Assembly (NCBI RefSeq): GCF_007970805.1 | Contig: NZ_CP042433.1 | Coordinates: 4,154,001 to 4,218,000, forward strand | Reading direction: 5' to 3' | From: Flavisolibacter ginsenosidimutans | GTDB lineage: Bacteria; Bacteroidota; Bacteroidia; Chitinophagales; Chitinophagaceae | Length of the DNA: 64,000 bases | In this document: positions 1-64,000 of the stretch, piece by piece | How the letters are laid out: every line of letters starts with the position of its first letter | Position numbering within the stretch: the first letter of the stretch is position 1 | Notes under the pieces: generated by a model | The model's database searches: none | What the model was told of the DNA's origin: nothing | Seen by the model: only the letters and a program-made list of their open reading frames with translations | Made by a program: the position numbers and the translations under genes

Positions 1-1
1 C

Positions 2-250
2 AATGTATGGGCGCCGCAGTACACTGGCGGCTTTCAACCGGAAAACGTGGCGGTCATGCACAGCGCGGGAAAGAAAGCCTTTGTCTGGTCGCTTGACAGT
101 CAATTTTTGATTGACCTGTACATGTCGGAAGGAGGCTTTGACGGCCTTGTTACCAACGCACCGTCGGTGGCAGCCCATTGGTATTACGTCCTTGCAAGCC
201 GCTTTGGTTTTAGCGGCAACGAAACAAAAGCAATTGCCGTACAAGGTTAA
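2..250 (+). CDS. Glycerophosphodiester phosphodiesterase family protein, C-terminal fragment
   Basis: This is the last 82 residues of a protein whose start lies before the window. The frame is open from base 2 and ends with TAA. The segment GKKAFVWSLDS followed by GGFDGLVTNAP matches the end of the GDPD TIM barrel, where a late strand carries the W(T/S) motif and the last one carries the GxDGxxT(D/N)xP motif. Members hydrolyse glycerophosphodiesters to glycerol-3-phosphate and an alcohol. The catalytic His and Glu residues are outside the window, so activity cannot be judged. A terminator hairpin follows at 383-416. Confidence 0.75.
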   Translation, partial: NVWAPQYTGGFQPENVAVMHSAGKKAFVWSLDSQFLIDLYMSEGGFDGLVTNAPSVAAHWYYVLASRFGFSGNETKAIAVQG

Positions 251-319
251 TCATTCAACACGCTTGTTGTGGTAAAGTGCGGGCATAAGACAGAGCGGTT
301 CTTTGCTGCGTAGCGGGAC

Positions 320-365
320 GAACGTACAGGAGTGCGACGCAACGAAAGCTCAATGGTAGTTCAAC
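320..365 (-). repeat. Dispersed ~47-base repeat, copy A
   Basis: On the minus strand this shares the core TTGCGTCGCACTC and flanking sequence with copies at 11509-11555 and 19210-19256. It lies in the spacer between the GDPD gene and rpiB. It aligns to the others with one single-base gap. No coding potential is seen. Confidence 0.7.
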
Positions 366-382
366 AGCTAAGTACATAAAAG

Positions 383-416
383 AAAAGCTCAATCAGAAGA
401 AATGATTGAGCTTTTT
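383..416 (+). terminator. Rho-independent terminator after the GDPD gene
   Basis: A 13-bp stem (AAAAGCTCAATCA paired with TGATTGAGCTTTT) has a 7-base loop and ends in a T run. Confidence 0.75.
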
Positions 417-468
417 ATTATCCCGTAATAGCGGGGCGCTGTGCGCACATTCCTCCTCCTGGGAGGGG

Positions 469-499
469 TTTAAGGGGATTCCCCTGACCTATATCTTTG
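469..499 (+). promoter_or_regulatory. Promoter of rpiB
   Basis: TTTA at 469-472, a 19-base spacer, then TATCTTTG at 492-499, which fits the Bacteroidota TTTG-N19-TAnnTTTG pattern. The start codon is 16 bases downstream. The spacer holds an inverted repeat, AGGGG-ATT-CCCCT (473-485), that could be an operator. Confidence 0.55.
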
Positions 500-515
500 C
501 GTAAACTCTTTTTTT

Positions 516-971
516 ATGAATTATGTTTTTGATTTGTCCCGGCCCGTTGTTGTTGGTTCCGATCACGCGGGTTTTGAATATAAATCCATGATTATTGAAA
601 TGCTGCAAAACAAAGGGCTGAGCGTAAAAGATGTAGGTGCTTACAGCAAAGATTCGGTTGACTACCCCGACTTTGCTCACCCCGTGGCGGCCGCTGTTGA
701 AAACGGCGAGGCAGCCTTTGGCGTTTTAATTTGCGGCAGCGGCAACGGCGTGGCCATTACGGCCAACAAATACCCGAACGTTCGGGCCGGTCTTTGCTGG
801 AACAACGAAGTAGCCGGCCTCATTCGCCAACACAACAACGCCAATGTGATTTGTTTGCCTGCCCGCTTTGTTTCGCCGCCAGCAGCCGAAGAGATGGTGA
901 ACATTTTTCTTTCCACCGAATTTGAAGGCGGCCGCCACGGGACAAGAGTGGCTAAGATTGCCTGCGCATGA
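516..971 (+). CDS. rpiB: Ribose-5-phosphate isomerase B
   Basis: RpiB interconverts ribose-5-phosphate and ribulose-5-phosphate in the non-oxidative pentose phosphate pathway. The 151-residue length is usual. Early VGSDHAGFEYK, then DYPDFA, and the ICGSGNGVAI loop with the active-site cysteine identify the RpiB/LacAB family; a bacterial RpiA shows none of these. The gene stands alone with its own promoter at 469-499. The oxidative-branch genes zwf and gnd lie 23 kb away. Its TGA stop begins a 7-base-period repeat tract (see 969-1085). Confidence 0.92.
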   Translation: MNYVFDLSRPVVVGSDHAGFEYKSMIIEMLQNKGLSVKDVGAYSKDSVDYPDFAHPVAAAVENGEAAFGVLICGSGNGVAITANKYPNVRAGLCWNNEVAGLIRQHNNANVICLPARFVSPPAAEEMVNIFLSTEFEGGRHGTRVAKIACA

Positions 972-1085
972 TTAATGTGAAACGTGAGAAGATAGAACTG
1001 AAACCGTAAAGTCTTCTACTTCATAGTTCACTTCTGTCTCACGTTTAACGTTTGACGTCTCACGTTTTCACTTTCACGTTTCGCT
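969..1085 (+). repeat. Heptamer-period tract and inverted partner after rpiB
   Basis: From the rpiB stop codon the sequence runs in degenerate 7-base units (TGATTAA, TGTGAAA, CGTGAGA and so on). At 1036-1063 four heptamers of the form GTyTnAC follow in inverted sense. Bases 1036-1065 match the reverse complement of 51480-51509 at 29 of 30 positions. Confidence 0.75.
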
Positions 1086-1163
1086 TGTTTTCCGTTTAAC
1101 AATTTACTTTCCGCAGTATTTGCAGAGATGGGATATTTTCATTCCTTAAAAACTATACATTAC

Positions 1164-2624
1164 ATGAAGAGAGTTCTCACCGCATTGTTTACAAGCGGCG
1201 TGGTTTGTGTTTTCGCACAGAGTGGCCCCAAGCCCGATGCGTACGCAAAAACCATCAGTGCCGCAGACATGAAAAAGCATTTGTACACCTTGGCTTCGCC
1301 CGAAATGGAAGGCCGCGAAACCGGCACGGAAGGCCAGCGAAAGGCTGCGGCTTACATTGAAAACTATGTGAAATCGCTTGGCCTGCAACCGGGCAACGGC
1401 AGCAGCTATCAGATGCCGTATAATTTGTATCAAGACAGTTTGATAAGCGCTGCATTGGAAGTGAACGGGAAAGCCTTTGAGCTAAACAAAGATTTTGCGG
1501 CCAGCCCCGGCGGCCCCCAAAGTATCTACCGGCTTAGCGAAGTAACCTTGATTGGTACAGGCGCAACGGACTCGTTAAAGTCAGCGGATCTTGCCGGTAA
1601 AGCGGTGATGATTGTGGGCACCATCTCGCAAAATTTCTTTGCGCAACTGAACCGGAAATCACCCGCTGTGGTTTTGACCGTGAGTGCAAATTTTCCGCGA
1701 ACGGGAACTGCGAACAACAGGGGCCGTCAAGGCATTCATGCATTCAAAGCTTCGGTTGATCCGGTGTTCTTTCAGGTATCGGAAGCGGTTGCGAGAGCCA
1801 TCGCCGGCGATAAGTATGATGCGGTGAAAGCATCATCATCTTCTGTTCAAAAAGCAAAAACAGAATTGTTGTTGGATACAAAGAAAGCAACGGTTGTATT
1901 GCCTGCAAGCGATGTGATAGCCTTCTTGCCCGGCACCGATTTAAAAGATCAATACCTCGTGTTCAGTGCGCATTACGATCACTTGGGAATGCGCAACGGT
2001 GTTCTTTTTCCGGGTGCTGATGATGATGGGTCAGGGACTGTTGGTGTTTTGGAAATTGCCGAAGCTTTTGCAAAAGCAGCGAAAGAAGGCAAGGGCCCGC
2101 GCCGCTCAATTGTGTTTCTGTGGAACAGCGGCGAAGAAAAAGGATTGCTGGGAAGTGAATGGTACACCGATCATCCCGTTTATCCGCTTGACAAAACAAC
2201 GGCCGATTTAAACATTGACATGATTGGAAGAAGTGATCCGGATCGCAAACCGGACACACTGAACTATGTGTACGTTGTGGGCGATGATAAACTGAGTTCT
2301 GATTTGAAGCCCATTTCGGAAAGCATCAACAACAAATACACGAAGCTGCAACTGGATTACAAGTACAACGATCCAAACGACAAAGAAAGAATCTACTTCC
2401 GCAGCGATCATTACAACTTTGCCCGTTACGGCGTGCCCATTATTTTTTATTATGACGGTATGTTGCGTCCCGATTATCACAAGCCAAGCGACACGCCTGA
2501 CAAGATTAATTACGACCTGATGCAGAAACGTGCGCAGTTGGTTTTTTACACCGGCTGGGAAATGGCCAACCGCGATGCCATGCTGAAGCGGGACATACCG
2601 CTGAACGTGCCCACCGGTTTTTAA
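1164..2624 (+). CDS. Exported M28 family zinc metallopeptidase
   Basis: A 486-residue predicted secreted aminopeptidase-type enzyme. I start at 1164 rather than the upstream ATG at 1128 because MKRVLTALFTSGVVCVFAQ is a clean signal peptide. A protease-associated-like insert occupies about residues 110-230. The M28 co-catalytic zinc ligands are visible in order: His in AHYDHLG (~269), Asp in GADDDGSG (~286), the Glu pair in GEEKGLLGS (~324), Asp in NIDMIGR (~351), and His in SDHYNF (~415). The full set predicts an active enzyme releasing N-terminal residues in the periplasm or outside the cell. It is monocistronic, with a strong hairpin just after the stop. Confidence 0.9.
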   Translation: MKRVLTALFTSGVVCVFAQSGPKPDAYAKTISAADMKKHLYTLASPEMEGRETGTEGQRKAAAYIENYVKSLGLQPGNGSSYQMPYNLYQDSLISAALEVNGKAFELNKDFAASPGGPQSIYRLSEVTLIGTGATDSLKSADLAGKAVMIVGTISQNFFAQLNRKSPAVVLTVSANFPRTGTANNRGRQGIHAFKASVDPVFFQVSEAVARAIAGDKYDAVKASSSSVQKAKTELLLDTKKATVVLPASDVIAFLPGTDLKDQYLVFSAHYDHLGMRNGVLFPGADDDGSGTVGVLEIAEAFAKAAKEGKGPRRSIVFLWNSGEEKGLLGSEWYTDHPVYPLDKTTADLNIDMIGRSDPDRKPDTLNYVYVVGDDKLSSDLKPISESINNKYTKLQLDYKYNDPNDKERIYFRSDHYNFARYGVPIIFYYDGMLRPDYHKPSDTPDKINYDLMQKRAQLVFYTGWEMANRDAMLKRDIPLNVPTGF

Positions 2625-2631
2625 TAAATCG

Positions 2632-2662
2632 AAACGCTTCAATTTTTTTGAAGCGTTTTTTT
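2632..2662 (+). terminator. Terminator after the M28 peptidase gene
   Basis: Stem AAACGCTTCAA/TTGAAGCGTTT with a T-rich 5-base loop, ending in seven Ts. Confidence 0.8.
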
Positions 2663-2741
2663 ATGGCCCGACGTTAAACCTTTTAAAAGGGTTGCGTTCT
2701 ATGGATGCGTAAGATGATTGAATTAACAAAAAAACTTCGTT

Positions 2742-3134
2742 ATGAAAACTACAATGAAAGTATTGCTGCTAAGCGCAGCAACGGTATTTTTTACCTCGGT
2801 AAACGCACAAACAAAGCACCGTGAAATAAGGCACGACCTGCGTGAAATTCACCGCGACAACAAAGACATTCACCAGGACAAAAGAGACCGGCATCAGGAT
2901 AGGAAAGATATCGCGGCCGATAAGAAAGACATTCATCAAGATGTAAAAGAATTAAAAGCCGATAAGAAAGCCGGCAACACCGCCGAACTCAAAGACGATA
3001 GAAAAGACATTCGTCAAGACAGAAAAGATTTGATCGCCGATAAAAAAGACATCCGGCAGGATACCCGGGACACTCGCCAGGACAAACGCGAACGCCGTCA
3101 AGACGCAAAGGACTTGAAAAAAGACCTACACTAA
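2742..3134 (+). CDS. Exported charged heptad-repeat protein
   Basis: A 130-residue protein of unknown function. Residues 1-22 form a signal peptide ending NAQ. Almost all the rest is about 13 copies of a seven-residue unit, [KR][DE][IL]xxDx, very rich in Lys, Arg, Asp, His and Gln, with one break (KAGNTAEL). Oppositely charged residues spaced along a heptad suggest a long single helix or a coiled coil in the periplasm or at the cell surface. The unit repeats at 21 bases in DNA with varied codons, so it is an old or selected expansion. No catalytic motif or cysteine is present. Two hairpins follow. Confidence 0.75.
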   Translation: MKTTMKVLLLSAATVFFTSVNAQTKHREIRHDLREIHRDNKDIHQDKRDRHQDRKDIAADKKDIHQDVKELKADKKAGNTAELKDDRKDIRQDRKDLIADKKDIRQDTRDTRQDKRERRQDAKDLKKDLH

Positions 3135-3151
3135 GAAAGCAGAACGACCCT

Positions 3152-3190
3152 AACAAACAAGGCTTCCAACGGAAGCCTTGTTTGTTTAGC
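3152..3190 (+). terminator. Terminator after the heptad-repeat gene
   Basis: A perfect 16-bp stem (3152-3167 with 3171-3186) with a three-base loop; the descending arm is T-rich. Confidence 0.75.
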
Positions 3191-3248
3191 AGGCAGCAAA
3201 CAATTAGTGATTTCTGTCTTTCATCTGAACAACTGCTTATTTGTTTTG

Positions 3249-3290
3249 AAACCCTGCCCGCAGCAAGCAAGGAGCGGGGTTTGTTTTTTT
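3249..3290 (+). terminator. Second hairpin with T run upstream of the Uma2 gene
   Basis: AAACCCTGC at 3249-3257 pairs with GCGGGGTTT at 3274-3282 (one G-U pair), followed by seven Ts. It is 60 bases beyond the preceding terminator and immediately upstream of the next promoter. Confidence 0.5.
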
Positions 3291-3297
3291 GATTGTT

Positions 3298-3305
3298 TAT
3301 CTTTG
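3298..3305 (+). promoter_or_regulatory. -7 box for the Uma2-family gene
   Basis: TATCTTTG, seven bases before the start codon, implying a near-leaderless transcript. No convincing -33 box at the usual spacing. Confidence 0.45.
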
Positions 3306-3312
3306 AGTCAAC

Positions 3313-3852
3313 ATGTCAAGCGCAGTTAAGATATTGCCTTATTACACGTACGAAGATTATGTGCAATGGGAAGGACGCTGGGAACTGATTGATGGAATAC
3401 CGTATGCGATGAGCCCGGCACCTACACCAAAACATCAAATGATCGCCAATACGCTGGGTGCACTTTTTTATTTGGCGCTAAAGAATTGCAAGCACTGCAA
3501 AGCCTATCAGTTCGTTGATTTCAAAATTGCCGAACATACCATTGTTCAACCTGACATTTCCATCCTTTGCCGACCCACCACAAAGAAGTTTGTTGACTTT
3601 CCACCTTCATTGGTAGTGGAAATTCTTTCTACATCAACCGCGTTAAAAGACCGTCACGCAAAATCTACATTGTACCGGCAGCAGGATATTCCTTTTTATC
3701 TTATCGTTTCAACCGATACAGAAGAAACGGAAGTATATGTTTTGGAAAACGGCGAGTACGTTCTCAAACAAAAAGGCAAGGAGTTTCAATACAGCTTTCA
3801 ATTTGAAGAAGGCTGCGAAGCAACTATTGACTTCGCCGAAATCTGGAAATAA
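3313..3852 (+). CDS. Uma2 family protein (PD-(D/E)XK nuclease fold)
   Basis: A 179-residue DUF820/Uma2 protein. The motifs are WELIDGIPYAMSPAP with a conserved His two residues later, QPDISILC, VVEILSTST and AKSTLYRQQDIPFYLIV. Together they supply the Glu, Asp, Glu and Lys of the restriction-endonuclease-like core. The family is abundant in cyanobacteria and sporadic in Bacteroidota. Nuclease activity is presumed from the fold and its biological role is not established. The gene has its own promoter and a bidirectional terminator, with no partner gene. Confidence 0.85.
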   Translation: MSSAVKILPYYTYEDYVQWEGRWELIDGIPYAMSPAPTPKHQMIANTLGALFYLALKNCKHCKAYQFVDFKIAEHTIVQPDISILCRPTTKKFVDFPPSLVVEILSTSTALKDRHAKSTLYRQQDIPFYLIVSTDTEETEVYVLENGEYVLKQKGKEFQYSFQFEEGCEATIDFAEIWK

Positions 3853-3880
3853 AAAATGACCTCAACAGAGGTCATTTTTT
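3851..3880. terminator. Bidirectional terminator between Uma2 and the DHS-like gene
   Basis: A 13-bp stem (AAAAAATGACCTC/GAGGTCATTTTTT) with a four-base loop, A-rich on one side and T-rich on the other, serving convergent genes. Confidence 0.8.
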
Positions 3881-3902
3881 ATTTCCAGCAAATCTTCTTT
3901 CT

Positions 3903-4883
3903 CTACCATCCCAAGATCCACGCAAACACAAGCGGCGCTACAATCGTTGCATCGCTTTCAATGATGTATTTGGGTGTGTGAATATCCAGTTTGCCCCAGG
4001 TAATTTTTTCGTTCGGGTGCGCACCGGAATAAGAACCGTACGACGTCGTTGAATCGCTTATCTGGCAGAAATAACTCCAGAACGGAATCTCGTGCATCTC
4101 CAAATCCTGGTACATCATCGGCACCACACAAATGGGAAAATCACCGGCAATACCGCCGCCGATTTGAAAAAAGCCGATGCCTTTCCCGCCGCTGTTGTCC
4201 TTGTAATAATTGGCCAGCCACACCATGTATTCAATGCCACTCTTCATCGTACTGGCATTGATCTCTCCTTTGTACACATACGATGCAAAGATGTTTCCCA
4301 TCGTGCTGTCTTCCCATCCGCCTACAACAATGGGTAAGTTTTTTTCCGCCGCCGCAATCATCCAACTGTGCTTCGGGTCAATTTGATAATCACCCTTCAT
4401 TACTTCGCTCAACAAAAGCTTGTACATAAACTCGTGCGGAAAATAACGTTCGCCTTTGTCGTTCGCTTCTTTCCAAATTTTATGAATGTGCGTCTGAATT
4501 TTCCGGAATGCTTCTTCTTCGGGAATGCAAGTATCGGTTACGCGGTTCAATCCTCTCTCCAACAAATCCCATTCTTGTTGCGGCGTTAAATCACGCCAGT
4601 TGGGGATGCGTTCATAATGGTTGTGCGCCACCAGGTTCATGATGTCTTCTTCCAGGTTTGCGCCGGTGCAAGAGATGATGTGAATCTTGTCCTGGCGAAT
4701 CATTTCTGCGAGTGAAATCCCTAACTCTGCCGTGCTCATGGCGCCGGCCAGCGTTACCATCATTTTTCCGCCTTCCAGCAAATGCTGTTCGTAGCCTTTG
4801 GCTCCATCTACCAATGCAGCGGAGTTAAAATGGCGGTAATGGTGCTCTATAAATTGCGAAACGGGTCCTTTGTTCATAGCCAA
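3903..4883 (-). CDS. Deoxyhypusine synthase family protein
   Basis: A 326-residue homologue of deoxyhypusine synthase, which in eukaryotes and archaea transfers the aminobutyl group of spermidine to a lysine of eIF5A. Family landmarks are SCTGANLEED near residue 90, the GGG-containing FFQIGGGIAGDFP, SGAHPNEKITWGKL and ESDATIVAPLV. The Lys in the WGK segment is at the position of the catalytic lysine that carries the enzyme-substrate imine. Bacteria lack eIF5A, so bacterial members are thought to act in polyamine metabolism, for example as homospermidine-type synthases. The actual substrate cannot be read here. No polyamine genes are adjacent. Confidence 0.88.
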   Translation of the reverse strand: MAMNKGPVSQFIEHHYRHFNSAALVDGAKGYEQHLLEGGKMMVTLAGAMSTAELGISLAEMIRQDKIHIISCTGANLEEDIMNLVAHNHYERIPNWRDLTPQQEWDLLERGLNRVTDTCIPEEEAFRKIQTHIHKIWKEANDKGERYFPHEFMYKLLLSEVMKGDYQIDPKHSWMIAAAEKNLPIVVGGWEDSTMGNIFASYVYKGEINASTMKSGIEYMVWLANYYKDNSGGKGIGFFQIGGGIAGDFPICVVPMMYQDLEMHEIPFWSYFCQISDSTTSYGSYSGAHPNEKITWGKLDIHTPKYIIESDATIVAPLVFAWILGW

Positions 4884-4896
4884 TCATTTTAGGCGG

Positions 4897-4904
4897 CAAA
4901 TGTA
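4897..4904 (-). promoter_or_regulatory. -7 box of the deoxyhypusine synthase-like gene
   Basis: On the minus strand TACATTTG sits 13 bases before the ATG. Confidence 0.4.
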
Positions 4905-5019
4905 GGCCAAAAAAAATCCCGCTTCCGTTCGCCTTAAGCGAACTTCCGCGGGACGTTTTACACACCAAAACTTCTTTGTTTGTGAGACAGGCGTGAACTT
5001 ATGTTTGAAAGACTGCACG

Positions 5020-5054
5020 GTTCACGTTTCGCTTCTCACGTCTCACGCATCTCA
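5020..5054 (-). repeat. Heptamer-like tract starting at a stop codon
   Basis: Read on the minus strand, the TGA of the PepSY-like gene begins a run of degenerate (C)GTGAGA-type units. It belongs to the same sequence family as 969-1085 and 51480-51574. Confidence 0.6.
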
Positions 5055-5498
5055 GCTTTTGTTCTGCTTTTGGTACACGTTCCAATCGCTTGCGTTTGCT
5101 GACTTCAGCGTGATTTTGGTATCGCCGTTTTCAACGGTAACGTAATACGATACGCCGTTTTCGTTGCTCAGTTCAAACAGGTCGGAGATCCAGTACTTCT
5201 CGTACGACGCTTTCAATTTTGTTTGCAGCGTTACCGGCAACTGATACGAATTAATGTTGCGTGTAACGGCTACCAAAGAAGCGTTGTCGTCGTAATACGC
5301 AGTAACGTATTGTTCGTTCACCACGAAATCGGCTTTGTAATAATCGCCGGACGTTTTCCATTTTACGTCCGATGCGTTTTTGAATGCCGAATGAAAAGAG
5401 GCTAATACAGCAGCGGATACATTCACGTCATCCGAGGCCTGGGCCTTTGTGTTTACCAGTGACAAGACACTGATTAAGGTTACCAATAAAAATTTCAT
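5052..5498 (-). CDS. Exported PepSY-like (DUF2874-type) protein
   Basis: A 148-residue protein starting at 5498, where MKFLLVTLISVLSLVNTKAQA gives a signal peptide; an upstream in-frame ATG at 5558 would only add a non-signal leader. The mature part shows the motif FxxxFxxAxDVKWKTSGDYYKADF, then a second beta-rich segment, typical of the small periplasmic PepSY-like family that is common in Bacteroidota. Function in this family is unknown; inhibition of periplasmic enzymes has been proposed by analogy with beta-lactamase-inhibitor folds. Its stop codon opens a repeat tract. Confidence 0.75.
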   Translation of the reverse strand: MKFLLVTLISVLSLVNTKAQASDDVNVSAAVLASFHSAFKNASDVKWKTSGDYYKADFVVNEQYVTAYYDDNASLVAVTRNINSYQLPVTLQTKLKASYEKYWISDLFELSNENGVSYYVTVENGDTKITLKSANASDWNVYQKQNKS

Positions 5499-5674
5499 AA
5501 CGTTGGTTTTAGAAGTTTTAAATTTTGTTTTTGTCGTATGGTTAATGTGACGGAACAAAAGTAAAATTGGTTACAGGGCAGGTCAAGCGAATTGTGAGGA
5601 ATGGACAAGGCTGTTAAGCATCTTAACACGACCTTGAAAAAAAGTTAAGGTGCACCAACTGTATATTTAGTGTG

Positions 5675-6265
5675 ATGAATTACCTCGCCCATGCGTATCT
5701 GTCGTTTAACGAGCCGCACATTTTGGTGGGAAATATGATTTCGGATTTTGTAAAAGGAAGGCAGAAATCTTTATATGCGGCAAGCGTTCAAAAGGGAATT
5801 CAGTTGCACCGCTTCATTGACGCCTTCACCGACGATCATCCCGTTACCGCAAAAGCCAAGCAAATCTTCCGGCCACAGTATCGTTTGTACAGCGGACCAA
5901 TCATGGACGTTGTGTACGATCATTTTCTGGCAAGCGATGAAAATGTTTTTCCCAATGATTCGCTTCTTTCCTTCACCCACGGTGTCTACCAAACATTGGA
6001 AGAAGAAACGATTCACCTGCCACAACGTTTTTTGCCTGTGCTCACGTACATGAAGATGGAAAACTGGCTTTATCATTACCGCACCACCGACGGCATTTAC
6101 AAAAGCCTGCGCGGATTAATAAGACGGGCCGCTTTTATCAGCGACAGTCAGCCGGCCCTTGAGTTGTTGCTGAAACATTACGACGAGTTGCGGAATTATT
6201 ACGAAGAATTCTTTCCCGCTGTTAAACAAACGACAAAACAAAAACTCGCCGAACTTCTCGCCTGA
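5675..6265 (+). CDS. Acyl carrier protein phosphodiesterase family (AcpH/DUF479)
   Basis: A 196-residue protein beginning MNYLAHAYLS, the family signature; I prefer the ATG at 5675 to the GTG directly before it. Further motifs are GNMISDFVKG, GIQLHRFIDAFTDDHP and MDVVYDHFLA. These give the Asp/His cluster of this HD-like metal-binding helical fold. AcpH removes 4'-phosphopantetheine from holo-ACP; Bacteroidota members are assigned by homology only. The gene is not beside fatty acid synthesis genes. Confidence 0.85.
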   Translation: MNYLAHAYLSFNEPHILVGNMISDFVKGRQKSLYAASVQKGIQLHRFIDAFTDDHPVTAKAKQIFRPQYRLYSGPIMDVVYDHFLASDENVFPNDSLLSFTHGVYQTLEEETIHLPQRFLPVLTYMKMENWLYHYRTTDGIYKSLRGLIRRAAFISDSQPALELLLKHYDELRNYYEEFFPAVKQTTKQKLAELLA

Positions 6266-6295
6266 TTTTTTCTGTACTAAAACGCTTGCCCGCAA

Positions 6296-6303
6296 TACAT
6301 TTG
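6296..6303 (+). promoter_or_regulatory. -7 box of the DUF2911 gene
   Basis: TACATTTG, 18 bases before the start codon at 6322. Confidence 0.45.
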
Positions 6304-6321
6304 CGGCTAAATATCCTGCGT

Positions 6322-6927
6322 ATGAACAAACTTTTTTTTCTCTGTAGTCTCGCCTTTGCGCAAGTTTGTTTTGCGCAAACATCCGTTACGAACGTTATGC
6401 CCGCAACCACCGCATCGCCTTCCGTAAAGTTGCCGCAATTAGACAAGTCGCCGATGGATATGGCTTATTACCCCGACAATTACCCGGTGCTGAAAATTCA
6501 GGATAAAGTAACGGAGCCTTTGGTGGCAAGAGTGGTTTACAGCCGTCCGCAAAAAGAAGGAAGAGTGATTTTTGGCGGACTGATTGAGTACGGAAAAGTA
6601 TGGCGGCTGGGTGCGAACGAAGCAACGGAAATTGAACTCTATCGCGATGTAAAGATTAAAGACAAGAAATTGTCGAAGGGACGTTACACGCTTTATGCGC
6701 TGCCTACCGAAACGCAATGGACCATCATCTTCAACAAGGACCTTGACACTTGGGGCGCCTTTAAATACGATGAAAAGAAAGACGTTTTGCGGGTAGATGT
6801 GCCGGTGCAAAAGAACAGTCCGGCAACCGAAGCTTTTACAATTGTATTCACCAAATCCGCTACCGGCGCCGACATGCTGATGGCTTGGGACGAAGCGAAG
6901 GTGACGCTTCCGTTCACGTTTAAATAA
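6322..6927 (+). CDS. Exported DUF2911 domain protein
   Basis: A 201-residue protein. The start at 6322 gives the signal peptide MNKLFFLCSLAFAQVCFAQ; an upstream in-frame TTG is less likely. The DUF2911 domain fills residues ~60-195, with VYSRPQKEGRVIFGGL, YGKVWRLGANEATEIE and LPTETQWTIIFNKDLDTWG. It is common in Bacteroidota and has no known reaction. It is likely periplasmic. A textbook terminator follows. Confidence 0.88.
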   Translation: MNKLFFLCSLAFAQVCFAQTSVTNVMPATTASPSVKLPQLDKSPMDMAYYPDNYPVLKIQDKVTEPLVARVVYSRPQKEGRVIFGGLIEYGKVWRLGANEATEIELYRDVKIKDKKLSKGRYTLYALPTETQWTIIFNKDLDTWGAFKYDEKKDVLRVDVPVQKNSPATEAFTIVFTKSATGADMLMAWDEAKVTLPFTFK

Positions 6928-6945
6928 ACACGTCTAACATAGCAA

Positions 6946-6968
6946 CCCTGCCCTTGCAGGGTTTTTTT
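6946..6968 (+). terminator. Terminator after the DUF2911 gene
   Basis: CCCTGC-CCTT-GCAGGG followed by seven Ts. Confidence 0.85.
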
Positions 6969-6980
6969 AATGCACACAAG

Positions 6981-7565
6981 ATGACGCTACGTCAACGAAT
7001 TTTAAAGCTGGTTTATCCGCTTTTTCTTTTGGCAAGACGAAACACGGCCAAAGTGCACTTAATTCAAGGCAAGCCGGTTGTACCGCCGGTTTCGTTTTAC
7101 TCGCTTTCAGTCACTTTGAACAACGGCAAGGAGTTCTCGTTTAATAATTTGAGAGGAAAGAAAGTATTGCTGGTAAACACAGCCAGCGACTGCGGTTACA
7201 CGCCGCAGTACGCCGAACTCCAAAAATTGTATCAACATTCAAAAGAAGACTTGGAGATCATCGCCTTTCCGGCAAACGATTTTAAAGAGCAGGAGAAAGG
7301 CAGCGACGAAGAGATTGCGAAGTTTTGTTCGGTTAATTACGGCGTTAGTTTTCCACTAGCGAAGAAAACGATGGTTGTGAAAAACGAAGCGCAGCATCCG
7401 GTGTTCCGCTGGCTTACGTCAAAAGAAAAAAACGGCTGGAACGACCGGCTGCCTTCGTGGAATTTTGCCAAATACCTTGTGAACGAAGAAGGAGTACTCA
7501 CACATTGTTTCGAACCCGCTGTTTCGCCACTGAGCACCGAAATCATTGCCGCCATCCATGCGTGA
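6981..7565 (+). CDS. Glutathione peroxidase family protein
   Basis: A 194-residue thiol peroxidase starting at 6981, directly after the preceding terminator. Residues ~1-25 are basic then hydrophobic (LVYPLFLLA), a possible membrane anchor. The NTASDCGYTPQYAELQKLY segment carries the peroxidatic cysteine. FPANDFKEQEKGSDEEIAKFC matches the FPxNxF box and offers a possible resolving Cys. PSWNFAKYLV supplies the conserved Trp and Asn. Bacterial members usually use thioredoxin rather than glutathione to reduce H2O2 or lipid hydroperoxides. Confidence 0.9.
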   Translation: MTLRQRILKLVYPLFLLARRNTAKVHLIQGKPVVPPVSFYSLSVTLNNGKEFSFNNLRGKKVLLVNTASDCGYTPQYAELQKLYQHSKEDLEIIAFPANDFKEQEKGSDEEIAKFCSVNYGVSFPLAKKTMVVKNEAQHPVFRWLTSKEKNGWNDRLPSWNFAKYLVNEEGVLTHCFEPAVSPLSTEIIAAIHA

Positions 7566-7595
7566 TGCGGAACGGCTTTTGCGTAAATTCATCGC

Positions 7596-7829
7596 ATGAC
7601 AAGCAGCGACTGGATCGGAACGGTAGGCGTATTTCTCATTTTGGTAGCGTATTTCTGCAGCACCTTTGGTTGGATGTCGTCGCAAAGCAAAATCTTTTTC
7701 GCCCTGAACACAATCGGCGCAGCCATGACTTGCTTTGCCTCTTACCTGATTCGTTACTGGCCGTTCTGCGTGCTGGAAGGAACGTGGGCAATCGTTTCCC
7801 TTATTGGCTGGATTAAAGCAAAAGAATGA
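7596..7829 (+). CDS. Small three-helix membrane protein (CBU_0592-like)
   Basis: A 77-residue protein with three hydrophobic segments (about 7-25, 33-50 and 54-72), each carrying Trp or Tyr at the membrane border. The IGTVGVFLILVAYF opening and the LNTIGA centre resemble the small CBU_0592-like membrane family of unknown function. Its TGA overlaps the next ATG in an ATGA junction, so the two genes are probably co-translated. Confidence 0.65.
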   Translation: MTSSDWIGTVGVFLILVAYFCSTFGWMSSQSKIFFALNTIGAAMTCFASYLIRYWPFCVLEGTWAIVSLIGWIKAKE

Positions 7830-8491
7830 ACGTGTATTTCATCAGCGGGCTTGGCGCCGACAGGCGAGCGTTTGAACGGATACAATTGCCGCCGGAATTT
7901 TCCGTTCATTACCTTGATTGGATTGCACCACACAAGGCTGAATCGCTGGAAGATTACGCGGTGCGGTTAGGCAATGGCATTGATACGTCAAAACCCTTCG
8001 CGCTTGTGGGCTTGTCCATGGGCGGCATGATTGCTTCGGTGCTTTCGCAAAAACTTCATCCGCAAAAAACAATTCTGATTTCAAGTGTAGCTTGCGTAGC
8101 GGAGTTTCCGAAGCTTTTCAAATTTGCCCGCCACGTTCCGCTTTACAAGATTGTACCGCTGTGGCTCTTGCGCAAACCCAATCTGCTGGTGCATTGGATG
8201 TTTGGCGCACGGTCAAAGAATGAAAAGCGGTTGATGGATTATATCATTACCAACACACAACCGGCTTTTGTACGCTGGGCAATGCACGCCATCATTCGCT
8301 GGGGCCAAAAAGAACGGCCGAAAAATCTTTTTCACATTCACGGCAGCGCTGATAAAATTCTACCGGTTAAATACACCAAAGCCGATTGCATCATTGACCG
8401 TGGCTCGCATTTCATGGTGTGGACAAGAGCTGGCGAAGTGTCCAGGCGATTGGCAGATGTCTTGTCGTCAACACATTCACTTTCCCATTAG
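7826..8491 (+). CDS. Alpha/beta hydrolase
   Basis: A 221-residue cytoplasmic hydrolase without a signal peptide. The nucleophile elbow is GLSMGG (Ser ~64). An Asp follows in HGSADKILPV (~170) and the catalytic His lies in DRGSHFMVW (~190), so the triad is complete. It starts with ISGLGADRRAF, where the GLGAD stretch forms the oxyanion-hole loop. The substrate is not apparent. The gene overlaps the preceding small membrane protein by four bases. Confidence 0.8.
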   Translation: MNVYFISGLGADRRAFERIQLPPEFSVHYLDWIAPHKAESLEDYAVRLGNGIDTSKPFALVGLSMGGMIASVLSQKLHPQKTILISSVACVAEFPKLFKFARHVPLYKIVPLWLLRKPNLLVHWMFGARSKNEKRLMDYIITNTQPAFVRWAMHAIIRWGQKERPKNLFHIHGSADKILPVKYTKADCIIDRGSHFMVWTRAGEVSRRLADVLSSTHSLSH

Positions 8492-8507
8492 CTGCCGCCT
8501 AATTTCT

Positions 8508-8515
8508 TACTTTTG
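8508..8515 (+). promoter_or_regulatory. -7 box of psd
   Basis: TACTTTTG, 16 bases before the ATG at 8532. Confidence 0.45.
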
Positions 8516-8531
8516 TCCCCTTATTATCATT

Positions 8532-9188
8532 ATGAAAATTCACAAAGAAGGATTCAGAACCATCGTCATCAGCACCTTCGTTGCGGCGGCGATCATTGTG
8601 TTAACGGTATTGCTGGTGATGCCTGCTTATCCCATCCTCGGCTGGATTACGGTGATGGCAATTTTAGGCTTGCTGGTTTTTATTCTTTCGTTCTTTCGCA
8701 TACCTGCCCGTGATTATTCTGATGGCGAAGACGTCATCGTTGCACCCTGCGACGGCACGGTGGTGGTGATTGAAGAAGTGCAGGCCGACGAATATTTTAA
8801 AGACCGCCGTTTGCAGCTTTCCATTTTTATGAGCCCGCTGAACGTACACGTAAACCGCAACCCGGTGAGCGGCGAGGTGATGTACAGCGAATATCACAAA
8901 GGAAAATACTTAGTGGCCTGGCATCCAAAATCATCCACGGAAAACGAACGCCATTCGGTTGTTTACAAATCGGGCGGAAAAGAATTGCTGGTAAAGCAAA
9001 TTGCCGGCGCATTGGCCAAGCGCATTGTCAACTACTTAAAGCCCGGCGACAACGTAAAGCAGGCCGAAGAAATGGGCTTCATCAAATTTGGTTCAAGGGT
9101 TGATTTGCTCCTGCCCATCGGCACCAAAATCGAAGTGAACATGAACCAGAAAGTAAAAGGCGGCGTAACTGTGCTGGCGCGGTGGTGA
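8532..9188 (+). CDS. psd: Phosphatidylserine decarboxylase (short, Bacteroidota type)
   Basis: A 218-residue proenzyme that makes phosphatidylethanolamine. The ATG at 8532 follows a -7 box; an upstream open frame overlaps the hydrolase and is not credible. Two N-terminal membrane helices (about 13-55) precede APCDGTV, the MSPLNVHVNRNPVSG box with the base His, and FIKFGSRVDLLLP. Self-cleavage between Gly and Ser in FGS would create the pyruvoyl group on the alpha chain. Short psd proteins of this kind use FGS instead of the LGST of the longer E. coli type. A repeat-like tract begins at the stop codon. Confidence 0.92.
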   Translation: MKIHKEGFRTIVISTFVAAAIIVLTVLLVMPAYPILGWITVMAILGLLVFILSFFRIPARDYSDGEDVIVAPCDGTVVVIEEVQADEYFKDRRLQLSIFMSPLNVHVNRNPVSGEVMYSEYHKGKYLVAWHPKSSTENERHSVVYKSGGKELLVKQIAGALAKRIVNYLKPGDNVKQAEEMGFIKFGSRVDLLLPIGTKIEVNMNQKVKGGVTVLARW

Positions 9189-9222
9189 GAGAGGTGAAAA
9201 AGTAGAAGATAAAAAATAAAAG
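9186..9222 (+). repeat. Degenerate heptamer tract at the psd stop
   Basis: From the TGA stop the sequence continues in loosely 7-base units (TGAGAGA, GGTGAAA, AAGTAGA, AGATAAA, AAATAAA). It is purine-rich and weaker than the other tracts. Confidence 0.4.
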
Positions 9223-9229
9223 GCGTGTT

Positions 9230-9646
9230 TTACTTGGTATACGTTATTTCTGTGCAGTCTATTTTCGAAGCAATGTAAAGCAGTTGCTTCCACGCTTTAC
9301 TGTTTTTAAAAAAAGTGATGGGTTTGTATTGATTTGGTTGATGTGTAAAGAGCCATCCATCAAATTGTGAAAGTCCGTAGTAGCCGCTCAATTCAATTTT
9401 ACCATCTTTAATTACCGCAATGATTGCCGTAAATCCTTCTATGAAGGGCGATTTTGCAGCGAATGTTCTTAGTGTGTCCATGTTCCCATCTTCCCGAACA
9501 ATGTAATCACATTTACCAAGCGCATATTTCACCTGCCAGTATAGCGAATCCGTTTTCTTTGGGATCAGATTTATTTTGGTGTCTTCGTTTTGCTGGGCAG
9601 ATGCGATGAACGGCAGAAATAGAAGTAGGGTATACAACTTTTTCAT
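9230..9646 (-). CDS. Small exported protein, unknown
   Basis: 138 residues with the signal peptide MKKLYTLLLFLPFIASAQ. The mature part is mixed alpha/beta, with KINLIPKKTDSLYWQVKYALGKCDYIVREDG and a Trp- and Tyr-rich centre (LSQFDGWLFTHQPNQYKP). It has two cysteines, in GKCDY and DCTEI. I recognise no family. It is convergent with psd and has no clear operon partner. Confidence 0.6.
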   Translation of the reverse strand: MKKLYTLLLFLPFIASAQQNEDTKINLIPKKTDSLYWQVKYALGKCDYIVREDGNMDTLRTFAAKSPFIEGFTAIIAVIKDGKIELSGYYGLSQFDGWLFTHQPNQYKPITFFKNSKAWKQLLYIASKIDCTEITYTK

Positions 9647-9739
9647 GTCTCAAGGTTACGCTTTTACTCTAACATTTTATGAGGGGCCATGTTTGTGCAT
9701 CAAAAAATTTTTCTATCTTAATAGTCTAAACGATGGGTT

Positions 9740-9916
9740 ATGAAAAAATACCTACTCATTTTCCTGGCTTTGCTCTTAACCGCGGCCGTCGTAACCGCCA
9801 CTGTTTTAAACAGCAATAAAAGGCCAACCAAAAGCACGAACGGCAAATGCAACGCAAAAACCGAATGCAGTGCCAAAGGCTCGCACTGTCCTTTCTCTAG
9901 CGTTGCTTGCTATTAA
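9740..9916 (+). CDS. 58-residue exported or membrane-anchored cysteine-rich peptide
   Basis: A short gene from ATG 9740 to TAA 9914-9916. MKKYLLIFLALLLTAAVVTA forms a signal or anchor helix. The remaining ~37 residues carry four cysteines in the pattern C-x5-C-x6-C-x6-C and several Lys and Ser. A GC-rich terminator directly after the stop supports a real gene. It may be a small exported peptide stabilised by disulfides or binding metal. No family recognised. Confidence 0.55.
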   Translation: MKKYLLIFLALLLTAAVVTATVLNSNKRPTKSTNGKCNAKTECSAKGSHCPFSSVACY

Positions 9917-9923
9917 AGAAAAT

Positions 9924-9945
9924 CCCGCCGCCGGCGGGGTTTTTT
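9924..9945. terminator. Terminator after the cysteine-rich peptide
   Basis: CCCGCC-GCC-GGCGGG followed by GTTTTTT; it also abuts the 3' end of the convergent yjjG-like gene. Confidence 0.7.
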
Positions 9946-10639
9946 ATAAAAAGTCTTTCAGTTCTTTTAAATGGTAAACCGTATAGGTTGGCTCTACTTC
10001 TTGTTCGGCATGATGATAATTTACGTGCACCGCATCCATGCCCACGCCCAAGGCGCCCAACACATCCACGTCAACCGCATCGCCAATCATCAGGCTTTCT
10101 TCTACCCTTGCTCCCGTTTTGTTTAGTGCGTATTCAAAAATTTCTTTTTGCGGCTTCAAACTGTTGCTGCCTTCCGAGGTGACCACCACTTTAAAAAATT
10201 CATCAAGCCCCGAACTTTTCAACTTGCTGTGCTGCACTTCGTCAAAGCCGTTGGTGATGATGTGCAGGCCGTAGCTTTTTTCACGCAGGTATTGCAGCAC
10301 TTCTTTCGTATCGGGAAAAAGAAGCGTTCGCGTAGGAAGCAGTTGCAAAAACAGTTCGTTCATTTGTTTGGCCAGGGCTTCATCGGCAATCTTAAAGTCA
10401 AGCAATGCCAGCCACATTCTTTTCAGCCGCAGTTCATCTTGCTTGATCTGGCCGGCCCGGTATTTGGCCCAAAGGTTTTCGTTGTGTACAAGATAATTCC
10501 GGTAAAAGGCATCAAAATCGTGAATGCCTTTTTCGGGCAGATTCAAATCAACGTGAAGCTGCATGAGCGAAGCTCTGGCGTTGGCATCAAAGTCCCAAAG
10601 CGTGTGATCAAGGTCGAAGAAGAGATGCTTGTATTTCAT
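9944..10639 (-). CDS. yjjG: YjjG-family HAD nucleotidase
   Basis: 231 residues from the ATG at 10639 (MKYKHLFFDLDHTLWDFDAN). HAD motif I is DLDHT, motif II ITNGF, motif III Lys in NSLKPQKEIF, and motif IV GDAVDVDVLGA. The C1-type helical cap (residues ~20-100) fits the YjjG noncanonical pyrimidine nucleotidase subfamily, which cleans up damaged nucleotides such as 5-halogenated dUMP. An upstream in-frame ATG at 10663 would overlap the promoter tract. It is divergent from the SDR gene. Confidence 0.85.
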   Translation of the reverse strand: MKYKHLFFDLDHTLWDFDANARASLMQLHVDLNLPEKGIHDFDAFYRNYLVHNENLWAKYRAGQIKQDELRLKRMWLALLDFKIADEALAKQMNELFLQLLPTRTLLFPDTKEVLQYLREKSYGLHIITNGFDEVQHSKLKSSGLDEFFKVVVTSEGSNSLKPQKEIFEYALNKTGARVEESLMIGDAVDVDVLGALGVGMDAVHVNYHHAEQEVEPTYTVYHLKELKDFL

Positions 10640-10660
10640 TGAAGGGCAAAAGTCAAAATT

Positions 10661-10668
10661 CAAAAGTA
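10661..10668 (-). promoter_or_regulatory. -7 box of the yjjG-like gene
   Basis: TACTTTTG on the minus strand, 21 bases before the ATG. Confidence 0.45.
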
Positions 10669-10714
10669 AAAAGAAGACCAGTAAACTGTGGAGAAGTTTT
10701 AAATTTTGACTTTT

Positions 10715-10722
10715 TACTTTTG
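10715..10722 (+). promoter_or_regulatory. -7 box of the SDR gene
   Basis: TACTTTTG, 27 bases before the ATG at 10750; mirror of the box at 10661-10668. Confidence 0.45.
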
Positions 10723-10749
10723 ATTTGTTTATACAAAACCAGAAACCGA

Positions 10750-11451
10750 ATGAATGCCGTCATCACCGGAGCATCGCGTGGCATTGGAAAAGCCCTGGCC
10801 GAAATTTTTGCCCTGCACGGCTACAATCTTTTTCTCTGTTCCAAAACCGAAAGTCATCTTTTGCAAACCATCGAAGAATTAAAAACAAAGTTTCCTGCCG
10901 TAAGCGTTGACGGCAAGGCACTCGACATCGGCCAAAAAGAAAAAGCAATCCTGTTCAGTGAATGGGTGCTGAACAATGCCGATTCGATTGATGTGCTTAT
11001 CAACAACACCGGCACGTTTATTCAAGGCAATGTTTCCGACGAACCCGACGGTGCGCTGGAAGAAATGCTGAACGTAAACCTCTTCAGTGCTTATCACACC
11101 ACGCGAACCTTGTTGCCAAAAATGAAAGCGCAAAAAAGCGGTCACATTTTCACCATGTGCTCCATCGCAAGTTTGGCGGCGTATCTCGGCGGCGGTGCTT
11201 ACAGCATCAGCAAGTTTGCCTTGCTGGGCTTCGCCAAAAACCTTCGTGCGGAGTTAAAAGAACACGGCATAAAAGTCACGGCCGTTATTCCCGGCGCGGT
11301 TTATACCGATTCGTGGAAAGGCAGCGGTATTTTGGAACAACGCATCATGCAAGCAGACGATGTGGCAAAGATGATTTTTGCCGCCACACAACTTTCGCCG
11401 CAGGCCGTTGTGGAAGACATTGTGCTAAGGCCGCAACTGGGCGATTTATGA
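10750..11451 (+). CDS. Short-chain dehydrogenase/reductase
   Basis: A 233-residue classical SDR. The NAD(P)-binding TGASRGIG is at the N-terminus, NNTG near residue 80 (the NNAG motif with Thr), Ser in CSIASL (~138), and the catalytic YSISK (~151-155). The start at 10750 is preferred because the longer open frame runs through the promoter and repeat. It resembles 3-oxoacyl reductase-like SDRs of unknown substrate. It has no operon partner; its 3' spacer holds dispersed repeat copy C. Confidence 0.82.
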   Translation: MNAVITGASRGIGKALAEIFALHGYNLFLCSKTESHLLQTIEELKTKFPAVSVDGKALDIGQKEKAILFSEWVLNNADSIDVLINNTGTFIQGNVSDEPDGALEEMLNVNLFSAYHTTRTLLPKMKAQKSGHIFTMCSIASLAAYLGGGAYSISKFALLGFAKNLRAELKEHGIKVTAVIPGAVYTDSWKGSGILEQRIMQADDVAKMIFAATQLSPQAVVEDIVLRPQLGDL

Positions 11452-11508
11452 GGCATAAAACAGTGTGCGGCAGTAAAAGAGTTTCTATAAACAGTTTATG
11501 GGCCAAGG

Positions 11509-11555
11509 GTTCATTAGTCTATTAAGCTTTTCTTGCGTCGCACTCGTGTACGTCC
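11509..11555 (+). repeat. Dispersed ~47-base repeat, copy C
   Basis: Shares TTGCGTCGCACTC plus TGTACGT and an ATTAAGCTTT lead-in with copies A and B. It lies in the convergent spacer between the SDR and the surface-protein gene. The rest of 11452-11664 shows nothing else I can name. Confidence 0.7.
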
Positions 11556-11664
11556 TTATCGCTATTCACCATCTCTTGCGTAACTCGCCATAAAAGCGGT
11601 CGCTTTTGTTTGATGGCATCATTTGAGTCCTTCTTCCTTTTCATTGAGCGAGAAAGAACAACGT

Positions 11665-13377
11665 TTAGTTCAACTGCCTCGCCAAAACAACGGCCTGCTT
11701 AAAACTTTTCTTCTTCCCTTGCAGGTTAAAAATCTCGGTAAGCACAACGTACGTACCGATGGATAGTTTGGTGTGGTTCTCGCCAAGACCATCCCAAATC
11801 CAACTTCCTTTTAAACCGAGTAAATCATTTTTTACCAATTGCCTTACCAATCGTCCACTTGCGTCAAAGATGAAAACGTTGGCAACGTATCCAGGTTCTT
11901 CTACTTTGTAATTGACGTCGGCAATGTCATCACGGCCATCGTTATCCGGCGAAAATATTTTGGGTGAAACGTCTATCGTTGCTTTTACGTCTTCTGGCCG
12001 TTTGTATTGTGAGTTCTTATACGTCGGTGTCCCGTAGCCAGCGGTTGCCGCCGCCGAGTGCCAGTTGTTTTTGCTTTGCGAAGCGGCACCGGGGTCAATT
12101 CTTTCCAATGCAACGCCTTCATCATCGTTGATTAAACCAAACTGCCAATCCTTGTTATAAACCACTTCGTCAACGATGGTTCCGTTCAGGTCTATCAAAA
12201 CAACGTTGCCTTTGTCATCGGGATAAGACGGAAGGGAAGAAAGCTGCAACAAAGCGTCTTCGTTCTTTACAAAGTATTGGCCTTTCAAAACCGAAGCATC
12301 TTCCGTTACAACAAGATAATCATCCGGAAAAAGATAGAACGGGTCTTCGCTTATTTTCTTTAACGATGCAACTAGGCCGCCACTGCTTCTGTTGGCAACG
12401 TAAAGTTTTGAAGCGTCAATAATTTTTTTGCTGCGGTTGTAAACTTCAACGTAATCGCTGCCGGGTGATTTTGGGTTGAAAAGAATTTCGTTTATCACTG
12501 CATCGTTTGAAATTGGTGTTTGCGGTAAACCAATCCTTGTTTTGTTATAAGCACCGATGGCGTTGCCTTTGCAATCGGTAACGTTGGATGCGGTTATCGT
12601 GTAAATCGTTGATGGTTGCAAGGGTGAATTCAGTTTTAGTTGTACCGCGTTGAATTGCGATGCAACGCTTAAAGCCGAAGCAATGCTTAATCCATTAATG
12701 GAATAATTTGAAACCGCTGCACCCGACGAGCTATCAAGCGGTTCGTTAAACAACAAAACAATATTCAAACTATCCGGGGTATATGCTCTTTTCAGTTGCG
12801 GCGGTGTTGCATCGGTGTTTGTTCCGTTTACCGAATTAGTTTTTCCCGGCGTGCCACCCAAATTGTTGATGCTTGCTTTCCAGTTTTCTTTTCCGCCGCA
12901 GGGATTTTTTGCGTCAATCATTTCCAAACTCCAGCCGCCGTCTTTCTTTGCTTCGTTGCCGTACCAATCGCTTGTGTAGGCTACGCAATGAATGACTTTG
13001 TTCTGCGGCGAACGGAGTGTGAGCACATCGCCTTCATTGTCCAGAGAGGGAAAGGAAGCAACGCCGATTGTCCTTCCATAAACGGAAAACGCAGCCACAT
13101 TGCTGTTGCTGCAAAGAACCACGACGCTGTCGGGTTGTAAAACAAACGAAGCGGTAATTGTAGCCGTACTTGTTGCGTCGCTTAATTTCCATCCACTCAA
13201 ATTAAAAGCGGTAGACGAAACATTTCTAATCTCGATGTATTCTGCGTTTGGCAGGCCAACCACCGGCGTCGGGTCAGCCATAATTTCGGTGATGACCATA
13301 TCATAACGGGCGGCGGTTTGCGCCTTTGCGCAAAGGCAACCGCACAGCAAAAGCAGCAGCAGGTTAGTTTTGGACAT
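11665..13377 (-). CDS. Exported lamin-tail / FlgD-like surface protein
   Basis: 570 residues with a signal peptide (MSKTNLLLLLLCGCLCAKAQ). A first lamin-tail domain (~25-155) shows ITEIMADPTP, YIEIRNVSS and FNLSGWKLSD. A central Ig-like part (~190-290, IVLLFNEPLDSSSG) is like SbsA-type domains. A second lamin-tail copy begins INEILFNPKSPGSDYVEVYN (~295). The C-terminal ~100 residues (FSPDNDGRDDIADVNY, GRLVRQLV, WDGLGENHTKLSIGTYVV) are an FlgD-Ig/CHU_C-like module. Such C-termini accompany cell-surface export in Bacteroidota, often by type IX secretion. The role, perhaps adhesion or a nuclease partner, is not known. Confidence 0.82.
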   Translation of the reverse strand: MSKTNLLLLLLCGCLCAKAQTAARYDMVITEIMADPTPVVGLPNAEYIEIRNVSSTAFNLSGWKLSDATSTATITASFVLQPDSVVVLCSNSNVAAFSVYGRTIGVASFPSLDNEGDVLTLRSPQNKVIHCVAYTSDWYGNEAKKDGGWSLEMIDAKNPCGGKENWKASINNLGGTPGKTNSVNGTNTDATPPQLKRAYTPDSLNIVLLFNEPLDSSSGAAVSNYSINGLSIASALSVASQFNAVQLKLNSPLQPSTIYTITASNVTDCKGNAIGAYNKTRIGLPQTPISNDAVINEILFNPKSPGSDYVEVYNRSKKIIDASKLYVANRSSGGLVASLKKISEDPFYLFPDDYLVVTEDASVLKGQYFVKNEDALLQLSSLPSYPDDKGNVVLIDLNGTIVDEVVYNKDWQFGLINDDEGVALERIDPGAASQSKNNWHSAAATAGYGTPTYKNSQYKRPEDVKATIDVSPKIFSPDNDGRDDIADVNYKVEEPGYVANVFIFDASGRLVRQLVKNDLLGLKGSWIWDGLGENHTKLSIGTYVVLTEIFNLQGKKKSFKQAVVLARQLN

Positions 13378-13458
13378 GATACGAATCTAAAAATTTTTTA
13401 CACGGAAACGAAAGAACAGGATGCACCGAAAAGTTTTTGCAATTATATTCGCTTCGCA

Positions 13459-13521
13459 ATGCAAAAAAGTAAACAGACCAAACGCACAAAGAAACAATTC
13501 CTCAGAAGGGAAGGTGTGTAA
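13459..13521 (+). CDS. Possible 20-residue Lys/Thr-rich leader peptide
   Basis: An ATG-started 20-codon frame containing five Lys and two Thr codons, including adjacent Lys codons at 13489-13494, and ending TAA. It lies 86 bases before asd and 27 bases before a terminator. GGGAAGG at 13508-13514, inside its last codons, is exactly complementary to CCTTCCC at 13551-13557 in the terminator's ascending arm. This is the layout of a translation-coupled attenuator. Lys and Thr are end products of the pathway asd serves. Expression is unproven. Confidence 0.4.
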   Translation: MQKSKQTKRTKKQFLRREGV

Positions 13522-13547
13522 CGTTTGGTACGTTCAAAATAAATTAC

Positions 13548-13575
13548 AGGCCTTCCCCAACCGGAAGGCTTTTTT
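13548..13575 (+). terminator. Intrinsic terminator upstream of asd (putative attenuator)
   Basis: A nine-pair stem (13548-13556 with 13563-13571, including G-U) with loop CCAACC and six Ts. Its ascending arm can pair instead with 13508-13514, giving an antiterminator. The asd start codon is 31 bases beyond. Confidence 0.65.
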
Positions 13576-13606
13576 GTTAAACAGTCAAACCATCAAACGT
13601 CAAAAA

Positions 13607-14629
13607 ATGAAAGTTGCAGTCGTTGGTGCCACCGGTCTTGTGGGCACAAAAATGTTACAGGTTCTTGCCGAAAGAAATTTTCCTGTTGATGAACTCATTC
13701 CCGTTGCTTCCGAAAAATCGGTGGGCAAGGAGGTGGAGTTTAAAGGAAAAAAATACAAGGTCGTAAGTATGCAGGATGCCATTGCGCTGAAACCCGCCGT
13801 GGCTTTGTTTTCTGCCGGTGGCAGCACCTCGCTTGAGTGGGCGCCGAAATTTGCCGAAGCCGGCATTACGGTGATTGACAATTCTTCCGCCTGGCGCATG
13901 GACCCGGCAAAACCTTTGGTTGTTCCGGAAGTAAATGCGAACGTCTTATCTGCTGATGACAAGATCATTGCCAATCCAAATTGCTCGACTATTCAAATGG
14001 TAGTGGCGCTACAACCGCTGCACAAAAAATACGGCATCAAACGCGTGGTGGTTTCTACTTATCAAAGTGTAACCGGCACGGGCAAAAAAGCCGTTGACCA
14101 ATTGAACAACGAACGCGATGGCAAGGAAGGAGAGATGGCCTACAAGTATCCAATTGACTTGAACGTGATTCCGCAAATCGATGTCTTCCTCGACAACGGC
14201 TACACCAAAGAGGAAATGAAAATGGTGAATGAAACCAAAAAAATCATGGGCGATGATTCCATTCGCGTCACCTCAACCACCGTTCGCATTCCCGTTGTTG
14301 GTGGCCACAGCGAAAGCGTGAACATTGAGTTTGAGGCCGATTTCGATTTAGCCGAAGTAAAGCAACTCTTAAGCGAAGCACCCGGCATTGTTGTGCAAGA
14401 CGAACCTTCGCAACAACTTTATCCCATGCCTTTGTGGGCGCACGAAAAAGACGAAGTTTTTGTCGGAAGAATTCGCCGCGACGAAACACAACCCAACACG
14501 CTCAACATGTGGATCGTGAGCGACAACCTTCGCAAAGGCGCCGCTACCAACGCTGTGCAGATTGCAGAGTATTTGTTAGAGAAAGGCATTCTACAAAAAG
14601 AAGCGGAGTTGAGCGCAGCGATTAGTTGA
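13607..14629 (+). CDS. asd: Aspartate-semialdehyde dehydrogenase
   Basis: 340 residues from ATG 13607 (MKVAVVGATGLVGTKML). It reduces aspartyl phosphate to aspartate semialdehyde, the branch point to Lys/diaminopimelate, Thr and Met. The Rossmann GATGLVG motif is followed by the NPNCSTIQM active-site cysteine (~124), QSVTGTGKKAV, and RIPVVGGHSESV with the catalytic His. A longer frame reaching 13421 runs through the terminator and is rejected. The possible leader peptide and terminator upstream suggest amino-acid-responsive attenuation. Its TGA starts an octamer repeat tract. Confidence 0.95.
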   Translation: MKVAVVGATGLVGTKMLQVLAERNFPVDELIPVASEKSVGKEVEFKGKKYKVVSMQDAIALKPAVALFSAGGSTSLEWAPKFAEAGITVIDNSSAWRMDPAKPLVVPEVNANVLSADDKIIANPNCSTIQMVVALQPLHKKYGIKRVVVSTYQSVTGTGKKAVDQLNNERDGKEGEMAYKYPIDLNVIPQIDVFLDNGYTKEEMKMVNETKKIMGDDSIRVTSTTVRIPVVGGHSESVNIEFEADFDLAEVKQLLSEAPGIVVQDEPSQQLYPMPLWAHEKDEVFVGRIRRDETQPNTLNMWIVSDNLRKGAATNAVQIAEYLLEKGILQKEAELSAAIS

Positions 14630-14697
14630 ATGGTTGAACGGTTGATTGGTTGATTAGTAAGCAGCCTGCATTTCTAATCAACCAATCAACTAATCAA
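14627..14697. repeat. Octamer tracts forming a 17-bp hairpin between asd and an SDR gene
   Basis: Four consecutive octamers of form TGAnnnGT start exactly at the asd stop codon (14627-14658). Three octamers of the same family lie inverted at 14674-14697, the first containing the TAG stop of the convergent SDR. Bases 14641-14657 and 14674-14690 are perfectly complementary over 17 bp, so the structure probably also terminates both transcripts. Confidence 0.85.
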
Positions 14698-15526
14698 CAA
14701 ACACAGTGCTCACCGCAATGGCTTCATTCGCGTTCAGGTCTTCTTCTACCTGCTTCAACTTCATGCGAATGGCTTGCACCGGCGCTTTGCCCAGCGGCAA
14801 CCGCAGCGCTTTGTTCTCGCTGTACACGTAATCAACAATGGCCTTTGCTGCCTTCACAGGGTCGCCTTCCTGCTTGCCGTTCATGTCGTTCACGTACTTG
14901 TAAGTGTTGCCTACCGGCGAGCTTTGATAGGCTTCAATTTTTTGTGCGGCGGCTTTCATTGAACCGGCTAAAAACTCCGTGCGAAAAGGGCCCGGTTCAA
15001 CAATGGTTACTTTGATGCCAAACGGTGCAACTTCCAGTGCCAATGCTTCGCTGAAGCCTTCCAGTGCAAACTTGCTGGCGTTGTATAACCCAAAACCCGC
15101 ACCGGCTCTAAAGCCTGCCTGTGAAGAAATCTGCACAATGTGTCCCGATCCTTGTTGACGCATGATGGGCAGCGCGGCTTTCGTCATTGCAATCGCACCA
15201 AAGAAATTTGTTTCCATCTGTGCTCTTATCTCTTCCATCGAAAATTCTTCAATGGCGCCCAGCGTTCCGTAGCCGGCGTTGTTTACCAATACGTCTATTC
15301 GTCCAAATTTTTCAATTGTCTGCTGCAAGGCGGCAGGAACTTTTTCTGTTTGCGTCACATCCAGTACAACACCAATGCCCTTACCGCCGTGTTGTTGCGA
15401 GAATTCATTTGCCTGTTCTTCTTTGCGAAAAGTGGCGGCAAGCTTGTCGCCTTTTTCGATGATCGCTTTTGCCAGTTCTGCGCCAAAGCCGCTTGAGGCG
15501 CCCGTGATAAACCAAACCTTTGCCAT
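14690..15526 (-). CDS. SDR family oxidoreductase
   Basis: 278 residues. TGASSGFG binds the cofactor; VNNAGYGT (~85), SSQAG (~136) and YNASK (~152) complete the classical SDR set. The length and the FxxPxGIKVTIVEPGPFRTEF segment fit the retinol-dehydrogenase-like or 17-beta-hydroxysteroid-like SDRs often annotated as short-chain oxidoreductases in soil bacteria. The substrate is unknown. Its last codons and stop (GTT GAT TAG) lie within the octamer repeat, so the C-terminus is in part repeat-derived. Confidence 0.85.
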   Translation of the reverse strand: MAKVWFITGASSGFGAELAKAIIEKGDKLAATFRKEEQANEFSQQHGGKGIGVVLDVTQTEKVPAALQQTIEKFGRIDVLVNNAGYGTLGAIEEFSMEEIRAQMETNFFGAIAMTKAALPIMRQQGSGHIVQISSQAGFRAGAGFGLYNASKFALEGFSEALALEVAPFGIKVTIVEPGPFRTEFLAGSMKAAAQKIEAYQSSPVGNTYKYVNDMNGKQEGDPVKAAKAIVDYVYSENKALRLPLGKAPVQAIRMKLKQVEEDLNANEAIAVSTVFVD

Positions 15527-15619
15527 AATCTTATTTTGTTTGATAAACGATTGACGAAGCCGAAAGTTTAAGCTGCCGCAAGATTTGTTCCGAAGTACGC
15601 CGGTTAAACCTTCGATAAT

Positions 15620-16288
15620 CTATGCAACCGTTCGGTTAATGAATGCAAGCAACGGTTGCAGGGCTTCAAAAGCCGCAACCGTTTTTTTGTGCAGCGAAGC
15701 TTTGGTAAGTTCTTCGTCGGTAATCTTTGTTTCGGCGATGAAGCTTTTCAGTCTTAAATAGTCAACAGCAGGGTTGTCTTTTTCGTAACCTTTGGGTGTA
15801 GTGCTTAAGCTTACATCGCTGCCCTTGTAAACGTCACCGTAAATTTTTTTGAAGTCCTTTTTTTTCACTATTGACTGAAACTCTTCCCAATTGTAATCAA
15901 TCTCTTGCCGCAAACCTTTTAGCGCAGGTGATTCGGGTTGCCACAAGCCGCCACCAATAAAACTTTGTCCTCCTGGTTCGCAATGAAAATAATAACCCGC
16001 AAACGGCGACTTTCTTCCACTGCGTTTGATGCTGGCGCCAAAGTGAGATTTGTACGGCGTCTTGTCGTTGGAGAAACGAATGTCGCGGTTGATGCGAAAG
16101 ATGCAATCGCGTGCTGTTAATCCCGTGATGGTTGTATCGTTTTTCTGCACGGCATCAATCACCAATTGAATGAAGTTAGAGAAATCAATCCGTGCGGCTT
16201 CGTACTGCGCACGGTGCGCATCAAACCAGGACTTGTTGTTGTTCTTCTTTAACTGTGATAAAAATTTCAGCGTCTGCGGTTCCAGCAT
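15620..16288 (-). CDS. DUF2461 (TIGR02453) family protein
   Basis: 222 residues from the ATG at 16288 (MLEPQTLKFL), placed after the divergent repeat. Family motifs are LKKNNNKSWFDAHRAQYE near the N-terminus, CIFRINRDIRFSNDKTPYK and a GGYYFH-like GYYFHCEPGG segment. The family is widespread in bacteria and fungi with no established function; the conserved FRxxRDxRFSxDKxPYK suggests phosphate or nucleic acid binding. Divergent from paaE. Confidence 0.85.
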   Translation of the reverse strand: MLEPQTLKFLSQLKKNNNKSWFDAHRAQYEAARIDFSNFIQLVIDAVQKNDTTITGLTARDCIFRINRDIRFSNDKTPYKSHFGASIKRSGRKSPFAGYYFHCEPGGQSFIGGGLWQPESPALKGLRQEIDYNWEEFQSIVKKKDFKKIYGDVYKGSDVSLSTTPKGYEKDNPAVDYLRLKSFIAETKITDEELTKASLHKKTVAAFEALQPLLAFINRTVA

Positions 16289-16296
16289 GATTGGTT

Positions 16297-16428
16297 TGGC
16301 GTTTACGGTTTGTTGTTTGTGGTTGGGGTGTTTGTGCAAGATACCAACAGAGCGCAAACCTTTTCTGTTGAATCAAATCTTGAACAACAAAAGTTTGTTT
16401 GTAACTACAAACCACAAACCGTAAACCC
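16297..16428. repeat. Inverted heptamer tracts between DUF2461 and paaE
   Basis: GTTTACG, GTTTGTT and GTTTGTG units at 16297-16320 are mirrored by CTACAAACCACAAACC-type units at 16404-16428. The arms are near complementary and enclose about 80 bases with no gene. Confidence 0.65.
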
Positions 16429-16438
16429 TTCCGCCGCT

Positions 16439-16446
16439 TATCTTTG
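16439..16446 (+). promoter_or_regulatory. -7 box of paaE
   Basis: TATCTTTG, 16 bases before ATG 16463, just outside the right repeat arm. Confidence 0.5.
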
Positions 16447-16462
16447 GCGCTTTACGATTGCC

Positions 16463-17542
16463 ATGATTCACTTTCACCCTTTGCGTGTAAAAAAAGTTGA
16501 GAAGGAAACCGATGATTGTGTGTCCATTGAGTTTGACGTACCGGCCGAATTGCAGGAAACGTTTCGTTTTAAGCAGGGACAAAATCTCACGATAAAAAAA
16601 TGGCTCAACGGCGAAGAACTGCGCCGCAATTATTCCATCTGCACAAGTCCGTTTGACAACAAATTAAAAGTGGCGGTAAAGAAAGCGGAAGGCGGTTTGT
16701 TCTCCACCTTTGCCAATGATGAATTGAAAGCCGGCGACGTTTTGGACGTGCTTCCACCCACGGGAAAGTTTTACACGGATCTGCATCCTTCAAACAAAAA
16801 ATCCTACGTGGCCTTTGCAGCGGGCAGCGGCATTACACCCGTTCTTTCCATCGTTAAAACAACGCTGCTCACGGAACCACAAAGCAATTTTGCATTGGTG
16901 TACGGCAACCGCACCAAGAGCAACATCATCTTTAAAGAAGAACTGGAGGCGTTGAAAGATAAGTTCATCGATCGCTTGCGCGTCTATCATATTTTAAGCC
17001 GTGAAAAAACCGACGCCGAATTGAATTACGGACGGATTGATGTACCCAAACTCGAACTGGTATTCAGTAAAGTAATTGACGCAAAAGCCTGCGACGAGTT
17101 TTTTCTCTGCGGCCCGGAAGAAATGATTTTTTGCATCAAAGGCTATTTGGAAGGCCGGGGCATTGCACCGGATAAAATTCACTTCGAACTCTTCACCGTG
17201 CCCGGACAAAAACAATCGGCAATCAGTAATCAACAATCGGCCATTGAAGACAAAAGTGCAAAAGCAAAAATCAGCGTAAAAGTTGACGGCATTTTATTCG
17301 ACTTTGATTTGGCTTATGAAAGTGAAAGCATTTTGGATGCTGCTTTAAAGCAAGGTGCCGACCTTCCGTATGCCTGCAAAGGCGGTGTGTGCACTACATG
17401 TAAGGCAAAGCTTGTGGAAGGCGAAGTTTCAATGGACGTTAATTGGGGTTTGGAGCCAGAGGAAGTTGCGCAAGGCTATGTACTTACATGCCAGTCGCAT
17501 CCAAAAACTGAAAAAGTTGTTGTTGACTTTGATGCAAAATAA
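16463..17542 (+). CDS. paaE: Phenylacetyl-CoA epoxidase reductase subunit (PaaE)
   Basis: 359 residues. It passes electrons from NADPH to the PaaABC oxygenase that epoxidises phenylacetyl-CoA. An FAD domain (~1-100; RRNYSICTSP), an NAD domain (~108-235; AAGSGITPVLSI, EFFLCGPEEMI) and a C-terminal 2Fe-2S ferredoxin domain (~265-359; YACKGGVCTTC plus a late Cys in LTCQ) are in the PaaE order. The linker at residues 251-260 (QSAISNQQSA) is encoded by four 7-base repeat units (17213-17240). paaA-C lie 0.7 kb downstream, separated by an opposite-strand gene. Confidence 0.9.
   Translation: MIHFHPLRVKKVEKETDDCVSIEFDVPAELQETFRFKQGQNLTIKKWLNGEELRRNYSICTSPFDNKLKVAVKKAEGGLFSTFANDELKAGDVLDVLPPTGKFYTDLHPSNKKSYVAFAAGSGITPVLSIVKTTLLTEPQSNFALVYGNRTKSNIIFKEELEALKDKFIDRLRVYHILSREKTDAELNYGRIDVPKLELVFSKVIDAKACDEFFLCGPEEMIFCIKGYLEGRGIAPDKIHFELFTVPGQKQSAISNQQSAIEDKSAKAKISVKVDGILFDFDLAYESESILDAALKQGADLPYACKGGVCTTCKAKLVEGEVSMDVNWGLEPEEVAQGYVLTCQSHPKTEKVVVDFDAK
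17213..17240 (+). repeat. Four heptamers inside the paaE reading frame
   Basis: Exactly 28 bases made of CAATCGG, CAATCAG, TAATCAA and CAATCGG, read in frame as a Gln/Ser-rich interdomain linker. Confidence 0.75.
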
Positions 17543-17585
17543 AAGAGCCGCAAACGCAGCTCTCTTCCCAAAAGCAAAAAATGTA

Positions 17586-18101
17586 TTAAGCGGTCGGCCT
17601 TGTTGGTTCATCCGTCGTAGGCTTAGAAACTGTTGTCGTCGTTCCGGTAACGTTCGTGGTTGTTGTGTTGGTGGAATGCATTTTTCTTTCCAGGTCTCCT
17701 TTCAAACTATCGAAGCCGCTTTGCAGGCTTGCGCCGGCAGTGCGAAACATAAAGGCAAAGGCGATGATGGCAAGCGAAGCAATCAAAGCACCATAAAAAC
17801 CAATCCCTAATAATCCGGAACTTGCCGCATCAAAAAAGTTTATCACCATGATCAGCGCAGCTACACCACCGGCTATCAGGGCAATCATCCAGTTGGTTTG
17901 ATTGAGGCTGGTGGTTTGATCGCCCATCAGCACAAGTGCGCCGGCTGCCACAAAACAGAGAAACACAAAAATACCCGAACCGTGCATTCCGCTAACGGAA
18001 AAACCGAGAAAAGACACCCATGGTAAAAACATGGAAATGACGCCGACAGCCGCCGCTATCAGGATCATTTTTCGTTGTTTGCTCATTGTTTGAAAGTTCA
18101 T
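17586..18101 (-). CDS. Four-helix membrane protein, unknown
   Basis: 171 residues (or 166 from the second ATG at 18086). Four hydrophobic segments lie at about 12-32, 40-58, 72-90 and 97-116; a Thr-rich, low-complexity tail (TTTTNVTGTTTT) of ~35 residues follows. It carries no recognised motif. The gene sits opposite in sense to paaE and paaA and splits the paa cluster, so it is probably unrelated to phenylacetate catabolism. Confidence 0.65.
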   Translation of the reverse strand: MNFQTMSKQRKMILIAAAVGVISMFLPWVSFLGFSVSGMHGSGIFVFLCFVAAGALVLMGDQTTSLNQTNWMIALIAGGVAALIMVINFFDAASSGLLGIGFYGALIASLAIIAFAFMFRTAGASLQSGFDSLKGDLERKMHSTNTTTTNVTGTTTTVSKPTTDEPTRPTA

Positions 18102-18261
18102 GGTAAAAAATTTACAAGTAAGTTACACAGAAGATGCGGGCCTGACAAAATCCTTTTTTACCGCGGCTTTTCGCTGAAATCTCATCTTGAACCTTAACCT
18201 TAATCTAACCGGCCCTTGCTTATTTTTACAGCTTAAAGCTTGCTATATGCCCGTTCAGAAC

Positions 18262-19194
18262 ATGGAAAAAATCTTCCAGGATAAAATTGATGCGGAGGTA
18301 CGCATCGAGCCTAAAGACTGGATGCCGGAGAAGTACCGGCAAACGCTTATCCGGCAAATCTCCCAGCACGCACACAGCGAAATTGTAGGCATGTTGCCCG
18401 AAGGCAATTGGATCAGCCGGGCGCCTTCGTTAAAACGCAAACAAATTCTTATTGCCAAAGTACAGGACGAAGCCGGCCACGGCCTCTATCTCTACAGCGC
18501 TGCCGAAACCCTCGGCATTAGCCGCGACGAAATGATTGAACAATTGCACAGCGGCAAGGCCAAATATTCGTCCATCTTCAATTACCCAACATTAACCTGG
18601 GCCGACATGGGCGTGATTGGCTGGCTGGTTGACGGTGCCGCCATCATGAACCAGGTACCGCTTTGCCGCACCAGTTACGGGCCGTACAGCCGCGCCATGA
18701 TTCGCGTTTGCAAAGAAGAAAGTTTTCACCAACGACAAGGTTTCGAAAGCCTTGTTGTATTAAGCAAAGGCAGCGAAGAACAAAGAGCAATGGTGCAGGA
18801 CGCAATTGACCGTTGGTGGTGGCCATCATTAATGATGTTTGGTCCGCACGACAGCGAAAGCACCAACACCGAAGCAAGCATGAAGTGGAAGATAAAACGC
18901 TTCGGCAACGACGAATTGCGCCAGCGTTTTGTGGACATGTGCACCGAGCAAGTGAAGTTGCTGAACATGACCTTGCCAGACCCGGATTTAAAGTGGAACG
19001 AAGAGCGGCAGCATTACGATTTTGGAAAAATCAATTGGGAAGAATTCTGGAACGTGGTAAGCGGCAACGGCCCTTGCAACAAACAACGCCTGGACGCACG
19101 ACGCAAAGCCTGGGAAGAAGGTGGCTGGGTACGCGAAGCCGCGAAGGCTCATGCAGAAAAAAGAGCGGTGCGGAGTAAGAGGGAAGCGGCGTAA
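18262..19194 (+). CDS. paaA: Phenylacetyl-CoA epoxidase catalytic subunit PaaA
   Basis: 310 residues from ATG 18262; an in-frame ATG at 18247 adds five residues. It is the diiron oxygenase subunit of the PaaABCE complex. It closely follows the E. coli sequence, including IEPxDWMPxxYRxTLIRQI, [32 protein letters not shown] and [13 protein letters not shown]. The last two segments supply the Glu/His iron ligands. [12 protein letters not shown] and DLKWNEE are also conserved. It leads a paaA-paaB-paaC run. Confidence 0.96.
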
Positions 19195-19209
19195 TTTTTT
19201 GAATCAGAC

Positions 19210-19256
19210 GTTCAACCATCCATTAAACTTTCGTTGCGTCGCACTCTTGTACATTC
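19210..19256 (+). repeat. Dispersed ~47-base repeat, copy B
   Basis: In the paaA-paaB spacer, with core TTGCGTCGCACTC. Ungapped alignment to copy C over 47 bases. It would be transcribed as part of the paa mRNA. Confidence 0.7.
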
Positions 19257-19291
19257 TGTAATTCTATTCAGCATTAATTGAAATATCGAAG

Positions 19292-19654
19292 ATGAAACTC
19301 TTTACTAAATTCTACTACGGCGACTACGGTGACAAGGAAGCCCCAACCGGCGGCGGCATTTCAAATGCTCCAAAAAATGAATGGCCTTTGTGGGAAGTTT
19401 TTATTCGCAGCAAGCAAGGCCTCGACCACAAACACGTTGGCAGCCTTCATGCAGCAGATGCGCAGATGGCCATTGAAAACGCAAGAGACGTTTACACGCG
19501 GCGACTTGAAGGCGTAAGCATTTGGGTGGTGGAAAGCAAACACGTTCACGCATCAAATCCCGACGAAGCCGAAAGTTTTTACGAGCCTGCGGCCGACAAA
19601 GTTTATCGTCATCCGACTTTTTACGATTTGCCCGACGAAGTAAAACACATGTAA
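19292..19654 (+). CDS. paaB: Phenylacetyl-CoA epoxidase subunit PaaB
   Basis: 120 residues. PaaB is a small, non-catalytic structural subunit of the epoxidase. NEWPLWEVFIRSKQGLDHKHVGSLHA is the diagnostic N-terminal stretch, followed by ALxNARDVYTRR-like NARDVYTRR and WVVESKHVHAS. The protein is longer than E. coli PaaB by a C-terminal AADKVYRHPTFYDLP, usual for this phylum. It is 97 bases after paaA and 62 bases before the probable paaC start. Confidence 0.94.
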   Translation: MKLFTKFYYGDYGDKEAPTGGGISNAPKNEWPLWEVFIRSKQGLDHKHVGSLHAADAQMAIENARDVYTRRLEGVSIWVVESKHVHASNPDEAESFYEPAADKVYRHPTFYDLPDEVKHM

Positions 19655-19697
19655 CCGCGGATTGCCGGGATTTTAAAACGATTAGCAGGATTGCTTT

Positions 19698-19737
19698 AAC
19701 CAATCAACCCCTCAACTTGTCAACCCCTCAACTTTTT
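19698..19737 (+). repeat. Octamer tract overlapping the paaC start
   Basis: Five successive 8-base units beginning AAC (such as AACCAATC, AACCCCTC, AACTTGTC). The third contains the TTG that is the best paaC start codon. A second, looser GGATT-containing repeat occupies 19655-19693 after the paaB stop. Confidence 0.75.
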
Positions 19738-20514
19738 TTATACAACCTTCATCTTGCGGACAATGCGCTGATGCTTGCCCAGCGCAACAGCGAATGGACG
19801 GGCCATGGTCCTGTGCTGGAACAAGACATTGCCATCACTAATATTTCGCTTGACCTTTTGGGGCAGGCCAGAAACTTTTATCAATACGCCGCATCACTTT
19901 ACAACGGCTTTGATAACGACGAGAAAAAAGCCGTTGATCAATACGTTCCGCGTCTTTGGAAAACCTACAACCGCGAATTGGAGGAAGACGATCTTGCTTT
20001 CCTTCGCGACGAACATCAATACCTCAATTTGCTCATCGCCGAATTGCCAAAAGGCGATTGGGCTTTTAGCGTTCTGCGGCAGTTTTTTTTCAGCGTTTTT
20101 CAATTCCATCAATACCAGCAACTGCAACAAAACAACGATGCGCAACTGGCAGCCATTGCGGAAAAATCAATCAAGGAAGTTGCTTATCACTTACGCTGGA
20201 GTGGCGAGTGGGTGATTCGTTTGGGCGATGGAACGGACGAAAGCAACCGGCGCATAAAAAACGTACTCGCAGATCTCTGGCCCTTTACCGGTGAGATGTT
20301 TGTGGGAGCAACATTTGAAGCAATAAATGTTTCATTGTTAAAAGAAGCATGGCTGCAAAAAGTGCAAGCCGTGTTTATCGAAGCAACGTTAGAAATGCCC
20401 GCAGCAAAATGGTTTCAATCGGGCGGTAAAGAAGGCCGCCATACCGAACATTTAGGGTATTTACTTGCCGAGATGCAATGCCTGCAACGCACCTATCCAA
20501 ACGTTACCTGGTAA
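19717..20514 (+). CDS. paaC: Phenylacetyl-CoA epoxidase subunit PaaC
   Basis: 265 residues from TTG 19717. PaaC is the inactive ferritin-like partner of PaaA that shapes the heterodimer. It is recognised by LADNALMLAQRNSEWTGHGPVLEQDIAITNISLDLLGQARNF, here only cited in part: LGQARNF, EEDDLAFLRDEHQYLN, YHLRWSGEW and GGKEGRHTEHLG. No ATG exists in the N-terminal region; TTG 19717 gives an N-terminus of about the expected length and lies inside an octamer repeat. paaD, normally next, is absent: the following gene is an AlkA-like glycosylase four bases later. Confidence 0.9.
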   Translation: MSTPQLFLYNLHLADNALMLAQRNSEWTGHGPVLEQDIAITNISLDLLGQARNFYQYAASLYNGFDNDEKKAVDQYVPRLWKTYNRELEEDDLAFLRDEHQYLNLLIAELPKGDWAFSVLRQFFFSVFQFHQYQQLQQNNDAQLAAIAEKSIKEVAYHLRWSGEWVIRLGDGTDESNRRIKNVLADLWPFTGEMFVGATFEAINVSLLKEAWLQKVQAVFIEATLEMPAAKWFQSGGKEGRHTEHLGYLLAEMQCLQRTYPNVTW

Positions 20515-20518
20515 GTTC

Positions 20519-21148
20519 ATGCTGCGGTTTACGAAAGAAAATTTTGTTGCGCTTTGCGATAAGCTAAGTGCAAACGACATGCGTCTGAACAGCATCGTTT
20601 CCGAATACGGTTACCCGCCGCTTTGGACAAGACCAAACACATTTGAAACGCTTGTTCTTACCATTCTTGAACAGCAGGTTTCACTCGCATCAGCTTATGC
20701 GGCCTACAAAAAGCTGAAAGAACGACTTGGAAAAATCACGCCGCAAGGCTTGCTTTCCTTAAGCGATAAAGACTTAAGAAGCTGCTATTTCAGTCGCCAG
20801 AAAATTGTGTACACACGAGGCTTAGCAGAGACCATCGTTGCAAAGAAAATCAACCTGAAAGCTTTTGAAACAAAAGAAGACGCAGTCATTCGCAAAGAAC
20901 TGACAGCCTTAAAAGGAATTGGCAACTGGACTGTTGATATTTACCTGCTCCATGCACTTCAACACGCAGATGTTTTTCCGGTTGGTGATTTGGCTTTAGT
21001 AAACGCAGTAAAAATGATAACGGGGCAATCGTTCACAAAAGAAGAAATTATGGCAATGGCCGAAACCTGGAAGCCCTATCGTTCCATTGCCACCATGATT
21101 CTTTGGCATTATTACATTAAAAAGAAAAACATCAAACTGCTCCATTGA
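20519..21148 (+). CDS. DNA-3-methyladenine glycosylase family protein (AlkA-like)
   Basis: 209 residues starting at 20519, four bases after paaC, so probably cotranscribed with it. The helix-hairpin-helix motif is LKGIGNWTVDIYLLHAL and the catalytic Asp follows in FPVGDLALVNAV. ILEQQVSLASA early in the protein is typical of HhH-GPD enzymes that excise alkylated bases. It lacks the N-terminal TATA-binding-like domain of E. coli AlkA (282 residues) and is closer to the short AlkA/MAG type. A role beside paa genes might be repair of epoxide damage, but this is inference. Confidence 0.85.
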   Translation: MLRFTKENFVALCDKLSANDMRLNSIVSEYGYPPLWTRPNTFETLVLTILEQQVSLASAYAAYKKLKERLGKITPQGLLSLSDKDLRSCYFSRQKIVYTRGLAETIVAKKINLKAFETKEDAVIRKELTALKGIGNWTVDIYLLHALQHADVFPVGDLALVNAVKMITGQSFTKEEIMAMAETWKPYRSIATMILWHYYIKKKNIKLLH

Positions 21149-21195
21149 TCAAAAAACAAGGGTTTGGATAGATTGAAAAGATTTTGACAGAAACA

Positions 21196-21230
21196 AAAGA
21201 GCCGTTCATTACTGAACGACTCTTTCTTTA
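21196..21230. terminator. Terminator after the AlkA-like gene
   Basis: AAAGAG..CGTTCA paired with TGAACG.CTCTTT around a four-base loop, followed by a T-rich run. Confidence 0.65.
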
Positions 21231-21285
21231 TAAAGGCTATCCTGTTTCTTGCTAATCCTACTAATTCCCAAATTATGGTTTAAGG

Positions 21286-22041
21286 CTACATGTACAATCC
21301 GCCGTCCACGCTCAACACTTGCCCGGTCATATAGGCGCTCATATCACTTGCAAGAAACAGCGTAACATTCGCAATGTCTTCCGCGGTACCAAAGCGGCCC
21401 AGCGGAATGCCTGCTTTGTATTTGTCTGCCTGCTCACCTTCTTTGAGGTAAGAGGTCATGTCCGTTTCCACAAAGCCCGGCGCAATGGCATTGCAGCGAA
21501 CGTTGCGTGAACCCAATTCTTTTGCAACCGATTTTGTAAAACCCAAAATGCCGGCCTTTGAAGCGGCGTAACTTCCTTGTCCTGCGTTGCCCATCAAACC
21601 AATTACGGAACTCATGTTGACGATGCTGCCACTCTTTGCTTTCATCATCGGCCGAATGACTTGCTTGGTCATGTTGAATACACTTTTCAAATTTATGTTC
21701 ATCACATCATCCCAGCTTTCCGGCGTCATGCGCAGCAATAGATTGTCTTTTGAAATGCCTGCGTTGTTCACGCAAACGTCTACCGAGCCAAACTCTTTCA
21801 CCACGTCGTTTACGAAGCTTTCGCATTGCGAAAATTCACCGGCATTGCTGCGGTAGGCTTTTGCTTTTACGCCATGGCCGGCCAATTTTTCTTCCAGTGA
21901 TTTTGCTTTGTCTGCACTGCTTTCGCTAACGTAAGTAAACGCGATGTTTGCGCCGTGTTCGGCCAGTTTCAGGGCAATGCCTTCGCCGATGCCGCGGGCC
22001 GCGCCGGTTACGATGACAACTTTATTTTCGAGAAGTCTCAT
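21286..22041 (-). CDS. fabG: 3-oxoacyl-[acyl-carrier-protein] reductase
   Basis: 251 residues. It reduces 3-oxoacyl-ACP with NADPH in fatty acid elongation. TGAARGIG, CVNNAGISKDNLLLRM, SSVIGLMGN, YAASKAG and APGFVETDMT are the FabG series, ending with the conserved SVDGGLYM. The NLLLRM and NAGQ segments favour true FabG over a general SDR. The gene is unlinked to other fab genes here and is followed, on the same strand, by no gene until the AlkA terminator. Confidence 0.88.
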   Translation of the reverse strand: MRLLENKVVIVTGAARGIGEGIALKLAEHGANIAFTYVSESSADKAKSLEEKLAGHGVKAKAYRSNAGEFSQCESFVNDVVKEFGSVDVCVNNAGISKDNLLLRMTPESWDDVMNINLKSVFNMTKQVIRPMMKAKSGSIVNMSSVIGLMGNAGQGSYAASKAGILGFTKSVAKELGSRNVRCNAIAPGFVETDMTSYLKEGEQADKYKAGIPLGRFGTAEDIANVTLFLASDMSAYMTGQVLSVDGGLYM

Positions 22042-22087
22042 GTTGGTTTGATTTTAAACGTTCGCAAAGTAATGGATTCGGTTTGTA

Positions 22088-23608
22088 TCAGTCCTGCGAA
22101 GCCGATACAAACCGTTTAACGTCTTCCAGTGTTGTCCGGTCGTTGCTTAACCGCGGTACTTTATGTTGCCCGCCCAATTTGCCTTTGTGCGCCAGCCATG
22201 CAGTGAACGTTCCCTTTTGTACGGTCTTTACTTCGGGCATGCGCAGCGCAATGTCTTTGTAGCGCTTGGCTTCGTAATCGCTGTTAATGCTTTTGAGTGC
22301 GGCGTCTAACTCGTAAATGAATTGGGGCAAATTTTCGGGCGCCTTGTCAAATTCTATCAGCCATTCGTGTGCGCCGTTGCCCTCTTCGGAAAAATAAATG
22401 GGTGCAGCGGTGTAATCGTTTACAACTGCGCCGGTTTTTTTACAAGCCGATGCAATGGCTGTGTCGGTATTGTCCACAATCACTTCCTCACCAAAGGCAT
22501 TCATAAAGTGCTTGATGCGGCCGGATACTTTTATGCGAAAAGGAGCCAGCGATGTGAATTGAATTGTATCGCCCAGCAGGTAACGCCACAAGCCGCCGTT
22601 GGTGGTGATGACGGGTGCGTAATTTTTTCCAACTTCCACTTCGTTCAACTGAATCGTTTGCGGCGCTTCTTTGTCAAACTCGTTCACCGGCATGAACTCG
22701 TAAAAAATGCCGTGATCGCACATGAGCAACATGCCGTCTTCAGCCAAATCATCCTGCGCCGCAAAAAAACCTTCCGATGCGTTGTACATCTCCATATAAT
22801 TGATGGGCGCACCAATTAATTTTTCAAACTGCTGCCGGTAAGGAACAAAGCTTACGCCGCCGTGCATGTACAACTCAAGGCTCGGCCACACTTCTTTAAC
22901 GGTTTGCTTGCCGGTGATTTCCAAAATGCGTTTAAGCAAAACAATCAGCCACGTGGGCACACCGGCCATCGAGGTTACGTTCTCGTTTATGGTTGATTGC
23001 GCCAGCGCTTCAATCTTTGTTTCCCATTCGTCCATTAACGCAATGGATAAATCCGGTGTGCGAATCCAGTTGCTCCAAAACGGAGAGTTCTGCAAAACCA
23101 CGGCGCTTAAATCGCCGTACTGAATCTCTTCGTTGAATTGATTGATTTGATGACTGCCGCCGATGACAAGCCCTTTGCCGGTGAGCAAATCGCTTTCGGG
23201 ATGCGAAACGTAGTACAGCGACAGCACATCTTTTGACGCTTTGTAATGATTGTCTTTTAAGCTTTCCTCGCTAACGGGAATGAACTTGCTTTTGTCGCTT
23301 GTGGTTCCGCTGCTTTTGGCAAACCAGGTGATGGGCGTGTTCCATAAAATGTTTTCTTCGCCGCGCATCATGCGTTCAATGTAGCCTTTGAGGCTATCGT
23401 AGGTTTGAACGGGAATGGTTTTCTTGTAATCACTCAGCGATTGAATTTGCGAGAAATGAAAGCAACGGCCAAACTCGGTGTACTGGCCCGCGGCCAAGAG
23501 ATCTTGCCACACATGGTGCTGTGCTTTTACGGGGTCAATTGTCCATTGTTCAATAGACCACAATCGCAAGCGTGCAAAGCGTGATATAGCAGGAGAGAGA
23601 AGTTTCAT
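22088..23608 (-). CDS. GH3-type acyl-adenylating family protein
   Basis: 506 residues. It belongs to the GH3 family, whose plant members (JAR1, GH3s) adenylate jasmonate or auxin and join it to amino acids. The N-terminal half holds the ATP-binding SSGTTSDKSKFIPVS (motif I-like), then MYNASEGFFAAQ, a YLLGDTIQFTS and a C-terminal KISGRIKHFMNAFGEEV-like block. Bacteroidota commonly carry one copy with unknown substrates. The gene lies 46 bases upstream of fabG on the same strand, which hints at lipid metabolism. Confidence 0.87.
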   Translation of the reverse strand: MKLLSPAISRFARLRLWSIEQWTIDPVKAQHHVWQDLLAAGQYTEFGRCFHFSQIQSLSDYKKTIPVQTYDSLKGYIERMMRGEENILWNTPITWFAKSSGTTSDKSKFIPVSEESLKDNHYKASKDVLSLYYVSHPESDLLTGKGLVIGGSHQINQFNEEIQYGDLSAVVLQNSPFWSNWIRTPDLSIALMDEWETKIEALAQSTINENVTSMAGVPTWLIVLLKRILEITGKQTVKEVWPSLELYMHGGVSFVPYRQQFEKLIGAPINYMEMYNASEGFFAAQDDLAEDGMLLMCDHGIFYEFMPVNEFDKEAPQTIQLNEVEVGKNYAPVITTNGGLWRYLLGDTIQFTSLAPFRIKVSGRIKHFMNAFGEEVIVDNTDTAIASACKKTGAVVNDYTAAPIYFSEEGNGAHEWLIEFDKAPENLPQFIYELDAALKSINSDYEAKRYKDIALRMPEVKTVQKGTFTAWLAHKGKLGGQHKVPRLSNDRTTLEDVKRFVSASQD

Positions 23609-23630
23609 TTGACGCGGGCAAGATAGGAGA

Positions 23631-23839
23631 AAATGAGGAGTCAGGAGTTAGAAGAGACTTACACCATCAGTCACCAAGCAAATAGCGTAACGCTTCACTT
23701 CTTAAATTTCGAATGGTCGGAACCAATTGAAATCCGCAGGAACTGTTTTAATAAACTATGAGAAGCAATCTCCAATGATTGTTTGATTTCCAGATACCAA
23801 ACTCCTGTCTCCTGTATTCTGTCTCCTGACTCCTCATTT
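23631..23839. repeat. Inverted heptamer tracts between GH3 and zwf
   Basis: On the minus strand the zwf stop codon opens TGAGGAG, TCAGGAG, ACAGAAT, ACAGGAG, ACAGGAG (23836 to 23802). Bases 23823-23839 are perfectly complementary to 23631-23647 over 17 bp. The ~150 bases between the arms show no gene. Confidence 0.8.
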
Positions 23840-25336
23840 CGGCAGCGTCGTCCAATTATATCCATCCCGGGCAATCAACGCTTCCGCGTCTTCAGGGCCC
23901 CAGGTGCCGGGTGTATAATTCGGAAAATCAACCGGCGGACGGGTTTGCCAGGCTTCCAGAATGGGTTGAATAATTTCCCAGGCTTTCTCCACCTGGTCGG
24001 CACGCATGAATAAGGTCGGGTTGCCTTCAATCACGTCTTCCAACAACGTTTCATAAGCTTCCGGCGCATTGTCGCCGTAAGCATCGGTGTAGCTAAACAC
24101 CATGTCTACTGGCTGCAGGATCATTTGCGGGCCGGGCTGTTTTGCCTGGAAGCGCAGGCGAATGTCCATCTGCGGCTGAATGGAAATAATCAGGCGGTTG
24201 GGCCGCCAGGTTTCGCCGGCTTCCGGTGGAAAGGCATAATCGGGTGCTGGCTTAAATTCAATCACAATCAGGCTGCTTTTTGATTGCATGGCTTTGCCGG
24301 TGCGCACAAAAAACGGGATGCCGCGCCAGCGCCAGTTGTCCACGTAAAATTTTACGGCCGCAAAGGTTTCGACGGGTGAGTTGGGAGCCACACCTTTTTC
24401 GTTGCGGTAGGCAATGATTTCCTTGCCGTGAATCCAACCTTCGCCGTACTGGCCGCGAACGGCATTCTTGTGCACCTCGTCTTTTCGCCAGCGGCGAATG
24501 GCTTTGAGTACATCGAGTTTTTTGTTGCGGATTTCGTCGGCGGCAAACGATACCGGCGCTTCCATGGCAATCATGCACACCAGTTGAAGAATGTGGTTCT
24601 GCACCATGTCGCGCAGGGCGCCGGCACCTTCGTAATACGAACCGCGGCTTTCAATGCCGATATCCTCGGCGGCGGTGATTTGCACGTGGTCAATGTAATT
24701 GCAATTCCAAAGCGGTTCAAACAGGGCATTGGCAAAACGGAGCGCCAAAATGTTTTGAACGGTTTCTTTTCCGAGGTAATGATCAATGCGGTAGATCTGC
24801 CGCTCTTCAAACATTTCGCCCAACTTGATGTTTAATGCTCTCGCACTTTCCAAATCGTGGCCGAAAGGTTTTTCAAACACCATGCGGCTGTGCGCTGCAT
24901 CGGCAGTAAGGCCGTGTTCGTAAAGCTTGGTGGCAATCATCGGCGCCAGTTGCGGCGCTACCGACATGTAAAACATCACAACGGCCTTTGCGTTCCATTC
25001 CTTTTCTTTCTCTGCAATCTTGTTGCTTATTTCCTGGTAAGTGTCGTCTTTTTCCAGGTCGGCTTTGATGTAATCAATGTGCGGCGAAAAAACTTTCCAC
25101 GTTTCATCCAATGCTTCTTTGCGCCGGCTGAACGAAGCAATGCCGCCTTTGAGATAATCAATGTATTGGTCTTCGCTGTACTCGCTGCGGCCGATGCCGT
25201 AGATGTAAAAATTATCGGGCAGGTATTTGTCTATGTAGAGATTGTATAGCGCCGGGACAAGCTTGCGGTAGGCGAGGTCGCCGCTGCCGCCGAAGATGAA
25301 GATGATGGTTGGTTCTCTCTTGGTTTCCGTGGTCAT
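23834..25336 (-). CDS. zwf: Glucose-6-phosphate 1-dehydrogenase
   Basis: 500 residues. It is the first step of the oxidative pentose phosphate pathway, making 6-phosphogluconolactone and NADPH. IFGGSGDLAYRKL is the coenzyme-binding GxxGDL motif. RIDHYLGKETVQN carries the substrate Lys and catalytic-site His, with EKPFGHDLESA before it. It lies downstream of gnd on the same strand, but a four-helix-bundle gene with flanking inverted repeats intervenes. No 6-phosphogluconolactonase gene (pgl) is adjacent. The TGA stop opens a heptamer tract. Confidence 0.96.
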   Translation of the reverse strand: MTTETKREPTIIFIFGGSGDLAYRKLVPALYNLYIDKYLPDNFYIYGIGRSEYSEDQYIDYLKGGIASFSRRKEALDETWKVFSPHIDYIKADLEKDDTYQEISNKIAEKEKEWNAKAVVMFYMSVAPQLAPMIATKLYEHGLTADAAHSRMVFEKPFGHDLESARALNIKLGEMFEERQIYRIDHYLGKETVQNILALRFANALFEPLWNCNYIDHVQITAAEDIGIESRGSYYEGAGALRDMVQNHILQLVCMIAMEAPVSFAADEIRNKKLDVLKAIRRWRKDEVHKNAVRGQYGEGWIHGKEIIAYRNEKGVAPNSPVETFAAVKFYVDNWRWRGIPFFVRTGKAMQSKSSLIVIEFKPAPDYAFPPEAGETWRPNRLIISIQPQMDIRLRFQAKQPGPQMILQPVDMVFSYTDAYGDNAPEAYETLLEDVIEGNPTLFMRADQVEKAWEIIQPILEAWQTRPPVDFPNYTPGTWGPEDAEALIARDGYNWTTLPK

Positions 25337-25347
25337 GCGTAGTGAGT

Positions 25348-25829
25348 TGACAGGTTGATAAGTTGATAGGTTGATAAATTAAAGCCGCCTAAAGCTTCCC
25401 TCGCAGATAAGTAATGTAGCCGTTCAGCAAGCGTTCAATTTCGTCATATTTCTGTTTGTGAAAAGACAGTTGGTCTTGTGTAATGTATTTGGCGTCGAAG
25501 GCATCAATTAAATGATTCAAGGTTTCGCTCAACGAGCCTCTGGCCTGAACGCAAAAGTGAAGCTGGTCTTTATAGGTAAAACGGCCATGTCCTTCGGCAA
25601 TGTTTGCATTGATAGAGCGTGCTGACCTGATGAGTTGATCGCTTAATCTGCGCTTCTCATCCAGTGGAAAAGTTTTTGCTAACGACTCCAATTCTTTTTT
25701 AAATTCTCTCGCCTTTTTCCAGACATCTAGGTCGGTAAAAGGTTGATGTGGTTTTTGCTCCATGTACAGAGTTTTGAAGTATGGTCAGCGTTGCATTACT
25801 TGTCAACTTATTAACCTATCAACTTATCA
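25348..25829. repeat. Inverted four-octamer tracts enclosing the four-helix-bundle gene
   Basis: Left arm: four octamers of form TGAnannT at 25348-25379, 11 bases before zwf in transcription order. Right arm: four octamers at 25798-25829 in the opposite sense, the first beginning exactly with the gnd stop codon. A 28-base core matches at about 26 positions. The enclosed ~420 bases are almost filled by the gene at 25389-25763. Confidence 0.8.
25389..25763 (-). CDS. Four-helix bundle protein (23S rRNA intervening-sequence protein family)
   Basis: 124 residues. FTDLDVWKKAREF, the opening helix, then SDQLIRSARSINANIAEGHGR and QARGSLSETLNHLIDA are hallmarks of the S23/IVP family. Its founders are encoded inside intervening sequences of 23S rRNA genes (Leptospira, Coxiella), and the fold resembles Avd of diversity-generating retroelements. 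No biochemical function is established. The basic central helix suggests nucleic acid binding. The gene splits gnd from zwf and is bounded by inverted octamer tracts. Confidence 0.88.
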   Translation of the reverse strand: MEQKPHQPFTDLDVWKKAREFKKELESLAKTFPLDEKRRLSDQLIRSARSINANIAEGHGRFTYKDQLHFCVQARGSLSETLNHLIDAFDAKYITQDQLSFHKQKYDEIERLLNGYITYLRGKL

Positions 25830-27254
25830 ACCGCCCTCGTGCCACTCCGTATGAAACACGCCTTCTTTGTCTATACGCTGATACGTGTGCGCACCAAAAA
25901 AATCACGCTGCGCTTGAATCAAATTTGTGGGAAGCCGTTCGCTGCAATAGGCGTCAAAATAAGCCAGCGCACTGCTCATGGCTGCTACCGGAATTCTTGC
26001 GTTGATGGTAAGCGAAATTATTCTTCGCAACGCCGCTTCTTTGCTTTTTAAAATTTCGGCAATGGTTGGGTGAAGCAAAACATTTTCCAACGTTGCATTA
26101 GCCGCAAAGGCTTTGTCAAACTGGTAAAGCAACGATGAACGAATGATGCAGCCGCCTTTCCAGATTTGCACCACATCGGGCAGCGGAATGTCAAACTTGT
26201 AATCAACCGATGCCTTCGCCAACAAGCTCAAGCCTTGTGCATAAGCAATCAGGAAGGTGAAGTACAAAGCATCTTCCAAATCCTGAATCAATTCTGCCGA
26301 AGGCGAATTTATTTTTCCAATTTCGGGCTGATAAAGCTTGCTGGCTTCAACGCGTTGATTTTTGTAAACCGAAAGGTCACGCAAGGCTACAGCCATATCT
26401 ATAGTTGGAATGGAAACCGGCAAATCCATCGCGTCTTGCGAGGTCCATTTGCCGGTGCCTTTCGAGCCTGCTTTGTCCAGAATGTGGTCAACGAGATAAT
26501 CGGTTCCGTCCTCGGTTTCCGTGTCCAGCGTGCGAAAAACTTCGGCGGTAATCTCAATCAAAAACGATTGCAAGCTGTCCGCGTTCCATTTTAAAAAAAT
26601 GGTGTGCAAATCATCGTTTGTATAACCGGCGCCGCGTTTCATCAAATCATAGGCTTCGCTGATTAACTGCATCATGGCGTATTCAATGCCGTTGTGCGTC
26701 ATCTTTACGTAATGGCCGGCGGGACCGTTTCCCATATAAGCCACACATGGCTTGCCGTCGGCTTTGGCGGCAATGGCTTCTAAAATTGGCTTCAAATATT
26801 GATACGCTTCCTTGTCACCGCCAGGCATCATGCTCGGGCCAAAGCGTGCACCGGCTTCGCCGCCCGACACGCCCATGCCGAAAAAGTGAATGCCTTTGGG
26901 TTGCAGGTAATCAACGCGTTTTTGCGTGTCTTTGTAATAGCTGTTGCCGCCGTCAATCACAATGTCATCTTTCTCCAAATGCGGAAGCAGGTTGTTGATC
27001 ACGTCGTCCACCGGCTTGCCTGCGGGCACAAGCATCATAATCTTTCGCGGCTTCTTTAAAGCCCTTACCATTTCTTCAACGTTGGTGGTGCCTTTTACGG
27101 TTGTGCCTTTGGTTGCCGAGGCTTCCAGTTTGTCGGCACGCTCCTGCTTTAAATCAAAGCCGATGGCGGCATAGCCTTTATCGGCCATGTTCAACAAAAG
27201 ATTGCTGCCCATTACGCCAATGCCGATCATCCCGAAATCAAATTGCGCTTCCAT
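25827..27254 (-). CDS. gnd: 6-phosphogluconate dehydrogenase, decarboxylating
   Basis: 475 residues. It converts 6-phosphogluconate to ribulose-5-phosphate with CO2 release. GIGVMGSNLLLNMADKG binds the coenzyme, GMGVSGGEAGARFGPSMMPGG and the KMTHNGIEYAMMQ lysine form the active site, and KGTGKWTSQDAMDL follows. The C-terminal GRIDKEGVFHTEW-like tail is present (QRIDKEGVFHTEW). The final Gly-Gly-stop (GGC GGT TGA) runs directly into an octamer tract, so the tract marks the gene end. It probably forms a pathway unit with zwf. Confidence 0.96.
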   Translation of the reverse strand: MEAQFDFGMIGIGVMGSNLLLNMADKGYAAIGFDLKQERADKLEASATKGTTVKGTTNVEEMVRALKKPRKIMMLVPAGKPVDDVINNLLPHLEKDDIVIDGGNSYYKDTQKRVDYLQPKGIHFFGMGVSGGEAGARFGPSMMPGGDKEAYQYLKPILEAIAAKADGKPCVAYMGNGPAGHYVKMTHNGIEYAMMQLISEAYDLMKRGAGYTNDDLHTIFLKWNADSLQSFLIEITAEVFRTLDTETEDGTDYLVDHILDKAGSKGTGKWTSQDAMDLPVSIPTIDMAVALRDLSVYKNQRVEASKLYQPEIGKINSPSAELIQDLEDALYFTFLIAYAQGLSLLAKASVDYKFDIPLPDVVQIWKGGCIIRSSLLYQFDKAFAANATLENVLLHPTIAEILKSKEAALRRIISLTINARIPVAAMSSALAYFDAYCSERLPTNLIQAQRDFFGAHTYQRIDKEGVFHTEWHEGG

Positions 27255-27257
27255 GTT

Positions 27258-27734
27258 TTATCCGTTTCGTTTGGTAGAGTCCAGGTTTCTTCTTGCCGAG
27301 TCCTGCGCGGGCCGTTGCTGTGGTCTTTCCATGCGCGGCGCTTTGGCAGCGGGTTCGGTAGTGCCGTGATGACAGGTGTAACAACTAATCATCAGTTGCG
27401 TGGAAAGCTTTTCGGCTTTTTTGCCTATCGGAAAATATTTGTCGTTGATCTTGTTGGTCATCTTCATCATTTCGCGTGCCACCAGTTTGTGCTTGTTTTC
27501 GTCCGAGGCCCAATCCCATTCTTTTGTCTCTTCGTTGCGCATGTGGCAAAAGTTACACTTTACGTTCAACGATGCGGTGAAGTGGTGCATCACGCTGTCC
27601 ATTTGCTCGTGCGTAATGTCTTTGGGAAGAATTTTCAGGTTCTTGTATTTGGGTTCATCGGGGTTTGTGGTAAAGGCATAAGAGAGCACTGCCAAGGCAA
27701 TAATTCCAAAGGTTACAAGGAAAGATTTTTTCAT
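27258..27734 (-). CDS. Exported di-haem c-type cytochrome
   Basis: 158 residues, three bases upstream of gnd on the same strand. A signal peptide (MKKSFLVTFGIIALAVLSYAF) precedes two CxxCH haem sites, CNFCH (~60) and CYTCH (~120). MKLMVxxMN-like REMMKMTNKIN lies between them. The layout resembles the small cytochromes related to photosynthetic reaction-centre cytochrome subunits, found in Bacteroidota and Acidobacteria. It is periplasmic and the redox partner is unknown. The C-terminus is Pro/Arg/Gln-rich. Its coupling to gnd may be only transcriptional. Confidence 0.82.
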   Translation of the reverse strand: MKKSFLVTFGIIALAVLSYAFTTNPDEPKYKNLKILPKDITHEQMDSVMHHFTASLNVKCNFCHMRNEETKEWDWASDENKHKLVAREMMKMTNKINDKYFPIGKKAEKLSTQLMISCYTCHHGTTEPAAKAPRMERPQQRPAQDSARRNLDSTKRNG

Positions 27735-28260
27735 TGATTTTTAAATTTTGTTTGCTGAAAAAAAACGAGGTCGTAAACAAGTTGGTGAAGTTAACTCATC
27801 TATAAACCCGGTAAAGTTGCGGCTAATTTCTGCAATTATGGAGGAACGGCAAAAGCTTCTCCTGAGAAGAGTGTCAAGGCAAGAATGATGGCCCTGCGTT
27901 AGCAAAAACTAAACCGTAAAATTTTTTTGCGCTGGGTTAAAAGCTGTCTATATTTATAAACGATTCGTTTTTACGCATATTTGTTTGCCCTTCTAAACTT
28001 CTTTGCTAGCCACACCCGTAAATAAAGAAATCTTATTCCGAGTCAGTCGGCCTCGTCCAAATATCTTATCCACAAATCCTACGTTTTTGCTAACTACACC
28101 TTGAACACATTCGCGTTTGTCTGGTACTGGAGAGTTTTGGAAAGTGTTCATCAAGTACGATTCTTTTTGAGCACAATAAGTTTGCTGCCTTTTTGAAGAC
28201 TGTCAATGAAGCACTGGTATCTTATCCTGAACCACCATTTTTAATTTAAAACCAAAAACA
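27735..28260. other. 526-base AT-rich spacer without a recognised gene
   Basis: No open frame with coding character on either strand. It holds one promoter-like pair at 27926-27956 and a lone TAAGTTTG at 28177-28184. The long untranslated stretch before 28261 could host a regulatory RNA, but I see no defined fold. Confidence 0.5.
27926..27956 (+). promoter_or_regulatory. Promoter-like pair
   Basis: TTTG at 27926-27929, a 19-base spacer and TATATTTA at 27949-27956 (one mismatch to TAnnTTTG). It would give a ~300-base leader for the gene at 28261. Confidence 0.35.
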
Positions 28261-28758
28261 ATGAAAAAGATTTTGCTTGCTTCCGGTCTTATTGCTCTTT
28301 CCGTACTTACTTATTCTTTCACTACTGCCGGTAAATCTCATGCAGTTAAAGCAAACGCTGTTACGCACATTGATGTGGACATTCCAATTTCGTTTACCAC
28401 TACTTTTAATGATCTCTGCACAGGCGAACTAGTTGATTTAACCTATAACGGCACGCTGAGTATCCACGGCGTAATTAACAATAACAGAGTAAACGTTAGC
28501 ACTCAGGAAAATATACAACTGAGCGGTGTGGGCGAAACTTCCGGTGCTACTTATGTTGGCCATGTAACCCAAAATTCAACTCAGAATGGTAGCTTAAACA
28601 ATTCTCAGTTTGTCTTTAATGATATAGTAAACGCTAACTTGAATACTGCAGGCGGTGGCAATAATGTGAAAGAGTCCACAGCTTTTCATGTTACTGTAAA
28701 TGCCGACGGTACTGTTTCTGTTATAAGATCAGAACCTTTTAACCAGGTTTGCCAATAA
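28261..28758 (+). CDS. Small exported protein, unknown
   Basis: 165 residues. A signal peptide (MKKILLASGLIALSVLTYSF) is followed by a beta-rich, Asn/Thr/Val-rich mature part, suggestive of a beta-sandwich. One cysteine lies early (NDLCTGELVD) and one at the very end (FNQVC), so they may form a single disulfide closing the domain. No family recognised. It lies next to the VKOR-DsbA gene, and its base composition is more AT-rich than neighbouring housekeeping genes. A strong hairpin follows. Confidence 0.6.
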   Translation: MKKILLASGLIALSVLTYSFTTAGKSHAVKANAVTHIDVDIPISFTTTFNDLCTGELVDLTYNGTLSIHGVINNNRVNVSTQENIQLSGVGETSGATYVGHVTQNSTQNGSLNNSQFVFNDIVNANLNTAGGGNNVKESTAFHVTVNADGTVSVIRSEPFNQVCQ

Positions 28759-28783
28759 GCTGTTTCATTTGCTCAAAAGGAAT

Positions 28784-28818
28784 AAAAAAATGCTGCCTTT
28801 CAAAGGCAGCATTTTTTT
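28784..28818. terminator. Bidirectional terminator
   Basis: AAAAAAATGCTGCC paired with GGCAGCATTTTTTT around a seven-base loop. Confidence 0.8.
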
Positions 28819-28912
28819 ATTAAGTGAGAAGTGCGGAGCAGATGATGTGGTCGGTGCGGTCCTGATTTGTTTGCATCTTACGATTTCACAAACGTATTTC
28901 GCTCTGCACATA

Positions 28913-30154
28913 TTAATGAGGAGCTGACTGCTGTGCTAAAATGTGGTCGAATAAAACTTCCATCGGTTGCAGGCGAAAATCATTCACCGGCCTTCCGTTC
29001 AAATACACAGCCGGTGTTCCGTCTATTTTTAACCGAAGGCCTTCGGCAATGGCCCTTCCAACTTCGCGTTTTGCAGCTTCTCCGTTCCGGGCTTCTTCAA
29101 ATTTTGCCGAGTCAAGGTGAAGTTTTGCGGCAAGCGTAGCGTAAGGAACGTTTGTTTTACTTAAGTCGTAGAAAAAAAGAACATCGTGGTATTGCCAGAA
29201 TTTTCCCTGCTGACGGGCCGCTTCCGCTGCCAACGCAGCCTCGCAGGCTTTTGGGTGTATGTTTTTTGTAACAACGGGGTTGCAGCTACCCAAGGGAAAA
29301 TGCTTGAACACAACAGAAAACTGGCCCTTGTATTTCTTTTTAAGCTGGTAAAGAACTCTTGAAAAACCGCGGCAGGAAGAACATTCAAAATCGCTGAAGA
29401 CGATGATTTGAATGGACGAGTTACTTGATCCAAAAACCGGGTCGCTGTTATCAACGGGAACGCTTTGCCGTGGTGTTTCTTCAAACTGCGTAATTATTTT
29501 TTGCGGATCCAGCGCCGCGGCTTTGTCGGAAATTATTTGCAAGGCGGTATAAAGGCAAAAGGCCAAAAGCAGAAAAGTTCCAATGCCAAACCAGCTTTTT
29601 ATCGCGGCTCTTTTTTCAGAACGATAGTTAAACAGCGATTTTAGTTCTTGCCTTGCCGTTGTAAAAAATACGGGCAGTGAATAACCGGTAATTTGCGTAG
29701 CACAAACAAACAAAAGCAGGTTGGTAAAATGAATGAGAACGCAAACAGGACAAAAAAGAGAATGTTCAAACAACATAATCGCCAGGAGGCTGATGCTGCC
29801 GATGCCGGCCAAAGAGCAGAGTAATAAAACCGGAACAGCGGTGTTTACCTTAAGCGGTTTGCCGAGAAATGATGGCCATGCCCACAAGGCTATTTGCAAG
29901 CAATAATAAATAATTCCCCAGCCGGCAAGCGGCAGGCCCAACTGGGTGCCTACAGAACTGTTCAGCGCCCCGTCGCAACCTTTTCCAAAAAGGGCTGAGC
30001 AAACATCTACTTTGCCTGCGCTGCCAACCGCATGTCTGTAAAAAAGATAAGAGGACAGCCCCAATCCGATAAAGAGTAATGCAGCAAATAACCGCTTAAG
30101 AAATTGGTATCTTTTGCTGTCGGATTTATAGGGGTAAGGAATTGTTTGTTCCAT
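28913..30154 (-). CDS. VKOR / DsbA-like thioredoxin fusion protein
   Basis: 413 residues in the inner membrane. Residues ~20-160 are a vitamin K epoxide reductase domain: outer-loop cysteines at 52 and 60 (VCSALFGKGC) and the active CPVC at 135-138. A further membrane helix (~187-208) precedes a periplasmic DsbA-like domain with FSDFECSSC (CxxC at 258-261), the cis-Pro in DGTPAVYLNG, and FxxxPLGxCNP. Such proteins oxidise exported thiols and pass electrons to quinone, so one chain does the work of DsbA plus DsbB. Both neighbouring small exported proteins carry cysteines. Confidence 0.9.
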   Translation of the reverse strand: MEQTIPYPYKSDSKRYQFLKRLFAALLFIGLGLSSYLFYRHAVGSAGKVDVCSALFGKGCDGALNSSVGTQLGLPLAGWGIIYYCLQIALWAWPSFLGKPLKVNTAVPVLLLCSLAGIGSISLLAIMLFEHSLFCPVCVLIHFTNLLLFVCATQITGYSLPVFFTTARQELKSLFNYRSEKRAAIKSWFGIGTFLLLAFCLYTALQIISDKAAALDPQKIITQFEETPRQSVPVDNSDPVFGSSNSSIQIIVFSDFECSSCRGFSRVLYQLKKKYKGQFSVVFKHFPLGSCNPVVTKNIHPKACEAALAAEAARQQGKFWQYHDVLFFYDLSKTNVPYATLAAKLHLDSAKFEEARNGEAAKREVGRAIAEGLRLKIDGTPAVYLNGRPVNDFRLQPMEVLFDHILAQQSAPH

Positions 30155-30200
30155 GAAGCAATTACGGTGAGGTGTTTAAAAATAGTTTTAGGCGTGCTTT

Positions 30201-30216
30201 GGTTGAGGGGTTGAAC
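30201..30216 (+). repeat. Short octamer tract
   Basis: GGTTGAGG and GGTTGAAC, two units of the family seen inverted at 19698-19737. It is isolated and short. Confidence 0.4.
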
Positions 30217-30335
30217 TTTGCAAGTTCCTGTTATTTAAATCAGACTGCGGAGTGCCTTGCAGCTCCGCAGTCGTAAAAGTCCTCCGAATCATGTTTTGCA
30301 GCTTATGTTTTGTTTGCTGCAAACTATGTGGTTTC

Positions 30336-30680
30336 TCAATGCACTTTGCAAGTCAATGTAGCTTGACCGCTTGCGCTGACAGTTTCGTGCGAATCGGTTG
30401 TAAGTCCTATGAAAGTACCGCAGAGGAAATCGTTATAGTTCACAGCTTTGCCTGTTGAATTGGGTACAGTGGCGCTGCATTTTAATACGCTGTTGCCAGA
30501 TGAAGTAATTACGGTGTGAGATGCATCGGCAAAAGCAAAGTTGCCGTCGCCATCAATTAAACCGCAGGTAAAATCATTGGCGATGAAGGCGCCGTTATCG
30601 CGTGTGCTGGCGTTTTTCCAGCTAACCAAAGCGATGGCACAAACGAACAGAGAAGCGAAGGGGATGAGTACTTTTTTCAT
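30336..30680 (-). CDS. Small exported four-cysteine protein, unknown
   Basis: 114 residues with a signal peptide (MKKVLIPFASLFVCAIALVSW). The mature part has four cysteines: FTCGLIDGDGN, VLKCSATVP, FLCGTFIG and LTCKVH. The first and third sit in similar settings (F[TL]CG), as do the second and fourth, so it may be a duplicated two-cysteine unit of about 45 residues. It is a plausible substrate of the adjacent disulfide-forming protein. No known family. Confidence 0.6.
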   Translation of the reverse strand: MKKVLIPFASLFVCAIALVSWKNASTRDNGAFIANDFTCGLIDGDGNFAFADASHTVITSSGNSVLKCSATVPNSTGKAVNYNDFLCGTFIGLTTDSHETVSASGQATLTCKVH

Positions 30681-31035
30681 GATCTGAGTTTTAGTTTTTT
30701 GAAAGAATCGTTAGTAAAAAATTATGGTTGAAGAACCAACCACACATATTGAGCGGAGGAGGACTTTTATTAACGAGAGGAATATCCATAAGCCGGGGAA
30801 TTTGGAAATCCTGAAAAAGTCCATAGAGTAGAAGAGCGGTGTTAAAACATAGATTTCAAAACTCAGCGAAAGATTTTCTTCACACAGACATTGAGAGGGG
30901 TTCAGCAAGGGAGATTGGCAGCTTGTAATTGGATATACAAGATAATATATTTTTAATACAATAAATGTTTTTTTAAAACGATTGCAGAACATCTGTAGCC
31001 CGCAGCAATCTATCTTCGCACATTCAATTTTCAAC
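30681..31035. other. 355-base AT-rich spacer
   Basis: No credible gene. A 116-codon minus-strand frame at 30711-31061 has an implausible composition and overlaps the next start. The only signal seen is TATCTTCG at 31011-31018, a -7-like box 17 bases before ATG 31036. Confidence 0.5.
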
Positions 31036-31386
31036 ATGAGCGATTTGATCAACGAATTCAACGACTACCGCGAGAAGATGAACGAGGTTATCCTAAGCAA
31101 GAACAACCTCGTCATGAAGCGCCTCTGGAACCTTGACACCAATACGTACGAAGACGGCGCACTTGATAAAAAAACAAAAGAAATGCTGGGCCTGGTGGCA
31201 AGCATGGTGCTGCGCTGCGACGATTGCATCAAGTACCACCTCGGCAAGTGCCGTGAACTAAACGTCACAACAGAGCAGTTGTACGAGATCTTCGCCGTAG
31301 CCAATATTGTCGGCGGCACCATCGTTATTCCGCACACACGCCGGGCAGCCGAGTATTGGGAGGCCCTGCTCAACGAGAAGAACTAA
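31036..31386 (+). CDS. Carboxymuconolactone decarboxylase / AhpD-like protein
   Basis: 116 residues from ATG 31036, just after a -7-like box. The AhpD-type redox motif CDDCIKYHLGKC (CxxC with the following His) is clear, preceded by KKTKEMLGLVASMVLRCDDC. The conserved late helix EIFAVANIVGGTIVIPHTRRA follows. The family includes peroxidase partners (AhpD) and gamma-carboxymuconolactone decarboxylase; the CxxC with His favours a thiol redox role. No aromatic-ring genes adjoin it. Confidence 0.85.
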   Translation: MSDLINEFNDYREKMNEVILSKNNLVMKRLWNLDTNTYEDGALDKKTKEMLGLVASMVLRCDDCIKYHLGKCRELNVTTEQLYEIFAVANIVGGTIVIPHTRRAAEYWEALLNEKN

Positions 31387-31672
31387 GGACGCACTTTCTG
31401 ATCAACCTTTCTTGCTGTCAGGCACAAATACATTTGGTTATTTTATATTTACTTCTGCATTAATAATTTACTACTATTGCTCCTGTTTGTCCGGTTGAAC
31501 GATTTTCCACTATCCTTTTTACAACCGCACTTTTGTTTGCTCCTTAACCACGCGTCACACAACCCTTACAGTTTGTAACAAGGTTCCTTAAGCCACTGGC
31601 TTGCCCAATCCTTTGAAGGCTACATCTACCGAAGGCATTTTGCCCTTGCTATGCTTGGTTAAATCTTGTAAA

Positions 31673-34321
31673 ATGAAAGCAAAGCTTACAACCCGCTCGT
31701 CTGCAGCGGTCTGTCGTCCCTTTGTCAAGGGAAAATTTATGTACGTAGCCGACCAAAAATTTTATGTAAAAGGCGTTACGTACGGCACCTTTGCCCCCGA
31801 TGAAAAAGGCCTTCAGTTTCCATCGAAAGAAGCAGTAGAAAAGGATTTCGCCCTGATGGCGAAACACGGCTTCAATTCGGTGCGTACCTACACGGTGCCG
31901 CCCAAATACTTGCTCGACCTGGCGCTGGATTACGACTTGAAAGTGATGGTGGGTTTGCCCTGGGAGCAGCACCTTACCTTTCTTGACTCTGTTAAACAGC
32001 AAAAAGACATTTTGAGCCGTGTGCGGGAAGGCGTTGAATCCTGCCGGCAACACCCGGCCATTCTTTGCTTTGCCGTAGGCAACGAGATACCCGCAACCAT
32101 CGTGCGCTGGTACGGAAAAGAGAAGATAGAAGGATGGATTAAAAAGCTGTACAAAGTTGTAAAGGCCGCCGATCCCGAAAGCCTTGTTACTTACGTCAAT
32201 TATCCCACAACCGAATACCTCGATCTGCGCTTTCTCGATTTCGACTGCTTCAACGTTTATTTGGAAACGCCCCAAAAATTAAGCGCCTACATTGCACGTC
32301 TGCACAACCTCTCGGGTGACCGCCCGCTGGTATTGGCTGAAATTGGATTGGACAGCATGCGCAACGGTTTGCAGAAACAAGCCGAAGTTTTAACGTGGCA
32401 GATAGAAACCATTTTTGGAAAAGGTTGCGCCGGCATGTTTGTATTTGCATGGACGGACCAATGGTGGCGCGGTGGTTTTGAAATTGAAGACTGGGATTTT
32501 GGTTTGGTTGACCGACAGCGACAGTGTAAACCTGCCCTGGAGGCCGTGCAAGCGGCCATGAGCCATTTACCCTGCCGCCTGGATAAATGGCCTTTTATTT
32601 CTGTGGCCGTTTGTTCGTATAACGGTAGCGCCACCATCCGCGATACGATGGAAGCTCTCAGGATGCTGGACTACCCGGCTTTTGAAGTGGTAGTAGTGAA
32701 CGACGGTTCAACGGACAATCTTGCTGACATCGTAAAGGAATACCCGGTTCGCTTAATCTCTACTGCTAACCGGGGATTGAGTAATGCACGCAACACCGCG
32801 GCGCAACACGCAAAAGGCGAAATCATTGCTTACATTGACGACGATGCCTATCCCGACCCGCACTGGCTGCATTACCTCGCTTATGCCTACGCCACTTCGA
32901 ACCATGCAGGCATTGGCGGGCCAAACATTGCTCCCGAAGAAGACGGCGCAATTGCGCATTGCGTAGCCAATGCCCCCGGTGGTCCGGTGCACGTTTTAAG
33001 TACTGATGAAATTGCCGAGCACATTCCCGGCTGCAACATGTCGTTCCGCCGCGAGGTGTATTTAAAAGTCGCCGGCTGCGATCACATTTACCGCGCAGCC
33101 GGCGATGATGTGGACCTTTGCTGGCGCATACAGGAAGCGGGTTATACCATCGGCTATCATCCCTCGGCACTCGTCTGGCATCACCGCAGAAACTCGTTTA
33201 AAGCATATTGGAAACAACAAAAAGGGTACGGCAAGGCTGAATCTTTACTGGAAGGAAAATGGCCGCAGAAATACAACGGCTTCGGGCACCTGTCCTGGGC
33301 CGGCCGCATTTACGGCAACGGCTGGACGATGGCCCTGAAAACGAAAAAGGCAAAGGTCTTTCACGGCACATGGGGAAGCGCTTTGTTTCAATCGGTTTAC
33401 CAGCCGGGCGACGGCTTAATGAATGCTTTGCCGCTGATGCCCGAATGGTATTTGATGGCGGCGCTTTTGGGCGGCATCAGTTTGCTGGGCATCTTATGGT
33501 CTGCTTTGCTTTGGGCCCTTGTTCCTTTTACTGCTTCGATTTTGATCATTGTGGCGCAGGCAATTTACAGCGCGGCCAAAAACACGGCGCTTCCAAGCAT
33601 GTACCGAAAGTCAACGTATTATTTGCTGATTGTTGCGCTGCACATTGTACAACCCGTGGCGCGGCTTTATGGACGCATTAAATTCGGCTTAACGCCTTGG
33701 CGCAGGCGGGGCGCGGGTTGGAACTGGAAGTATTTGTTTGTGTTTCGCAACAAAACTTTTCTTCACTGGTCGGAGAAATGGTATTCGGCCGAAGACTACC
33801 TGACGGCGCTTGAACAGGGATTGATAGACCAGCAAGTAATGGCGCAGCGCGGCGGCGACTTTGAACGCTGGGATCTTCAGGCAGGCAACAAGCTTTTTAC
33901 GCACGTTCGCTGCCTGCTTACCGTCGAAGAACACGGCGCGGGTAAGCAATACGTGAAAATTAAAAGCAGGGTTTCCTTTGCTTTCTTCTGTACGGCTGCC
34001 CTGCTGACGATGGCTGCCCTTTCTTCGCTTTCTTTTTTGTATCAACAATGGCTTGTCGGTACTGTGTTTGCGTTTCTTGCGGTGGCCGTCTTAATAAAAT
34101 GCACTTTTGAGAAATCGAACGTTTTGCACACGCTTCAGCTGGCGGTTGCAGGCCTGCCCCGGCAGGAAGTTGTGCCGATGAAAGTGGTACACAAAGACAA
34201 TGCAGGAAGCGTTGTCTTAACCCAGACCAGGGAAGCAAAACTGATTCAATTGGAACAGAATGAAGAAACCGCTTTTGAAGCAAGCGGGCCGAAAAGTTTG
34301 AGTTCTGTTCACGGTGTTTAA
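31673..34321 (+). CDS. Glycoside-hydrolase-like / family 2 glycosyltransferase fusion membrane protein
   Basis: 882 residues from ATG 31673. Residues ~10-300 form a clan GH-A type TIM barrel: VKGVTYGTF, GNEIP (acid/base Glu ~138) and VLAEIGLDS (nucleophile Glu ~222) are both intact. Residues ~306-540 are a GT2 domain (SVAVCSYNGSATIRDTM, VVNDGSTDN, the metal-binding IDDDAYPD ~387-393, and a GDDVDLCWRIQ block). Membrane segments follow at ~590-680 and ~765-810. One chain could thus build and trim or transglycosylate a glycan at the inner membrane. It heads a cassette with two GT-B-like proteins and an ABC exporter. The gap 31387-31672 shows no gene. Confidence 0.82.
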   Translation: MKAKLTTRSSAAVCRPFVKGKFMYVADQKFYVKGVTYGTFAPDEKGLQFPSKEAVEKDFALMAKHGFNSVRTYTVPPKYLLDLALDYDLKVMVGLPWEQHLTFLDSVKQQKDILSRVREGVESCRQHPAILCFAVGNEIPATIVRWYGKEKIEGWIKKLYKVVKAADPESLVTYVNYPTTEYLDLRFLDFDCFNVYLETPQKLSAYIARLHNLSGDRPLVLAEIGLDSMRNGLQKQAEVLTWQIETIFGKGCAGMFVFAWTDQWWRGGFEIEDWDFGLVDRQRQCKPALEAVQAAMSHLPCRLDKWPFISVAVCSYNGSATIRDTMEALRMLDYPAFEVVVVNDGSTDNLADIVKEYPVRLISTANRGLSNARNTAAQHAKGEIIAYIDDDAYPDPHWLHYLAYAYATSNHAGIGGPNIAPEEDGAIAHCVANAPGGPVHVLSTDEIAEHIPGCNMSFRREVYLKVAGCDHIYRAAGDDVDLCWRIQEAGYTIGYHPSALVWHHRRNSFKAYWKQQKGYGKAESLLEGKWPQKYNGFGHLSWAGRIYGNGWTMALKTKKAKVFHGTWGSALFQSVYQPGDGLMNALPLMPEWYLMAALLGGISLLGILWSALLWALVPFTASILIIVAQAIYSAAKNTALPSMYRKSTYYLLIVALHIVQPVARLYGRIKFGLTPWRRRGAGWNWKYLFVFRNKTFLHWSEKWYSAEDYLTALEQGLIDQQVMAQRGGDFERWDLQAGNKLFTHVRCLLTVEEHGAGKQYVKIKSRVSFAFFCTAALLTMAALSSLSFLYQQWLVGTVFAFLAVAVLIKCTFEKSNVLHTLQLAVAGLPRQEVVPMKVVHKDNAGSVVLTQTREAKLIQLEQNEETAFEASGPKSLSSVHGV

Positions 34322-34355
34322 TTACTTCACTCGCTGCGGCACTGTTTAACCACGC

Positions 34356-35600
34356 ATGAACAAACTTCGAATCGTTGTAACCGGATTTATTGGCCTCTAT
34401 CCCACAGGCGGCGTAACCTGGGATTACATTCAATACCCGCTTGGCTTAAAACTTCTGGGACACGACGTTTACTACATTGAAGACACGCTGCAGTTTCCTA
34501 AATACCAAAAAGAAGGCAGGCAATGGAACGATGCAACCGACAGCATTGAGTATTTGGCCACGGTCATGAACGACTTTGGCCTTAATGACCGCTGGGCCTA
34601 CCGCGATGTGGCTACGGGGAACTGTTACGGATTATCCATCAACAAAGTATTGGAAATTTGCCGCACGGCCGATGTCTTTATAAACGTTTCTGCGTCGGCT
34701 TTTTTAAGAGAGGAATATTTGTCAATTCCCAAAAGAGTCCTCATTGATTCCGATCCCATGTTTACGCAGATCGAATACTTGCAGCAGAAAGAACTGAACG
34801 CCGGAAAAAGTCCGTATAAAATGGATTTTTTGGTAGAGAACCACAATTACCTTTTCACGTTCGGCGAAAATCTTGGGCAAGTGGATTGCCGCGTTCCTTC
34901 CTGTGGTTTTCATTGGCACGTTACCCGGCAACCCGTTTGCCTTGATCATTGGCAACCCGCACCGTTAGTCGAAAGCAAGTCTTTTACAACGGTGATGAAT
35001 TGGTCTGTAAGTCCCGACTTGGTTTTTGGCGGTACAACCTGGGGGCAAAAAAATTCGGAATTCGAAAGGATCTTGGGAATACCGTCCCGCTTTCCCGGAC
35101 TTTCTTTTGCGCTCATGGTTTCAAATATGCCGTTGGGCAAAAAAGACGAAGTGAGAAATGCAGGATGGCATATACTCGATCCGCTTTCCGCCATCACTAC
35201 AAGTGCAGACTACAAGGCCTTTCTTGCTTCGTCGGCGGCCGAGTTTTCCGTTGCCAAGCAAACCTATGTAAAAGGAAACACCGGTTGGTTTAGTTGTCGT
35301 TCGGCCTGTTATCTGGCGCTGGGAAAGCCTGTCGTTACGCAAGAAACCGGCTGGTCAAAATACCTCCCGTCGGGCGAAGGACTTTTTGCATTTTATAACT
35401 TTGATTCGGCAGCGGCAGCCGTTGCGCAGGTAAAAGAAAGGCCGGCGTTTCATGCGAAAAAAGCAAGAGCGCTGGCCAAAGAATTTTTTGACAGCAACAA
35501 AATTCTGAGCAAGCTGCTTGAAGAAATCAACCGTTCGCAAACACAAAAATCAACCGGTGATGCTTTTGGTCTTAAAGCATTCGATCCGCAATACACATGA
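34356..35600 (+). CDS. GT-B-like glycosyltransferase family protein, paralogue 1
   Basis: 414 residues, without signal peptide or membrane helices. GLYPTGGVTWDYIQYPLGLKLLGHDVYYIED at the start resembles an acceptor-binding GT-B opening. The C-terminal half has VLIDSDPMFTQI, LFTFGENLG, EFSVAKQTYVKGNTGWFSCRSACYLALGKPVVTQETG and LPSGEGLF, like the nucleotide-sugar side of GT4-type enzymes. It shares its whole layout with the gene at 37403. The stop overlaps the ABC transporter start in ATGA, so the two are translationally coupled. Donor and acceptor are unknown. Confidence 0.7.
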   Translation: MNKLRIVVTGFIGLYPTGGVTWDYIQYPLGLKLLGHDVYYIEDTLQFPKYQKEGRQWNDATDSIEYLATVMNDFGLNDRWAYRDVATGNCYGLSINKVLEICRTADVFINVSASAFLREEYLSIPKRVLIDSDPMFTQIEYLQQKELNAGKSPYKMDFLVENHNYLFTFGENLGQVDCRVPSCGFHWHVTRQPVCLDHWQPAPLVESKSFTTVMNWSVSPDLVFGGTTWGQKNSEFERILGIPSRFPGLSFALMVSNMPLGKKDEVRNAGWHILDPLSAITTSADYKAFLASSAAEFSVAKQTYVKGNTGWFSCRSACYLALGKPVVTQETGWSKYLPSGEGLFAFYNFDSAAAAVAQVKERPAFHAKKARALAKEFFDSNKILSKLLEEINRSQTQKSTGDAFGLKAFDPQYT

Positions 35601-37375
35601 ACCGCTCAACGTTTTTCACCTTCAGGCGCATCTGGTTGCAAGCCCGTCCATTTTGGGGGCAAATCGTCCTGCTTTTCTTTCTTAGCCTTTTGGCTACACC
35701 CATCGCCTTGCTAAAGCCATACGCCGTAAAACTGGTCATTGACAGCGCTTTCGGGCACGAGCCGCTTCCGGTTTTTATCCGCTTCTTTTTTGCCGAAGGG
35801 TACAAGTTTTCTTTTACGGCAATCATCTTCGCCGCCGCCGCGCTGGTTATCATTACGGCCCTTGCCGAAAACCTGCTCATGCTGGTAAACTGGGTGCTCA
35901 CCACGTACACCGGCGAAAAGTTGGTGCTTCATTTTCGCACCCGGCTTTTCAACCACCTTCAACGGCTTTCGCTTGCCTATCACGATACGGCCGGAACCTC
36001 TGATTCGTTGTACCGCCTTCAATGGGATACGACGGGAATCAGAACGCTTCTGCTGGGTAATGTTGCGCCTTTGTTTTCCTCTTTCTTAACCTTGTTTGCC
36101 ATGGTCGGCGTTATCTTTTTCATCAACGTTCCCCTGGCAATCATCGCAGTTTCTGTCATTCCTCCGCTCTTTCTTTTAATTCGCTATTCGTCTTCCAAAC
36201 TCAAAAAAAATTGGGAGCAGGTAAAGGACAAGGAAAGCCGGGCTTTGTCGGTATTGCAGGAAGTACTCACATCACTTCGTGTGGTGAAAGCCTTTGGGCA
36301 GGAAGACGGGGAAGAAGAACGCTTTGTTCGTCAGTCCGACACGGCGGTGAAAGAGCAAATAAAAGTGGCCTGGATGGCGGCTTCGTTTTATCTCATAGTG
36401 GGGCTCGTGTTTGCAATAGCCACAGCCTTGTTCATTTACCTGGGCGCACGATACGTGCAGCAAGGAAAAATGACCCTGGGCGAGCTTACACTCATGCTGG
36501 CCTACCTCACACAGTTTTTTGCGCCGCTGCAAAACATCAGCAAAATCATCACCGACATACAGGCGTCCATGGCCAGCATCGAACGTGTCTATGCACTGCT
36601 AGACAAAGAGAAGGAGGTGAAAGAAACATCTCACGCCGCACACCTGTTAACGGCGAAAGGCAGCTTCCGGTTTCAGCAAGTCAGCTTCGGCTATGCACCG
36701 CAAAAGCAAACGCTTAGCGGCTTGTCGTTTGAGATCAGGCCGGGCGACCGCGTGGGCATCATGGGTTCTACGGGTTCGGGCAAGTCAACGCTCATTGGTT
36801 TGCTCATGCGGTTTTACGACCCGGCTTTGGGGCAGATTGTTTTGGACGGAAAAGACATCCGGGATTACAAACTGGTTGATTACCGCAAGCAGTTCAGCCT
36901 TGTGTTGCAGGAGCCGGTTTTGTTTTCGACTTCTATTTACGAAAACATCAAATACGGCAAGCCGGAGGCCACTGAAACCGAAATTGTGGAAGCGGCAAAA
37001 GCAGCCAACGCCCACGAATTTATTTTGCGTTGCAAAGAAGGCTATCATACGCTTGTGGGCGAAAGAGGAATGCAGTTGTCGGGCGGCGAACGCCAGCGCA
37101 TTTCCATTGCACGTGCATTTATAAAAAATGCGCCGGTTCTTATTTTGGACGAACCAACGAGTTCTCTTGATGTAAAAACAGAAGCGCAGATTATGGAGGC
37201 GATGGAAAGGCTTATGAAAGGCCGCACAACGTTTATGATCACGCATCGTCTTGATACGCTCAAGTCCTGCAACGTTGTTCTGCATTTGGAAAAGGGGCAA
37301 TTGGTAGAAGCCGTGCGTGACGGCGGAAGCGATTTTGTAGAAGAGAAGAAAAAAGAGTTCGCCTTCTCCGCGTAA
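35597..37375 (+). CDS. ABC exporter, fused membrane and ATPase domains (MsbA type)
   Basis: 592 residues, a half-transporter acting as homodimer. Six membrane helices span ~15-320. The nucleotide-binding domain has Walker A GSTGSGKST (~390), a Q-loop (VLQEPVLF), the signature LSGGERQRISIARAF (~493), Walker B LILDEPTSSLD (~515) and the ITHRLDT switch His. Lipid A flippase, cyclic glucan exporter and peptide exporter subfamilies share this fold. Its position between two glycosyltransferase-like genes favours export of a glycolipid or oligosaccharide. It overlaps the upstream gene by four bases. Confidence 0.9.
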   Translation: MNRSTFFTFRRIWLQARPFWGQIVLLFFLSLLATPIALLKPYAVKLVIDSAFGHEPLPVFIRFFFAEGYKFSFTAIIFAAAALVIITALAENLLMLVNWVLTTYTGEKLVLHFRTRLFNHLQRLSLAYHDTAGTSDSLYRLQWDTTGIRTLLLGNVAPLFSSFLTLFAMVGVIFFINVPLAIIAVSVIPPLFLLIRYSSSKLKKNWEQVKDKESRALSVLQEVLTSLRVVKAFGQEDGEEERFVRQSDTAVKEQIKVAWMAASFYLIVGLVFAIATALFIYLGARYVQQGKMTLGELTLMLAYLTQFFAPLQNISKIITDIQASMASIERVYALLDKEKEVKETSHAAHLLTAKGSFRFQQVSFGYAPQKQTLSGLSFEIRPGDRVGIMGSTGSGKSTLIGLLMRFYDPALGQIVLDGKDIRDYKLVDYRKQFSLVLQEPVLFSTSIYENIKYGKPEATETEIVEAAKAANAHEFILRCKEGYHTLVGERGMQLSGGERQRISIARAFIKNAPVLILDEPTSSLDVKTEAQIMEAMERLMKGRTTFMITHRLDTLKSCNVVLHLEKGQLVEAVRDGGSDFVEEKKKEFAFSA

Positions 37376-37402
37376 ATCTTCACAGCAATTTTTAGAAAGG
37401 TC

Positions 37403-38542
37403 ATGCACATTTTGGTTTTGGGATACATTGTTCGCGGGCCGTTGGGCGGCATGGCCTGGCATCACTTACAATATGTGCTTGGTTTAAAACAAGCCGGGCA
37501 CGAGGTTTTGTTTTTGGAAGACAGCGACGACTATCCTTCGTGCTACAATCCCGAACGTTTTGAAACGACGACCGACCCGGCTTACGGTTTACGTTTTATT
37601 GAAACCTTCTTTGCAAAATTTGATTTGCAGCATCACTGGGCTTATTTTGATGCACACGGCAACCGGTGGTTCGGCCAGAACCGCAACCGCGTTTTTTCCT
37701 TCTGCCAAAAGGCCGATGCCTTGCTGAACCTTTCGGGAGTAAATCCTTTGCGTGATTGGCACCAAAATATTCCGTGCCGGATGCTGATTGACACCGATCC
37801 TGCTTTTACCCAAATAAAACATCTGACCAGCGAGACGCAAATGCGTCTTGCCAAAGCACACACGCATTTTTTTTCATTTGGCGAGAATATTGGGAAAGAC
37901 GGCTGCACTGTTCCAGATGATGGTTTTGATTGGTTGCCCACAAGACAGCCGGTGGAAATGAACGCATGGCCTGCAAGCCCAGCAACCTCCAACGCCAAAT
38001 GGACAACTGTCATGCAATGGGATAGCTACACCGTGCGGGAATTTGAGGGGAAAAAATTTGGCATGAAGTCATCTTCGTTCGATGCTTATTGGCACATGCC
38101 AAAACGCATTACCGATAAAATTGAACTGGCATTGGGTAGCAGTTCAGCACCCAGGGAAAAACTTGCAGCCCAAGGTTGGCACATTACCGATCCATTGCCC
38201 TTATCACTGACGCCGCAAGCGTACCAAAGCTATATCGCCGGTTCGAAAGGAGAGTGGAGCGTAGCCAAAGAAGGATACGTGAGCAGCAACTGCGGCTGGT
38301 TCAGCGAACGCACCTTAAACTACATGGCTTCGGGAAAGCCGGTTGTGGTGCAGGATACGGGATTTTCGAATTTTTTACCAACGGGCAATGGCTTGTTGCC
38401 GTTTACCGGCTTTGAAGAATCAGTCAGTGCAATGGAAAATGCAACCGCCGATTACAAGAAACATTCAGTGGCAGCCCGGGAAATTGTTGCCGGCTATTTT
38501 GAAGCCGGCTCGGTCCTGCGGGACTTGTTGGCCCGCATCTAA
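37403..38542 (+). CDS. GT-B-like glycosyltransferase family protein, paralogue 2
   Basis: 379 residues. It is clearly homologous to the gene at 34356: RGPLGGMAWHHLQYVLGLKQAGHEVLFLED, MLIDTDPAFTQIKHL, FSFGENIGKDGCTVPDDGFDWLPTRQPV, EWSVAKEGYVSSNCGWFSERTLNYMASGKPVVVQDTG and LPTGNGLLPF all align, though divergence is considerable. The pair probably adds two sugars or acts on successive acceptors of one product. It is 27 bases downstream of the ABC transporter and ends the cassette; the next gene has its own promoter. Confidence 0.7.
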   Translation: MHILVLGYIVRGPLGGMAWHHLQYVLGLKQAGHEVLFLEDSDDYPSCYNPERFETTTDPAYGLRFIETFFAKFDLQHHWAYFDAHGNRWFGQNRNRVFSFCQKADALLNLSGVNPLRDWHQNIPCRMLIDTDPAFTQIKHLTSETQMRLAKAHTHFFSFGENIGKDGCTVPDDGFDWLPTRQPVEMNAWPASPATSNAKWTTVMQWDSYTVREFEGKKFGMKSSSFDAYWHMPKRITDKIELALGSSSAPREKLAAQGWHITDPLPLSLTPQAYQSYIAGSKGEWSVAKEGYVSSNCGWFSERTLNYMASGKPVVVQDTGFSNFLPTGNGLLPFTGFEESVSAMENATADYKKHSVAAREIVAGYFEAGSVLRDLLARI

Positions 38543-38623
38543 CGCAAGTCATATTCTTGCCATAAAATGGCCACAAGCCTTGCTAAATCTGGCTTATTCG
38601 TCATTCTTTCCGCCCTCCTGTGT

Positions 38624-38631
38624 TATATTTG
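38624..38631 (+). promoter_or_regulatory. -7 box of the 2-oxoacid:ferredoxin oxidoreductase beta gene
   Basis: TATATTTG, 16 bases before ATG 38648; marks an independent transcription unit after the glycan cassette. Confidence 0.5.
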
Positions 38632-38647
38632 AAGCCATCTTTTTACA

Positions 38648-39679
38648 ATGGAAACCGCAACACTCAATAAAGCTCCGCTTACTGCCAAAGATTTTGCAAC
38701 CGACCAGGAAGTGCGCTGGTGTCCCGGCTGCGGCGATTATTCTATTCTTGCCCAGGTGCAAAAAGTAATGCCTACGCTAGGCATTCCTAAAGAAAACATC
38801 GCCATCATTTCAGGCATTGGTTGTTCCTCTCGTTTTCCGTATTACATGAACGTGTACGGCATGCATTCCATTCACGGCCGCGCAACGGCCATTGCCAGCG
38901 GGTTAAAGGCGGCCCGTCCCGATTTAAGCGTGTGGATTGTAACCGGCGATGGCGATAGTCTGAGCATCGGCGGCAATCACACCATTCATTTGTTGCGCCG
39001 CAATTTTGATGTAAACGTTCTTCTTTTCAACAACCAGATTTACGGTTTAACCAAAGGACAATACTCACCTACATCGGAAGAAAACAAGGTGACAAAATCA
39101 ACGCCTTTCGGTTCCATTGACCATCCCTTTAACCCGATGGCATTGGCATTGGGGGCCGACGCAACTTTTATTGCCCGCAGCATGGACCGAGACCCGAAAC
39201 ATTTGCAGGCCATGCTGACAAGATCTTACGAACACAAAGGCGCATCGTTTCTTGAAATATACCAGAACTGCAACATCTTTAACGACGGCGCTTTCGAAAC
39301 CTTTACCGAAAAGACATCGAAGGCTGATAATGCTATTTTCCTGGAGGACGGCAAGCCGTTAATCTTTGGTTCTAACAGCGACAAAGGCATCAAACTCGAT
39401 GGCTTTAAGCCCGTTGTGGTTGACCTTAATAACGGCGCTTCAGCAGATGATTTGTGGGTGCACGATGAAACGGATTTGTACAAAGCGCAAATCCTTACCC
39501 GCATGTTTGACGACCCCAAAATCGAAGGTCATTTGCCGCGACCCTTTGGCGTGTTCTACCAGGTTTCTCGTCCTGCGTACGAAGAAGTGCTAAAGAAGCA
39601 AATTGATTGGGCCAAAGAAAAAAAGCCAGCCGATCTGGACAAGCTCTTAAGAGGAAACGAGGTTTGGGATATTGTGTAA
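38648..39679 (+). CDS. korB: 2-oxoacid:ferredoxin oxidoreductase, beta subunit
   Basis: 343 residues. The beta subunit binds thiamine diphosphate and a 4Fe-4S cluster for oxidative decarboxylation of 2-oxoglutarate (or a related 2-oxoacid) with ferredoxin. WCPGCGDYSIL and GIGCSSRFPYYMN supply cluster cysteines; TGDGDSLSIGGNH (~100) and NNQIYGLTKGQ form the GDG-N cofactor motif. NCNIFND is also typical of KorB. The alpha/gamma subunit gene normally sits directly upstream but is absent from this window, so the partner must be encoded elsewhere. Confidence 0.9.
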   Translation: METATLNKAPLTAKDFATDQEVRWCPGCGDYSILAQVQKVMPTLGIPKENIAIISGIGCSSRFPYYMNVYGMHSIHGRATAIASGLKAARPDLSVWIVTGDGDSLSIGGNHTIHLLRRNFDVNVLLFNNQIYGLTKGQYSPTSEENKVTKSTPFGSIDHPFNPMALALGADATFIARSMDRDPKHLQAMLTRSYEHKGASFLEIYQNCNIFNDGAFETFTEKTSKADNAIFLEDGKPLIFGSNSDKGIKLDGFKPVVVDLNNGASADDLWVHDETDLYKAQILTRMFDDPKIEGHLPRPFGVFYQVSRPAYEEVLKKQIDWAKEKKPADLDKLLRGNEVWDIV

Positions 39680-39700
39680 CCAATGAAGCAATAAAATTTT

Positions 39701-39724
39701 AAAGCCGCAGCAATGCGGCTTTTT
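39701..39724. terminator. Terminator after korB
   Basis: AAAGCCGC/GCGGCTTT with a six-base loop and T run. Confidence 0.75.
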
Positions 39725-39755
39725 CGTTGGTTGATATTCTAAAACGGTGAAAGCC

Positions 39756-40088
39756 TTAAAGTGCCTTCCCTTGCATATCCGCCGACATTAACTTTCCTTC
39801 CAGCAAATTGGCCACTTGCACCACGGCCTCGTTATCCCGCTTGCGGGCATCTTTTGTTTTGGTGGGAAAAAGCGTGATGCCACTGTAAATGCTGTATTGC
39901 AGCGTCAGCAAATATTTCTGCAATTGAAAATCCCAACTGATGGCGTCAAAATCATCTTCTTTGTTCACAAAAGCGGCCTTCAGTTCATCGGCCAGAATCG
40001 AAGCAATCTGATAGAAGCGTTTCAAGCTGCCATCGCCGTCTATAACGGCTTCGGTACAACCGAGTGTCGTTCGAAGGGTTAGGCTCAT
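39756..40088 (-). CDS. Small cytoplasmic protein, unknown
   Basis: 110 residues from the ATG at 40088 (MSLTLRTTLGCTEAVIDGDGSLKRF). It is mostly helical, with AISWDFQLQKYLLTLQYSIYSG in the centre and a Lys/Arg-rich TKTKDARKRDNE. There is no signal peptide or membrane segment. No family is recognised. An in-frame ATG at 40145 would give a longer but less convincing N-terminus. It is likely in the same minus-strand unit as the lipoprotein and gamma-carbonic anhydrase genes upstream. Confidence 0.5.
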   Translation of the reverse strand: MSLTLRTTLGCTEAVIDGDGSLKRFYQIASILADELKAAFVNKEDDFDAISWDFQLQKYLLTLQYSIYSGITLFPTKTKDARKRDNEAVVQVANLLEGKLMSADMQGKAL

Positions 40089-40168
40089 ATAACTTGGTTT
40101 AGCGTTTGTTTTGGTAAGACAGTTGATGGAGTTTGTTTGCTGCACCGGTCAGGTTACGCTTTTGTAAA

Positions 40169-40354
40169 CTATCCGCCCCGCCATTTGGGTTCTTTCTTCT
40201 TCTTACCCGTATCGTCGAGGAGCTTTTCTGCGCCCACGTTGCGTCCATCGGTACCGCAGCCGTATTTGGGCGGGAAGACCTTGTTCCACACGCTGCACGA
40301 GGAAAGCAGCGTGAAGCTGAAGAAAAGGATGAAGAGGTTACGGAAATTTTTCAT
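40169..40354 (-). CDS. Small lipoprotein, unknown
   Basis: 61 residues from ATG 40354. MKNFRNLFILFFSFTLLSSC is a lipoprotein signal with the lipobox LSSC. The mature ~42 residues (SVWNKVFPPKYGCGTDGRNVGAEKLL) end in a Lys-rich, Pro/Trp-containing tail. One more Cys lies in YGCG. It is likely anchored in the outer membrane. Small lipoproteins with YGCGTDGRNVGAEKL-type cores are common in this phylum; function unknown. Confidence 0.6.
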   Translation of the reverse strand: MKNFRNLFILFFSFTLLSSCSVWNKVFPPKYGCGTDGRNVGAEKLLDDTGKKKKEPKWRGG

Positions 40355-40388
40355 GGTTATGCTTTCTCTTGAAACGATAAACATAGTT

Positions 40389-40928
40389 TTAAATTTTGTC
40401 GTTTGCAACATTGGCCTCGGAAAACCACGATGCGTAACCAATGTAATTGTTCGCAATGCGGGCTATTTCCCCTTCCACTTTCTCCGGCGAAATGTCCTTT
40501 ATTTTTTTAGCCGGCACGCCGGCGTAAATGGACCCGCCTTCGCAGATGGTTCCTTCCAATACCACCGCGCCGGCAGCAATGATGGTATTGCTGTGCACCA
40601 CGGCATTGTCCATAACAATGGACCCCATGCCGATTAAAACGTTGTCGTGAACGGTGCAGCCGTGCACAATGGCATTGTGCCCAATGGACACGTTATCGCC
40701 AATAATTGTTTTGGAGCGTTTGTACGTGCAATGGATTACCGCGCCATCTTGCACGTTTACTTTGTTGCCAAGGCGGATGCTGTTTACGTCGCCGCGCACT
40801 ACGGCGTTAAACCACACGCTGCATTGGTTGCCCATTTCCACGTCGCCCACGATGGTGCAGTTAGGCGCAATAAAACAATCTTCGCCCCATTTTGGATAAT
40901 TTCCTTCTACCGGTAAGATCAATGCCAT
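40389..40928 (-). CDS. Gamma-carbonic anhydrase family protein
   Basis: 179 residues starting at 40928, making a left-handed beta-helix of hexapeptide repeats. Zinc-ligand histidines fit VIHCTYKRS and IGHNAIVHGCTV (three His in the expected spacing). GMGSIVMDNAVV, GAVVLEGT and YAGVPAKKIKDIS are also conserved. The family ranges from true carbonic anhydrases to inactive YrdA/CaiE relatives; here the ligands look complete. Divergent from the aminotransferase gene across a heptamer tract. Confidence 0.88.
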   Translation of the reverse strand: MALILPVEGNYPKWGEDCFIAPNCTIVGDVEMGNQCSVWFNAVVRGDVNSIRLGNKVNVQDGAVIHCTYKRSKTIIGDNVSIGHNAIVHGCTVHDNVLIGMGSIVMDNAVVHSNTIIAAGAVVLEGTICEGGSIYAGVPAKKIKDISPEKVEGEIARIANNYIGYASWFSEANVANDKI

Positions 40929-40939
40929 AGTAATTTGAA

Positions 40940-40967
40940 ATTTCTGATTTCTTATTTCTGATTTTTG
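40940..40967 (+). repeat. Four heptamers in a divergent spacer
   Basis: ATTTCTG, ATTTCTT, ATTTCTG and ATTTTTG, exactly 28 bases, ending five bases before ATG 40973. The third-to-fourth units contain TATTTCTG, one mismatch from a -7 box. Confidence 0.75.
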
Positions 40968-40972
40968 CAGCC

Positions 40973-42148
40973 ATGAATTTACGGCAGCTTTTTCTAAGCC
41001 ATGTAGCCCAAACATCGGCCGCACCTTTGGCCCTGGAAATTATCAAAGCCGAAGGCTGTGTGTTGATTGACGCATCGGGAAAAGAATATTTGGATTTGAT
41101 TGGCGGCATTAGCGTTGCCAACGTGGGCCACCGCCATCCGAAAGTTGTTGAGGCGATTAAAAAACAAACAGACGATTACCTGCACGTAATGGTTTACGGT
41201 GAGTTTGTGCAAAGCCCGCAAGTGCAATACGCGAAATTGCTGACGCAGCATCTTCCTTCGTCGCTCGACAGCGTTTACTTTACCAACTCGGGTGCAGAAG
41301 CCGTGGAAGGCGCTATGAAGCTTGCCAAGCGGGCTACGGGAAGAACGGAAATTATTGCGTTCCAAAATTCCTATCACGGCTCTACGCAAGGTGCGTTAAG
41401 CATCATTGGTGATGAATATTGGCGCAATGCTTTTCGGCCTTTGTTACCGGACATTCAACACCTGCGGTACAATTCGTTTGATGATTTGAAATTTATCACA
41501 CAACAAACTGCTTGCGTAATTGCTGAAACGGTACAGGCTGAGGCAGGAATTATTGCTCCGCAAAAGGAGTGGCTGCGATTCTTGCAGGAGCGTTGCACAG
41601 AAGTGGGTGCTTTGTTTATCCTCGACGAAATACAGGCCGGCTTTGGACGCACGGGAAAGCTGTGGGGCTTTGAAAACTTTAACGTCGTACCCGATGTTTT
41701 GCTCCTGGGCAAAGCACTCGGTGGCGGCTTGCCGCTCGGGGCTTTTATTGCCGATAAAAGTTTGATGGATTGCTTGACGGATAACCCGGTGCTTGGACAC
41801 ATTACTACGTTTGGTGGACACCCGCTTTGCTGCGCTGCCGGCAAGGCGGCGTTTGAAGCCTTGCTTGATGAAGAATTGTTTGCTTCTGCAAAAGAAAAAG
41901 AAGCCTTGTGCCGATCATTGCTCGTTCATCCAAACATAAAATCTCTTTCATCTTTTGGTTTGTGGATGGCGGTTGAATTTGAAAGCTTTGAGGAGAATAA
42001 AAAAATCATTGATGCCTGTATCGCAAACGGTGTACTTACCGATTGGTTTTTGTTTGCGTCAAATTGTTTGCGCATTTCGCCGCCGTTAACCCTTTCGCTT
42101 CGGCAGGTAAAACAAGCCTGCGAAATTATTTTGGAAGCACTGCCATAA
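40973..42148 (+). CDS. Class III PLP-dependent aminotransferase
   Basis: 391 residues. ISVANVGHRHPKVVEA, FTNSGAEAVEGAMKLAKRATGR, QNSYHGSTQGAL, FILDEIQAGFGRTGKLW (Asp for the pyridine nitrogen) and LLLGKALGGGLPLGAF (the Schiff-base Lys) form the acetylornithine/ornithine aminotransferase-like series. The specificity cannot be fixed; no arginine or polyamine genes adjoin it. The likely substrates are omega-amino acids such as acetylornithine or 4-aminobutyrate. The start is immediately after a heptamer tract. Confidence 0.88.
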   Translation: MNLRQLFLSHVAQTSAAPLALEIIKAEGCVLIDASGKEYLDLIGGISVANVGHRHPKVVEAIKKQTDDYLHVMVYGEFVQSPQVQYAKLLTQHLPSSLDSVYFTNSGAEAVEGAMKLAKRATGRTEIIAFQNSYHGSTQGALSIIGDEYWRNAFRPLLPDIQHLRYNSFDDLKFITQQTACVIAETVQAEAGIIAPQKEWLRFLQERCTEVGALFILDEIQAGFGRTGKLWGFENFNVVPDVLLLGKALGGGLPLGAFIADKSLMDCLTDNPVLGHITTFGGHPLCCAAGKAAFEALLDEELFASAKEKEALCRSLLVHPNIKSLSSFGLWMAVEFESFEENKKIIDACIANGVLTDWFLFASNCLRISPPLTLSLRQVKQACEIILEALP

Positions 42149-42178
42149 TTTATTTGCAAAATCAAAAACACGGTATTT

Positions 42179-42195
42179 ACTTTGCATTACAAAGT
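42179..42195. promoter_or_regulatory. Palindromic operator 1 of the creD regulon
   Basis: ACTTTG-CATTA-CAAAGT, eight bases before ATG 42203. It overlaps a -7-like TTACTTTG and continues into GCTTTTTA, as does operator 2. Confidence 0.65.
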
Positions 42196-42202
42196 GCTTT
42201 TT

Positions 42203-42847
42203 ATGGCTGAACAAAACCAGCACCTCGAAGCGTTACAGGACATCCGGCAGATGATGCAGCGGTCGAGCCGTTTCCTCTCCCTCAGCGGTTTAAGCGGCAT
42301 TGCTGCCGGCTTGTGGGCCCTGGCCGGTGCTTTCGTTGCGCACCATTTGATTGCTGAATATTATGGCGACTACAACGAAGCCGGCAATTTCTCGGGCTTC
42401 GCTTTTCAGCAATTAAAACTTCATCTTTTTTTATTGGCCGGTGGTGTTTTGGCTCTTGCGCTTCTTTCCGCTTTTTATTTTACCTGGCGAAAAACCAAAG
42501 AAGACAAGGTGCCTTTGTGGAATCATACCTCGCGGTTGCTAACTATCAACATGATCATTCCTTTGGTTGCAGGCGGCGTTTTCGTGCTGGCTTTACTGCA
42601 ACACAGCGACTGGCGCTTTATTGCACCGGCCTGTTTGGTCTTTTACGGATTGGCTTTGGTGAACGCAAGCAAATACACATTAAGTGATGTTCGTTATCTG
42701 GGCATCTCGGAAATTATTTTAGGCTTGGTTGCTACGCAGTACGGCAACGGTGGCCTTTACTTTTGGGCCATTGGTTTCGGCTTGCTGCACATCATTTACG
42801 GTTTTATCATGTGGTGGAAGAACGAACGCAAAACCTCAGGGAGATAA
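42203..42847 (+). CDS. Integral membrane protein of the creD regulon
   Basis: 214 residues. A short cytoplasmic N-terminus (EALQDIRQMMQRSSRFLSLSG) is followed by about six hydrophobic segments: ~24-44, ~70-90, ~109-128, ~134-150, ~160-175 and ~180-197. The repeated LSGLSGIAAGLWALAGA motif is typical of small Bacteroidota membrane proteins found next to winged-helix regulators. Function unknown. It begins eight bases after an operator and is followed, eight bases later, by the regulator. Confidence 0.7.
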   Translation: MAEQNQHLEALQDIRQMMQRSSRFLSLSGLSGIAAGLWALAGAFVAHHLIAEYYGDYNEAGNFSGFAFQQLKLHLFLLAGGVLALALLSAFYFTWRKTKEDKVPLWNHTSRLLTINMIIPLVAGGVFVLALLQHSDWRFIAPACLVFYGLALVNASKYTLSDVRYLGISEIILGLVATQYGNGGLYFWAIGFGLLHIIYGFIMWWKNERKTSGR

Positions 42848-42854
42848 ATGAACA

Positions 42855-43160
42855 ATGCCGGTAAACAATCCCATAGCAGGACTCAATAAAATCTTCGACA
42901 ACCGCATTCGGCTGGGCGTGATGAGCGCCGTGGTGGTAAACGAGGAAATGAGCTTTAACGACTTGAAGCAACTGCTGGAAGTCACCGACGGCAACCTGGC
43001 AACGCACTTGCAAACTTTGGAAGAAGCTGGTTTTTTGAAAGTGCACAAAGGTTTTGTAGGAAGAAAAACCAACACCACGTATTCCATTACCAAGGCGGGA
43101 GAGAAGGCGTTTAAAGATCACTTGGGTGGTTTGGAAAAAATGATCAGGGGAATGAAGTAA
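42855..43160 (+). CDS. Small winged-helix transcriptional regulator
   Basis: 101 residues. A winged-helix DNA-binding fold of the HTH_34 type: NRIRLGVMSAVVVNEEMSFNDLKQLLEVTDGNLATHLQTLEEAGFLKV is followed by the wing residues GRKTNTTYSITKAGEKAF. Nothing resembles a ligand domain, so it may respond through a partner protein, perhaps the membrane protein just upstream. Near-identical palindromes precede both this two-gene operon and the creD operon at 43214, so it probably regulates itself and creD. Confidence 0.85.
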   Translation: MPVNNPIAGLNKIFDNRIRLGVMSAVVVNEEMSFNDLKQLLEVTDGNLATHLQTLEEAGFLKVHKGFVGRKTNTTYSITKAGEKAFKDHLGGLEKMIRGMK

Positions 43161-43176
43161 TTTTTTTTGCGCTTAT

Positions 43177-43193
43177 ACTTTGTAATACAAAGT
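43177..43193. promoter_or_regulatory. Palindromic operator 2 of the creD regulon
   Basis: ACTTTGTA-A-TACAAAGT, a perfect 8-bp inverted repeat about a single base, 20 bases before ATG 43214. Fifteen of 17 bases match operator 1, and the GCTTTTTA that follows is also shared. Confidence 0.7.
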
Positions 43194-43213
43194 GCTTTTT
43201 AAAAAATAAAAAT

Positions 43214-43618
43214 ATGCTGAAACTGTGTTTGAAAATTTGGACTGTTGCCAACTTATTCGTGTTTGTTGTTTTTGCATTGCTATCGTTTCCACACAAAATA
43301 GCGATGGGCTTGTACGCAGTTTGCTATTCGGCTCTTTTCTCCCTGCCGGCCATTCTTCTTCTTTACTACCTGTTGAAGTTTCTACGGATTGCACACGGAG
43401 GAATTTTGTTTAGCTGGATTGTTCTGTTGCTTGGCACGGCGGTCGTATCCTTCTTGTCGTATTACCTGTATGCACACGGAATGCACGACGCATCCGGTGA
43501 ACTGGATTTCGTACTGCCCCTAAGTTTTGTCAGCGGTTACTCGGCCGTTCTTTTCTTCTCCTCGCCGCTTCACTACTTGTTTCAAACTTTTCAATACGGT
43601 AACCATGAAAACGATTAA
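43214..43618 (+). CDS. Four-helix membrane protein, unknown
   Basis: 134 residues. Hydrophobic segments lie at ~9-28, ~35-55, ~64-85 and ~97-118. No signal peptide or recognisable motif. It is the first gene behind operator 2 and overlaps the next gene by 14 bases, so it belongs to the creD operon. Confidence 0.65.
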   Translation: MLKLCLKIWTVANLFVFVVFALLSFPHKIAMGLYAVCYSALFSLPAILLLYYLLKFLRIAHGGILFSWIVLLLGTAVVSFLSYYLYAHGMHDASGELDFVLPLSFVSGYSAVLFFSSPLHYLFQTFQYGNHEND

Positions 43619-44057
43619 ACGTCTTCTGTTTTTTTTCATCATTGCGCTTTTCATTAGCGGGCTAACGGCAATTCCCGTGGATGCGCAACTTAGTTTTTTA
43701 CTCAATCACATAACCAAACCAACTGCTTTTTACACATGGACAGAAAGGGTGTTGCTCGCTTATCGCAAGGTAAACCTTGCACATCCTTTTCTCTTCTACG
43801 GTTACGATTGGCTGGCGTTCGCACACTTTGTTCTGGCTATTCTTTTCATCGGTCCTTACAAAGACCCGGTGAAAAATATTTGGGTCGTTCAGTTTGGATT
43901 GATTGCCTGTGTGCTGGTGATTCCCTTTGCCTTCATCGCCGGACAGTTTCGCGGCATACCCATTGGCTGGCGCTTGATTGATTGCTCGTTCGGTGTGTTT
44001 GGCTTTGCGCTGCTGTACGTCATCTATACAAAAACAAAATCCCTCATCAACAACTAA
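43605..44057 (+). CDS. Four-helix membrane protein, unknown
   Basis: 150 residues from ATG 43605 (MKTIKRLLFFFIIALFISGLTAIPVDA). Four hydrophobic segments lie at ~7-25, ~67-86, ~98-116 and ~128-145. Between the first two is a periplasmic loop with FLLNHITKPTAFYTWTERVLLAYRKV. WRLIDCSFGVFGF occurs near the C-terminus. No named family is clear. It overlaps the upstream gene and ends six bases before creD, so it is part of that operon. Confidence 0.68.
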   Translation: MKTIKRLLFFFIIALFISGLTAIPVDAQLSFLLNHITKPTAFYTWTERVLLAYRKVNLAHPFLFYGYDWLAFAHFVLAILFIGPYKDPVKNIWVVQFGLIACVLVIPFAFIAGQFRGIPIGWRLIDCSFGVFGFALLYVIYTKTKSLINN

Positions 44058-44063
44058 AATCAC

Positions 44064-45389
44064 ATGGAAACAATGCTTGCACAAAACGTTTGGACGAAAA
44101 GCAAACTGCTCATTAAAGCAGGAATCATTGCGGCCATTATTCTGCTTCTGCAAATTCCAACTTACTACGTTCAAAATTTAATTGAAGAAAGGGAAGGCCG
44201 TCAAAAGGAAGCCATTGCCGAAGTAAGCAGCAAATGGGCCGGGCGGCAAAACATCATGGGGCCTGTACTTGTGGTGCCTTATTGGGAAACGACAAACGAT
44301 ACGCTTGCCACCAAAAACAAGACAAAGCATCTTGCTTATTTCTTACCCGATGAATTAACCGTGAACGCATCGGTAACACCCCAGGAAAAATACCGCGGCA
44401 TTTACAAAGTGATGCTTTATTCTTCGGCGGTTAATTTATCAGGCGCCTTTCATTCGGTGCAGCCGCAACGTCTTGGTCTTGCACCCGAAGACATGATTTG
44501 GAACGAAGCCTACATGCGCATGAGTACATCGGACAACAAAGGTTTAAACGATGAAGTAAAATTAAATGTGAACGATACGGCACTAACGGTTTCACCGTTT
44601 GACAGAGAAGGCGCAAAAGATCAGGGATTGTCTGCGATGCTGTCGTTAGCATCAGCACAAGATGTTGCAAATCTGCGGTTCTCTTCGCAAATGGTTATCA
44701 ACGGTTCCGAGCAATTACTTTTTACACCGCTTGGCAAGTCCACAACGGTTCGTCTTTCTTCGGCCTGGCCGCATCCCAGTTTCACCGGCAACAGCCTGCC
44801 GCAAACAACCCGTATAAAAGACAGTGGCTTTACAGCAGTTTGGCGAAGCATGGGCCATAAACAAAATTTTCCGCAACAATGGAAGGACGATGCCTTTAGC
44901 CTCAACAACCTTTCTGCCAACAGCGTTGCCGCATCTGCTTTTGGCGTGGATTTGTTTATTCCCGTGAGCGGCTATCAAAAAACAATGCGCTCCATTAAAT
45001 ATTCTTTGCTGTGCCTGTTGTTAACCTTTGCCGCTTTCTTTTTAATTGAAACCACCGCAAAAAAGTCAGCGCACCCCTTTCATTACGGCTTAATCGGGCT
45101 TGCGCTGATTTTATTTTACACCTTGCTTCTTTCGTTTTCGGAATACACCGGCTTTGATGCGGCTTACGTCGTTGCATCGGCATTTACCGTTGGGTTGATT
45201 GGCTGGTTCAGCAGAAGTGTTCTTGCGTCGGGCAAATTAGCGGTACTGGTTTCAACAATACTCGTCTTGCTTTACGGCTATGTATTTACCATTTTGCAAT
45301 TGCAGGATTATTCGTTGTTGCTCGGAAGCCTTGGCCTCTTTTTAACGCTGGGTGTAATCATGCATTTCTCGAAAAAAATTCAATGGTAA
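44064..45389 (+). CDS. creD: Cell envelope integrity protein CreD
   Basis: 441 residues. An N-terminal helix (~15-30) precedes a large periplasmic domain (~35-310) with EREGRQKEAIAEVSSKWAGRQ, GPVLVVPYW and FHSVQPQRLGLAPEDMIWNEAYMRMSTSDNKGL. Then come about five helices in the last 130 residues. The QxIxGPxLxVPY box and the four-to-five-helix C-terminus are diagnostic of CreD. In enterobacteria CreD belongs to the CreBC regulon and affects envelope and colicin or beta-lactam tolerance; the mechanism is unknown. Here CreBC is replaced by a small winged-helix regulator. Confidence 0.9.
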   Translation: METMLAQNVWTKSKLLIKAGIIAAIILLLQIPTYYVQNLIEEREGRQKEAIAEVSSKWAGRQNIMGPVLVVPYWETTNDTLATKNKTKHLAYFLPDELTVNASVTPQEKYRGIYKVMLYSSAVNLSGAFHSVQPQRLGLAPEDMIWNEAYMRMSTSDNKGLNDEVKLNVNDTALTVSPFDREGAKDQGLSAMLSLASAQDVANLRFSSQMVINGSEQLLFTPLGKSTTVRLSSAWPHPSFTGNSLPQTTRIKDSGFTAVWRSMGHKQNFPQQWKDDAFSLNNLSANSVAASAFGVDLFIPVSGYQKTMRSIKYSLLCLLLTFAAFFLIETTAKKSAHPFHYGLIGLALILFYTLLLSFSEYTGFDAAYVVASAFTVGLIGWFSRSVLASGKLAVLVSTILVLLYGYVFTILQLQDYSLLLGSLGLFLTLGVIMHFSKKIQW

Positions 45390-45461
45390 GAAGCGGCCGG
45401 TTGGACCTTTGGCGATAACATGTCAGGCAAATAATTGTTCTTTCATTCAAAACAAAAGCAC

Positions 45462-45689
45462 ATGAAAGTAATCTGGTTTAAAAAATGGGGCTGGACTTAT
45501 TTACCGGTTCATCCGATTGGCATTGTAATCACATTACTGGCGATGCTATTTCTTGTGCCGATTTACGCAGCCATTGTTCGCAACGGACATTCGGTTAGCG
45601 ACGATCTTTACAAAATGTTTGTGTATACAACGTGCACCGCTTTTTGGTGGAAGTGGATTGCCGATAAAACAAGTTCAAATGCCGAATAA
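45462..45689 (+). CDS. Small membrane protein, unknown
   Basis: 75 residues from ATG 45462. MKVIWFKKWGWTYLPVHPIG is followed by one strong helix (~19-40, IVITLLAMLFLVPIYAAIV) and an aromatic C-terminus (TTCTAFWWKWIADK) that may re-enter the membrane. WTYxPVHxxG-type small proteins occur near sugar and lipid genes in Bacteroidota. It overlaps the next gene by 11 bases. Confidence 0.6.
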   Translation: MKVIWFKKWGWTYLPVHPIGIVITLLAMLFLVPIYAAIVRNGHSVSDDLYKMFVYTTCTAFWWKWIADKTSSNAE

Positions 45690-46056
45690 AAAATTTTCGT
45701 GGCGGGAGAGAGGCAACAGTTTTGGCTTTGCCTGGCAAGGCATCAAAGCCTTGTTTCGCACCGAGCACAATGCCTGGATTCACGGCGGACTAACCGTGGT
45801 AGTTGTTTTTCTTTCGTTGCTGCTGGATGTTAGCCGCACCGAAGTTTGCATCCTTGTTTTGACAATGGCTTTTGTGTGGGCCGCCGAAATTTTCAACACG
45901 GCGCTGGAAAAAGCAATGGATTTTATTTCGCTCGAAAAACACCCGCAAATAGGCTTGGTGAAAGACCTTGCCGCCGCCGCTGTTCTTGTTTCGGCCGTTG
46001 CAGCCTTTGTGGTCGGATTGATCATTTTTCTTCCCAAACTCCTTCATTATGTTTAA
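45679..46056 (+). CDS. dgkA: Diacylglycerol kinase / undecaprenol kinase family protein
   Basis: 125 residues with three membrane helices (~32-50, ~55-75, ~95-118). FAWQGIKALFRTEHNAWIH and the signature AEIFNTALEKAMD, the ExxNTAxE motif of the DgkA active site, are present. It phosphorylates diacylglycerol or undecaprenol with ATP at the inner membrane. In Gram-negative bacteria lacking E. coli-type osmoregulated glucans, undecaprenol recycling is as likely. It is coupled by overlap to the small membrane protein upstream and the DUF1361 gene downstream. Confidence 0.88.
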   Translation: MPNKKFSWRERGNSFGFAWQGIKALFRTEHNAWIHGGLTVVVVFLSLLLDVSRTEVCILVLTMAFVWAAEIFNTALEKAMDFISLEKHPQIGLVKDLAAAAVLVSAVAAFVVGLIIFLPKLLHYV

Positions 46057-46735
46057 GCAGCTTCAACAAAGTTTTCTTTTCAAACTCTATTTCAGCAAAA
46101 CAGAATTAGAACGCCTGCTCATTCTTTCCTGCTTGTTCAGCATGGGCCTTACGGCCGTTCGCATTGTTTATACGCATCATTTGCAATTTGCCTGGCTTAC
46201 GTGGAATTTGTTTTTAGCGCTGGTGCCTTACCTCATCACGCGGTTTGCGGTGCAGAACATTTCGTGGATAGAAAAGCGGTGGAAATTTGTTTTATTGTTT
46301 TGGGTTTGGCTGTTATTCTTACCCAACTCTTTTTACATCATCACCGATTTGTTTCATTTGGAAATTGCCAACCGGGTTCCGCTCTGGTTTGATTTAGCGC
46401 TGATCTTTTCCTTTGCCTGGAACGGCATTTTACTCGGCGTGCTTTCCATACGGATGATGGAGAAAATGGTGCAACTAAATTTTCCTTCAATTAAAGAATG
46501 GCAGTTTGTTTATCCGCTGATGTTACTGAACGCTTTTGGTGTTTACATCGGCCGTTACCTGCGTTACAACAGTTGGGATGTGATTGCCGATCCGTTTCAA
46601 TTAACGGAAGACATCATCTATTTACTCCTTCATCCGCTTCGCCATCGTCTTGACTGGAGCATGATTGTTTGCTACGCCGTTTTTATGACGTTGATTTATT
46701 TGGCGGTGAAACGGATGAGCAAGGCCTTGTGGTGA
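46049..46735 (+). CDS. DUF1361 domain membrane protein
   Basis: 228 residues with about six membrane helices. WLTWNLFLALVPYLITRF, FWVWLLFLPNSFYIITDLFHL and AFGVYIGRYLRYNSWDVI are the diagnostic DUF1361 stretches; the Asn, Pro and Asp in LPNSFYIxTD are likely functional. Function unknown. Overlaps the DGK-family gene by eight bases. Cotranscription suggests an envelope-related role. Confidence 0.85.
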   Translation: MFKQLQQSFLFKLYFSKTELERLLILSCLFSMGLTAVRIVYTHHLQFAWLTWNLFLALVPYLITRFAVQNISWIEKRWKFVLLFWVWLLFLPNSFYIITDLFHLEIANRVPLWFDLALIFSFAWNGILLGVLSIRMMEKMVQLNFPSIKEWQFVYPLMLLNAFGVYIGRYLRYNSWDVIADPFQLTEDIIYLLLHPLRHRLDWSMIVCYAVFMTLIYLAVKRMSKALW

Positions 46736-46785
46736 GAGATAAATCTTTCAAGCAAAAGAATAATCCTTATCAAACCTTTGTTGGC

Positions 46786-46820
46786 AAAAAAAGAGACGCT
46801 TCATCAGCGTCTCTTTTTTA
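46786..46820. terminator. Bidirectional terminator
   Basis: A 15-bp stem (AAAAAAAGAGACGCT/AGCGTCTCTTTTTT) with a five-base loop, serving the convergent DUF1361 and TolB/barrel genes. Confidence 0.85.
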
Positions 46821-46837
46821 TCACAAGATTTCTTCTT

Positions 46838-49800
46838 TTAAAAATCTAACCCAAGCGCCAGGTAAGTAACCGGCTTGCCTTTAAACACGCCGTTCATTTG
46901 CCAGGCTACGTCAAACTTTACAAAGTAACCAAGCAAAGTGCTGCGGGCACCGAAGCCGTAACCACCGGCAAAAGGCCCGATGCCGCCGGCTTTAATACGG
47001 GCCGCCACTCCCGGCAATGCCGTGCTGTTGGAATATAAAATACTGGGCCTTTCTATTTTATCGTAAGCGCCGTTCCAGGCCGTACCCAAATCAACAAACT
47101 GCACGAGTTGAAAATTGCGCAGCAGTGCATTGTTGATTGGCCTGTCGAACAAGGTAGTAAACACAGGGAACCGCACTTCTGAATTCATCACAAGGTTGTT
47201 GTTTCCGTTGGCTACGTTTTGAATGAAGCCGCGCATGTTTACCGCAAGCGCCTGGTAAGCATAAGTGGCATCGGGATCGGGTTTATTTACTTCATTGAAG
47301 TAGCGGTACGTTCCGTCGCTGCGCACGTTGTCGCCAAACTTCAGCCAACCGTCAACACCACCGAGATAATACACAACTTTCTGGCTGCCCCAGGAGAAAT
47401 CACCGGCGGCACGAACAGCCCAGATCACGTTGCGGTAAATGGGCAGGTAATGGCGAATGTCGAAGCCGGCGTTGAATAAATACTTGCCTTCGGTGGTTTG
47501 CAATTGACTGAGCTTGGTAAACCAATCCATGTAAACTTTCCAGCGCAAGCCGTACCAAATATTTTGTGCCGGGTTGAGTGTATTGTCGTACACGTACTCC
47601 GCCGTAACCTGTCCAAAGGTTTGTTTCTGATCCGGAATCTTTAAGGCCAGCGTGCTAAAGTTGCTTAGCACAATGCGGTCGAAGCGTGGACCGACGGTAA
47701 GGCGAAGGCTGCGTGTGCGGTCGAGCGGAACCCGCAAACGAGCGAGGTAATAATTCGAATGCAGCTTGCCCGGCAAAGCATTGGCAACGTTCGGGATGCT
47801 CACGCCAGCATCAATGGTGCTGCGGTAATAGCTGGCGCCCCAGTCAATGCGGCTCTTCAGGTTTGTGTATTCAAACAGAATGTCGTTGTCTTTCAGGTTG
47901 GGAGCAAAGCGGATGCCGCCGGAGATCTTCACATCTTCAAATAAATCCACGGTTCCCATGCGAATCAAACCGTTCAAGTCGTTGCCGTTGGCCGGGTCCA
48001 CGGGACCTGTACCGCCGGCGTATAATTGGTAACGTGCCGGGCCAAACACGGTGTTGTTTACGCCTGCCACCACGTAGTCGTTAAAAAATTTACGCGGCCG
48101 GTATTCAAACAACTTGGCCTTGGTCAACACGCTGTTGTTTTCAGCAATCATTTGCCCTTCAACGTTCTGCCCAAGGTGGGTGGAGTCGCGTTTTTCGTTG
48201 GCAAATTCGCTGTTGAAAAAGTCCTGCTTTTTCGTTGTGTCGCTCGGGAAAGGTTCATCCCGCATTAGCTTCGACAAATTCATGCGGCGTTGTTCTTCCA
48301 GTTTCTTGCGGTACTCGGTTGGCCGCGCCGTTACGTTGCGGCGGCGCAATGCATTTTCATCAACCTTCAAGCGATACAAAAATTTCATGTCGCCCTGCTG
48401 AATCACTTCGCTTACCTGGTTTTGATCGCCGGCAGTGCGGGTTTCCAAAAGGCTGGCCTGGTAGTTCGTGAGCGGGAATACATAAGCCGAATCTTTGGTA
48501 ACCGAAACAAAACCCACCGAATCAATGTCGGTTTTGTTCCAGTCGTGCAGCACGCTGTCCACTTCTTTCAGCGGTGGATTGCGCAGCACTTCGTCGCCGA
48601 TAAAAACAAGCGTGTCAAGACCTGCTCTTTCGCTGCGGAAGAAACCTGCGTAGCGGTTGGCAATGCCGTTCTCGTCACTTACAAACGTGAAGTGTGTGTT
48701 TTGGTATTGCGACGGATACCGTGCGTTGCCAAAACTCAAGTTTGTTAGCTGCGTGATTTGTTTGTAATCGGAAGCGTTCCAGTTGTCAATTAAAAAAATA
48801 TTGTAAGGATGCGCGGTGATGGCTGTGTCTGCGTTTGGTGCACTCGTCGAAGGACGATTGGACGAAAAGATGATGCCCGTTTTGCCGGGGAAGGCTACAA
48901 ACTGCGGGTCCAGATCGTCATAAACATCATTGGTGATTTGCTCTGTTTTTAGCTTGTCAATCTTGAACGTAAACAAGTCGCTTTGCCCGCCTTTTACCGC
49001 GCTAAAAATTAGGGTGTTTGCATCCAGCATGTACTTCATGTCCTGCACCTGGTCAAACTGCGACATTTCCATCTTGTCGCGTTTGATGCGGTTTATGAGA
49101 TCGTACACAAAAAATTGAAGCTTGCCTTTTTCGCTGTACAAAACAGCCAGCCTTGTGCCTTTGCCGTCCCAGGCAAGAATGGGATAATTCGGGTTGATCT
49201 CGTCTTCCCTTGAACGTGTACCAAAACGAACCAAAACTTTGCGATCGATAAAGTTTTCGTGCAGCACCACGCTGTAAATGCCTTGCTTAAATTCTACTAC
49301 TGCGTAGGTAAAGCTTTTGGGTTGTGGGTTGGCATTAAAGCGAATGAAGTCCTTCTTTCCTATTTCTTCCGAAACCGTTACCTGACCTTTGGGTGCCACT
49401 TTCCGGCCGCGCAAATCTTTCATATACATGTCAGGCATTTCCTGCATGAAGTCCTTCAAAACGTCTTTGAATTTTTTCTTTGCAATTTTTTGCGTGGCGT
49501 TGTTCAGGTTGCGGTAAATGCGGGCCAGGTAAAGAAGGTAAGTTGTTTTTTGCTTGCCGTATTTGTTGCCGATGTAATACCAAAACGCATGACCTGCAAG
49601 CATGGGTTGCTTAAAAGCAAAATGATAGAAGTTGTTGTAATCGCCGCTGAGCATGGCGTTCTTTAAATCGTTGTCAAGCTTTGGGCTCCACTCTTCGGCG
49701 GCGTATTCAATATAACCATCGGTAAGCCATTTGGGTAAATCCAACAGCGTTTGATTGGCCGCGAATTCACCAAGGTCATCGCCAAATAAAATGTTCTGTA

Positions 49801-50254
49801 CCAGAATGCCGGCAATGCCCTGGCGTATTTGACGACGCAGGTTTTCGTGATTGCCATCGAAGTAAACCAGCATTTTGTTGTTCACCAATTTGGTGACGCC
49901 GCCGGTCTGTTGCCAGTCAATGCCCAAGCCAATGTTGCTCTGGTACATTTCGTCAAAATTGTTGTACACGGCAATGTTGGCGCGGCGCTGCAGGCCGTAC
50001 TCCACAAATTCTTCCAGTTGCGGCAATTCTTTTTCGGCTACCTGGGCCACGTATTTGCCCAGTTCCAATCCGTCCTGGCTGAAGTAAGAATTAAAGTTTT
50101 CGGTTTGATAATAGCGCCAGTGAAATTTTTGGTATTGAACGCGGTTCTTTCCAAACTCCACGGCGTTCACTTGTGCCTTGGTGGTTAAGGTGATGGTTAG
50201 CAAAACAACGGCTGCTGCGAGGCGGCTCACTTTCGTCATAAAGTCGTTTGTCAT
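46838..50254 (-). CDS. Exported TolB-propeller / outer-membrane beta-barrel protein with peptidase-MA-like N-terminus
   Basis: 1138 residues from ATG 50254; the signal peptide TKVSRLAAAVVLLTITLTTKAQ follows. Residues ~40-290 look like a peptidase-MA domain (YGLQRRANIAVYNNFDEMYQSN, LPKWLTDGYIEYAAEEW), but the usual HExxH helix reads RRQIRQGIAGIL, so the zinc site seems lost. Residues ~300-600 hold TolB-like propeller repeats (DDLDPQFVAF, GIIFSSNRPS). The last ~380 residues are a barrel resembling BamA/surface-antigen C-termini (ARYQLYAGG, GYGFGARSTLLG) ending in Phe. The extreme upstream ATG at 50320 overlaps the divergent gene and is rejected. Function unknown. Confidence 0.78.
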   Translation of the reverse strand: MTNDFMTKVSRLAAAVVLLTITLTTKAQVNAVEFGKNRVQYQKFHWRYYQTENFNSYFSQDGLELGKYVAQVAEKELPQLEEFVEYGLQRRANIAVYNNFDEMYQSNIGLGIDWQQTGGVTKLVNNKMLVYFDGNHENLRRQIRQGIAGILVQNILFGDDLGEFAANQTLLDLPKWLTDGYIEYAAEEWSPKLDNDLKNAMLSGDYNNFYHFAFKQPMLAGHAFWYYIGNKYGKQKTTYLLYLARIYRNLNNATQKIAKKKFKDVLKDFMQEMPDMYMKDLRGRKVAPKGQVTVSEEIGKKDFIRFNANPQPKSFTYAVVEFKQGIYSVVLHENFIDRKVLVRFGTRSREDEINPNYPILAWDGKGTRLAVLYSEKGKLQFFVYDLINRIKRDKMEMSQFDQVQDMKYMLDANTLIFSAVKGGQSDLFTFKIDKLKTEQITNDVYDDLDPQFVAFPGKTGIIFSSNRPSTSAPNADTAITAHPYNIFLIDNWNASDYKQITQLTNLSFGNARYPSQYQNTHFTFVSDENGIANRYAGFFRSERAGLDTLVFIGDEVLRNPPLKEVDSVLHDWNKTDIDSVGFVSVTKDSAYVFPLTNYQASLLETRTAGDQNQVSEVIQQGDMKFLYRLKVDENALRRRNVTARPTEYRKKLEEQRRMNLSKLMRDEPFPSDTTKKQDFFNSEFANEKRDSTHLGQNVEGQMIAENNSVLTKAKLFEYRPRKFFNDYVVAGVNNTVFGPARYQLYAGGTGPVDPANGNDLNGLIRMGTVDLFEDVKISGGIRFAPNLKDNDILFEYTNLKSRIDWGASYYRSTIDAGVSIPNVANALPGKLHSNYYLARLRVPLDRTRSLRLTVGPRFDRIVLSNFSTLALKIPDQKQTFGQVTAEYVYDNTLNPAQNIWYGLRWKVYMDWFTKLSQLQTTEGKYLFNAGFDIRHYLPIYRNVIWAVRAAGDFSWGSQKVVYYLGGVDGWLKFGDNVRSDGTYRYFNEVNKPDPDATYAYQALAVNMRGFIQNVANGNNNLVMNSEVRFPVFTTLFDRPINNALLRNFQLVQFVDLGTAWNGAYDKIERPSILYSNSTALPGVAARIKAGGIGPFAGGYGFGARSTLLGYFVKFDVAWQMNGVFKGKPVTYLALGLDF

Positions 50255-50318
50255 TTTTGTGTTGGGCAGGTGCTGATTTCCAATCGTAACTTGCAGGTTA
50301 AAAGTACAAAAAAGCGGC

Positions 50319-50963
50319 ATGTTAACGGTTCAACCCTTCACCTTCAATCCCGTTCAGGAAAATACCTACGTGTTGTATAACGAAAAAGGAGACTGCGGTA
50401 TTATAGACCCCGGCTGCTATTTTGCTTCGGAAGAAACAGCGCTGAAAGATTTCATTGAACAGAACAACCTTAAACCCACGCTGCTCGTAAACACGCATTG
50501 TCATCTCGATCACATTTTTGGTAACCGCTTCGTGCATCAAACCTATGGCCTGAATCTCCACCTGCACTCGCTGGAAAAAGCGGTGCTGGAATACGGCCCG
50601 GCATCGGCGCAGTTGTGGGGTTTGTCCTTTGTGAATTACGACGGCGAAATGGTTTTCATTGACGAAGGCCAAACGCTGCGCATCGGCGATGATGAACTGC
50701 GTATTCTTTTTACGCCGGGCCATTCGCCGGGAAGCCTGTCGTTTTACAGCGCGGCTAATAAATTCGTCATCAGCGGCGACGTACTGTTTGAAAAAAGCGT
50801 AGGCCGCACCGATTTGCCGGGTGGTGATTTTAATATCCTCGAAGAAAGCATCAAAACAAAACTCTACACATTACCCGAAGACACCGTTGTGCATCCGGGT
50901 CACGGAAACAGTACCACAATCGGCGATGAAATGAAAGGCAATCCTTTTGTGAAGATGATTTAA
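50319..50963 (+). CDS. Metallo-beta-lactamase-fold hydrolase (glyoxalase II-like)
   Basis: 214 residues. NTHCHLDHIFGN is the zinc-binding HxHxDH motif; GHSPGSLSFY, ISGDVLFEKSVGRTDLPGGD and HPGHGNSTTIGDE supply the remaining His and Asp ligands. It matches the YcbL-like type, related to glyoxalase II, that hydrolyses small thioesters. It lacks the C-terminal glutathione-binding domain of true glyoxalase II. It is convergent with a MerR gene, leaving only two bases between the ends. Confidence 0.9.
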   Translation: MLTVQPFTFNPVQENTYVLYNEKGDCGIIDPGCYFASEETALKDFIEQNNLKPTLLVNTHCHLDHIFGNRFVHQTYGLNLHLHSLEKAVLEYGPASAQLWGLSFVNYDGEMVFIDEGQTLRIGDDELRILFTPGHSPGSLSFYSAANKFVISGDVLFEKSVGRTDLPGGDFNILEESIKTKLYTLPEDTVVHPGHGNSTTIGDEMKGNPFVKMI

Positions 50964-50965
50964 CG

Positions 50966-51457
50966 CTACATGCTCGCTTTCAGCTCCAGCAAAAAAGTTT
51001 TTATTTTTTGCAGCGAAGCAATCAACTCGTGCGTTTCTTTTGCTTTGGCGTTCTTCTTCAAAAATTCTTTGGCGCCTTCGAGGGTAAATTTGCGGCGGCG
51101 AATGAGGTCGTGAATGAGCTGAAGGGTTTTAATGTCTTGGGGTCGAAACAGACGGTCACCTTTGCGGTTTTTGCGCGGCTCAAGGGCATCGAATTCGTTT
51201 TCCCAATAACGCAACTGCGAGATGTTGACCTTGAACATTTGCGCCACTTCACCAATGCCGTAATAGGCTTTCTGAAACAAGATTTCGTCTTCGGGAATTT
51301 CCGGCGTTTCGTCTAAAAACTCCGGCTCTTTCAGGCTTTTGCGGCCGCGTTTTGATTTTTGTTTTTGTGGCGGTTGCACCGGCTGGCCCGAAAGGAATTC
51401 TTTCGGCTCTTCGTCGCTGGAAAAATCAAACGTTATTTGGGGCAATTGCTTGGGCAT
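50966..51457 (-). CDS. MerR family transcriptional regulator
   Basis: 163 residues from ATG 51457. A Lys/Pro-rich, disordered N-terminus (~1-60) precedes the MerR helix-turn-helix: YGIGEVAQMFKVNISQLRYWENEF then RLFRPQDIKTLQLIHDLI. It ends with a short coiled helix. No cysteines of a metal sensor and no effector domain are present, so the signal is unknown. An in-frame upstream ATG (51511) would translate the heptamer repeat tract and is rejected. Confidence 0.87.
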   Translation of the reverse strand: MPKQLPQITFDFSSDEEPKEFLSGQPVQPPQKQKSKRGRKSLKEPEFLDETPEIPEDEILFQKAYYGIGEVAQMFKVNISQLRYWENEFDALEPRKNRKGDRLFRPQDIKTLQLIHDLIRRRKFTLEGAKEFLKKNAKAKETHELIASLQKIKTFLLELKASM

Positions 51458-51479
51458 AGCGTGATGGCGAAGATAAGTC

Positions 51480-51574
51480 ACGTGAGACGTCAAACGTGAA
51501 ACGTGAGACAAGGGTTCACGCCGATCAAAAAGTCTTTACAGTTTCACGTTTATCGTCTCATCTCCCGTTCCTCA
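51480..51574. repeat. Inverted heptamer tracts upstream of the MerR gene
   Basis: Bases 51480-51509 are the near-perfect (29/30) reverse complement of 1036-1065. A second tract at 51541-51574, in opposite sense, ends on the TGA of the unknown gene at 51572 (units TGAGGAA, CGGGAGA, TGAGACG, ATAAACG on the minus strand). Confidence 0.8.
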
Positions 51575-51928
51575 TTCCTTGCTCGCCCATACTTCGGCCT
51601 TTAGTCCAAGGCTGCGGTTTTCGTCCAGCGGAAGAACGATTAAGGGTTTGTTGTTGACGAGCGAGAGTTTTGTGAAAGCACTTTTCAATGGGCCCGATGT
51701 AAAGAAGATGCGCTGCGCGGCCACGCTTAATTTGTATTCGCCGGTTTCGCCGCCGGAACTCAGTTTGTAACGGCTGTCGTCAAGCAGAATGATGTCGCCT
51801 TTTTCCCATTTGTTTTGTGCGGCCTTGAGCCTTGTTTCGTATTTACCCGGCGGTAGTGTAGTTACGTTTTGAGCCCTTGTAAAAAACGCGGTAATGGAAA
51901 AAAGAAAAAGCAGGGTTGTGTGCTTCAT
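51572..51928 (-). CDS. Small exported protein, unknown
   Basis: 118 residues with the signal peptide MKHTTLLFLFSITAFFTRAQ. The mature part begins NVTTLPPGKYETRLKAAQNKWEKGDIILLDDSRYKLSSGGETGEYKLSV, a beta-rich fold with Gly/Ser turns. No cysteines; no named family. The TGA stop opens a heptamer tract. Confidence 0.65.
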   Translation of the reverse strand: MKHTTLLFLFSITAFFTRAQNVTTLPPGKYETRLKAAQNKWEKGDIILLDDSRYKLSSGGETGEYKLSVAAQRIFFTSGPLKSAFTKLSLVNNKPLIVLPLDENRSLGLKAEVWASKE

Positions 51929-52031
51929 AGCGATTGTTTTTGGATACGGTGCGGTTAAGGTATATTAAATTTCCGGCCGGCACAAAGCCCGGCTTTCGCT
52001 TCTTCTAAATCACGAACAATTCCGTGTTCGT

Positions 52032-52850
52032 TTACTCGTATTTACGGTATAATGTGTACAGTATTTTCCGGCCGTCTTCCGACAAGCGGCTTTGGCCTTC
52101 TTGCTGTAAATACTTGCGGTTAAAGGTTTGAATTACCGAGGTTGTGTCTTTGATGTTGTAACCAATGATGCGCAAAGCCTGCAGGTGATCAAAGGTTTGC
52201 GGAACCGTTACGCCGGTCGTGTCGCTCCACCAAAGGCCGAAGCCTGCATCGGCCAGTTTTTTCCAGGGAAAAGTAACGTTCGGATCATTCTTTCGCGTGG
52301 GTGCAATGTCTTCGTGACCGATAAAATTTGCGGCGGGAATGGCGTAAGCTTTTTTCAAATTGGCAAGCAGTTGCAGCAGCGTGTTGATTTGCGCCGTGGC
52401 AAAACTGTCCACGCCGTTGTTGTCAATCTCAATGCCAATGGAAGAAGAATTGATGTCGGTATTGTTTCCCCATTTGGCTACCCCGCCGTGCCAGGCACGC
52501 AGCAGGTCATTGAGCATGTGGTGAACGCTGCCGTCTTTGCAAATAACGTAATGCGCACTCACCTGTGTTTTGGGCATGGTAAAAGTTTTCAGCGTTTGAT
52601 CGCAACTGTTTTGCGCCGTGTGGTGAATGACGACAAAATTTGGCTTGCGCATGTTGAAATTGGTGGTTCCCACCCAGTTGCTAACTATTTGCGGCAAGGA
52701 ATCGTTCGGCGGTGCTTGCTTCAACAGTTTTGCGTAGCCTTTTGCCTGGCGCTTGTAGTCTTTGTTGGTAGCGGTATAAGGGTTTTTGTTGCAGTTGTAG
52801 AGAAGAAGGGTCAGGAAAGAAAGGAAAAGCGTATTCCGAAGGGATTTCAT
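52032..52850 (-). CDS. Lipoprotein N-acetylmuramoyl-L-alanine amidase (amidase_2)
   Basis: 272 residues from ATG 52850. A hydrophobic leader ending LLLYNCNKN suggests lipid attachment at the Cys. The amidase_2 domain (~75-230) has FVVIHHTAQNSCDQTL (zinc His), HYVICKDGSVHHMLND, AWHGGVAKWGNNTDINSSSIGIEI and FIGHEDIAPTRKNDPN with the second His and the Asp-Pro region. It cleaves the bond between muramic acid and the stem peptide, probably in turnover from the outer membrane inner leaflet. An upstream ATG at 52901 is possible but gives no signal. Confidence 0.9.
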   Translation of the reverse strand: MKSLRNTLFLSFLTLLLYNCNKNPYTATNKDYKRQAKGYAKLLKQAPPNDSLPQIVSNWVGTTNFNMRKPNFVVIHHTAQNSCDQTLKTFTMPKTQVSAHYVICKDGSVHHMLNDLLRAWHGGVAKWGNNTDINSSSIGIEIDNNGVDSFATAQINTLLQLLANLKKAYAIPAANFIGHEDIAPTRKNDPNVTFPWKKLADAGFGLWWSDTTGVTVPQTFDHLQALRIIGYNIKDTTSVIQTFNRKYLQQEGQSRLSEDGRKILYTLYRKYE

Positions 52851-53008
52851 CGTGGTTTTTGTTGAAGCGCCAAAGTAGCGAAGTTTTCTTTTTGTAAACA
52901 AGAAATGATTGTACGATTAAGATTGTTGCGTCATCCGTTGAATCTCCGACAACGGTTTGGTTTTTGTGCCGTAAGCCTGTTGAAATTCTTTCACCAAAAA
53001 CAAATTTT

Positions 53009-53590
53009 ATGGCAAGAGACGTTAAAGGAAAAAAAGTCGCCATTCTTACCGAGAACGGCTTTGAAGAAGTGGAATTAACCAGCCCGATGAATGCCCTGGA
53101 ACAGGCCGGCGCCGAAGTGCACGTCATCTCTCCGCAAAAAGACAAAGTGAAAGCCTGGAACCACGATCATTGGAGCATTGAGATTCCTGTTGATAAAGTA
53201 TTAAGTGATGCTTCGCCGGAAGATTACGACATGCTTGTTTTGCCTGGCGGCGTGATGAATCCCGACACGCTGCGGCAGAACAAAGATGCCGTGGCCTTTG
53301 CACAACATTTTTTGGAACAAGGCAAACCGTTGGCGGCTATTTGTCACGGCCCGCAACTGCTGATCGAAACCGGCATGTTAAACGAACGCAATCTGACTTC
53401 CTATCCTTCGTTGCAAACGGATTTGAAAAATGCCGGCGCCATTTGGGAAGACAAGGAGGTGATTGTGGACAACGGTTTGGTTACTTCGCGCAAGCCCGAT
53501 GATCTCGATGCTTTCAACAAAAAAATGATTGAAGAATTAAGCGAAGGCCAGCACGCTACGACGGGACAATTTACACAGCAGGAGAGATAG
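53009..53590 (+). CDS. PfpI / DJ-1 family cysteine protein
   Basis: 193 residues from ATG 53009. KKVAILTENGFEEVEL at the start carries the conserved Glu, and AICHGPQLLIE carries the nucleophile Cys with following His (~115). LVLPGGVMNPDTLR and TSRKPDDLDAFNKKM are typical. The family includes PfpI-like proteases, YhbO/YajL glyoxalase or deglycase stress proteins. The stress-response reading is the more likely. It is divergent from the amidase gene. Confidence 0.9.
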   Translation: MARDVKGKKVAILTENGFEEVELTSPMNALEQAGAEVHVISPQKDKVKAWNHDHWSIEIPVDKVLSDASPEDYDMLVLPGGVMNPDTLRQNKDAVAFAQHFLEQGKPLAAICHGPQLLIETGMLNERNLTSYPSLQTDLKNAGAIWEDKEVIVDNGLVTSRKPDDLDAFNKKMIEELSEGQHATTGQFTQQER

Positions 53591-53635
53591 CTATCGATTG
53601 TAAACCGTCAGCTTTCGGCTGTTCGCAAAACAAAG

Positions 53636-53670
53636 AAGCCAACGTCCGCAAGCTGCGGGGTTGGCTTTTT
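53636..53670 (+). terminator. Terminator after the PfpI gene
   Basis: AAGCCAAC paired with GTTGGCTT, with an inner GC stem, followed by Ts. Confidence 0.75.
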
Positions 53671-53846
53671 GTCAACAACGAACAACGGAAAAACTTACTG
53701 AAGGTTTCGGGGTTATTCTACGCCGCAAAATACTAAAAATTTTAGCACGGTAAAATTTATTTCTTTCGTTTGCGCATTGCCCGTTGCCAATCGCTCATTG
53801 GCTTTCCCGTGGCTTCAATTTTGTAAGGCTTGCAATAAACAGTCAA

Positions 53847-54578
53847 ATGCCGGAAGGGCCGTCGCTTATTTTATTTACAGAGGATCTGCAGCGTTTTGCG
53901 GGACAAAAAATTTTGGAAGTGAGCGGTAATTCCAAAATTGACCAGCAGCGCTTGGTGGGAAAGAAGATAAAGGAAATAAAAACCTGGGGCAAGCACATGC
54001 TCTGGCGCTTCGACGACTTTACGGTGAAGATTCACTTTCTCATGTTTGGTACATACTACATCAACTCCAGCAAAGACGCTAAACCTCGTTTGTATCTGCG
54101 TTTCCAAAAAGACGAATTGAACTTGTATTCAACGGCCATTAAAATTCTTGAAGAACCGCTGGACGAAATTTACGATTGGACGGCCGATGTATTAAATCCT
54201 TCGTGGGATGCAAAAGCTGCACGAAAAAAACTAAAAGCCATCCCTGATGCAATGGTAACCGATGCTTTGTTGAACCAGGAAATTTTTTCCGGTGTGGGTA
54301 ACATTATCAAGAACGAAATTCTCTTTCGCATCAAAGTGCATCCCGAAAGTTTGGTGGGTGCTTTGCCGCCGCGAAAGCTGACGGAGATGATCAAGCAAGC
54401 TTCGGTTTACAGTTATGAATTTTTAGCGTGGAAGCGTGAATACGTGTTGAAGAAAAATTGGCAAGTGCACACAAAGAAAACCTGTCCGCGTGACGGTGCG
54501 AAAATTTGTAAAGCGCATTTGGGAAAGACGGACAGGAGAACGTTTTGGTGCGAAGCGTGTCAGGTGAAGTATGAGTAA
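53847..54578 (+). CDS. nei: Formamidopyrimidine-DNA glycosylase / endonuclease VIII family protein
   Basis: 243 residues. The start at 53847 places the required catalytic Pro-Glu right after Met (MPEGP). Base-excision repair of oxidised bases is the family role. KTWGKHMLWRF, a GVGNIIKNEILF helix with the H2TH domain, and a C-terminal zinc-finger region are present. That finger reads CPRDG...C...CEAC: the second Cys of the usual CxxC is Asp, with a nearby Cys (KICK) that might compensate. Longer upstream frames are ruled out by the MPEGP rule. Confidence 0.9.
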   Translation: MPEGPSLILFTEDLQRFAGQKILEVSGNSKIDQQRLVGKKIKEIKTWGKHMLWRFDDFTVKIHFLMFGTYYINSSKDAKPRLYLRFQKDELNLYSTAIKILEEPLDEIYDWTADVLNPSWDAKAARKKLKAIPDAMVTDALLNQEIFSGVGNIIKNEILFRIKVHPESLVGALPPRKLTEMIKQASVYSYEFLAWKREYVLKKNWQVHTKKTCPRDGAKICKAHLGKTDRRTFWCEACQVKYE

Positions 54579-54653
54579 AGTAATTGTTGAGTCATCGCAC
54601 AAAACTTCGCCTCAACAATAACAACAATGGCGTAAAAGAACGACATAATTTTT

Positions 54654-55337
54654 TTACTCACGGATTTCTTCTCTTATTGGTAAAACATCATTTGGAATAT
54701 CAATTGTTGAATTAACAGGAACATATTCTACGTCAAATGTTCCTTCGTAGCCAAATAATTTTCCCCAGATTTTGTTAGTTACAACAACGGAAATTTTAAA
54801 CTTTTGTTCTTTGTCTTCAAACCATTCGCAAACATTTGCCTTACCTGAAAAAAGCATTGGGAATTTGAAACCAATTGCTCCTTCATAAAATCTTTGCTCG
54901 CCGGAGGTAAGATTTAATCCTCCATTTTCTGCGACCTTCATTTCAATATCAACTGCAAGGTGTTGATGCGTTCCTAAATAATCAACAATGCGTTTTCTTT
55001 TTTTGCTATAGATCATTGTTGCATCAAATCTTCTTTCACGATTTGGGAAACGATACTTGCGAATCCAAGTAACTGTTTCTCTTCCGAACTTGTCCTTGTA
55101 AGCATAATTCTCAATAGTGAAAGGAACATTTTTCCCTTTTTGAGGAAACATGATGTTTCTCCATGTACCAACATAAAGAAACGGCAGCGTATATGGCTTG
55201 CCATACCACACGCTTTGCATAATACCTTTTCCAATGGAAGCAATTTTGTCATTGCTGCTAAACCCAAACCGCTTTTGAATTTGCGGATGAAGTTTTTGAA
55301 AGTCTGAACCCAAAACTTGCTGATATATTGAACTCAT
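54654..55337 (-). CDS. DUF4166 domain protein
   Basis: 227 residues. The DUF4166 pattern is visible: SIYQQVLGSDFQKLHPQIQKRFGF, then KGIMQSVWYG, a VTWIRKYRFPNRERRFDATMIYS centre, and GEQRFYEGAIGFKFPMLFSG. It is a soluble predicted lipid- or substrate-binding domain of unknown function. Its start overlaps the stop of the SRPBCC/DoxX gene by one base (TAATG), so they are one translational unit. Codons are clearly more AT-rich than in surrounding genes. Confidence 0.82.
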   Translation of the reverse strand: MSSIYQQVLGSDFQKLHPQIQKRFGFSSNDKIASIGKGIMQSVWYGKPYTLPFLYVGTWRNIMFPQKGKNVPFTIENYAYKDKFGRETVTWIRKYRFPNRERRFDATMIYSKKRKRIVDYLGTHQHLAVDIEMKVAENGGLNLTSGEQRFYEGAIGFKFPMLFSGKANVCEWFEDKEQKFKISVVVTNKIWGKLFGYEGTFDVEYVPVNSTIDIPNDVLPIREEIRE

Positions 55338-56239
55338 TATTTCTGCTTGGTTATAGAGTTAGATGCTTTTGGCAAACATCCGACGTTAAGAATTGCAATT
55401 GTTGAAATTGCAATCATTGAAAGATTCAAAGAAAATGGATTGAACGGAAAAGTAAAAATCATTGCATTGCTAAAGAATGCTGTCGCTGAAAGCAGCAACA
55501 ATGCAAATATGTTTATGATGTGAAGAAATTTTTTGTGAATGAAAAGAATGCTAAGTCCGAAGAGTATTTCTGCCCAACCTATAAACGTCAACACACTTTT
55601 TTCATTTCCCGTAAAGAGTCCTGACTGTTTTAATATTTCAACTTCTCCTGTGTCCGTGAATAAAAGTTTTGGGATTAGGCCTTGATAAATCCAAACCAAA
55701 CTTAATGCTATGCCTGAAATGACAACTGTAAGTTTCGCTTTTATCACTTGCTTTGGATGCAGACCTTTTTCAATCCAGTTTTTTAAACAGTCAAAACTCC
55801 ATGCAGTTGCCCAAACCATTAGTGGTCGGAAAATAAACTTGTCAAATATTTGTCCGAAGATTCCCCAACGGGTTTGATAGTCGTAGCCGGTGAAGAATTT
55901 TATTCCGCCTTGTTCGGGAACATACTTCCAATAGCCTGAACCTTGTCGGATAACTGATAAATTGCTATCGGATGAAAATTTTAAAACCGACGTGCTTTCT
56001 CCGCTGTCCTTGGTCTTGGTTGCAACACTTTCGCCGATACCATTTACTTTAAATCCAAAACCAATCTTAGTTGAGTAAAGAAACCTTTGAGGGCTTGTAG
56101 GATTGTCTTTCGGCAAGTATGTTATTTCTGAAAACCGCAAGTCCCACTGCTGGTGCGTTGAAGGGTCTTGCGTATATGTCCACAAAGTGTCAAGGTTGCA
56201 ATTGATTTTAGTCTCTATGTAAAGTGGTCGTCTTTTCAC
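55337..56239 (-). CDS. SRPBCC and DoxX-like two-domain membrane protein
   Basis: 300 residues. Residues ~1-150 look like an SRPBCC/START-type lipid-binding fold (ETKINCNLDTLWTYTQDPSTHQQWDLRFSEITYL). The C-terminal part (~165-290) has four helices like the DoxX-like family (LVWIYQGLIPKLLF, FIGWAEILFGLSILF). Partner of the DUF4166 gene. The pair resembles rare operons seen in Bacillus and Bacteroidota; function unknown. The region is notably AT-rich, suggesting acquisition. Confidence 0.78.
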   Translation of the reverse strand: MKRRPLYIETKINCNLDTLWTYTQDPSTHQQWDLRFSEITYLPKDNPTSPQRFLYSTKIGFGFKVNGIGESVATKTKDSGESTSVLKFSSDSNLSVIRQGSGYWKYVPEQGGIKFFTGYDYQTRWGIFGQIFDKFIFRPLMVWATAWSFDCLKNWIEKGLHPKQVIKAKLTVVISGIALSLVWIYQGLIPKLLFTDTGEVEILKQSGLFTGNEKSVLTFIGWAEILFGLSILFIHKKFLHIINIFALLLLSATAFFSNAMIFTFPFNPFSLNLSMIAISTIAILNVGCLPKASNSITKQK

Positions 56240-56341
56240 TCACAGGGTCTTTTTAAAATGGTAGGTAGCACATAGATATGCGCTACTGCGTGCGCACCTT
56301 TCTTTGATAATCAAATTGAATTTGTGTTCATGAATCATCCC

Positions 56342-57370
56342 TCACGCTCCCTTAAACTGCCTCAAAAACCTCGCATCGTTCTCACTAAACAACCGGATAT
56401 CATTCACGTCATACATTAACATCGCAGGTCGTTCGATTCCCATTCCAAACGCAAAGCCCGTGTACTTGTTTGAGTCAATGCCGCAGTTCTCCAATACGTT
56501 CGGGTGCACCATGCCGCAACCCAAAATTTCCACCCAACCCGTGTGCTTGCAAATGCGGCAACCTTTGCCGCCGCAAATGAAACAGGTTACGTCCATCTCG
56601 GCACTGGGCTCGGTAAATGGAAAATACGACGGACGAAAGCGCACCTTCACGTCTTTGCCAAACATCTCCTTCACAAAAAAGTAAAGCGTTTGTTTCAGGT
56701 CGGCAAAGGAAACGTTTTCGTCAATGTACAAGCCTTCGACTTGATGAAAAAAACAGTGCGAACGTGCACTGATGGTTTCGTTGCGGTACACGCGGCCGGG
56801 ACAAACAATGCGAATGGGCAGCTTGCCCTTTTTCATTTCGCGTATCTGGATGTTGCTTGTGTGTGTGCGCAGGAGCCAGTCGGGATTTTGGTGAATGTAA
56901 AACGTGTCCTGCATGTCGCGGGCCGGGTGGTTTTCGGGAAGATTCAGCGCCGTGAAATTGTGCCAGTCGTCTTCAATCTCCGGTCCATCGGCCACGGAAA
57001 AACCAAGGCGCTGAAAGATGGAAACAATGCGGTTGCGCATGAGGGTTATCGGGTGCCTTGCGCCAATTTCTATTTCATCGCCGGGCAAGCTTAAATCAAT
57101 CGCTGCTTCCGATGACTGTTGACTGTTGACTGTTAACTGTTTCGCTTCCTCATACTTCGCTTCGGCAAAACTTTTGAACTCGTTCATCACTTGCCCGGCT
57201 TCCTTTCTGCGGTCGGCGGGCACGTTCTTCATCTCGCCGAACAAGGCTTTCAAAATGCCTTTCGTGCCGAGGTATTTTATGCGGTATTCTTCCGCCTCTT
57301 GCGGCGTAGAAATTTGGTAAGCTTCAATTTCTTTGCGGTGTGTTTCTATTTGCTGTAACAACTCTTCCAT
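56342..57370 (-). CDS. pheS: Phenylalanyl-tRNA synthetase alpha chain
   Basis: 342 residues. Catalytic half of the alpha2beta2 enzyme charging tRNA-Phe. An N-terminal coiled coil (~1-76), then class II motifs: HPITLMRNRIVSIF, SARSHCFFHQVEGLYID with motif 2 Arg/His, PSYFPFTEPSAE, and motif 3 GFAFGMGIERPAML. Four zinc-ligand-like cysteines (CFICGGKGCRIC) are an insert of the bacterial type. Residues 78-86 (QLTVNSQQS) are encoded by a 28-base heptamer tract between the coiled coil and core. A -7 box lies five bases before the ATG. Confidence 0.96.
   Translation of the reverse strand: MEELLQQIETHRKEIEAYQISTPQEAEEYRIKYLGTKGILKALFGEMKNVPADRRKEAGQVMNEFKSFAEAKYEEAKQLTVNSQQSSEAAIDLSLPGDEIEIGARHPITLMRNRIVSIFQRLGFSVADGPEIEDDWHNFTALNLPENHPARDMQDTFYIHQNPDWLLRTHTSNIQIREMKKGKLPIRIVCPGRVYRNETISARSHCFFHQVEGLYIDENVSFADLKQTLYFFVKEMFGKDVKVRFRPSYFPFTEPSAEMDVTCFICGGKGCRICKHTGWVEILGCGMVHPNVLENCGIDSNKYTGFAFGMGIERPAMLMYDVNDIRLFSENDARFLRQFKGA
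57113..57140 (-). repeat. Four heptamers inside the pheS reading frame
   Basis: On the plus strand: TGACTGT three times, then TAACTGT; exactly 28 bases. Translated in frame as a Gln/Ser/Thr/Val linker. Confidence 0.8.
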
Positions 57371-57375
57371 GCGGG

Positions 57376-57383
57376 CAAAGATA
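57376..57383 (-). promoter_or_regulatory. -7 box of pheS
   Basis: TATCTTTG on the minus strand, five bases before the ATG; the transcript should be almost leaderless. Confidence 0.5.
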
Positions 57384-57438
57384 AAGTCCGGCAGTCCTTT
57401 GAAGCACGGACAAAATGATGAGCAAAAACGAAAGAAAA

Positions 57439-57458
57439 AGGACGGAAATTTCCGTCCT
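57439..57458 (-). terminator. Terminator of the coiled-coil protein gene
   Basis: A perfect palindrome, AGGACGGAAA/TTTCCGTCCT, followed on the minus strand by TTTTTCTTT. Confidence 0.75.
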
Positions 57459-57486
57459 CTCTCAGCATTCTTGTTTGACTGATTCT

Positions 57487-58230
57487 TTATTCTGAAGCGG
57501 CCGGCGTCGCAGCAGGCGCATCACGCTGAAGTTTCTTATGCGTGAACTGTGCCTTGTATGGCTCAACCGGATTGTTGTCTTTGTCCACCCATTCCAGCAG
57601 GCCAAGCAAGTCTTTGTACACGGTGAACTTCGGTGCGGCAGGCCCTTTCCACTCGCCGCGGGAAACTTTCAGCGCATGGCTCAGTAAGTTGTTTACTGTA
57701 GTTGCTTTTAATGTGCTTGGGAACTTGCCGCTCTTCATGCCTTTAATTTGTTCTTTAATGTGCGGTTTTTGAAAAACAATGTCGAGCAAATCATCGGCGG
57801 CAATAAACTTACCGAGTTCTTTTAGTGCTGTTAAAGCCTCGGCTTGCCAGGAGATGCGTTCGCCCGATTCGCTGCGGCCACGGCGGCTGCCGCCGGTTTC
57901 GCCTTCACCGGGTTCGCTGTGAATGCGCATGCGCTTGTCGGCGGAAGGATTTTCTTTGAAGTTTACCAGTGCATCCACAACGATTTGTTGCTGCCGCACT
58001 TCCTCGTCAAGCGAATCAATGTAATCTTTGGTTTCACTGAACTCGCGTTGGGCCTGTTCGTAAGCCAAACGTTTTTCTTCAAACAAAGGCAACAACTCTT
58101 CCCGTGTTCCTTGTAGTTTGGTGATTTGGTCTTTTGCGTTTTGCACCATGCGGTCGGTCATGCTGTCGGAGAGATTGAGCGTGTAGGGTTGCTTGCCTTT
58201 AATTTTCTGAGACAGTTCTTCTGCGTTCAT
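57487..58230 (-). CDS. Coiled-coil and winged-helix-like protein, unknown
   Basis: 247 residues from ATG 58230. A helical, coiled-coil part (~35-115; IDSLDEEVRQQQIVVDAL) is followed by an Arg/Ser/Gly-rich linker and a C-terminal domain (~150-225). The latter has AEALTALKELGKFIAADDLLDIVFQ, STLKATTVNNLLSHALKVSRGEWKG and a beta-hairpin, suggesting a winged helix. A nucleic-acid-binding role is possible. The long upstream frame to 58356 overlaps the hydrolase gene and is rejected. Confidence 0.62.
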   Translation of the reverse strand: MNAEELSQKIKGKQPYTLNLSDSMTDRMVQNAKDQITKLQGTREELLPLFEEKRLAYEQAQREFSETKDYIDSLDEEVRQQQIVVDALVNFKENPSADKRMRIHSEPGEGETGGSRRGRSESGERISWQAEALTALKELGKFIAADDLLDIVFQKPHIKEQIKGMKSGKFPSTLKATTVNNLLSHALKVSRGEWKGPAAPKFTVYKDLLGLLEWVDKDNNPVEPYKAQFTHKKLQRDAPAATPAASE

Positions 58231-58288
58231 TGCGGTGGAGTTTAGCGGTGGGTAAAGATAGAGAGAAGCGGAAAGCGCTGCGGGAAAC

Positions 58289-59140
58289 TTAGGGCAGACG
58301 CGAGAAAAAACGGATGGTTTCATGCAAGGCTTCCTGCATTGCTTGAGGCAAATCATTGTGTGGCCAGGGATGCTTGCGGCCGAAGACGTGATCTGATTCG
58401 ATTAATAATAATTCGGCATTTTTCGCAGCGTCTTTCAACTTGTGTGCTTTTTCTACCGGCACGGCCTCGTCCTTAGTGCCGTGGCAAATGAGCAATGGAA
58501 TATTAAGAGTCGCAACTGCTTTCAAAATAGCAAGCCGTTCTTTGTTGCGTTGATAATCTTCGTAGAGTTGATAGTACAACGGCATTTCCTGCTTTGTGCG
58601 GCTGTTGGTGTAATATTCAACGCCGGTTTCTTTCCACCGTTGAATTTTTTCCTGCGGCCAATTGCCCCAAGGTGTTTTGCACTCGGCAACCGAAGCCCAG
58701 GCGGCAACGGCCTTCACCCGCTTTTCTTCCGCGGCTTTTAGCAGCACAATGCCGCCGCCGCGACTGTGGCCAATCAAGTAAAGATGATTTTTATCTATTG
58801 CTGCGTGATGTGGATTTTCGTCGCGCAACGCCCAATCAATCACGGTTTGCAGATCGGCCAGTTCTTTTGTGTAATTGTTGTTGCCAAAGGCTTCCAGGTC
58901 CACAAAATCTTCCGGCGCTTCGGGTGAGGTACCGTTGTGCGAGAAATTGAATTTGACAAAACAAAAACCCGCTTCGGCAAATTGCTCCGCGATTAAATCA
59001 AAGTTTCCCCAATCCTTAAAACCGTTGAAGCCGTGCGCATAAATCACAAGCGGTTGCGGCTTTTTTTCTTTGTAAAAAATATCCGCTGCGACGGGCTTTC
59101 CTGTTGAGCTTTTGAGAAGAAAATTTTTTTCTTGTGTCAT
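58289..59140 (-). CDS. Alpha/beta hydrolase (dienelactone-hydrolase-like)
   Basis: 283 residues, cytoplasmic. YAHGFNGFKDWGNFD holds the oxyanion loop, LIGHSRGGGIVLL the nucleophile Ser (~125), HGTKDEAVPV the Asp (~228) and SDHVFGRKHPWPH the catalytic His (~255). A small cap contains WGNWPQEKIQRWKETGVEYYTNSRTK. The reaction is unknown; esterase or peptidase-like members share this outline. The stop lies 58 bases before the downstream coiled-coil gene. Confidence 0.85.
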   Translation of the reverse strand: MTQEKNFLLKSSTGKPVAADIFYKEKKPQPLVIYAHGFNGFKDWGNFDLIAEQFAEAGFCFVKFNFSHNGTSPEAPEDFVDLEAFGNNNYTKELADLQTVIDWALRDENPHHAAIDKNHLYLIGHSRGGGIVLLKAAEEKRVKAVAAWASVAECKTPWGNWPQEKIQRWKETGVEYYTNSRTKQEMPLYYQLYEDYQRNKERLAILKAVATLNIPLLICHGTKDEAVPVEKAHKLKDAAKNAELLLIESDHVFGRKHPWPHNDLPQAMQEALHETIRFFSRLP

Positions 59141-59228
59141 GGCAGGATTTATGAGTCAAAGCTAAAAAGCTTTTTGCGGCGCTTTCCGCCGCCGCATAAG
59201 TTCTTATCTTCACACTATAAATTTTTGT

Positions 59229-59675
59229 ATGAAACTTTTTGTTGCCGGCCTCCCGTACGACATGGATGATGCGGAGCTGATGGAAATTTTTGAAAAATTC
59301 GGAGAGACCAAATCGGCCAAGGTGGCCATTGACAAAGCCACCGGCAAAAGCCGCGGTTTTGGTTTTGTAGAAATGACCAAAGACGAAGACGCCAGAGAAG
59401 CCATTGAAATGTTGAAAGATATTGCCTTTGGAAAAAAACAATTGATTGTAAAAGAAGCCGAGGAAGGCGGCGGACGCGGGCCCGGCGGCGGAGGCGGTGG
59501 TTACCGTCCCGGTGGACAAGGCGGCGGTGGATACCGCGGAGGAAGCGGCGGCGGCGGCGGAGGCTATCGTCCTGGCGGCGGTGGCGGTGGCGGTTATCGG
59601 GGCGGCAGTGGTGGAAGCGGCGGATACGGCGGTGGCTACAACAGAGGCGGCGACAAAGACAAGCCTCGTTATTAA
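59229..59675 (+). CDS. Glycine-rich RNA-recognition-motif protein
   Basis: 148 residues. One RRM (~1-78) with RNP2 KLFVAGLP and RNP1 KSRGFGFVEM, then a 70-residue low-complexity tail of GGYR and RGG units. Such proteins bind single-stranded RNA; in cyanobacteria and Bacteroidota they are induced by cold. The tail is built from an approximate GGGGYRPGG/GGGGYRGGSG repeat and is likely to drive weak self-association. The start has no ribosome-binding site, as elsewhere. Confidence 0.92.
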   Translation: MKLFVAGLPYDMDDAELMEIFEKFGETKSAKVAIDKATGKSRGFGFVEMTKDEDAREAIEMLKDIAFGKKQLIVKEAEEGGGRGPGGGGGGYRPGGQGGGGYRGGSGGGGGGYRPGGGGGGGYRGGSGGSGGYGGGYNRGGDKDKPRY

Positions 59676-59688
59676 TTTTAAAATGTGC

Positions 59689-59738
59689 AGCAGGCAGTGT
59701 GCGGTTGGCAGTAAGTTGCTGACGGTAAACTGCCTGCT
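59689..59738 (+). terminator. Hairpin after the RRM gene
   Basis: AGCAGGCAGT pairs with ACTGCCTGCT across a 30-base loop and is followed by four Ts. The stem is good, the loop long, so termination is uncertain. Confidence 0.45.
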
Positions 59739-59755
59739 TTTAATTTAAAAATACC

Positions 59756-60211
59756 ATGACATCAACTGCAAAAACGCCGGCCGATTACATCGCTTCTTTA
59801 CCCGAAGAACGCAAAGGGGCAATGCAAAAGCTCCGCGACACAATTGCCAAAAATCTTCCCAAAGGATTTGAAGAAACGATGACTTACGGCATGATTGGTT
59901 TTGTGGTGCCCCATTCAAAATATCCGGCCGGTTATCATTGCGATCCGAAGCTGCCCCTGGGTTTTGTAAACATCGGCTCGCAGAAAAACTACATCGTTCT
60001 TCACCACTTGGGTCTTTACGGCGACACCGTTTTGCTGAATTGGTTCACCGAGGAATATCCCAAATATTCCAAAACGAAACTCGACATGGGCAAGGGCTGC
60101 GTTCGGTTTAAAAAGCCCGAACAGATTCCCTATGAACTCATCGCCGAGTTGATGAAGAAAATAACGCCGGAAAAGTGGATCGAGATTTATGAACGAGCTT
60201 TTAAGAGGTAA
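59756..60211 (+). CDS. DUF1801 domain protein
   Basis: 151 residues. DYIASLPEERKGAMQKLRDTIAKNLPKGFEETMTYGMIGF is the family start; LPLGFVNIGSQKNYIVLHHLGLYGD follows and GKGCVRFKKPEQIPYELI ends it. The fold is a small soluble alpha/beta (YdhG/YjdF-like); the function has not been established. A bidirectional terminator separates it from the response regulator. Confidence 0.85.
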   Translation: MTSTAKTPADYIASLPEERKGAMQKLRDTIAKNLPKGFEETMTYGMIGFVVPHSKYPAGYHCDPKLPLGFVNIGSQKNYIVLHHLGLYGDTVLLNWFTEEYPKYSKTKLDMGKGCVRFKKPEQIPYELIAELMKKITPEKWIEIYERAFKR

Positions 60212-60235
60212 GTACTTTTCGTGTATGGAACGTAT

Positions 60236-60273
60236 AAAAGAAAAACTCAACCGCCAGGTTGAGTTTTTCTTTT
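60236..60273. terminator. Bidirectional terminator
   Basis: A 17-bp stem (AAAAGAAAAACTCAACC/GGTTGAGTTTTTCTTTT) with a four-base loop. Confidence 0.85.
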
Positions 60274-60286
60274 GTCGAAAGGAAGA

Positions 60287-60982
60287 CTATTTGACTACGA
60301 GCCGGAAACCGTTGCCGTGAATGTTTACGATCTCGATGTTCTCGTCGTCTTTTAAATACTTGCGCAGCTTGGCAATGTACACGTCCATTGAGCGGCCGTT
60401 GAAATAGGTGTCGCTGCCCCAAATGCGTTTCAACGCTTGTTCCCGTGGAAGCAAATCGTTCATGTGCTCGCAAAGCATTTTCAGCAATTCGTTTTCCTTT
60501 GGCGAAAGCGTTTGTGTTTTGCCGTCGTGCGAAAGTTCGCGCAGCTTCGGATTGAAGTGATACGAAGCCATGTCAAACTCGCGGTTCTCCGCTTCGCGGT
60601 TCAACTCTTCGTTGCGCTTTAAGATGGCTTTTATTTTGTGCAGCAGCACTTCGCTGTCGAAGGGTTTGGTGATGTAATCATCGGCGCCCAGCTTGTACCC
60701 CTGAATGATGTCTTCCTTCATTGTTTTGGCGCTTAAAAAGAACAGCGGCACATCGGGATTGATGTCGCGGATTTCTTCGGCCAGCGTAAAGCCATCCATA
60801 TTCGGCATCATTACGTCCAGCAGGCAAAGGTCAAAGCCTTCGCGTTGAAAAGCGGCCAGGCCCAGGCGGCCGTCGCGTTCAAGCGTTACGTCGTAATCGT
60901 TTAATTCCAGGTAATTCTTCAGTACACTTCCCAGGTTGGTGTCGTCCTCGCAAAGTAAAATTTTTGCTTTTTTCTCGGCCAT
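60287..60982 (-). CDS. OmpR-family response regulator
   Basis: 231 residues. The receiver domain (~5-120) has the acidic pair in CEDD, phospho-acceptor Asp in LLDVMMPNMDG, Thr/Ser in FLSAK and Lys in DYITKPF. The C-terminal winged helix (~135-231) has LSPKENELLKML and RIWGSDTYFNGRSMDVYIAKLRKYL. No histidine kinase gene is nearby, so it is an orphan here. It is divergent from the GroES-like gene. Confidence 0.92.
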   Translation of the reverse strand: MAEKKAKILLCEDDTNLGSVLKNYLELNDYDVTLERDGRLGLAAFQREGFDLCLLDVMMPNMDGFTLAEEIRDINPDVPLFFLSAKTMKEDIIQGYKLGADDYITKPFDSEVLLHKIKAILKRNEELNREAENREFDMASYHFNPKLRELSHDGKTQTLSPKENELLKMLCEHMNDLLPREQALKRIWGSDTYFNGRSMDVYIAKLRKYLKDDENIEIVNIHGNGFRLVVK

Positions 60983-61072
60983 GATAACGGGTTTTAGTAG
61001 AGGTTAAAATTAACGCCTTTTCGCACAACATGTTTTCCGTTCAAACCATCCCTGCAAAAATTCGTCCATGCA

Positions 61073-61080
61073 TACTTTTG
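61073..61080 (+). promoter_or_regulatory. -7 box of the GroES-like gene
   Basis: TACTTTTG, 84 bases before ATG 61165, leaving a leader that contains the inverted octamers. Confidence 0.45.
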
Positions 61081-61091
61081 CGGCAAAGAAG

Positions 61092-61157
61092 GATATTGAG
61101 ATATTGGGATATTGCTGGTTTAAACTCAATGACTCAATATCGTAATATCCCAATATC
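61092..61157. repeat. Inverted octamer tracts in the GroES-like leader
   Basis: GATATTGA, GATATTGG and GATATTG at 61092-61114, mirrored at 61135-61157 with 20 of 23 matching bases. A core of 14 bp is perfectly complementary, giving a stable hairpin eight bases before the start codon. Confidence 0.8.
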
Positions 61158-61164
61158 ATTTTTT

Positions 61165-61542
61165 ATGGCGATGCACCTTACTCCCGATAACCGTTTGAAG
61201 AAACTCATTATCATTGGCGACCGCGTGCTGGTTCGGCCCACACGGCCCAACGAACGTACACAAACAGGCTTGTACTTACCGCCCGGCGTGCAGGAAAAAG
61301 AAAGGGTACAACAAGGTTATATTATCAAAGTGGGGCCAGGCTACGCCATTCCCATGCCCACCGAGGACGAACCGTGGAAGACACAAGAAGAACAAGTGAA
61401 GTATATTCCTTTGCAAGCGAAGGAAGGCGATCTTGCTATTTTTTTATTGGGCGGCGCCACGGAAATTATGTACGAAGGCGAGAAGTATTTCATTGTTCCG
61501 CAAAGTGCGATACTGATGCTGGAACGGGAAGAAGACCTATAA
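61165..61542 (+). CDS. GroES-like co-chaperonin family protein
   Basis: 125 residues from ATG 61165; the longer frame from 61030 runs through the repeat. DRVLVRPTRPNERTQTGLYLPPGVQEKERVQQGYIIKVGPGY is a Cpn10 core with its mobile loop, and an unusually long insert follows (AIPMPTEDEPWKTQEEQVKYIPL). ATEIMYEGEKYFIVPQSAILML is the usual end. Canonical GroES is ~95 residues and next to groEL; this is a longer, groEL-less paralogue of the type Bacteroidota carry in addition. Confidence 0.82.
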   Translation: MAMHLTPDNRLKKLIIIGDRVLVRPTRPNERTQTGLYLPPGVQEKERVQQGYIIKVGPGYAIPMPTEDEPWKTQEEQVKYIPLQAKEGDLAIFLLGGATEIMYEGEKYFIVPQSAILMLEREEDL

Positions 61543-61596
61543 AATACTGAAAAGTTGTTTTGTAGAAGACTGGTCAAATCTTATGAGGGAGGAATT

Positions 61597-61848
61597 TTAC
61601 GTGGCCTTTCCTTTTCGTTCCCAATGGTCTTTGATGAGACGTCCGTCACGGTCGTACTTCAGCGTTCGTGCGTAGCGGTTGCCTTTGATGATGCCTTCAG
61701 CGTTGGCCTTGCCCATGAAGAGTTGTACCGCGTTGCCTTCTTTATCGGTGATCAGCAACAAGTCGTAGTTTCTGTACCGCATCGGAACGTTGGAGGAAGG
61801 CTCAAATTTTTTGTTGATCTTTTTAAGGATGTCATCACCTAAAGTCAT
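61597..61848 (-). CDS. Small protein, unknown
   Basis: 83 residues from ATG 61848 (MTLGDDILKKINKKFEPSSNVPMRYRNYD). Basic, with LLLITDKEGNAVQLFMGKANAEGI and a charged C-terminus (YDRDGRLIKDHWERKGK). No signal peptide, cysteine or membrane helix. No known family; the core looks like a small alpha/beta domain. It is convergent with the GroES-like gene. Confidence 0.6.
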   Translation of the reverse strand: MTLGDDILKKINKKFEPSSNVPMRYRNYDLLLITDKEGNAVQLFMGKANAEGIIKGNRYARTLKYDRDGRLIKDHWERKGKAT

Positions 61849-61923
61849 TGTCCTTGCTTGTACACTTTCCCTTGCACATTTGTTGCCAACTGCACCTCGT
61901 CGCCCCAAAAAATAACTGCTGTG

Positions 61924-62436
61924 CTACTTTGCGCCGCCTTTTGATTTTGTTTTTGCCTTTTTACTTTTTTCGACCGGCTTGTCAGGAGCCTGATTTGTAC
62001 TTGCGCCTTCAGCAATCATGTACTCGGCAACGTCGAGTTGTAATTTGGAGCCGCCATCCGGATCGGAACCAAATGTAATTTTGGTAAAGCCGTTGTCGCT
62101 CTCGATCTCAATGATAGATTTTTCAGCGTTCTTATTTTCCTTTTTGGCCAGGGCTTTATACTGCGTTCGTCCATTTTTCAAATACTCCTTCCATTGACAG
62201 ATTGAAATTTCATTAATTTCTCCTTCCACTGTTTCGGTTTCTCCCTGCATTGTCATTGTCAAAAGAAATTTATCGTTGTCGAAAACAACGGTTGCGTCAG
62301 TCGGTGATTCACGCACAACATTGCCGTCTTTAAGCTGTTTTATCTTGCTGCATTTAAAGGCTACTTTTTTATCGCACTGTGCGTGGGAGATTTGGAAAAA
62401 CGCGAAGACGCCAAGGAGCAGAATTGTTTTTCTCAT
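61924..62436 (-). CDS. Exported protein, unknown
   Basis: 170 residues with signal peptide MRKTILLLGVFAFFQISHAQ. The mature part has cysteines at CDKKVAFKC and CQWKEYL, and a beta-rich core (ATVVFDNDKFLLTMTMQGETETVEGEI, FTKITFGSDPDGG). The last ~25 residues are Lys-rich. No family recognised. It is probably periplasmic. Confidence 0.6.
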   Translation of the reverse strand: MRKTILLLGVFAFFQISHAQCDKKVAFKCSKIKQLKDGNVVRESPTDATVVFDNDKFLLTMTMQGETETVEGEINEISICQWKEYLKNGRTQYKALAKKENKNAEKSIIEIESDNGFTKITFGSDPDGGSKLQLDVAEYMIAEGASTNQAPDKPVEKSKKAKTKSKGGAK

Positions 62437-62761
62437 AAGTGATCTTTTAAATTTTGGCTAGTGAAACTACGGCATCCAGCGATTCTATCAAGTATTGTTT
62501 GCCACAGGCCGCTAAACAGCTCTCAGCTTTGCGTTAAAGGTGTGGCGGACAAGGTGAGCAATCGTCAACAGTTGGCTCACCGAAACAGCATTTAAGACAA
62601 GAGAAAAGGAAAGAGGCATTGGTTGCCGCGCAATAAATAAGCGGATTAAGCCCTTCTTCGTTTCTGCAATAAAAGAGCCCCGCTCTTTGGAGCAGGGCTA
62701 TGAAAATGATTGATTTAAACGCTCACAAGTTTAAAGAAACGTGGCTTAAAAATTTGTTTCT
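62437..62761. other. 325-base spacer
   Basis: No gene seen. It contains an imperfect hairpin (GGTGAGC at 62553-62559 with GCTCACC at 62575-62581) and the terminator of the M16 gene. Confidence 0.55.
62668..62699 (-). terminator. Terminator of the M16 peptidase gene
   Basis: AGCCCCGCTC/GAGCAGGGCT with loop TTTG; on the minus strand it is followed by CTTTTATT. Confidence 0.75.
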
Positions 62762-64000
62762 TTAAAAGGCTTGCTTTGCGGCAAGGTTGCCATCTGCGTC
62801 CAGTTCCACAATGTCGTAACCCAGCTTTTTCACACCGTCCAAAATTTTCTTTTTATCACCCACCAAAAGAATGTTCATCTTCTCGGGGTGCAGATACTTT
62901 TGCGCCGCCGCTTTCATTTGCGCCGACGTCATGTTCTTTAAAATTTTGTTCTGCTGCTCTACAAAATCCGGTGGAAGATTGTAATCCAAAATGCGGCCGA
63001 TGAAGGCGGCTTTTTGCATACCGGTTTCGTAAGCCAGGGCATCACGCTGGCCCACGGCGCTCTTCATAAAACTTATTTCTTCGTCAGTTGGTCCGTTAGC
63101 CGAATAGGTTTTAAGCTCTTTCATCACTTCCACCAAAGCGCTGTCGGTTGCGTCGGCTTTAATGCCTGAGCTAAAGCTAAAATCACCGCTGTATTCATCG
63201 CCGGTGAATCCGCTGCGTGCACCGTAAGTCCAGCCTTTATCTTCACGAAGATTTAAATTCACACGGCTGTTGAAAGCCCCGCCCAGCGGGAAGTTCATGA
63301 GGTACGCACGGTAGTAATCGCCGGTTGCGTCGTATTTCAATCCTGTTGCATAACCAACTCTAAATTCTGATTGTGCAGCCTTCGGTACGTCAACCAAATA
63401 CACTTTTGTTTTGTCAACAGAAGGCGTTGGATCAATCTTTGGCAGCGTTACTTTTTTCTTCGGCAATTTGTCGAGGAAAGAAAGCTTGGGCAAAATCTCT
63501 GCTTCCGTTACATCACCCACAATCACCACTTTGGTTCCAAGTGACGTCATGTTGTTGTTGTAATAATTCTGCACGTCTTCGAGCTTGATGTTCGGAACCG
63601 TTTTCTCCGTGCCTTCTTCCGGAATGGCGAGAATGTGGTTGGAACCGTAATTCAATTTTGCAAACACGGCAGAAGCTACTGCAGCAGGCTGCGATTTCAT
63701 TTGTTTAAAACCTTCCAGCGACTGGCGTTGAATGCGTTTGAATGTTTCTTCCGAAAATTTCGGGTTAAACATGCGCTCTTGCAACAAGGCAAGCGTCTTG
63801 TCCAAATTTTTCTTCAGCGATTGCACGTTGAAGGTTACGTCGTTTGTGCCGCTGCTTACGCTGATGGAGCTTCCGAGCTTTTGCAGTTCTTCGCCAAATT
63901 GTTCAGCGGTAAAGTTCTTCGTGTCTTCGTTCATCATGCGGGCGAAGAAAGAAGCCACGCCTGCTTTTGACACGTCAGCTGCTTCCAACAAATGACCGCC
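62762..64000 (-). CDS. M16 family zinc peptidase, C-terminal part
   Basis: The frame is open to the window edge (413 codons), so the start is outside. The visible part covers two inverzincin-type domains: HLLEAADVSKAGVASFFARMM opening, then FNPKFSEETFKRIQ, LGTKVVIVGDVTEAEILPKL, FPLGGAFNSRVNLNLREDKGWTYGARSGFTG (the RxxY pair of the non-catalytic half) and the end LLVGDKKKILDGVKKLGYDIVELDADG. The HxxEH catalytic motif must lie in the missing N-terminal half or be absent. The full protein would be ~900-residue pitrilysin-like, probably periplasmic. Confidence 0.85.
   Translation of the reverse strand, partial: GGHLLEAADVSKAGVASFFARMMNEDTKNFTAEQFGEELQKLGSSISVSSGTNDVTFNVQSLKKNLDKTLALLQERMFNPKFSEETFKRIQRQSLEGFKQMKSQPAAVASAVFAKLNYGSNHILAIPEEGTEKTVPNIKLEDVQNYYNNNMTSLGTKVVIVGDVTEAEILPKLSFLDKLPKKKVTLPKIDPTPSVDKTKVYLVDVPKAAQSEFRVGYATGLKYDATGDYYRAYLMNFPLGGAFNSRVNLNLREDKGWTYGARSGFTGDEYSGDFSFSSGIKADATDSALVEVMKELKTYSANGPTDEEISFMKSAVGQRDALAYETGMQKAAFIGRILDYNLPPDFVEQQNKILKNMTSAQMKAAAQKYLHPEKMNILLVGDKKKILDGVKKLGYDIVELDADGNLAAKQAF

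What the first reader, a model, noticed from the sequence alone, without database searches (positions are those of the whole stretch)
13459..13575. Possible leader-peptide attenuator controlling asd
A 20-codon frame with five Lys and two Thr codons precedes a terminator just upstream of asd. GGGAAGG (13508-13514), in its last codons, is exactly complementary to CCTTCCC (13551-13557) in the terminator's first arm. A ribosome stalled at the Lys pair (13489-13494) would leave GGGAAGG free to form the antiterminator; one that reaches the stop would cover it and allow termination. Lys and Thr derive from the Asd product. The logic matches classical attenuation, which is little documented in this phylum.
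Basis: partly seen in the sequence, partly recalled or inferred. Interest (0 to 1): 0.7.

Follow-up and report, generated by a model that had tools for sequence, protein, structure and literature searches.

The report
Lysine leader-peptide attenuator before asd
Just upstream of the lysine-pathway gene asd lies a tiny lysine-rich reading frame and an RNA switch that should stop transcription when lysine is plentiful; the whole device is kept by natural selection across the bacterial family Chitinophagaceae and also sits before other lysine genes there, which points to a lysine-sensing switch of a classic kind not previously reported for lysine as far as I could find.

Summary
Window 13444-13606 holds a Bacteroidota -7 box, a 20-codon ORF (MQKSKQTKRTKKQFLRREGV*), a segment A (GGGAAGG) at its end, and an intrinsic terminator 31 nt before asd (13607-14629). 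A covariance model found the element upstream of 102 of 125 asd genes sampled in the family (Chitinophagaceae by named records) and gave no strong hit outside it. In 98 aligned leaders the ORF is in frame in 96, four Lys codons are kept in 79-89, and the stop codon lies at segment A in 97. The antiterminator (A:3), the terminator (3:4) and an unreported pause-type hairpin (1:2) all show compensatory changes; A:3 was not used to fit the model. The same element precedes dapA in six genomes, and an analogous one precedes an aminotransferase(-lysC) gene in six; Lys is kept there and Thr largely lost. So lysine, not threonine, is the likely signal. No lysine riboswitch was found in 38 relatives. 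I found no report of a lysine leader-peptide attenuator, though the key comparative survey (Lopatovskaya 2010) was not readable. Nothing here shows transcription, translation or regulation directly.

The parts
13444..13451 (+). Putative -7 promoter box TATATTCG (sigma-ABfr consensus TAnnTTTG); no clear -33 box
   Evidence: TAnnTTnG box ends 4-11 nt before the leader ATG in 76 of 86 leaders with such a box; consensus and its centring at -7 from PMC7366714
13459..13521 (+). Leader peptide ORF MQKSKQTKRTKKQFLRREGV*, probably near-leaderless
   Evidence: in-frame ATG in 96 of 98 leaders, frame open in 96/96
13489..13494 (+). Lys-Lys control codons AAG AAA; the last Lys codon ends 14 nt before alignment column 57, the second G of segment A
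13477..13484 (+). Segment 1 (ACCAAACG), within the Thr-Lys-Arg codons; pairs with segment 2
   Evidence: (centroid)
13508..13515 (+). Segment A (GGGAAGGT), antiterminator strand at the end of the leader ORF
13522..13529 (+). Segment 2 (CGTTTGGT), 3' arm of the pause-type hairpin 1:2
13550..13557 (+). Segment 3 (GCCTTCCC), terminator 5' arm, also partner of segment A
13563..13575 (+). Segment 4 (GGAAGGC) and T run, terminator 3' half
13607..14629 (+). asd, aspartate-semialdehyde dehydrogenase, 340 aa, 31 nt after the T run

Best explanation
A ribosome-mediated (leader-peptide) transcription attenuator that senses charged tRNA-Lys. Transcription starts a few bases before the leader ATG (inferred). 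A ribosome translating the leader stalls at Lys codons when charged tRNA-Lys is scarce; it then covers segment 1 but leaves segment A free, A pairs with segment 3 before segment 4 is made, and polymerase reads on into asd. When lysine is plentiful the ribosome runs to the stop codon, which lies at segment A, covers A, and the 3:4 terminator forms. After ribosome release, hairpin 1:2 can hold A in its loop and favour termination. Shown here: conserved ORF, Lys codons, stop position, spacing and three covarying helices. Inferred: transcription start, translation, stalling, termination and the lysine response.
For: Element upstream of 102 of 125 sampled asd genes; named carriers include Niastella yeongjuensis, Limnovirga soli, Filimonas, Flavihumibacter and Parafilimonas. 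A:3, not used in fitting the model, pairs in 92.9% of cells with 25 double-change cells against 7.0 in shuffles; 1:2 has 55 vs 17.1; 3:4 has 36 vs 9.5. In-frame ATG in 96/98; leader frame open in 96/96 against 2/96 and 48/96 for the other frames; Lys at the four motif positions in 82, 89, 88, 79 of 98; stop codon within -5 to +12 nt of A in 97 of 98, counting the two without ATG. Last Lys codon ends 6-14 nt before A. Nascent RNA ending at segment 3 folds A:3 in 97/98 with a ribosome on the last Lys codon and 0/98 with a ribosome at the stop (the second result follows largely from masking A). Same element before dapA in six genomes, and analogous ones with different stem sequences before an aminotransferase(-lysC) gene in six, Lys kept and Thr mostly lost. 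No -7 box between terminator and asd in 97/98 leaders. No lysine riboswitch in 38 relatives while controls ring.
Against: No expression, ribosome-profiling or terminator data were available. With the full RNA at equilibrium and a stalled ribosome, the terminator still wins in 80 of 98 predicted folds (the window's own fold favours the antiterminator), so the model needs A:3 to form first. Without a ribosome the nascent fold favours A:3 in 56 of 98 leaders, so the untranslated default is unclear. Related sequences inflate shuffle statistics. Lys codons are A-rich and segment 1 overlaps some of them, so part of their conservation may be structural. Some asd genes, including three genus members with the upstream region held (L008, L010, L013), gave no match.
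Confidence: 0.87

Rival explanations
1. Same attenuator, but the sensed amino acid is threonine or Lys and Thr jointly, since asd feeds both branches.
For: asd is common to both branches; Thr at motif positions 3 and 6 in 75 and 53 of 98 asd leaders.
Against: Thr is less conserved than Lys; the second Thr is lost in all six dapA leaders, and Thr is absent or marginal in the lysC-type leaders; a separate Thr/Ile-rich ORF precedes thrA in the same genome.
Confidence: 0.12
2. A constitutive small RNA or small-peptide gene that ends at the terminator, with asd transcribed separately.
For: The terminator is a good intrinsic one; its transcript would be a discrete RNA of about 120 nt.
Against: Gap to asd is 31 nt in the window and no -7 box lies in it; 0 of 50 gaps of 60 nt or less and 1 of 48 longer ones have one; A:3 covariation has no role in this model. 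A trans role for the released RNA or peptide is not excluded.
Confidence: 0.06
3. An RNA element bound by lysine, tRNA or a protein (riboswitch, T-box or regulator-controlled terminator), the ORF being incidental.
For: Alternative pairing with a terminator is common to riboswitches as well.
Against: No Rfam match at gathering score, and only a sub-threshold Phe_leader match (19.7 bits, gathering 55) in the permissive local scan; no lysine riboswitch in relatives; strong coding signature and stop-codon placement; the lysC-type elements differ in helix sequence but keep a Lys-containing ORF.
Confidence: 0.04

Closest known systems
Classical ribosome-mediated attenuators (trp, his, thr, leu, ilv leaders of Enterobacteria)
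   Same: Short ORF rich in codons for the end product, alternative antiterminator and terminator, ribosome position decides.
   Different: Control codon is lysine; the antiterminator strand A lies at the end of the ORF inside the loop of hairpin 1:2, so 1:2 excludes A:3 by topology instead of sharing a strand with it (in trp, 2 pairs with either 1 or 3; from general knowledge); near-leaderless ORF; phylum Bacteroidota.
Bacteroid-trp RNA (RF01692, Weinberg 2010, PMC2864571)
   Same: Candidate cis-regulatory RNA in Bacteroidetes; its link to trp genes is from my own knowledge.
   Different: No Rfam match to the window element; different amino acid and genes.
Sinorhizobium meliloti SEP5 ORF upstream of a gene called aspartate dehydrogenase in the paper (PMC10117765)
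   Same: Small ORF with six Thr and three Lys codons in a 5' UTR, suggested there as a leader peptide for Thr/Lys metabolism.
   Different: Alphaproteobacteria, Thr-dominated, no alternative structures described in the passages read; homology not tested.
asd RNA motif (RF01732, Lactobacillales)
   Same: Name, and association with asd.
   Different: No Rfam match to the window element; different phylum.
Lysine riboswitch (RF00168)
   Same: From general knowledge, controls lysine genes in several bacteria, often through a terminator.
   Different: Senses lysine itself; absent from 38 relatives searched.

Membership tests
Ribosome-mediated transcription attenuator | Short ORF with control codons for the pathway product | tested here: met
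   96/98 in-frame ATG, four Lys codons at 79-89 of 98
Ribosome-mediated transcription attenuator | Intrinsic terminator between ORF and structural gene | tested here: met
   helix 3:4 covaries
Ribosome-mediated transcription attenuator | Alternative antiterminator using the terminator 5' arm | tested here: met
   A:3 covariation, not fitted by the model
Ribosome-mediated transcription attenuator | Stop codon and control codons placed so that the ribosome covers or frees the antiterminator strand | tested here: met
   Stop -5 to +12 nt from A in 97/98; last Lys codon 6-14 nt before A; footprint size assumed, not measured
Ribosome-mediated transcription attenuator | Structural gene depends on read-through from the leader promoter | tested here: inconclusive
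   No -7 box between terminator and asd in 97/98; starts not mapped
Ribosome-mediated transcription attenuator | Leader is translated and read-through responds to the charged tRNA | not testable with these tools
   Needs reporter assays, ribosome profiling or term-seq
Lysine riboswitch RF00168 | Covariance-model match to the lysine aptamer | tested here: not met
Bacteroid-trp RF01692 | Covariance-model match | tested here: not met
asd RNA RF01732 | Covariance-model match | tested here: not met

The most novel reading that the evidence does not exclude
The first lysine-specific leader-peptide attenuator: a family-wide regulatory element of Chitinophagaceae that takes the place of the lysine riboswitch, has an unusual 1-A-2-3-4 layout and a near-leaderless leader ORF, and is found before asd, dapA and, with changed helix sequences, the aminotransferase-lysC operon.
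Probability: 0.6. Interest if true: 0.65.

Novelty: new variant of a known kind. Interest (0 to 1): 0.6.

Why it matters
Lysine pathways are usually credited with riboswitches, T-boxes or repressors; a lysine leader-peptide attenuator would add an amino acid to the classical list (to my knowledge) and give Bacteroidota a well-supported case of this mechanism. It also lends itself to experiment because carriers include cultured type strains. That the element, or one like it, precedes different genes of one pathway in different genera allows study of how attenuators spread and re-specialise.

Tried and rejected
Sigma-70 promoter scan found nothing, as expected for this phylum. Rfam gave no match at gathering score and one sub-threshold Phe_leader match. 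Other hits of the model in the window's genome (E 0.013 and above): the two best were inspected and are not attenuators. dapA and the lysC-type aspartokinase of the window's own genome have no such leader in the bases read. The model hits in other families of the order near E 1e-3 that were inspected were ordinary terminators; two in the class were thrA leaders. The possibility that asd starts further upstream (a 402-codon frame from 13421) was dropped because the conserved start is 13607. Ten literature searches found no lysine leader-peptide attenuator; the comparative survey by Lopatovskaya et al. 2010 (cited in PMC4833913) could not be read.

Full report
The observation checks out. The sequence at 13459-13521 is a 20-codon frame MQKSKQTKRTKKQFLRREGV*, GGGAAGG is at 13508-13514, CCTTCCC at 13551-13557, and a terminator with a T run ends at 13575. 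asd starts at 13607 and is aspartate-semialdehyde dehydrogenase. The nearest large ORF upstream, 11665-13377, is on the other strand, so a plus-strand terminator here has no obvious upstream gene to serve. Taken alone the window evidence is weak (z -2.3, terminator count near expectation).

Comparison makes the case. I fetched regions upstream of asd from the genus and a sample of the family, where a leader was visible at once. A covariance model R1 built from 73 leaders with only helices 1:2 and 3:4 imposed matched 98 of 100 upstream regions in which I had seen signs of the element, and four of the remaining 25: 102 of 125 in all. Some of these are the model's own training sequences. In the window's genome it matches once strongly (E 5.9e-14). 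In 396 genomes of the order and 395 of the phylum, strong hits lie only in the same family. Named records show the family is Chitinophagaceae: the model finds the element in Niastella yeongjuensis, Limnovirga soli, Filimonas, Flavihumibacter and Parafilimonas, and gave no hit for Pedobacter, Mucilaginibacter, Sphingobacterium, Spirosoma, Dyadobacter, Flavobacteriaceae or Saprospiraceae records.

The ORF is under coding selection. In 98 leaders, 96 have an in-frame ATG; among these the frame is open in 96, against 2 and 48 for the other frames. The motif K-H-T-K-R-T-K-K keeps Lys at its four Lys positions in 82, 89, 88 and 79 leaders; Thr at the two Thr positions in 75 and 53. Third positions of the Lys codons are almost only A or G, while the third position of the second Thr codon uses all four bases. 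The stop codon lies within -5 to +12 nt of segment A in 97 of 98 although peptides end in different ways (..EGA*..KKHS*..KKPL*).

Three helices covary on the CM alignment A2. A:3 was not part of the model and is the fair test: 92.9% of cells paired, four pairs with double changes, 25 double-change cells against 7.0 in shuffles, and clearly better than slid partners. Shuffle counts ignore relatedness.

Geometry fits stalling. The last Lys codon ends 6-14 nt before segment A. Assuming an Escherichia coli-like footprint, nascent RNA ending at segment 3 folds as A:3 in 97 of 98 leaders with the ribosome on the last Lys codon, and in none with it at the stop; the latter is largely a consequence of hiding A. 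With the whole leader present at equilibrium the terminator wins in 80 of 98 stalled cases, so antitermination must be kinetic there; the window's own leader favours the antiterminator. Without any ribosome the nascent fold favours A:3 in 56 of 98, so the untranslated default is open.

Promoter and near-leaderless start. A TAnnTTnG box ends 4-11 nt before the leader ATG in 76 of the 86 leaders with such a box. In Bacteroides thetaiotaomicron the promoter element is centred at -7 and 5' UTRs below 10 nt are about 3.7% (PMC7366714). The inferred 5' UTR here is only a few bases. None of the 50 leaders with a gap of 60 nt or less, and one of 48 with a longer gap, has a -7 box between terminator and asd.

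Lysine is the likely signal. Six genomes carry the same element before dapA, a gene of the lysine branch, with peptides such as MQLIKKHTKRVKKHSVYREG* and MTMIKKYNKVSKKRSILQEG*: the second Thr is gone in all six, Lys stays. Six genomes carry an element of the same design before an aminotransferase gene (with lysC next in the two operons read), with different stem sequences (GGTAGGC or GGTAAGC, GCTTACC, GGTAAGC) and peptides such as MTRKLHKSKKHLPNR* and MMNNKPYKKDKKRIPQR*; whether these are homologous to the asd element or convergent I did not settle. The dapA and the lysC-type aspartokinase of the window's genome have no such leader in the bases read. No lysine riboswitch was found in 38 relatives, while four control genomes rang.

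Against known systems: it works like a classical leader-peptide attenuator and meets the defining features that sequence can test; read-through dependence is only indirectly supported, and translation and the response to lysine cannot be tested here. It differs in control amino acid, in layout (A lies in the loop of 1:2, so the two are mutually exclusive by topology rather than by sharing a strand) and in its near-leaderless ORF. Ten literature searches gave no lysine attenuator. The nearest leads are an S. meliloti ORF with Thr and Lys codons (PMC10117765) and Bacteroid-trp RNA (PMC2864571). Leaderless leader ORFs as such are known, e.g. trpL of S. meliloti (PMC10117765). Lopatovskaya et al. 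2010 was not readable, so priority is uncertain.

Noticed in passing
L216 (G000:C1, upstream of 2046635), L217-L219, L221-L223, L225: thrA in the window's genome and most genus members read is preceded by a Thr/Ile-rich ORF (MSATTTITITTP* in the window's genome) ending in or next to a short hairpin, as in thrL; no clear T-run terminator was seen.
   Followed up: partly
L258 (G528) and L261 (G838), upstream of a bifunctional aspartokinase gene: Thr/Ile-rich leader ORFs (MYNSTIIITIIITTGRNL*, MNFIITTTTISTTTTISSCRKVCL*) followed by terminators with a complementary upstream segment, in other families of the class.
   Followed up: partly
G000:C1:5018137-5018196 and 16 other places; similar stretches in L023, L027, L029, L035, L044: A dispersed repeat of about 60 nt (AACGCACAAGTGAGTGACACAAC...), 17 matches in the window's genome, one upstream of dapA; none found in the window with a 21-base core pattern. 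In several relatives a similar sequence separates the attenuator from asd.
   Followed up: partly
L229, L232, L236, L241: Attenuator-like leaders before an aminotransferase gene (homologue of the one before lysC) in a subset of the family, with stem sequences different from those of asd leaders.
   Followed up: partly

Follow-up and report, generated by a model that had tools for sequence, protein, structure and literature searches.

Inverted tracts of short repeated units around S23 genes: an element between gnd and zwf of Flavisolibacter ginsenosidimutans and its cargo-less relatives

The locus described here raises the question of why a gene for a four-helix-bundle protein of the S23 family (23S_rRNA_IVP) should lie between gnd and zwf, enclosed by inverted tracts of a repeated octamer, and in what way tracts and protein belong together. 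The window, by which we mean the whole stretch of 64,000 nt of Flavisolibacter ginsenosidimutans DNA that was analysed, holds the following features at this place, with gnd, the S23 gene and zwf all co-directional on the minus strand.

23834..25336, minus strand: zwf, the downstream neighbour, starting 8 nt past the left tract
25345..25377, plus strand: left tract, AGTTGACA GGTTGATA AGTTGATA GGTTGATA A, the arm adjoining the zwf start codon
25389..25763, minus strand: S23 / 23S_rRNA_IVP four-helix-bundle gene, 124 aa, assigned by profile matches
25798..25832, minus strand: right tract, in minus-strand reading GGTTGATA AGTTGATA GGTTAATA AGTTGACA AG
25827..27254, minus strand: gnd, the upstream neighbour, its 3' end overlapping the right tract's outer unit

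The S23-type identity of the gene, originally predicted from sequence alone, was borne out by matches to PF05635 (E 8.7e-33, 113.2 bits against a curated cut-off of 33.8) and TIGR02436 (E 9.5e-31, 106.2 bits against a curated cut-off of 24). As had been described, the gene is enclosed by tracts of about four octamers each, of GTTGAtA type and in inverted orientation. The core identity given as 26/28 has to be corrected, since the best ungapped arms (25353-25377 and 25808-25832, 430 nt apart) are complementary at 24/25 positions; shuffles of 464 kb from the same genome contained no inverted repeat with the score of these arms. The right end had further been placed precisely at the gnd stop codon. 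This stop codon (25827-25829) indeed lies inside the outermost octamer, which extends 3 nt into gnd, to 25832, and with zwf starting 8 nt past the other tract the element thus occupies the entire gnd–zwf spacer. S23 is the only open reading frame between the tracts, which hold no transposase of a known family, setting the element apart from insertion sequences and MITEs, and no Rfam family matched over the segment 24800-26400.

The closest relative of the window element is the 23S rRNA intervening sequence, which in Coxiella, Leptospira and others likewise consists of an S23 gene within inverted repeats forming a long stem. A stem of this kind is also seen here, the RNA fold of the window segment pairing arm with arm (z = -3.86 against shuffles). 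The common plan suspected beforehand therefore holds, and the Coxiella case turned out to be even closer, since its S23 end carries GACAGAT heptamers in tandem, inside a 28-bp terminal stem (PMC4990558). The window element differs from it in being located in a spacer between protein genes, not in rRNA, and the elements described here also differ in having many units and dispersed cargo-less relatives.

If the arrangement is general, other S23 genes should be flanked by inverted tracts, and they were found to be so in the same genome, in relatives, in other phyla and on cyanobacterial plasmids. The genome of F. ginsenosidimutans holds 14 S23 profile matches, corresponding to 13 genes of which several are broken (L001, L008, L011/L014). 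Inverted tracts flank nearly all of them, the exceptions being L012 (none) and L001 (unclear), with the units GGAGTTA, GTCCACA/GACAACG, GTTGATA, GGTTGGA, TGTTCAC, GTGAGAC (twice), GATGACG, AGAGTTA/TGAATTA, CCGGTTAAT and AATGTAA. Within a set of 127 S23 loci from relatives and the own genome, in which a tract was defined as a period of 7, 8 or 9 above the 95% shuffle level, 64 loci carry tracts on both flanks and 48 on one, about half of the set lacking a clear tract on at least one side. Complementarity exceeded that of 95% of swapped partners in 57/64 of the both-flank pairs, with no signal for tracts in direct orientation. On the 5' side, 105/116 arms are rich in G and poor in C, irrespective of gene strand. 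One relative shows an S23 gene between unusually long octamer arms (L119, GTGGAATA, >100 nt each).

The arrangement extends to many phyla: the best inverted repeat lies above the swapped 95% level at 62/80 S23 loci, in a set drawn from Chloroflexi, Bacteroidota, Campylobacterota, Acidobacteria, Planctomycetes, Verrucomicrobia, Clostridia, several proteobacterial classes and others. On cyanobacterial plasmids, 8/8 S23 loci lie in inverted tracts, for example AGGGAGT and CAGGGAA arrays, in survey results from which some gammaproteobacterial loci near contig ends, with misplaced flank windows, were left out. It should be noted that one such element (L357, plasmid pANA02 of Anabaena sp. 90, 886-1254), with CAGGTGA heptamer tracts, is located in a type I-D CRISPR operon, with cas6 and cas4 as its neighbours on either side.

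Inverted pairs without a gene, which had been noticed in other spacers and interpreted as possible cargo-less versions of one element, are real, and six of period 7 or 8 lie in the window, none with an assigned strand.

10648..10714, unstranded: cargo-less inverted heptamer hairpin, AAAAGTC units
14624..14699, unstranded: cargo-less inverted octamer hairpin whose arms span 14641-14690, GTTGATT units, the unit family matching the S23 tract of 25345-25832
16301..16426, unstranded: cargo-less inverted heptamer hairpin, GTTTGTG units
23631..23839, unstranded: cargo-less inverted heptamer hairpin, GAGTCAG units, a family in common with S23 locus L002
51483..51560, unstranded: cargo-less inverted heptamer hairpin, GTGAGAC/GTCAAAC units, a family in common with S23 loci L007 and L009
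61085..61164, unstranded: cargo-less inverted octamer hairpin, GATATTGG units

In 864 kb scanned of this genome, we observed 30 cargo-less hairpins of period 7 or 8 with a median loop of 39 nt, while the only periodic inverted repeat in shuffles of the same 864 kb was one of period 9. By extrapolation, about 175 such hairpins are present per genome, far more than S23 copies. Their units match the genome's own S23 tracts in 18/30 cases (similarity of at least 0.6), compared to a mean of 5.5 and a maximum of 14 for random foreign tract sets, and the mean similarity between hairpin units and own S23 tracts was reached by 0/2000 of these sets. The same genome thus carries cargo-less hairpins matching its S23 tracts. 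Unit families are common to both, as the interpretation as cargo-less versions would have it, but in place of one element there are many, and each has a unit of its own. Hairpins are less frequent in G015, a second genome, with 3 in 340 kb. Within the GTGAGAC family the loop sequence is also common between copies: dispersed hairpins (L088 at 14566, L087 at 15145, L091 at 3977, the window at 51483 and L093 at 11476) have the conserved loop AAAGTCTTTACGGTTTCACG and constitute a MITE-like repeat of this genome.

The unit of the tracts follows the protein. Over 58 elements, S23 identity correlates with tract similarity (Mantel r = 0.53, p < 0.0005, the best of 2000 permutations reaching 0.13), and the repeat period also tracks the S23 lineage. 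The S23 proteins closest to that of the window, 57-69% identical and found in other genera at sites without gnd or zwf, mostly have GTTGAnnn octamers, and a sub-branch near the window S23 (L102, L105) has 9-base AGTATATAA units.

A further case is provided by Xanthomonas, where Rehm and colleagues described dispersed, intergenic GGGAATC heptamers close to the upstream gene, mostly in four units, with 70 inverted pairs in X. campestris; these arrays were reported as G-quadruplex repeats, unexplained and without a tie to mobile elements or S23 (PMC4692102). The X. campestris S23 protein of solved structure is XCC0516 (PDB 2GSC), and before looking we recorded the prediction that XCC0516 orthologues would lie inside inverted GGGAATC tracts. 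A search of 234 genomes did not turn up XCC0516 itself, the best identity being 71%, so that relatives from its family were used. Inward GGGANTN units were found on both sides in 28/30 loci, whose S23 proteins are 62-71% identical to XCC0516; these 30 loci probably represent one old site rather than 30 insertions, since they have flanking genes in common. In six genomes of this family, dispersed arrays tend toward the variant of their own S23 tract (p = 0.057), a matching in trans which is no more than suggestive for these Xanthomonas-like genomes.

Taking these data together, we favour, with a probability of roughly two in three, a joint reading in which 25345-25832 is a copy of a hairpin-element family, its S23 protein reads the unit and cargo-less copies are served in trans. 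The gnd–zwf junction itself offers a comparison across species, and the search for an empty site that the original prediction had called for was successful: G001, G003, G005, G007 and G010 have short plain spacers there, with neither S23 gene nor tracts. In G006 and G014, the junction holds an S23 gene of the window lineage with octamers as in the window, while in G008, G009, G011, G015 and G016 it holds cargo-less hairpins with units other than that of the window element. Hairpins at this one spacer have different units per species (L050, L058, L060, L061, L067) and therefore turn over at a constant position. Presence and absence of the gene can also be compared elsewhere, a second such pair (G163 and G073) differing by about 430 bases that hold an S23 gene and its tracts. 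Target-site duplications are unreadable, since the spacers do not align base by base between species. S23 divergence at gnd–zwf (81% and 71%) parallels that of gnd (85% and 72%), and consequently the window copy may stem from an insertion that took place long ago and was followed by losses, independent S23 insertions being a possible alternative. Two further copies of one family in the own genome, L007 and L009, agree in tracts and gene and end where the tracts end; at a dS of about 1.8 this pair is old, and recent transposition within this genome was not seen.

The position of the hairpins allows a different explanation, namely a host regulatory system in which S23 is an RNA-binding regulator, hairpins at stop codons are mRNA sites for stability or termination, and the hairpin around the S23 gene itself serves autoregulation. 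The median distance from the start of an element's tract to the neighbouring stop codon is 0 nt, as expected for such sites, and the co-variation of unit and protein would suit a regulator as well. So would the strong purifying selection on S23, for which pN/pS in the window gene is 0.14-0.22 relative to its counterparts at this junction in G006 and G014, and heptamers upstream of genes have been proposed to be regulatory (PMC4679880). A regulon, however, would hardly employ a dozen different unit systems in one genome, the genes adjacent to hairpins differ among close relatives, hairpins turn over at a single junction as described above, and S23 copies are patchy and often broken, as at the loci named. 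We therefore consider this explanation unlikely, although it is the best placed of the alternatives to the hairpin-element reading.

Somewhat less probable still is an intervening-sequence model without recognition, in which the arms are an RNase III stem, S23 is a passenger and the link between unit and protein arises from joint inheritance. The plan in common with 23S rRNA intervening sequences, which are excised by RNase III (PMC4990558), speaks for it, as does the better-than-shuffled fold of the window element with its paired arms. Inner spacers inherited together with unit and protein are, however, randomised. In pairs of S23 identity of at least 60% and not from the same site, tract similarity is 0.66, whereas that of the inner spacer separating the gene from the tract, 0.22, is at background level. 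The same-site exclusion in this comparison covered the known gnd–zwf trio only, and a slightly raised outer-flank similarity suggests that a few more same-site pairs remain. Synonymous sites are saturated in S23 pairs at this identity. With tract unit and protein conserved, the spacer randomised and synonymous sites saturated, it follows that protein and unit have been maintained and the intervening DNA has not. These elements accordingly have a composite structure with a lineage-specific unit that is conserved beyond neutral drift. A mere stem would also leave it unexplained that the period tracks S23 lineage and that the two arms, apart from the unit they have in common, do not correspond unit by unit: mirror-order matching of the two arms was negative in a unit-order permutation (44 elements, p = 0.17). 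A strict palindrome kept by compensation was rejected on this lack of signal; arms without mirror-order matching fit two arrays of binding units better, within the limited power of the permutation.

S23 is not the sole cargo, since GxxExxY genes (PF13366, PDDEXK_3) also lie in inverted tracts, at 18/29 loci above the swapped-flank 95% level. They apparently form a second class of cargo that may have nuclease activity, and their units are often ACAGAGGC or ACAGATAAC. Individual loci in inverted 8- to 9-base tracts are L016 (own genome, 1816028-1816378), L392, L394, L405 and L418, with CACAGAGG and ACAGATAAC types. This second cargo, together with the excess of cargo-less hairpins over S23 copies, would be accounted for if another machine, such as a Y1/RAYT transposase, slippage or template switching in replication, spread the hairpins and S23 were cargo that landed in their loops. 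We rate this slightly below the passenger model, as random slippage would not yield lineage-specific units and unit identity tracks S23 lineage. The REP/RAYT system does resemble the present one in its dispersed hairpins, in one gene flanked by the same repeats and in autonomous and non-autonomous partners. It differs in that S23 is no Y1 transposase, the elements lack a GTAG tag, and 7- to 9-base tandem arrays replace the single palindrome. Only two Y1 genes occur in the own genome, both without these tracts, one of them a RAYT-like gene (L018, 4137598-4137942) with several flanking CCTTATTACCTTAGTAG repeats, which form a separate REP family; Y1/RAYT was accordingly rejected as an obvious driver. 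Avd, the accessory protein of diversity-generating retroelements, has a four-helix-bundle fold like S23, and neither a reverse transcriptase nor a template repeat lies near the S23 gene, unlike in such retroelements. The two reverse transcriptases of the own genome (L308 at 3492090 and L309 at 1782676) match retron St85 and Drt2 models best and are likely defence systems; reverse transcriptase was likewise dismissed as an obvious driver on these matches.

That the tracts are a chance or low-complexity artefact, for which one might cite the frequency of short two-copy repeats in spacers, is refuted beyond reasonable doubt by matched shuffles, which hold 0 inverted repeats of period 7/8 where the real sequence holds 15 to 30, and by swapped-arm nulls, exceeded in the 57 pairs counted above.

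Returning to the hairpin-element reading, we conclude that S23 genes are protein-coding members of a hairpin-element family that includes 23S rRNA intervening sequences as a special case. We propose a model in which the element is a single S23 gene within inverted tracts of a 7-, 8- or 9-base unit and what spreads is the hairpin. S23 probably recognises the repeated unit, and we infer a physical recognition, perhaps with one subunit per unit, which would take place on the hairpin of the element's RNA or single-stranded DNA. TRAP provides an analogy for a protein binding tandem units, and a pentameric S23 ring would similarly suit binding of four or five of them. The solved Xanthomonas S23 protein is such a pentameric ring (PMC4990558). 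Mobility would be driven by S23, which together with a host enzyme would place copies into short intergenic gaps beside stop codons. We know of no catalytic activity of S23, and the chemical step would come from another enzyme; among the Y1 genes and reverse transcriptases of the own genome no partner was identified. Cargo-less hairpins with the same unit would then be non-autonomous derivatives served in trans.

The cyanobacterial short tandemly repeated repetitive sequences and the TAACTGA repeats are intergenic degenerate heptamers, often in single direct arrays (PMC4679880). The elements described here are likewise intergenic degenerate arrays, of period 8 in the window copy and 7 in most relatives, and inverted arrays of such heptamers enclose S23 genes on plasmids of Nostoc, Calothrix and Anabaena, just as GGGANTN tracts surround relatives of the Xanthomonas S23. 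We found no link to S23 in the literature on cyanobacterial heptamer repeats, and nothing in open-licence literature connecting S23 with heptamer tracts outside rRNA. S23 hairpin elements are probably a widespread, apparently undescribed kind of mobile element. The most far-reaching form of the proposal, for which we see a little less than even odds, is that S23 proteins are sequence-specific readers of 7- to 9-base units with a lineage-specific code, driving hairpin spread unlike any known transposase, and the source of much heptamer repeat content and of 23S rRNA intervening sequences. It would offer a common explanation for S23 function, for the movement of 23S rRNA intervening sequences and for dispersed heptamer repeats, covering the cyanobacterial short tandem repeats, GGGAATC of Xanthomonas and perhaps TAACTGA. 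If the lineage-specific code is real, these elements would constitute a natural series of small proteins differing in nucleic-acid specificity.
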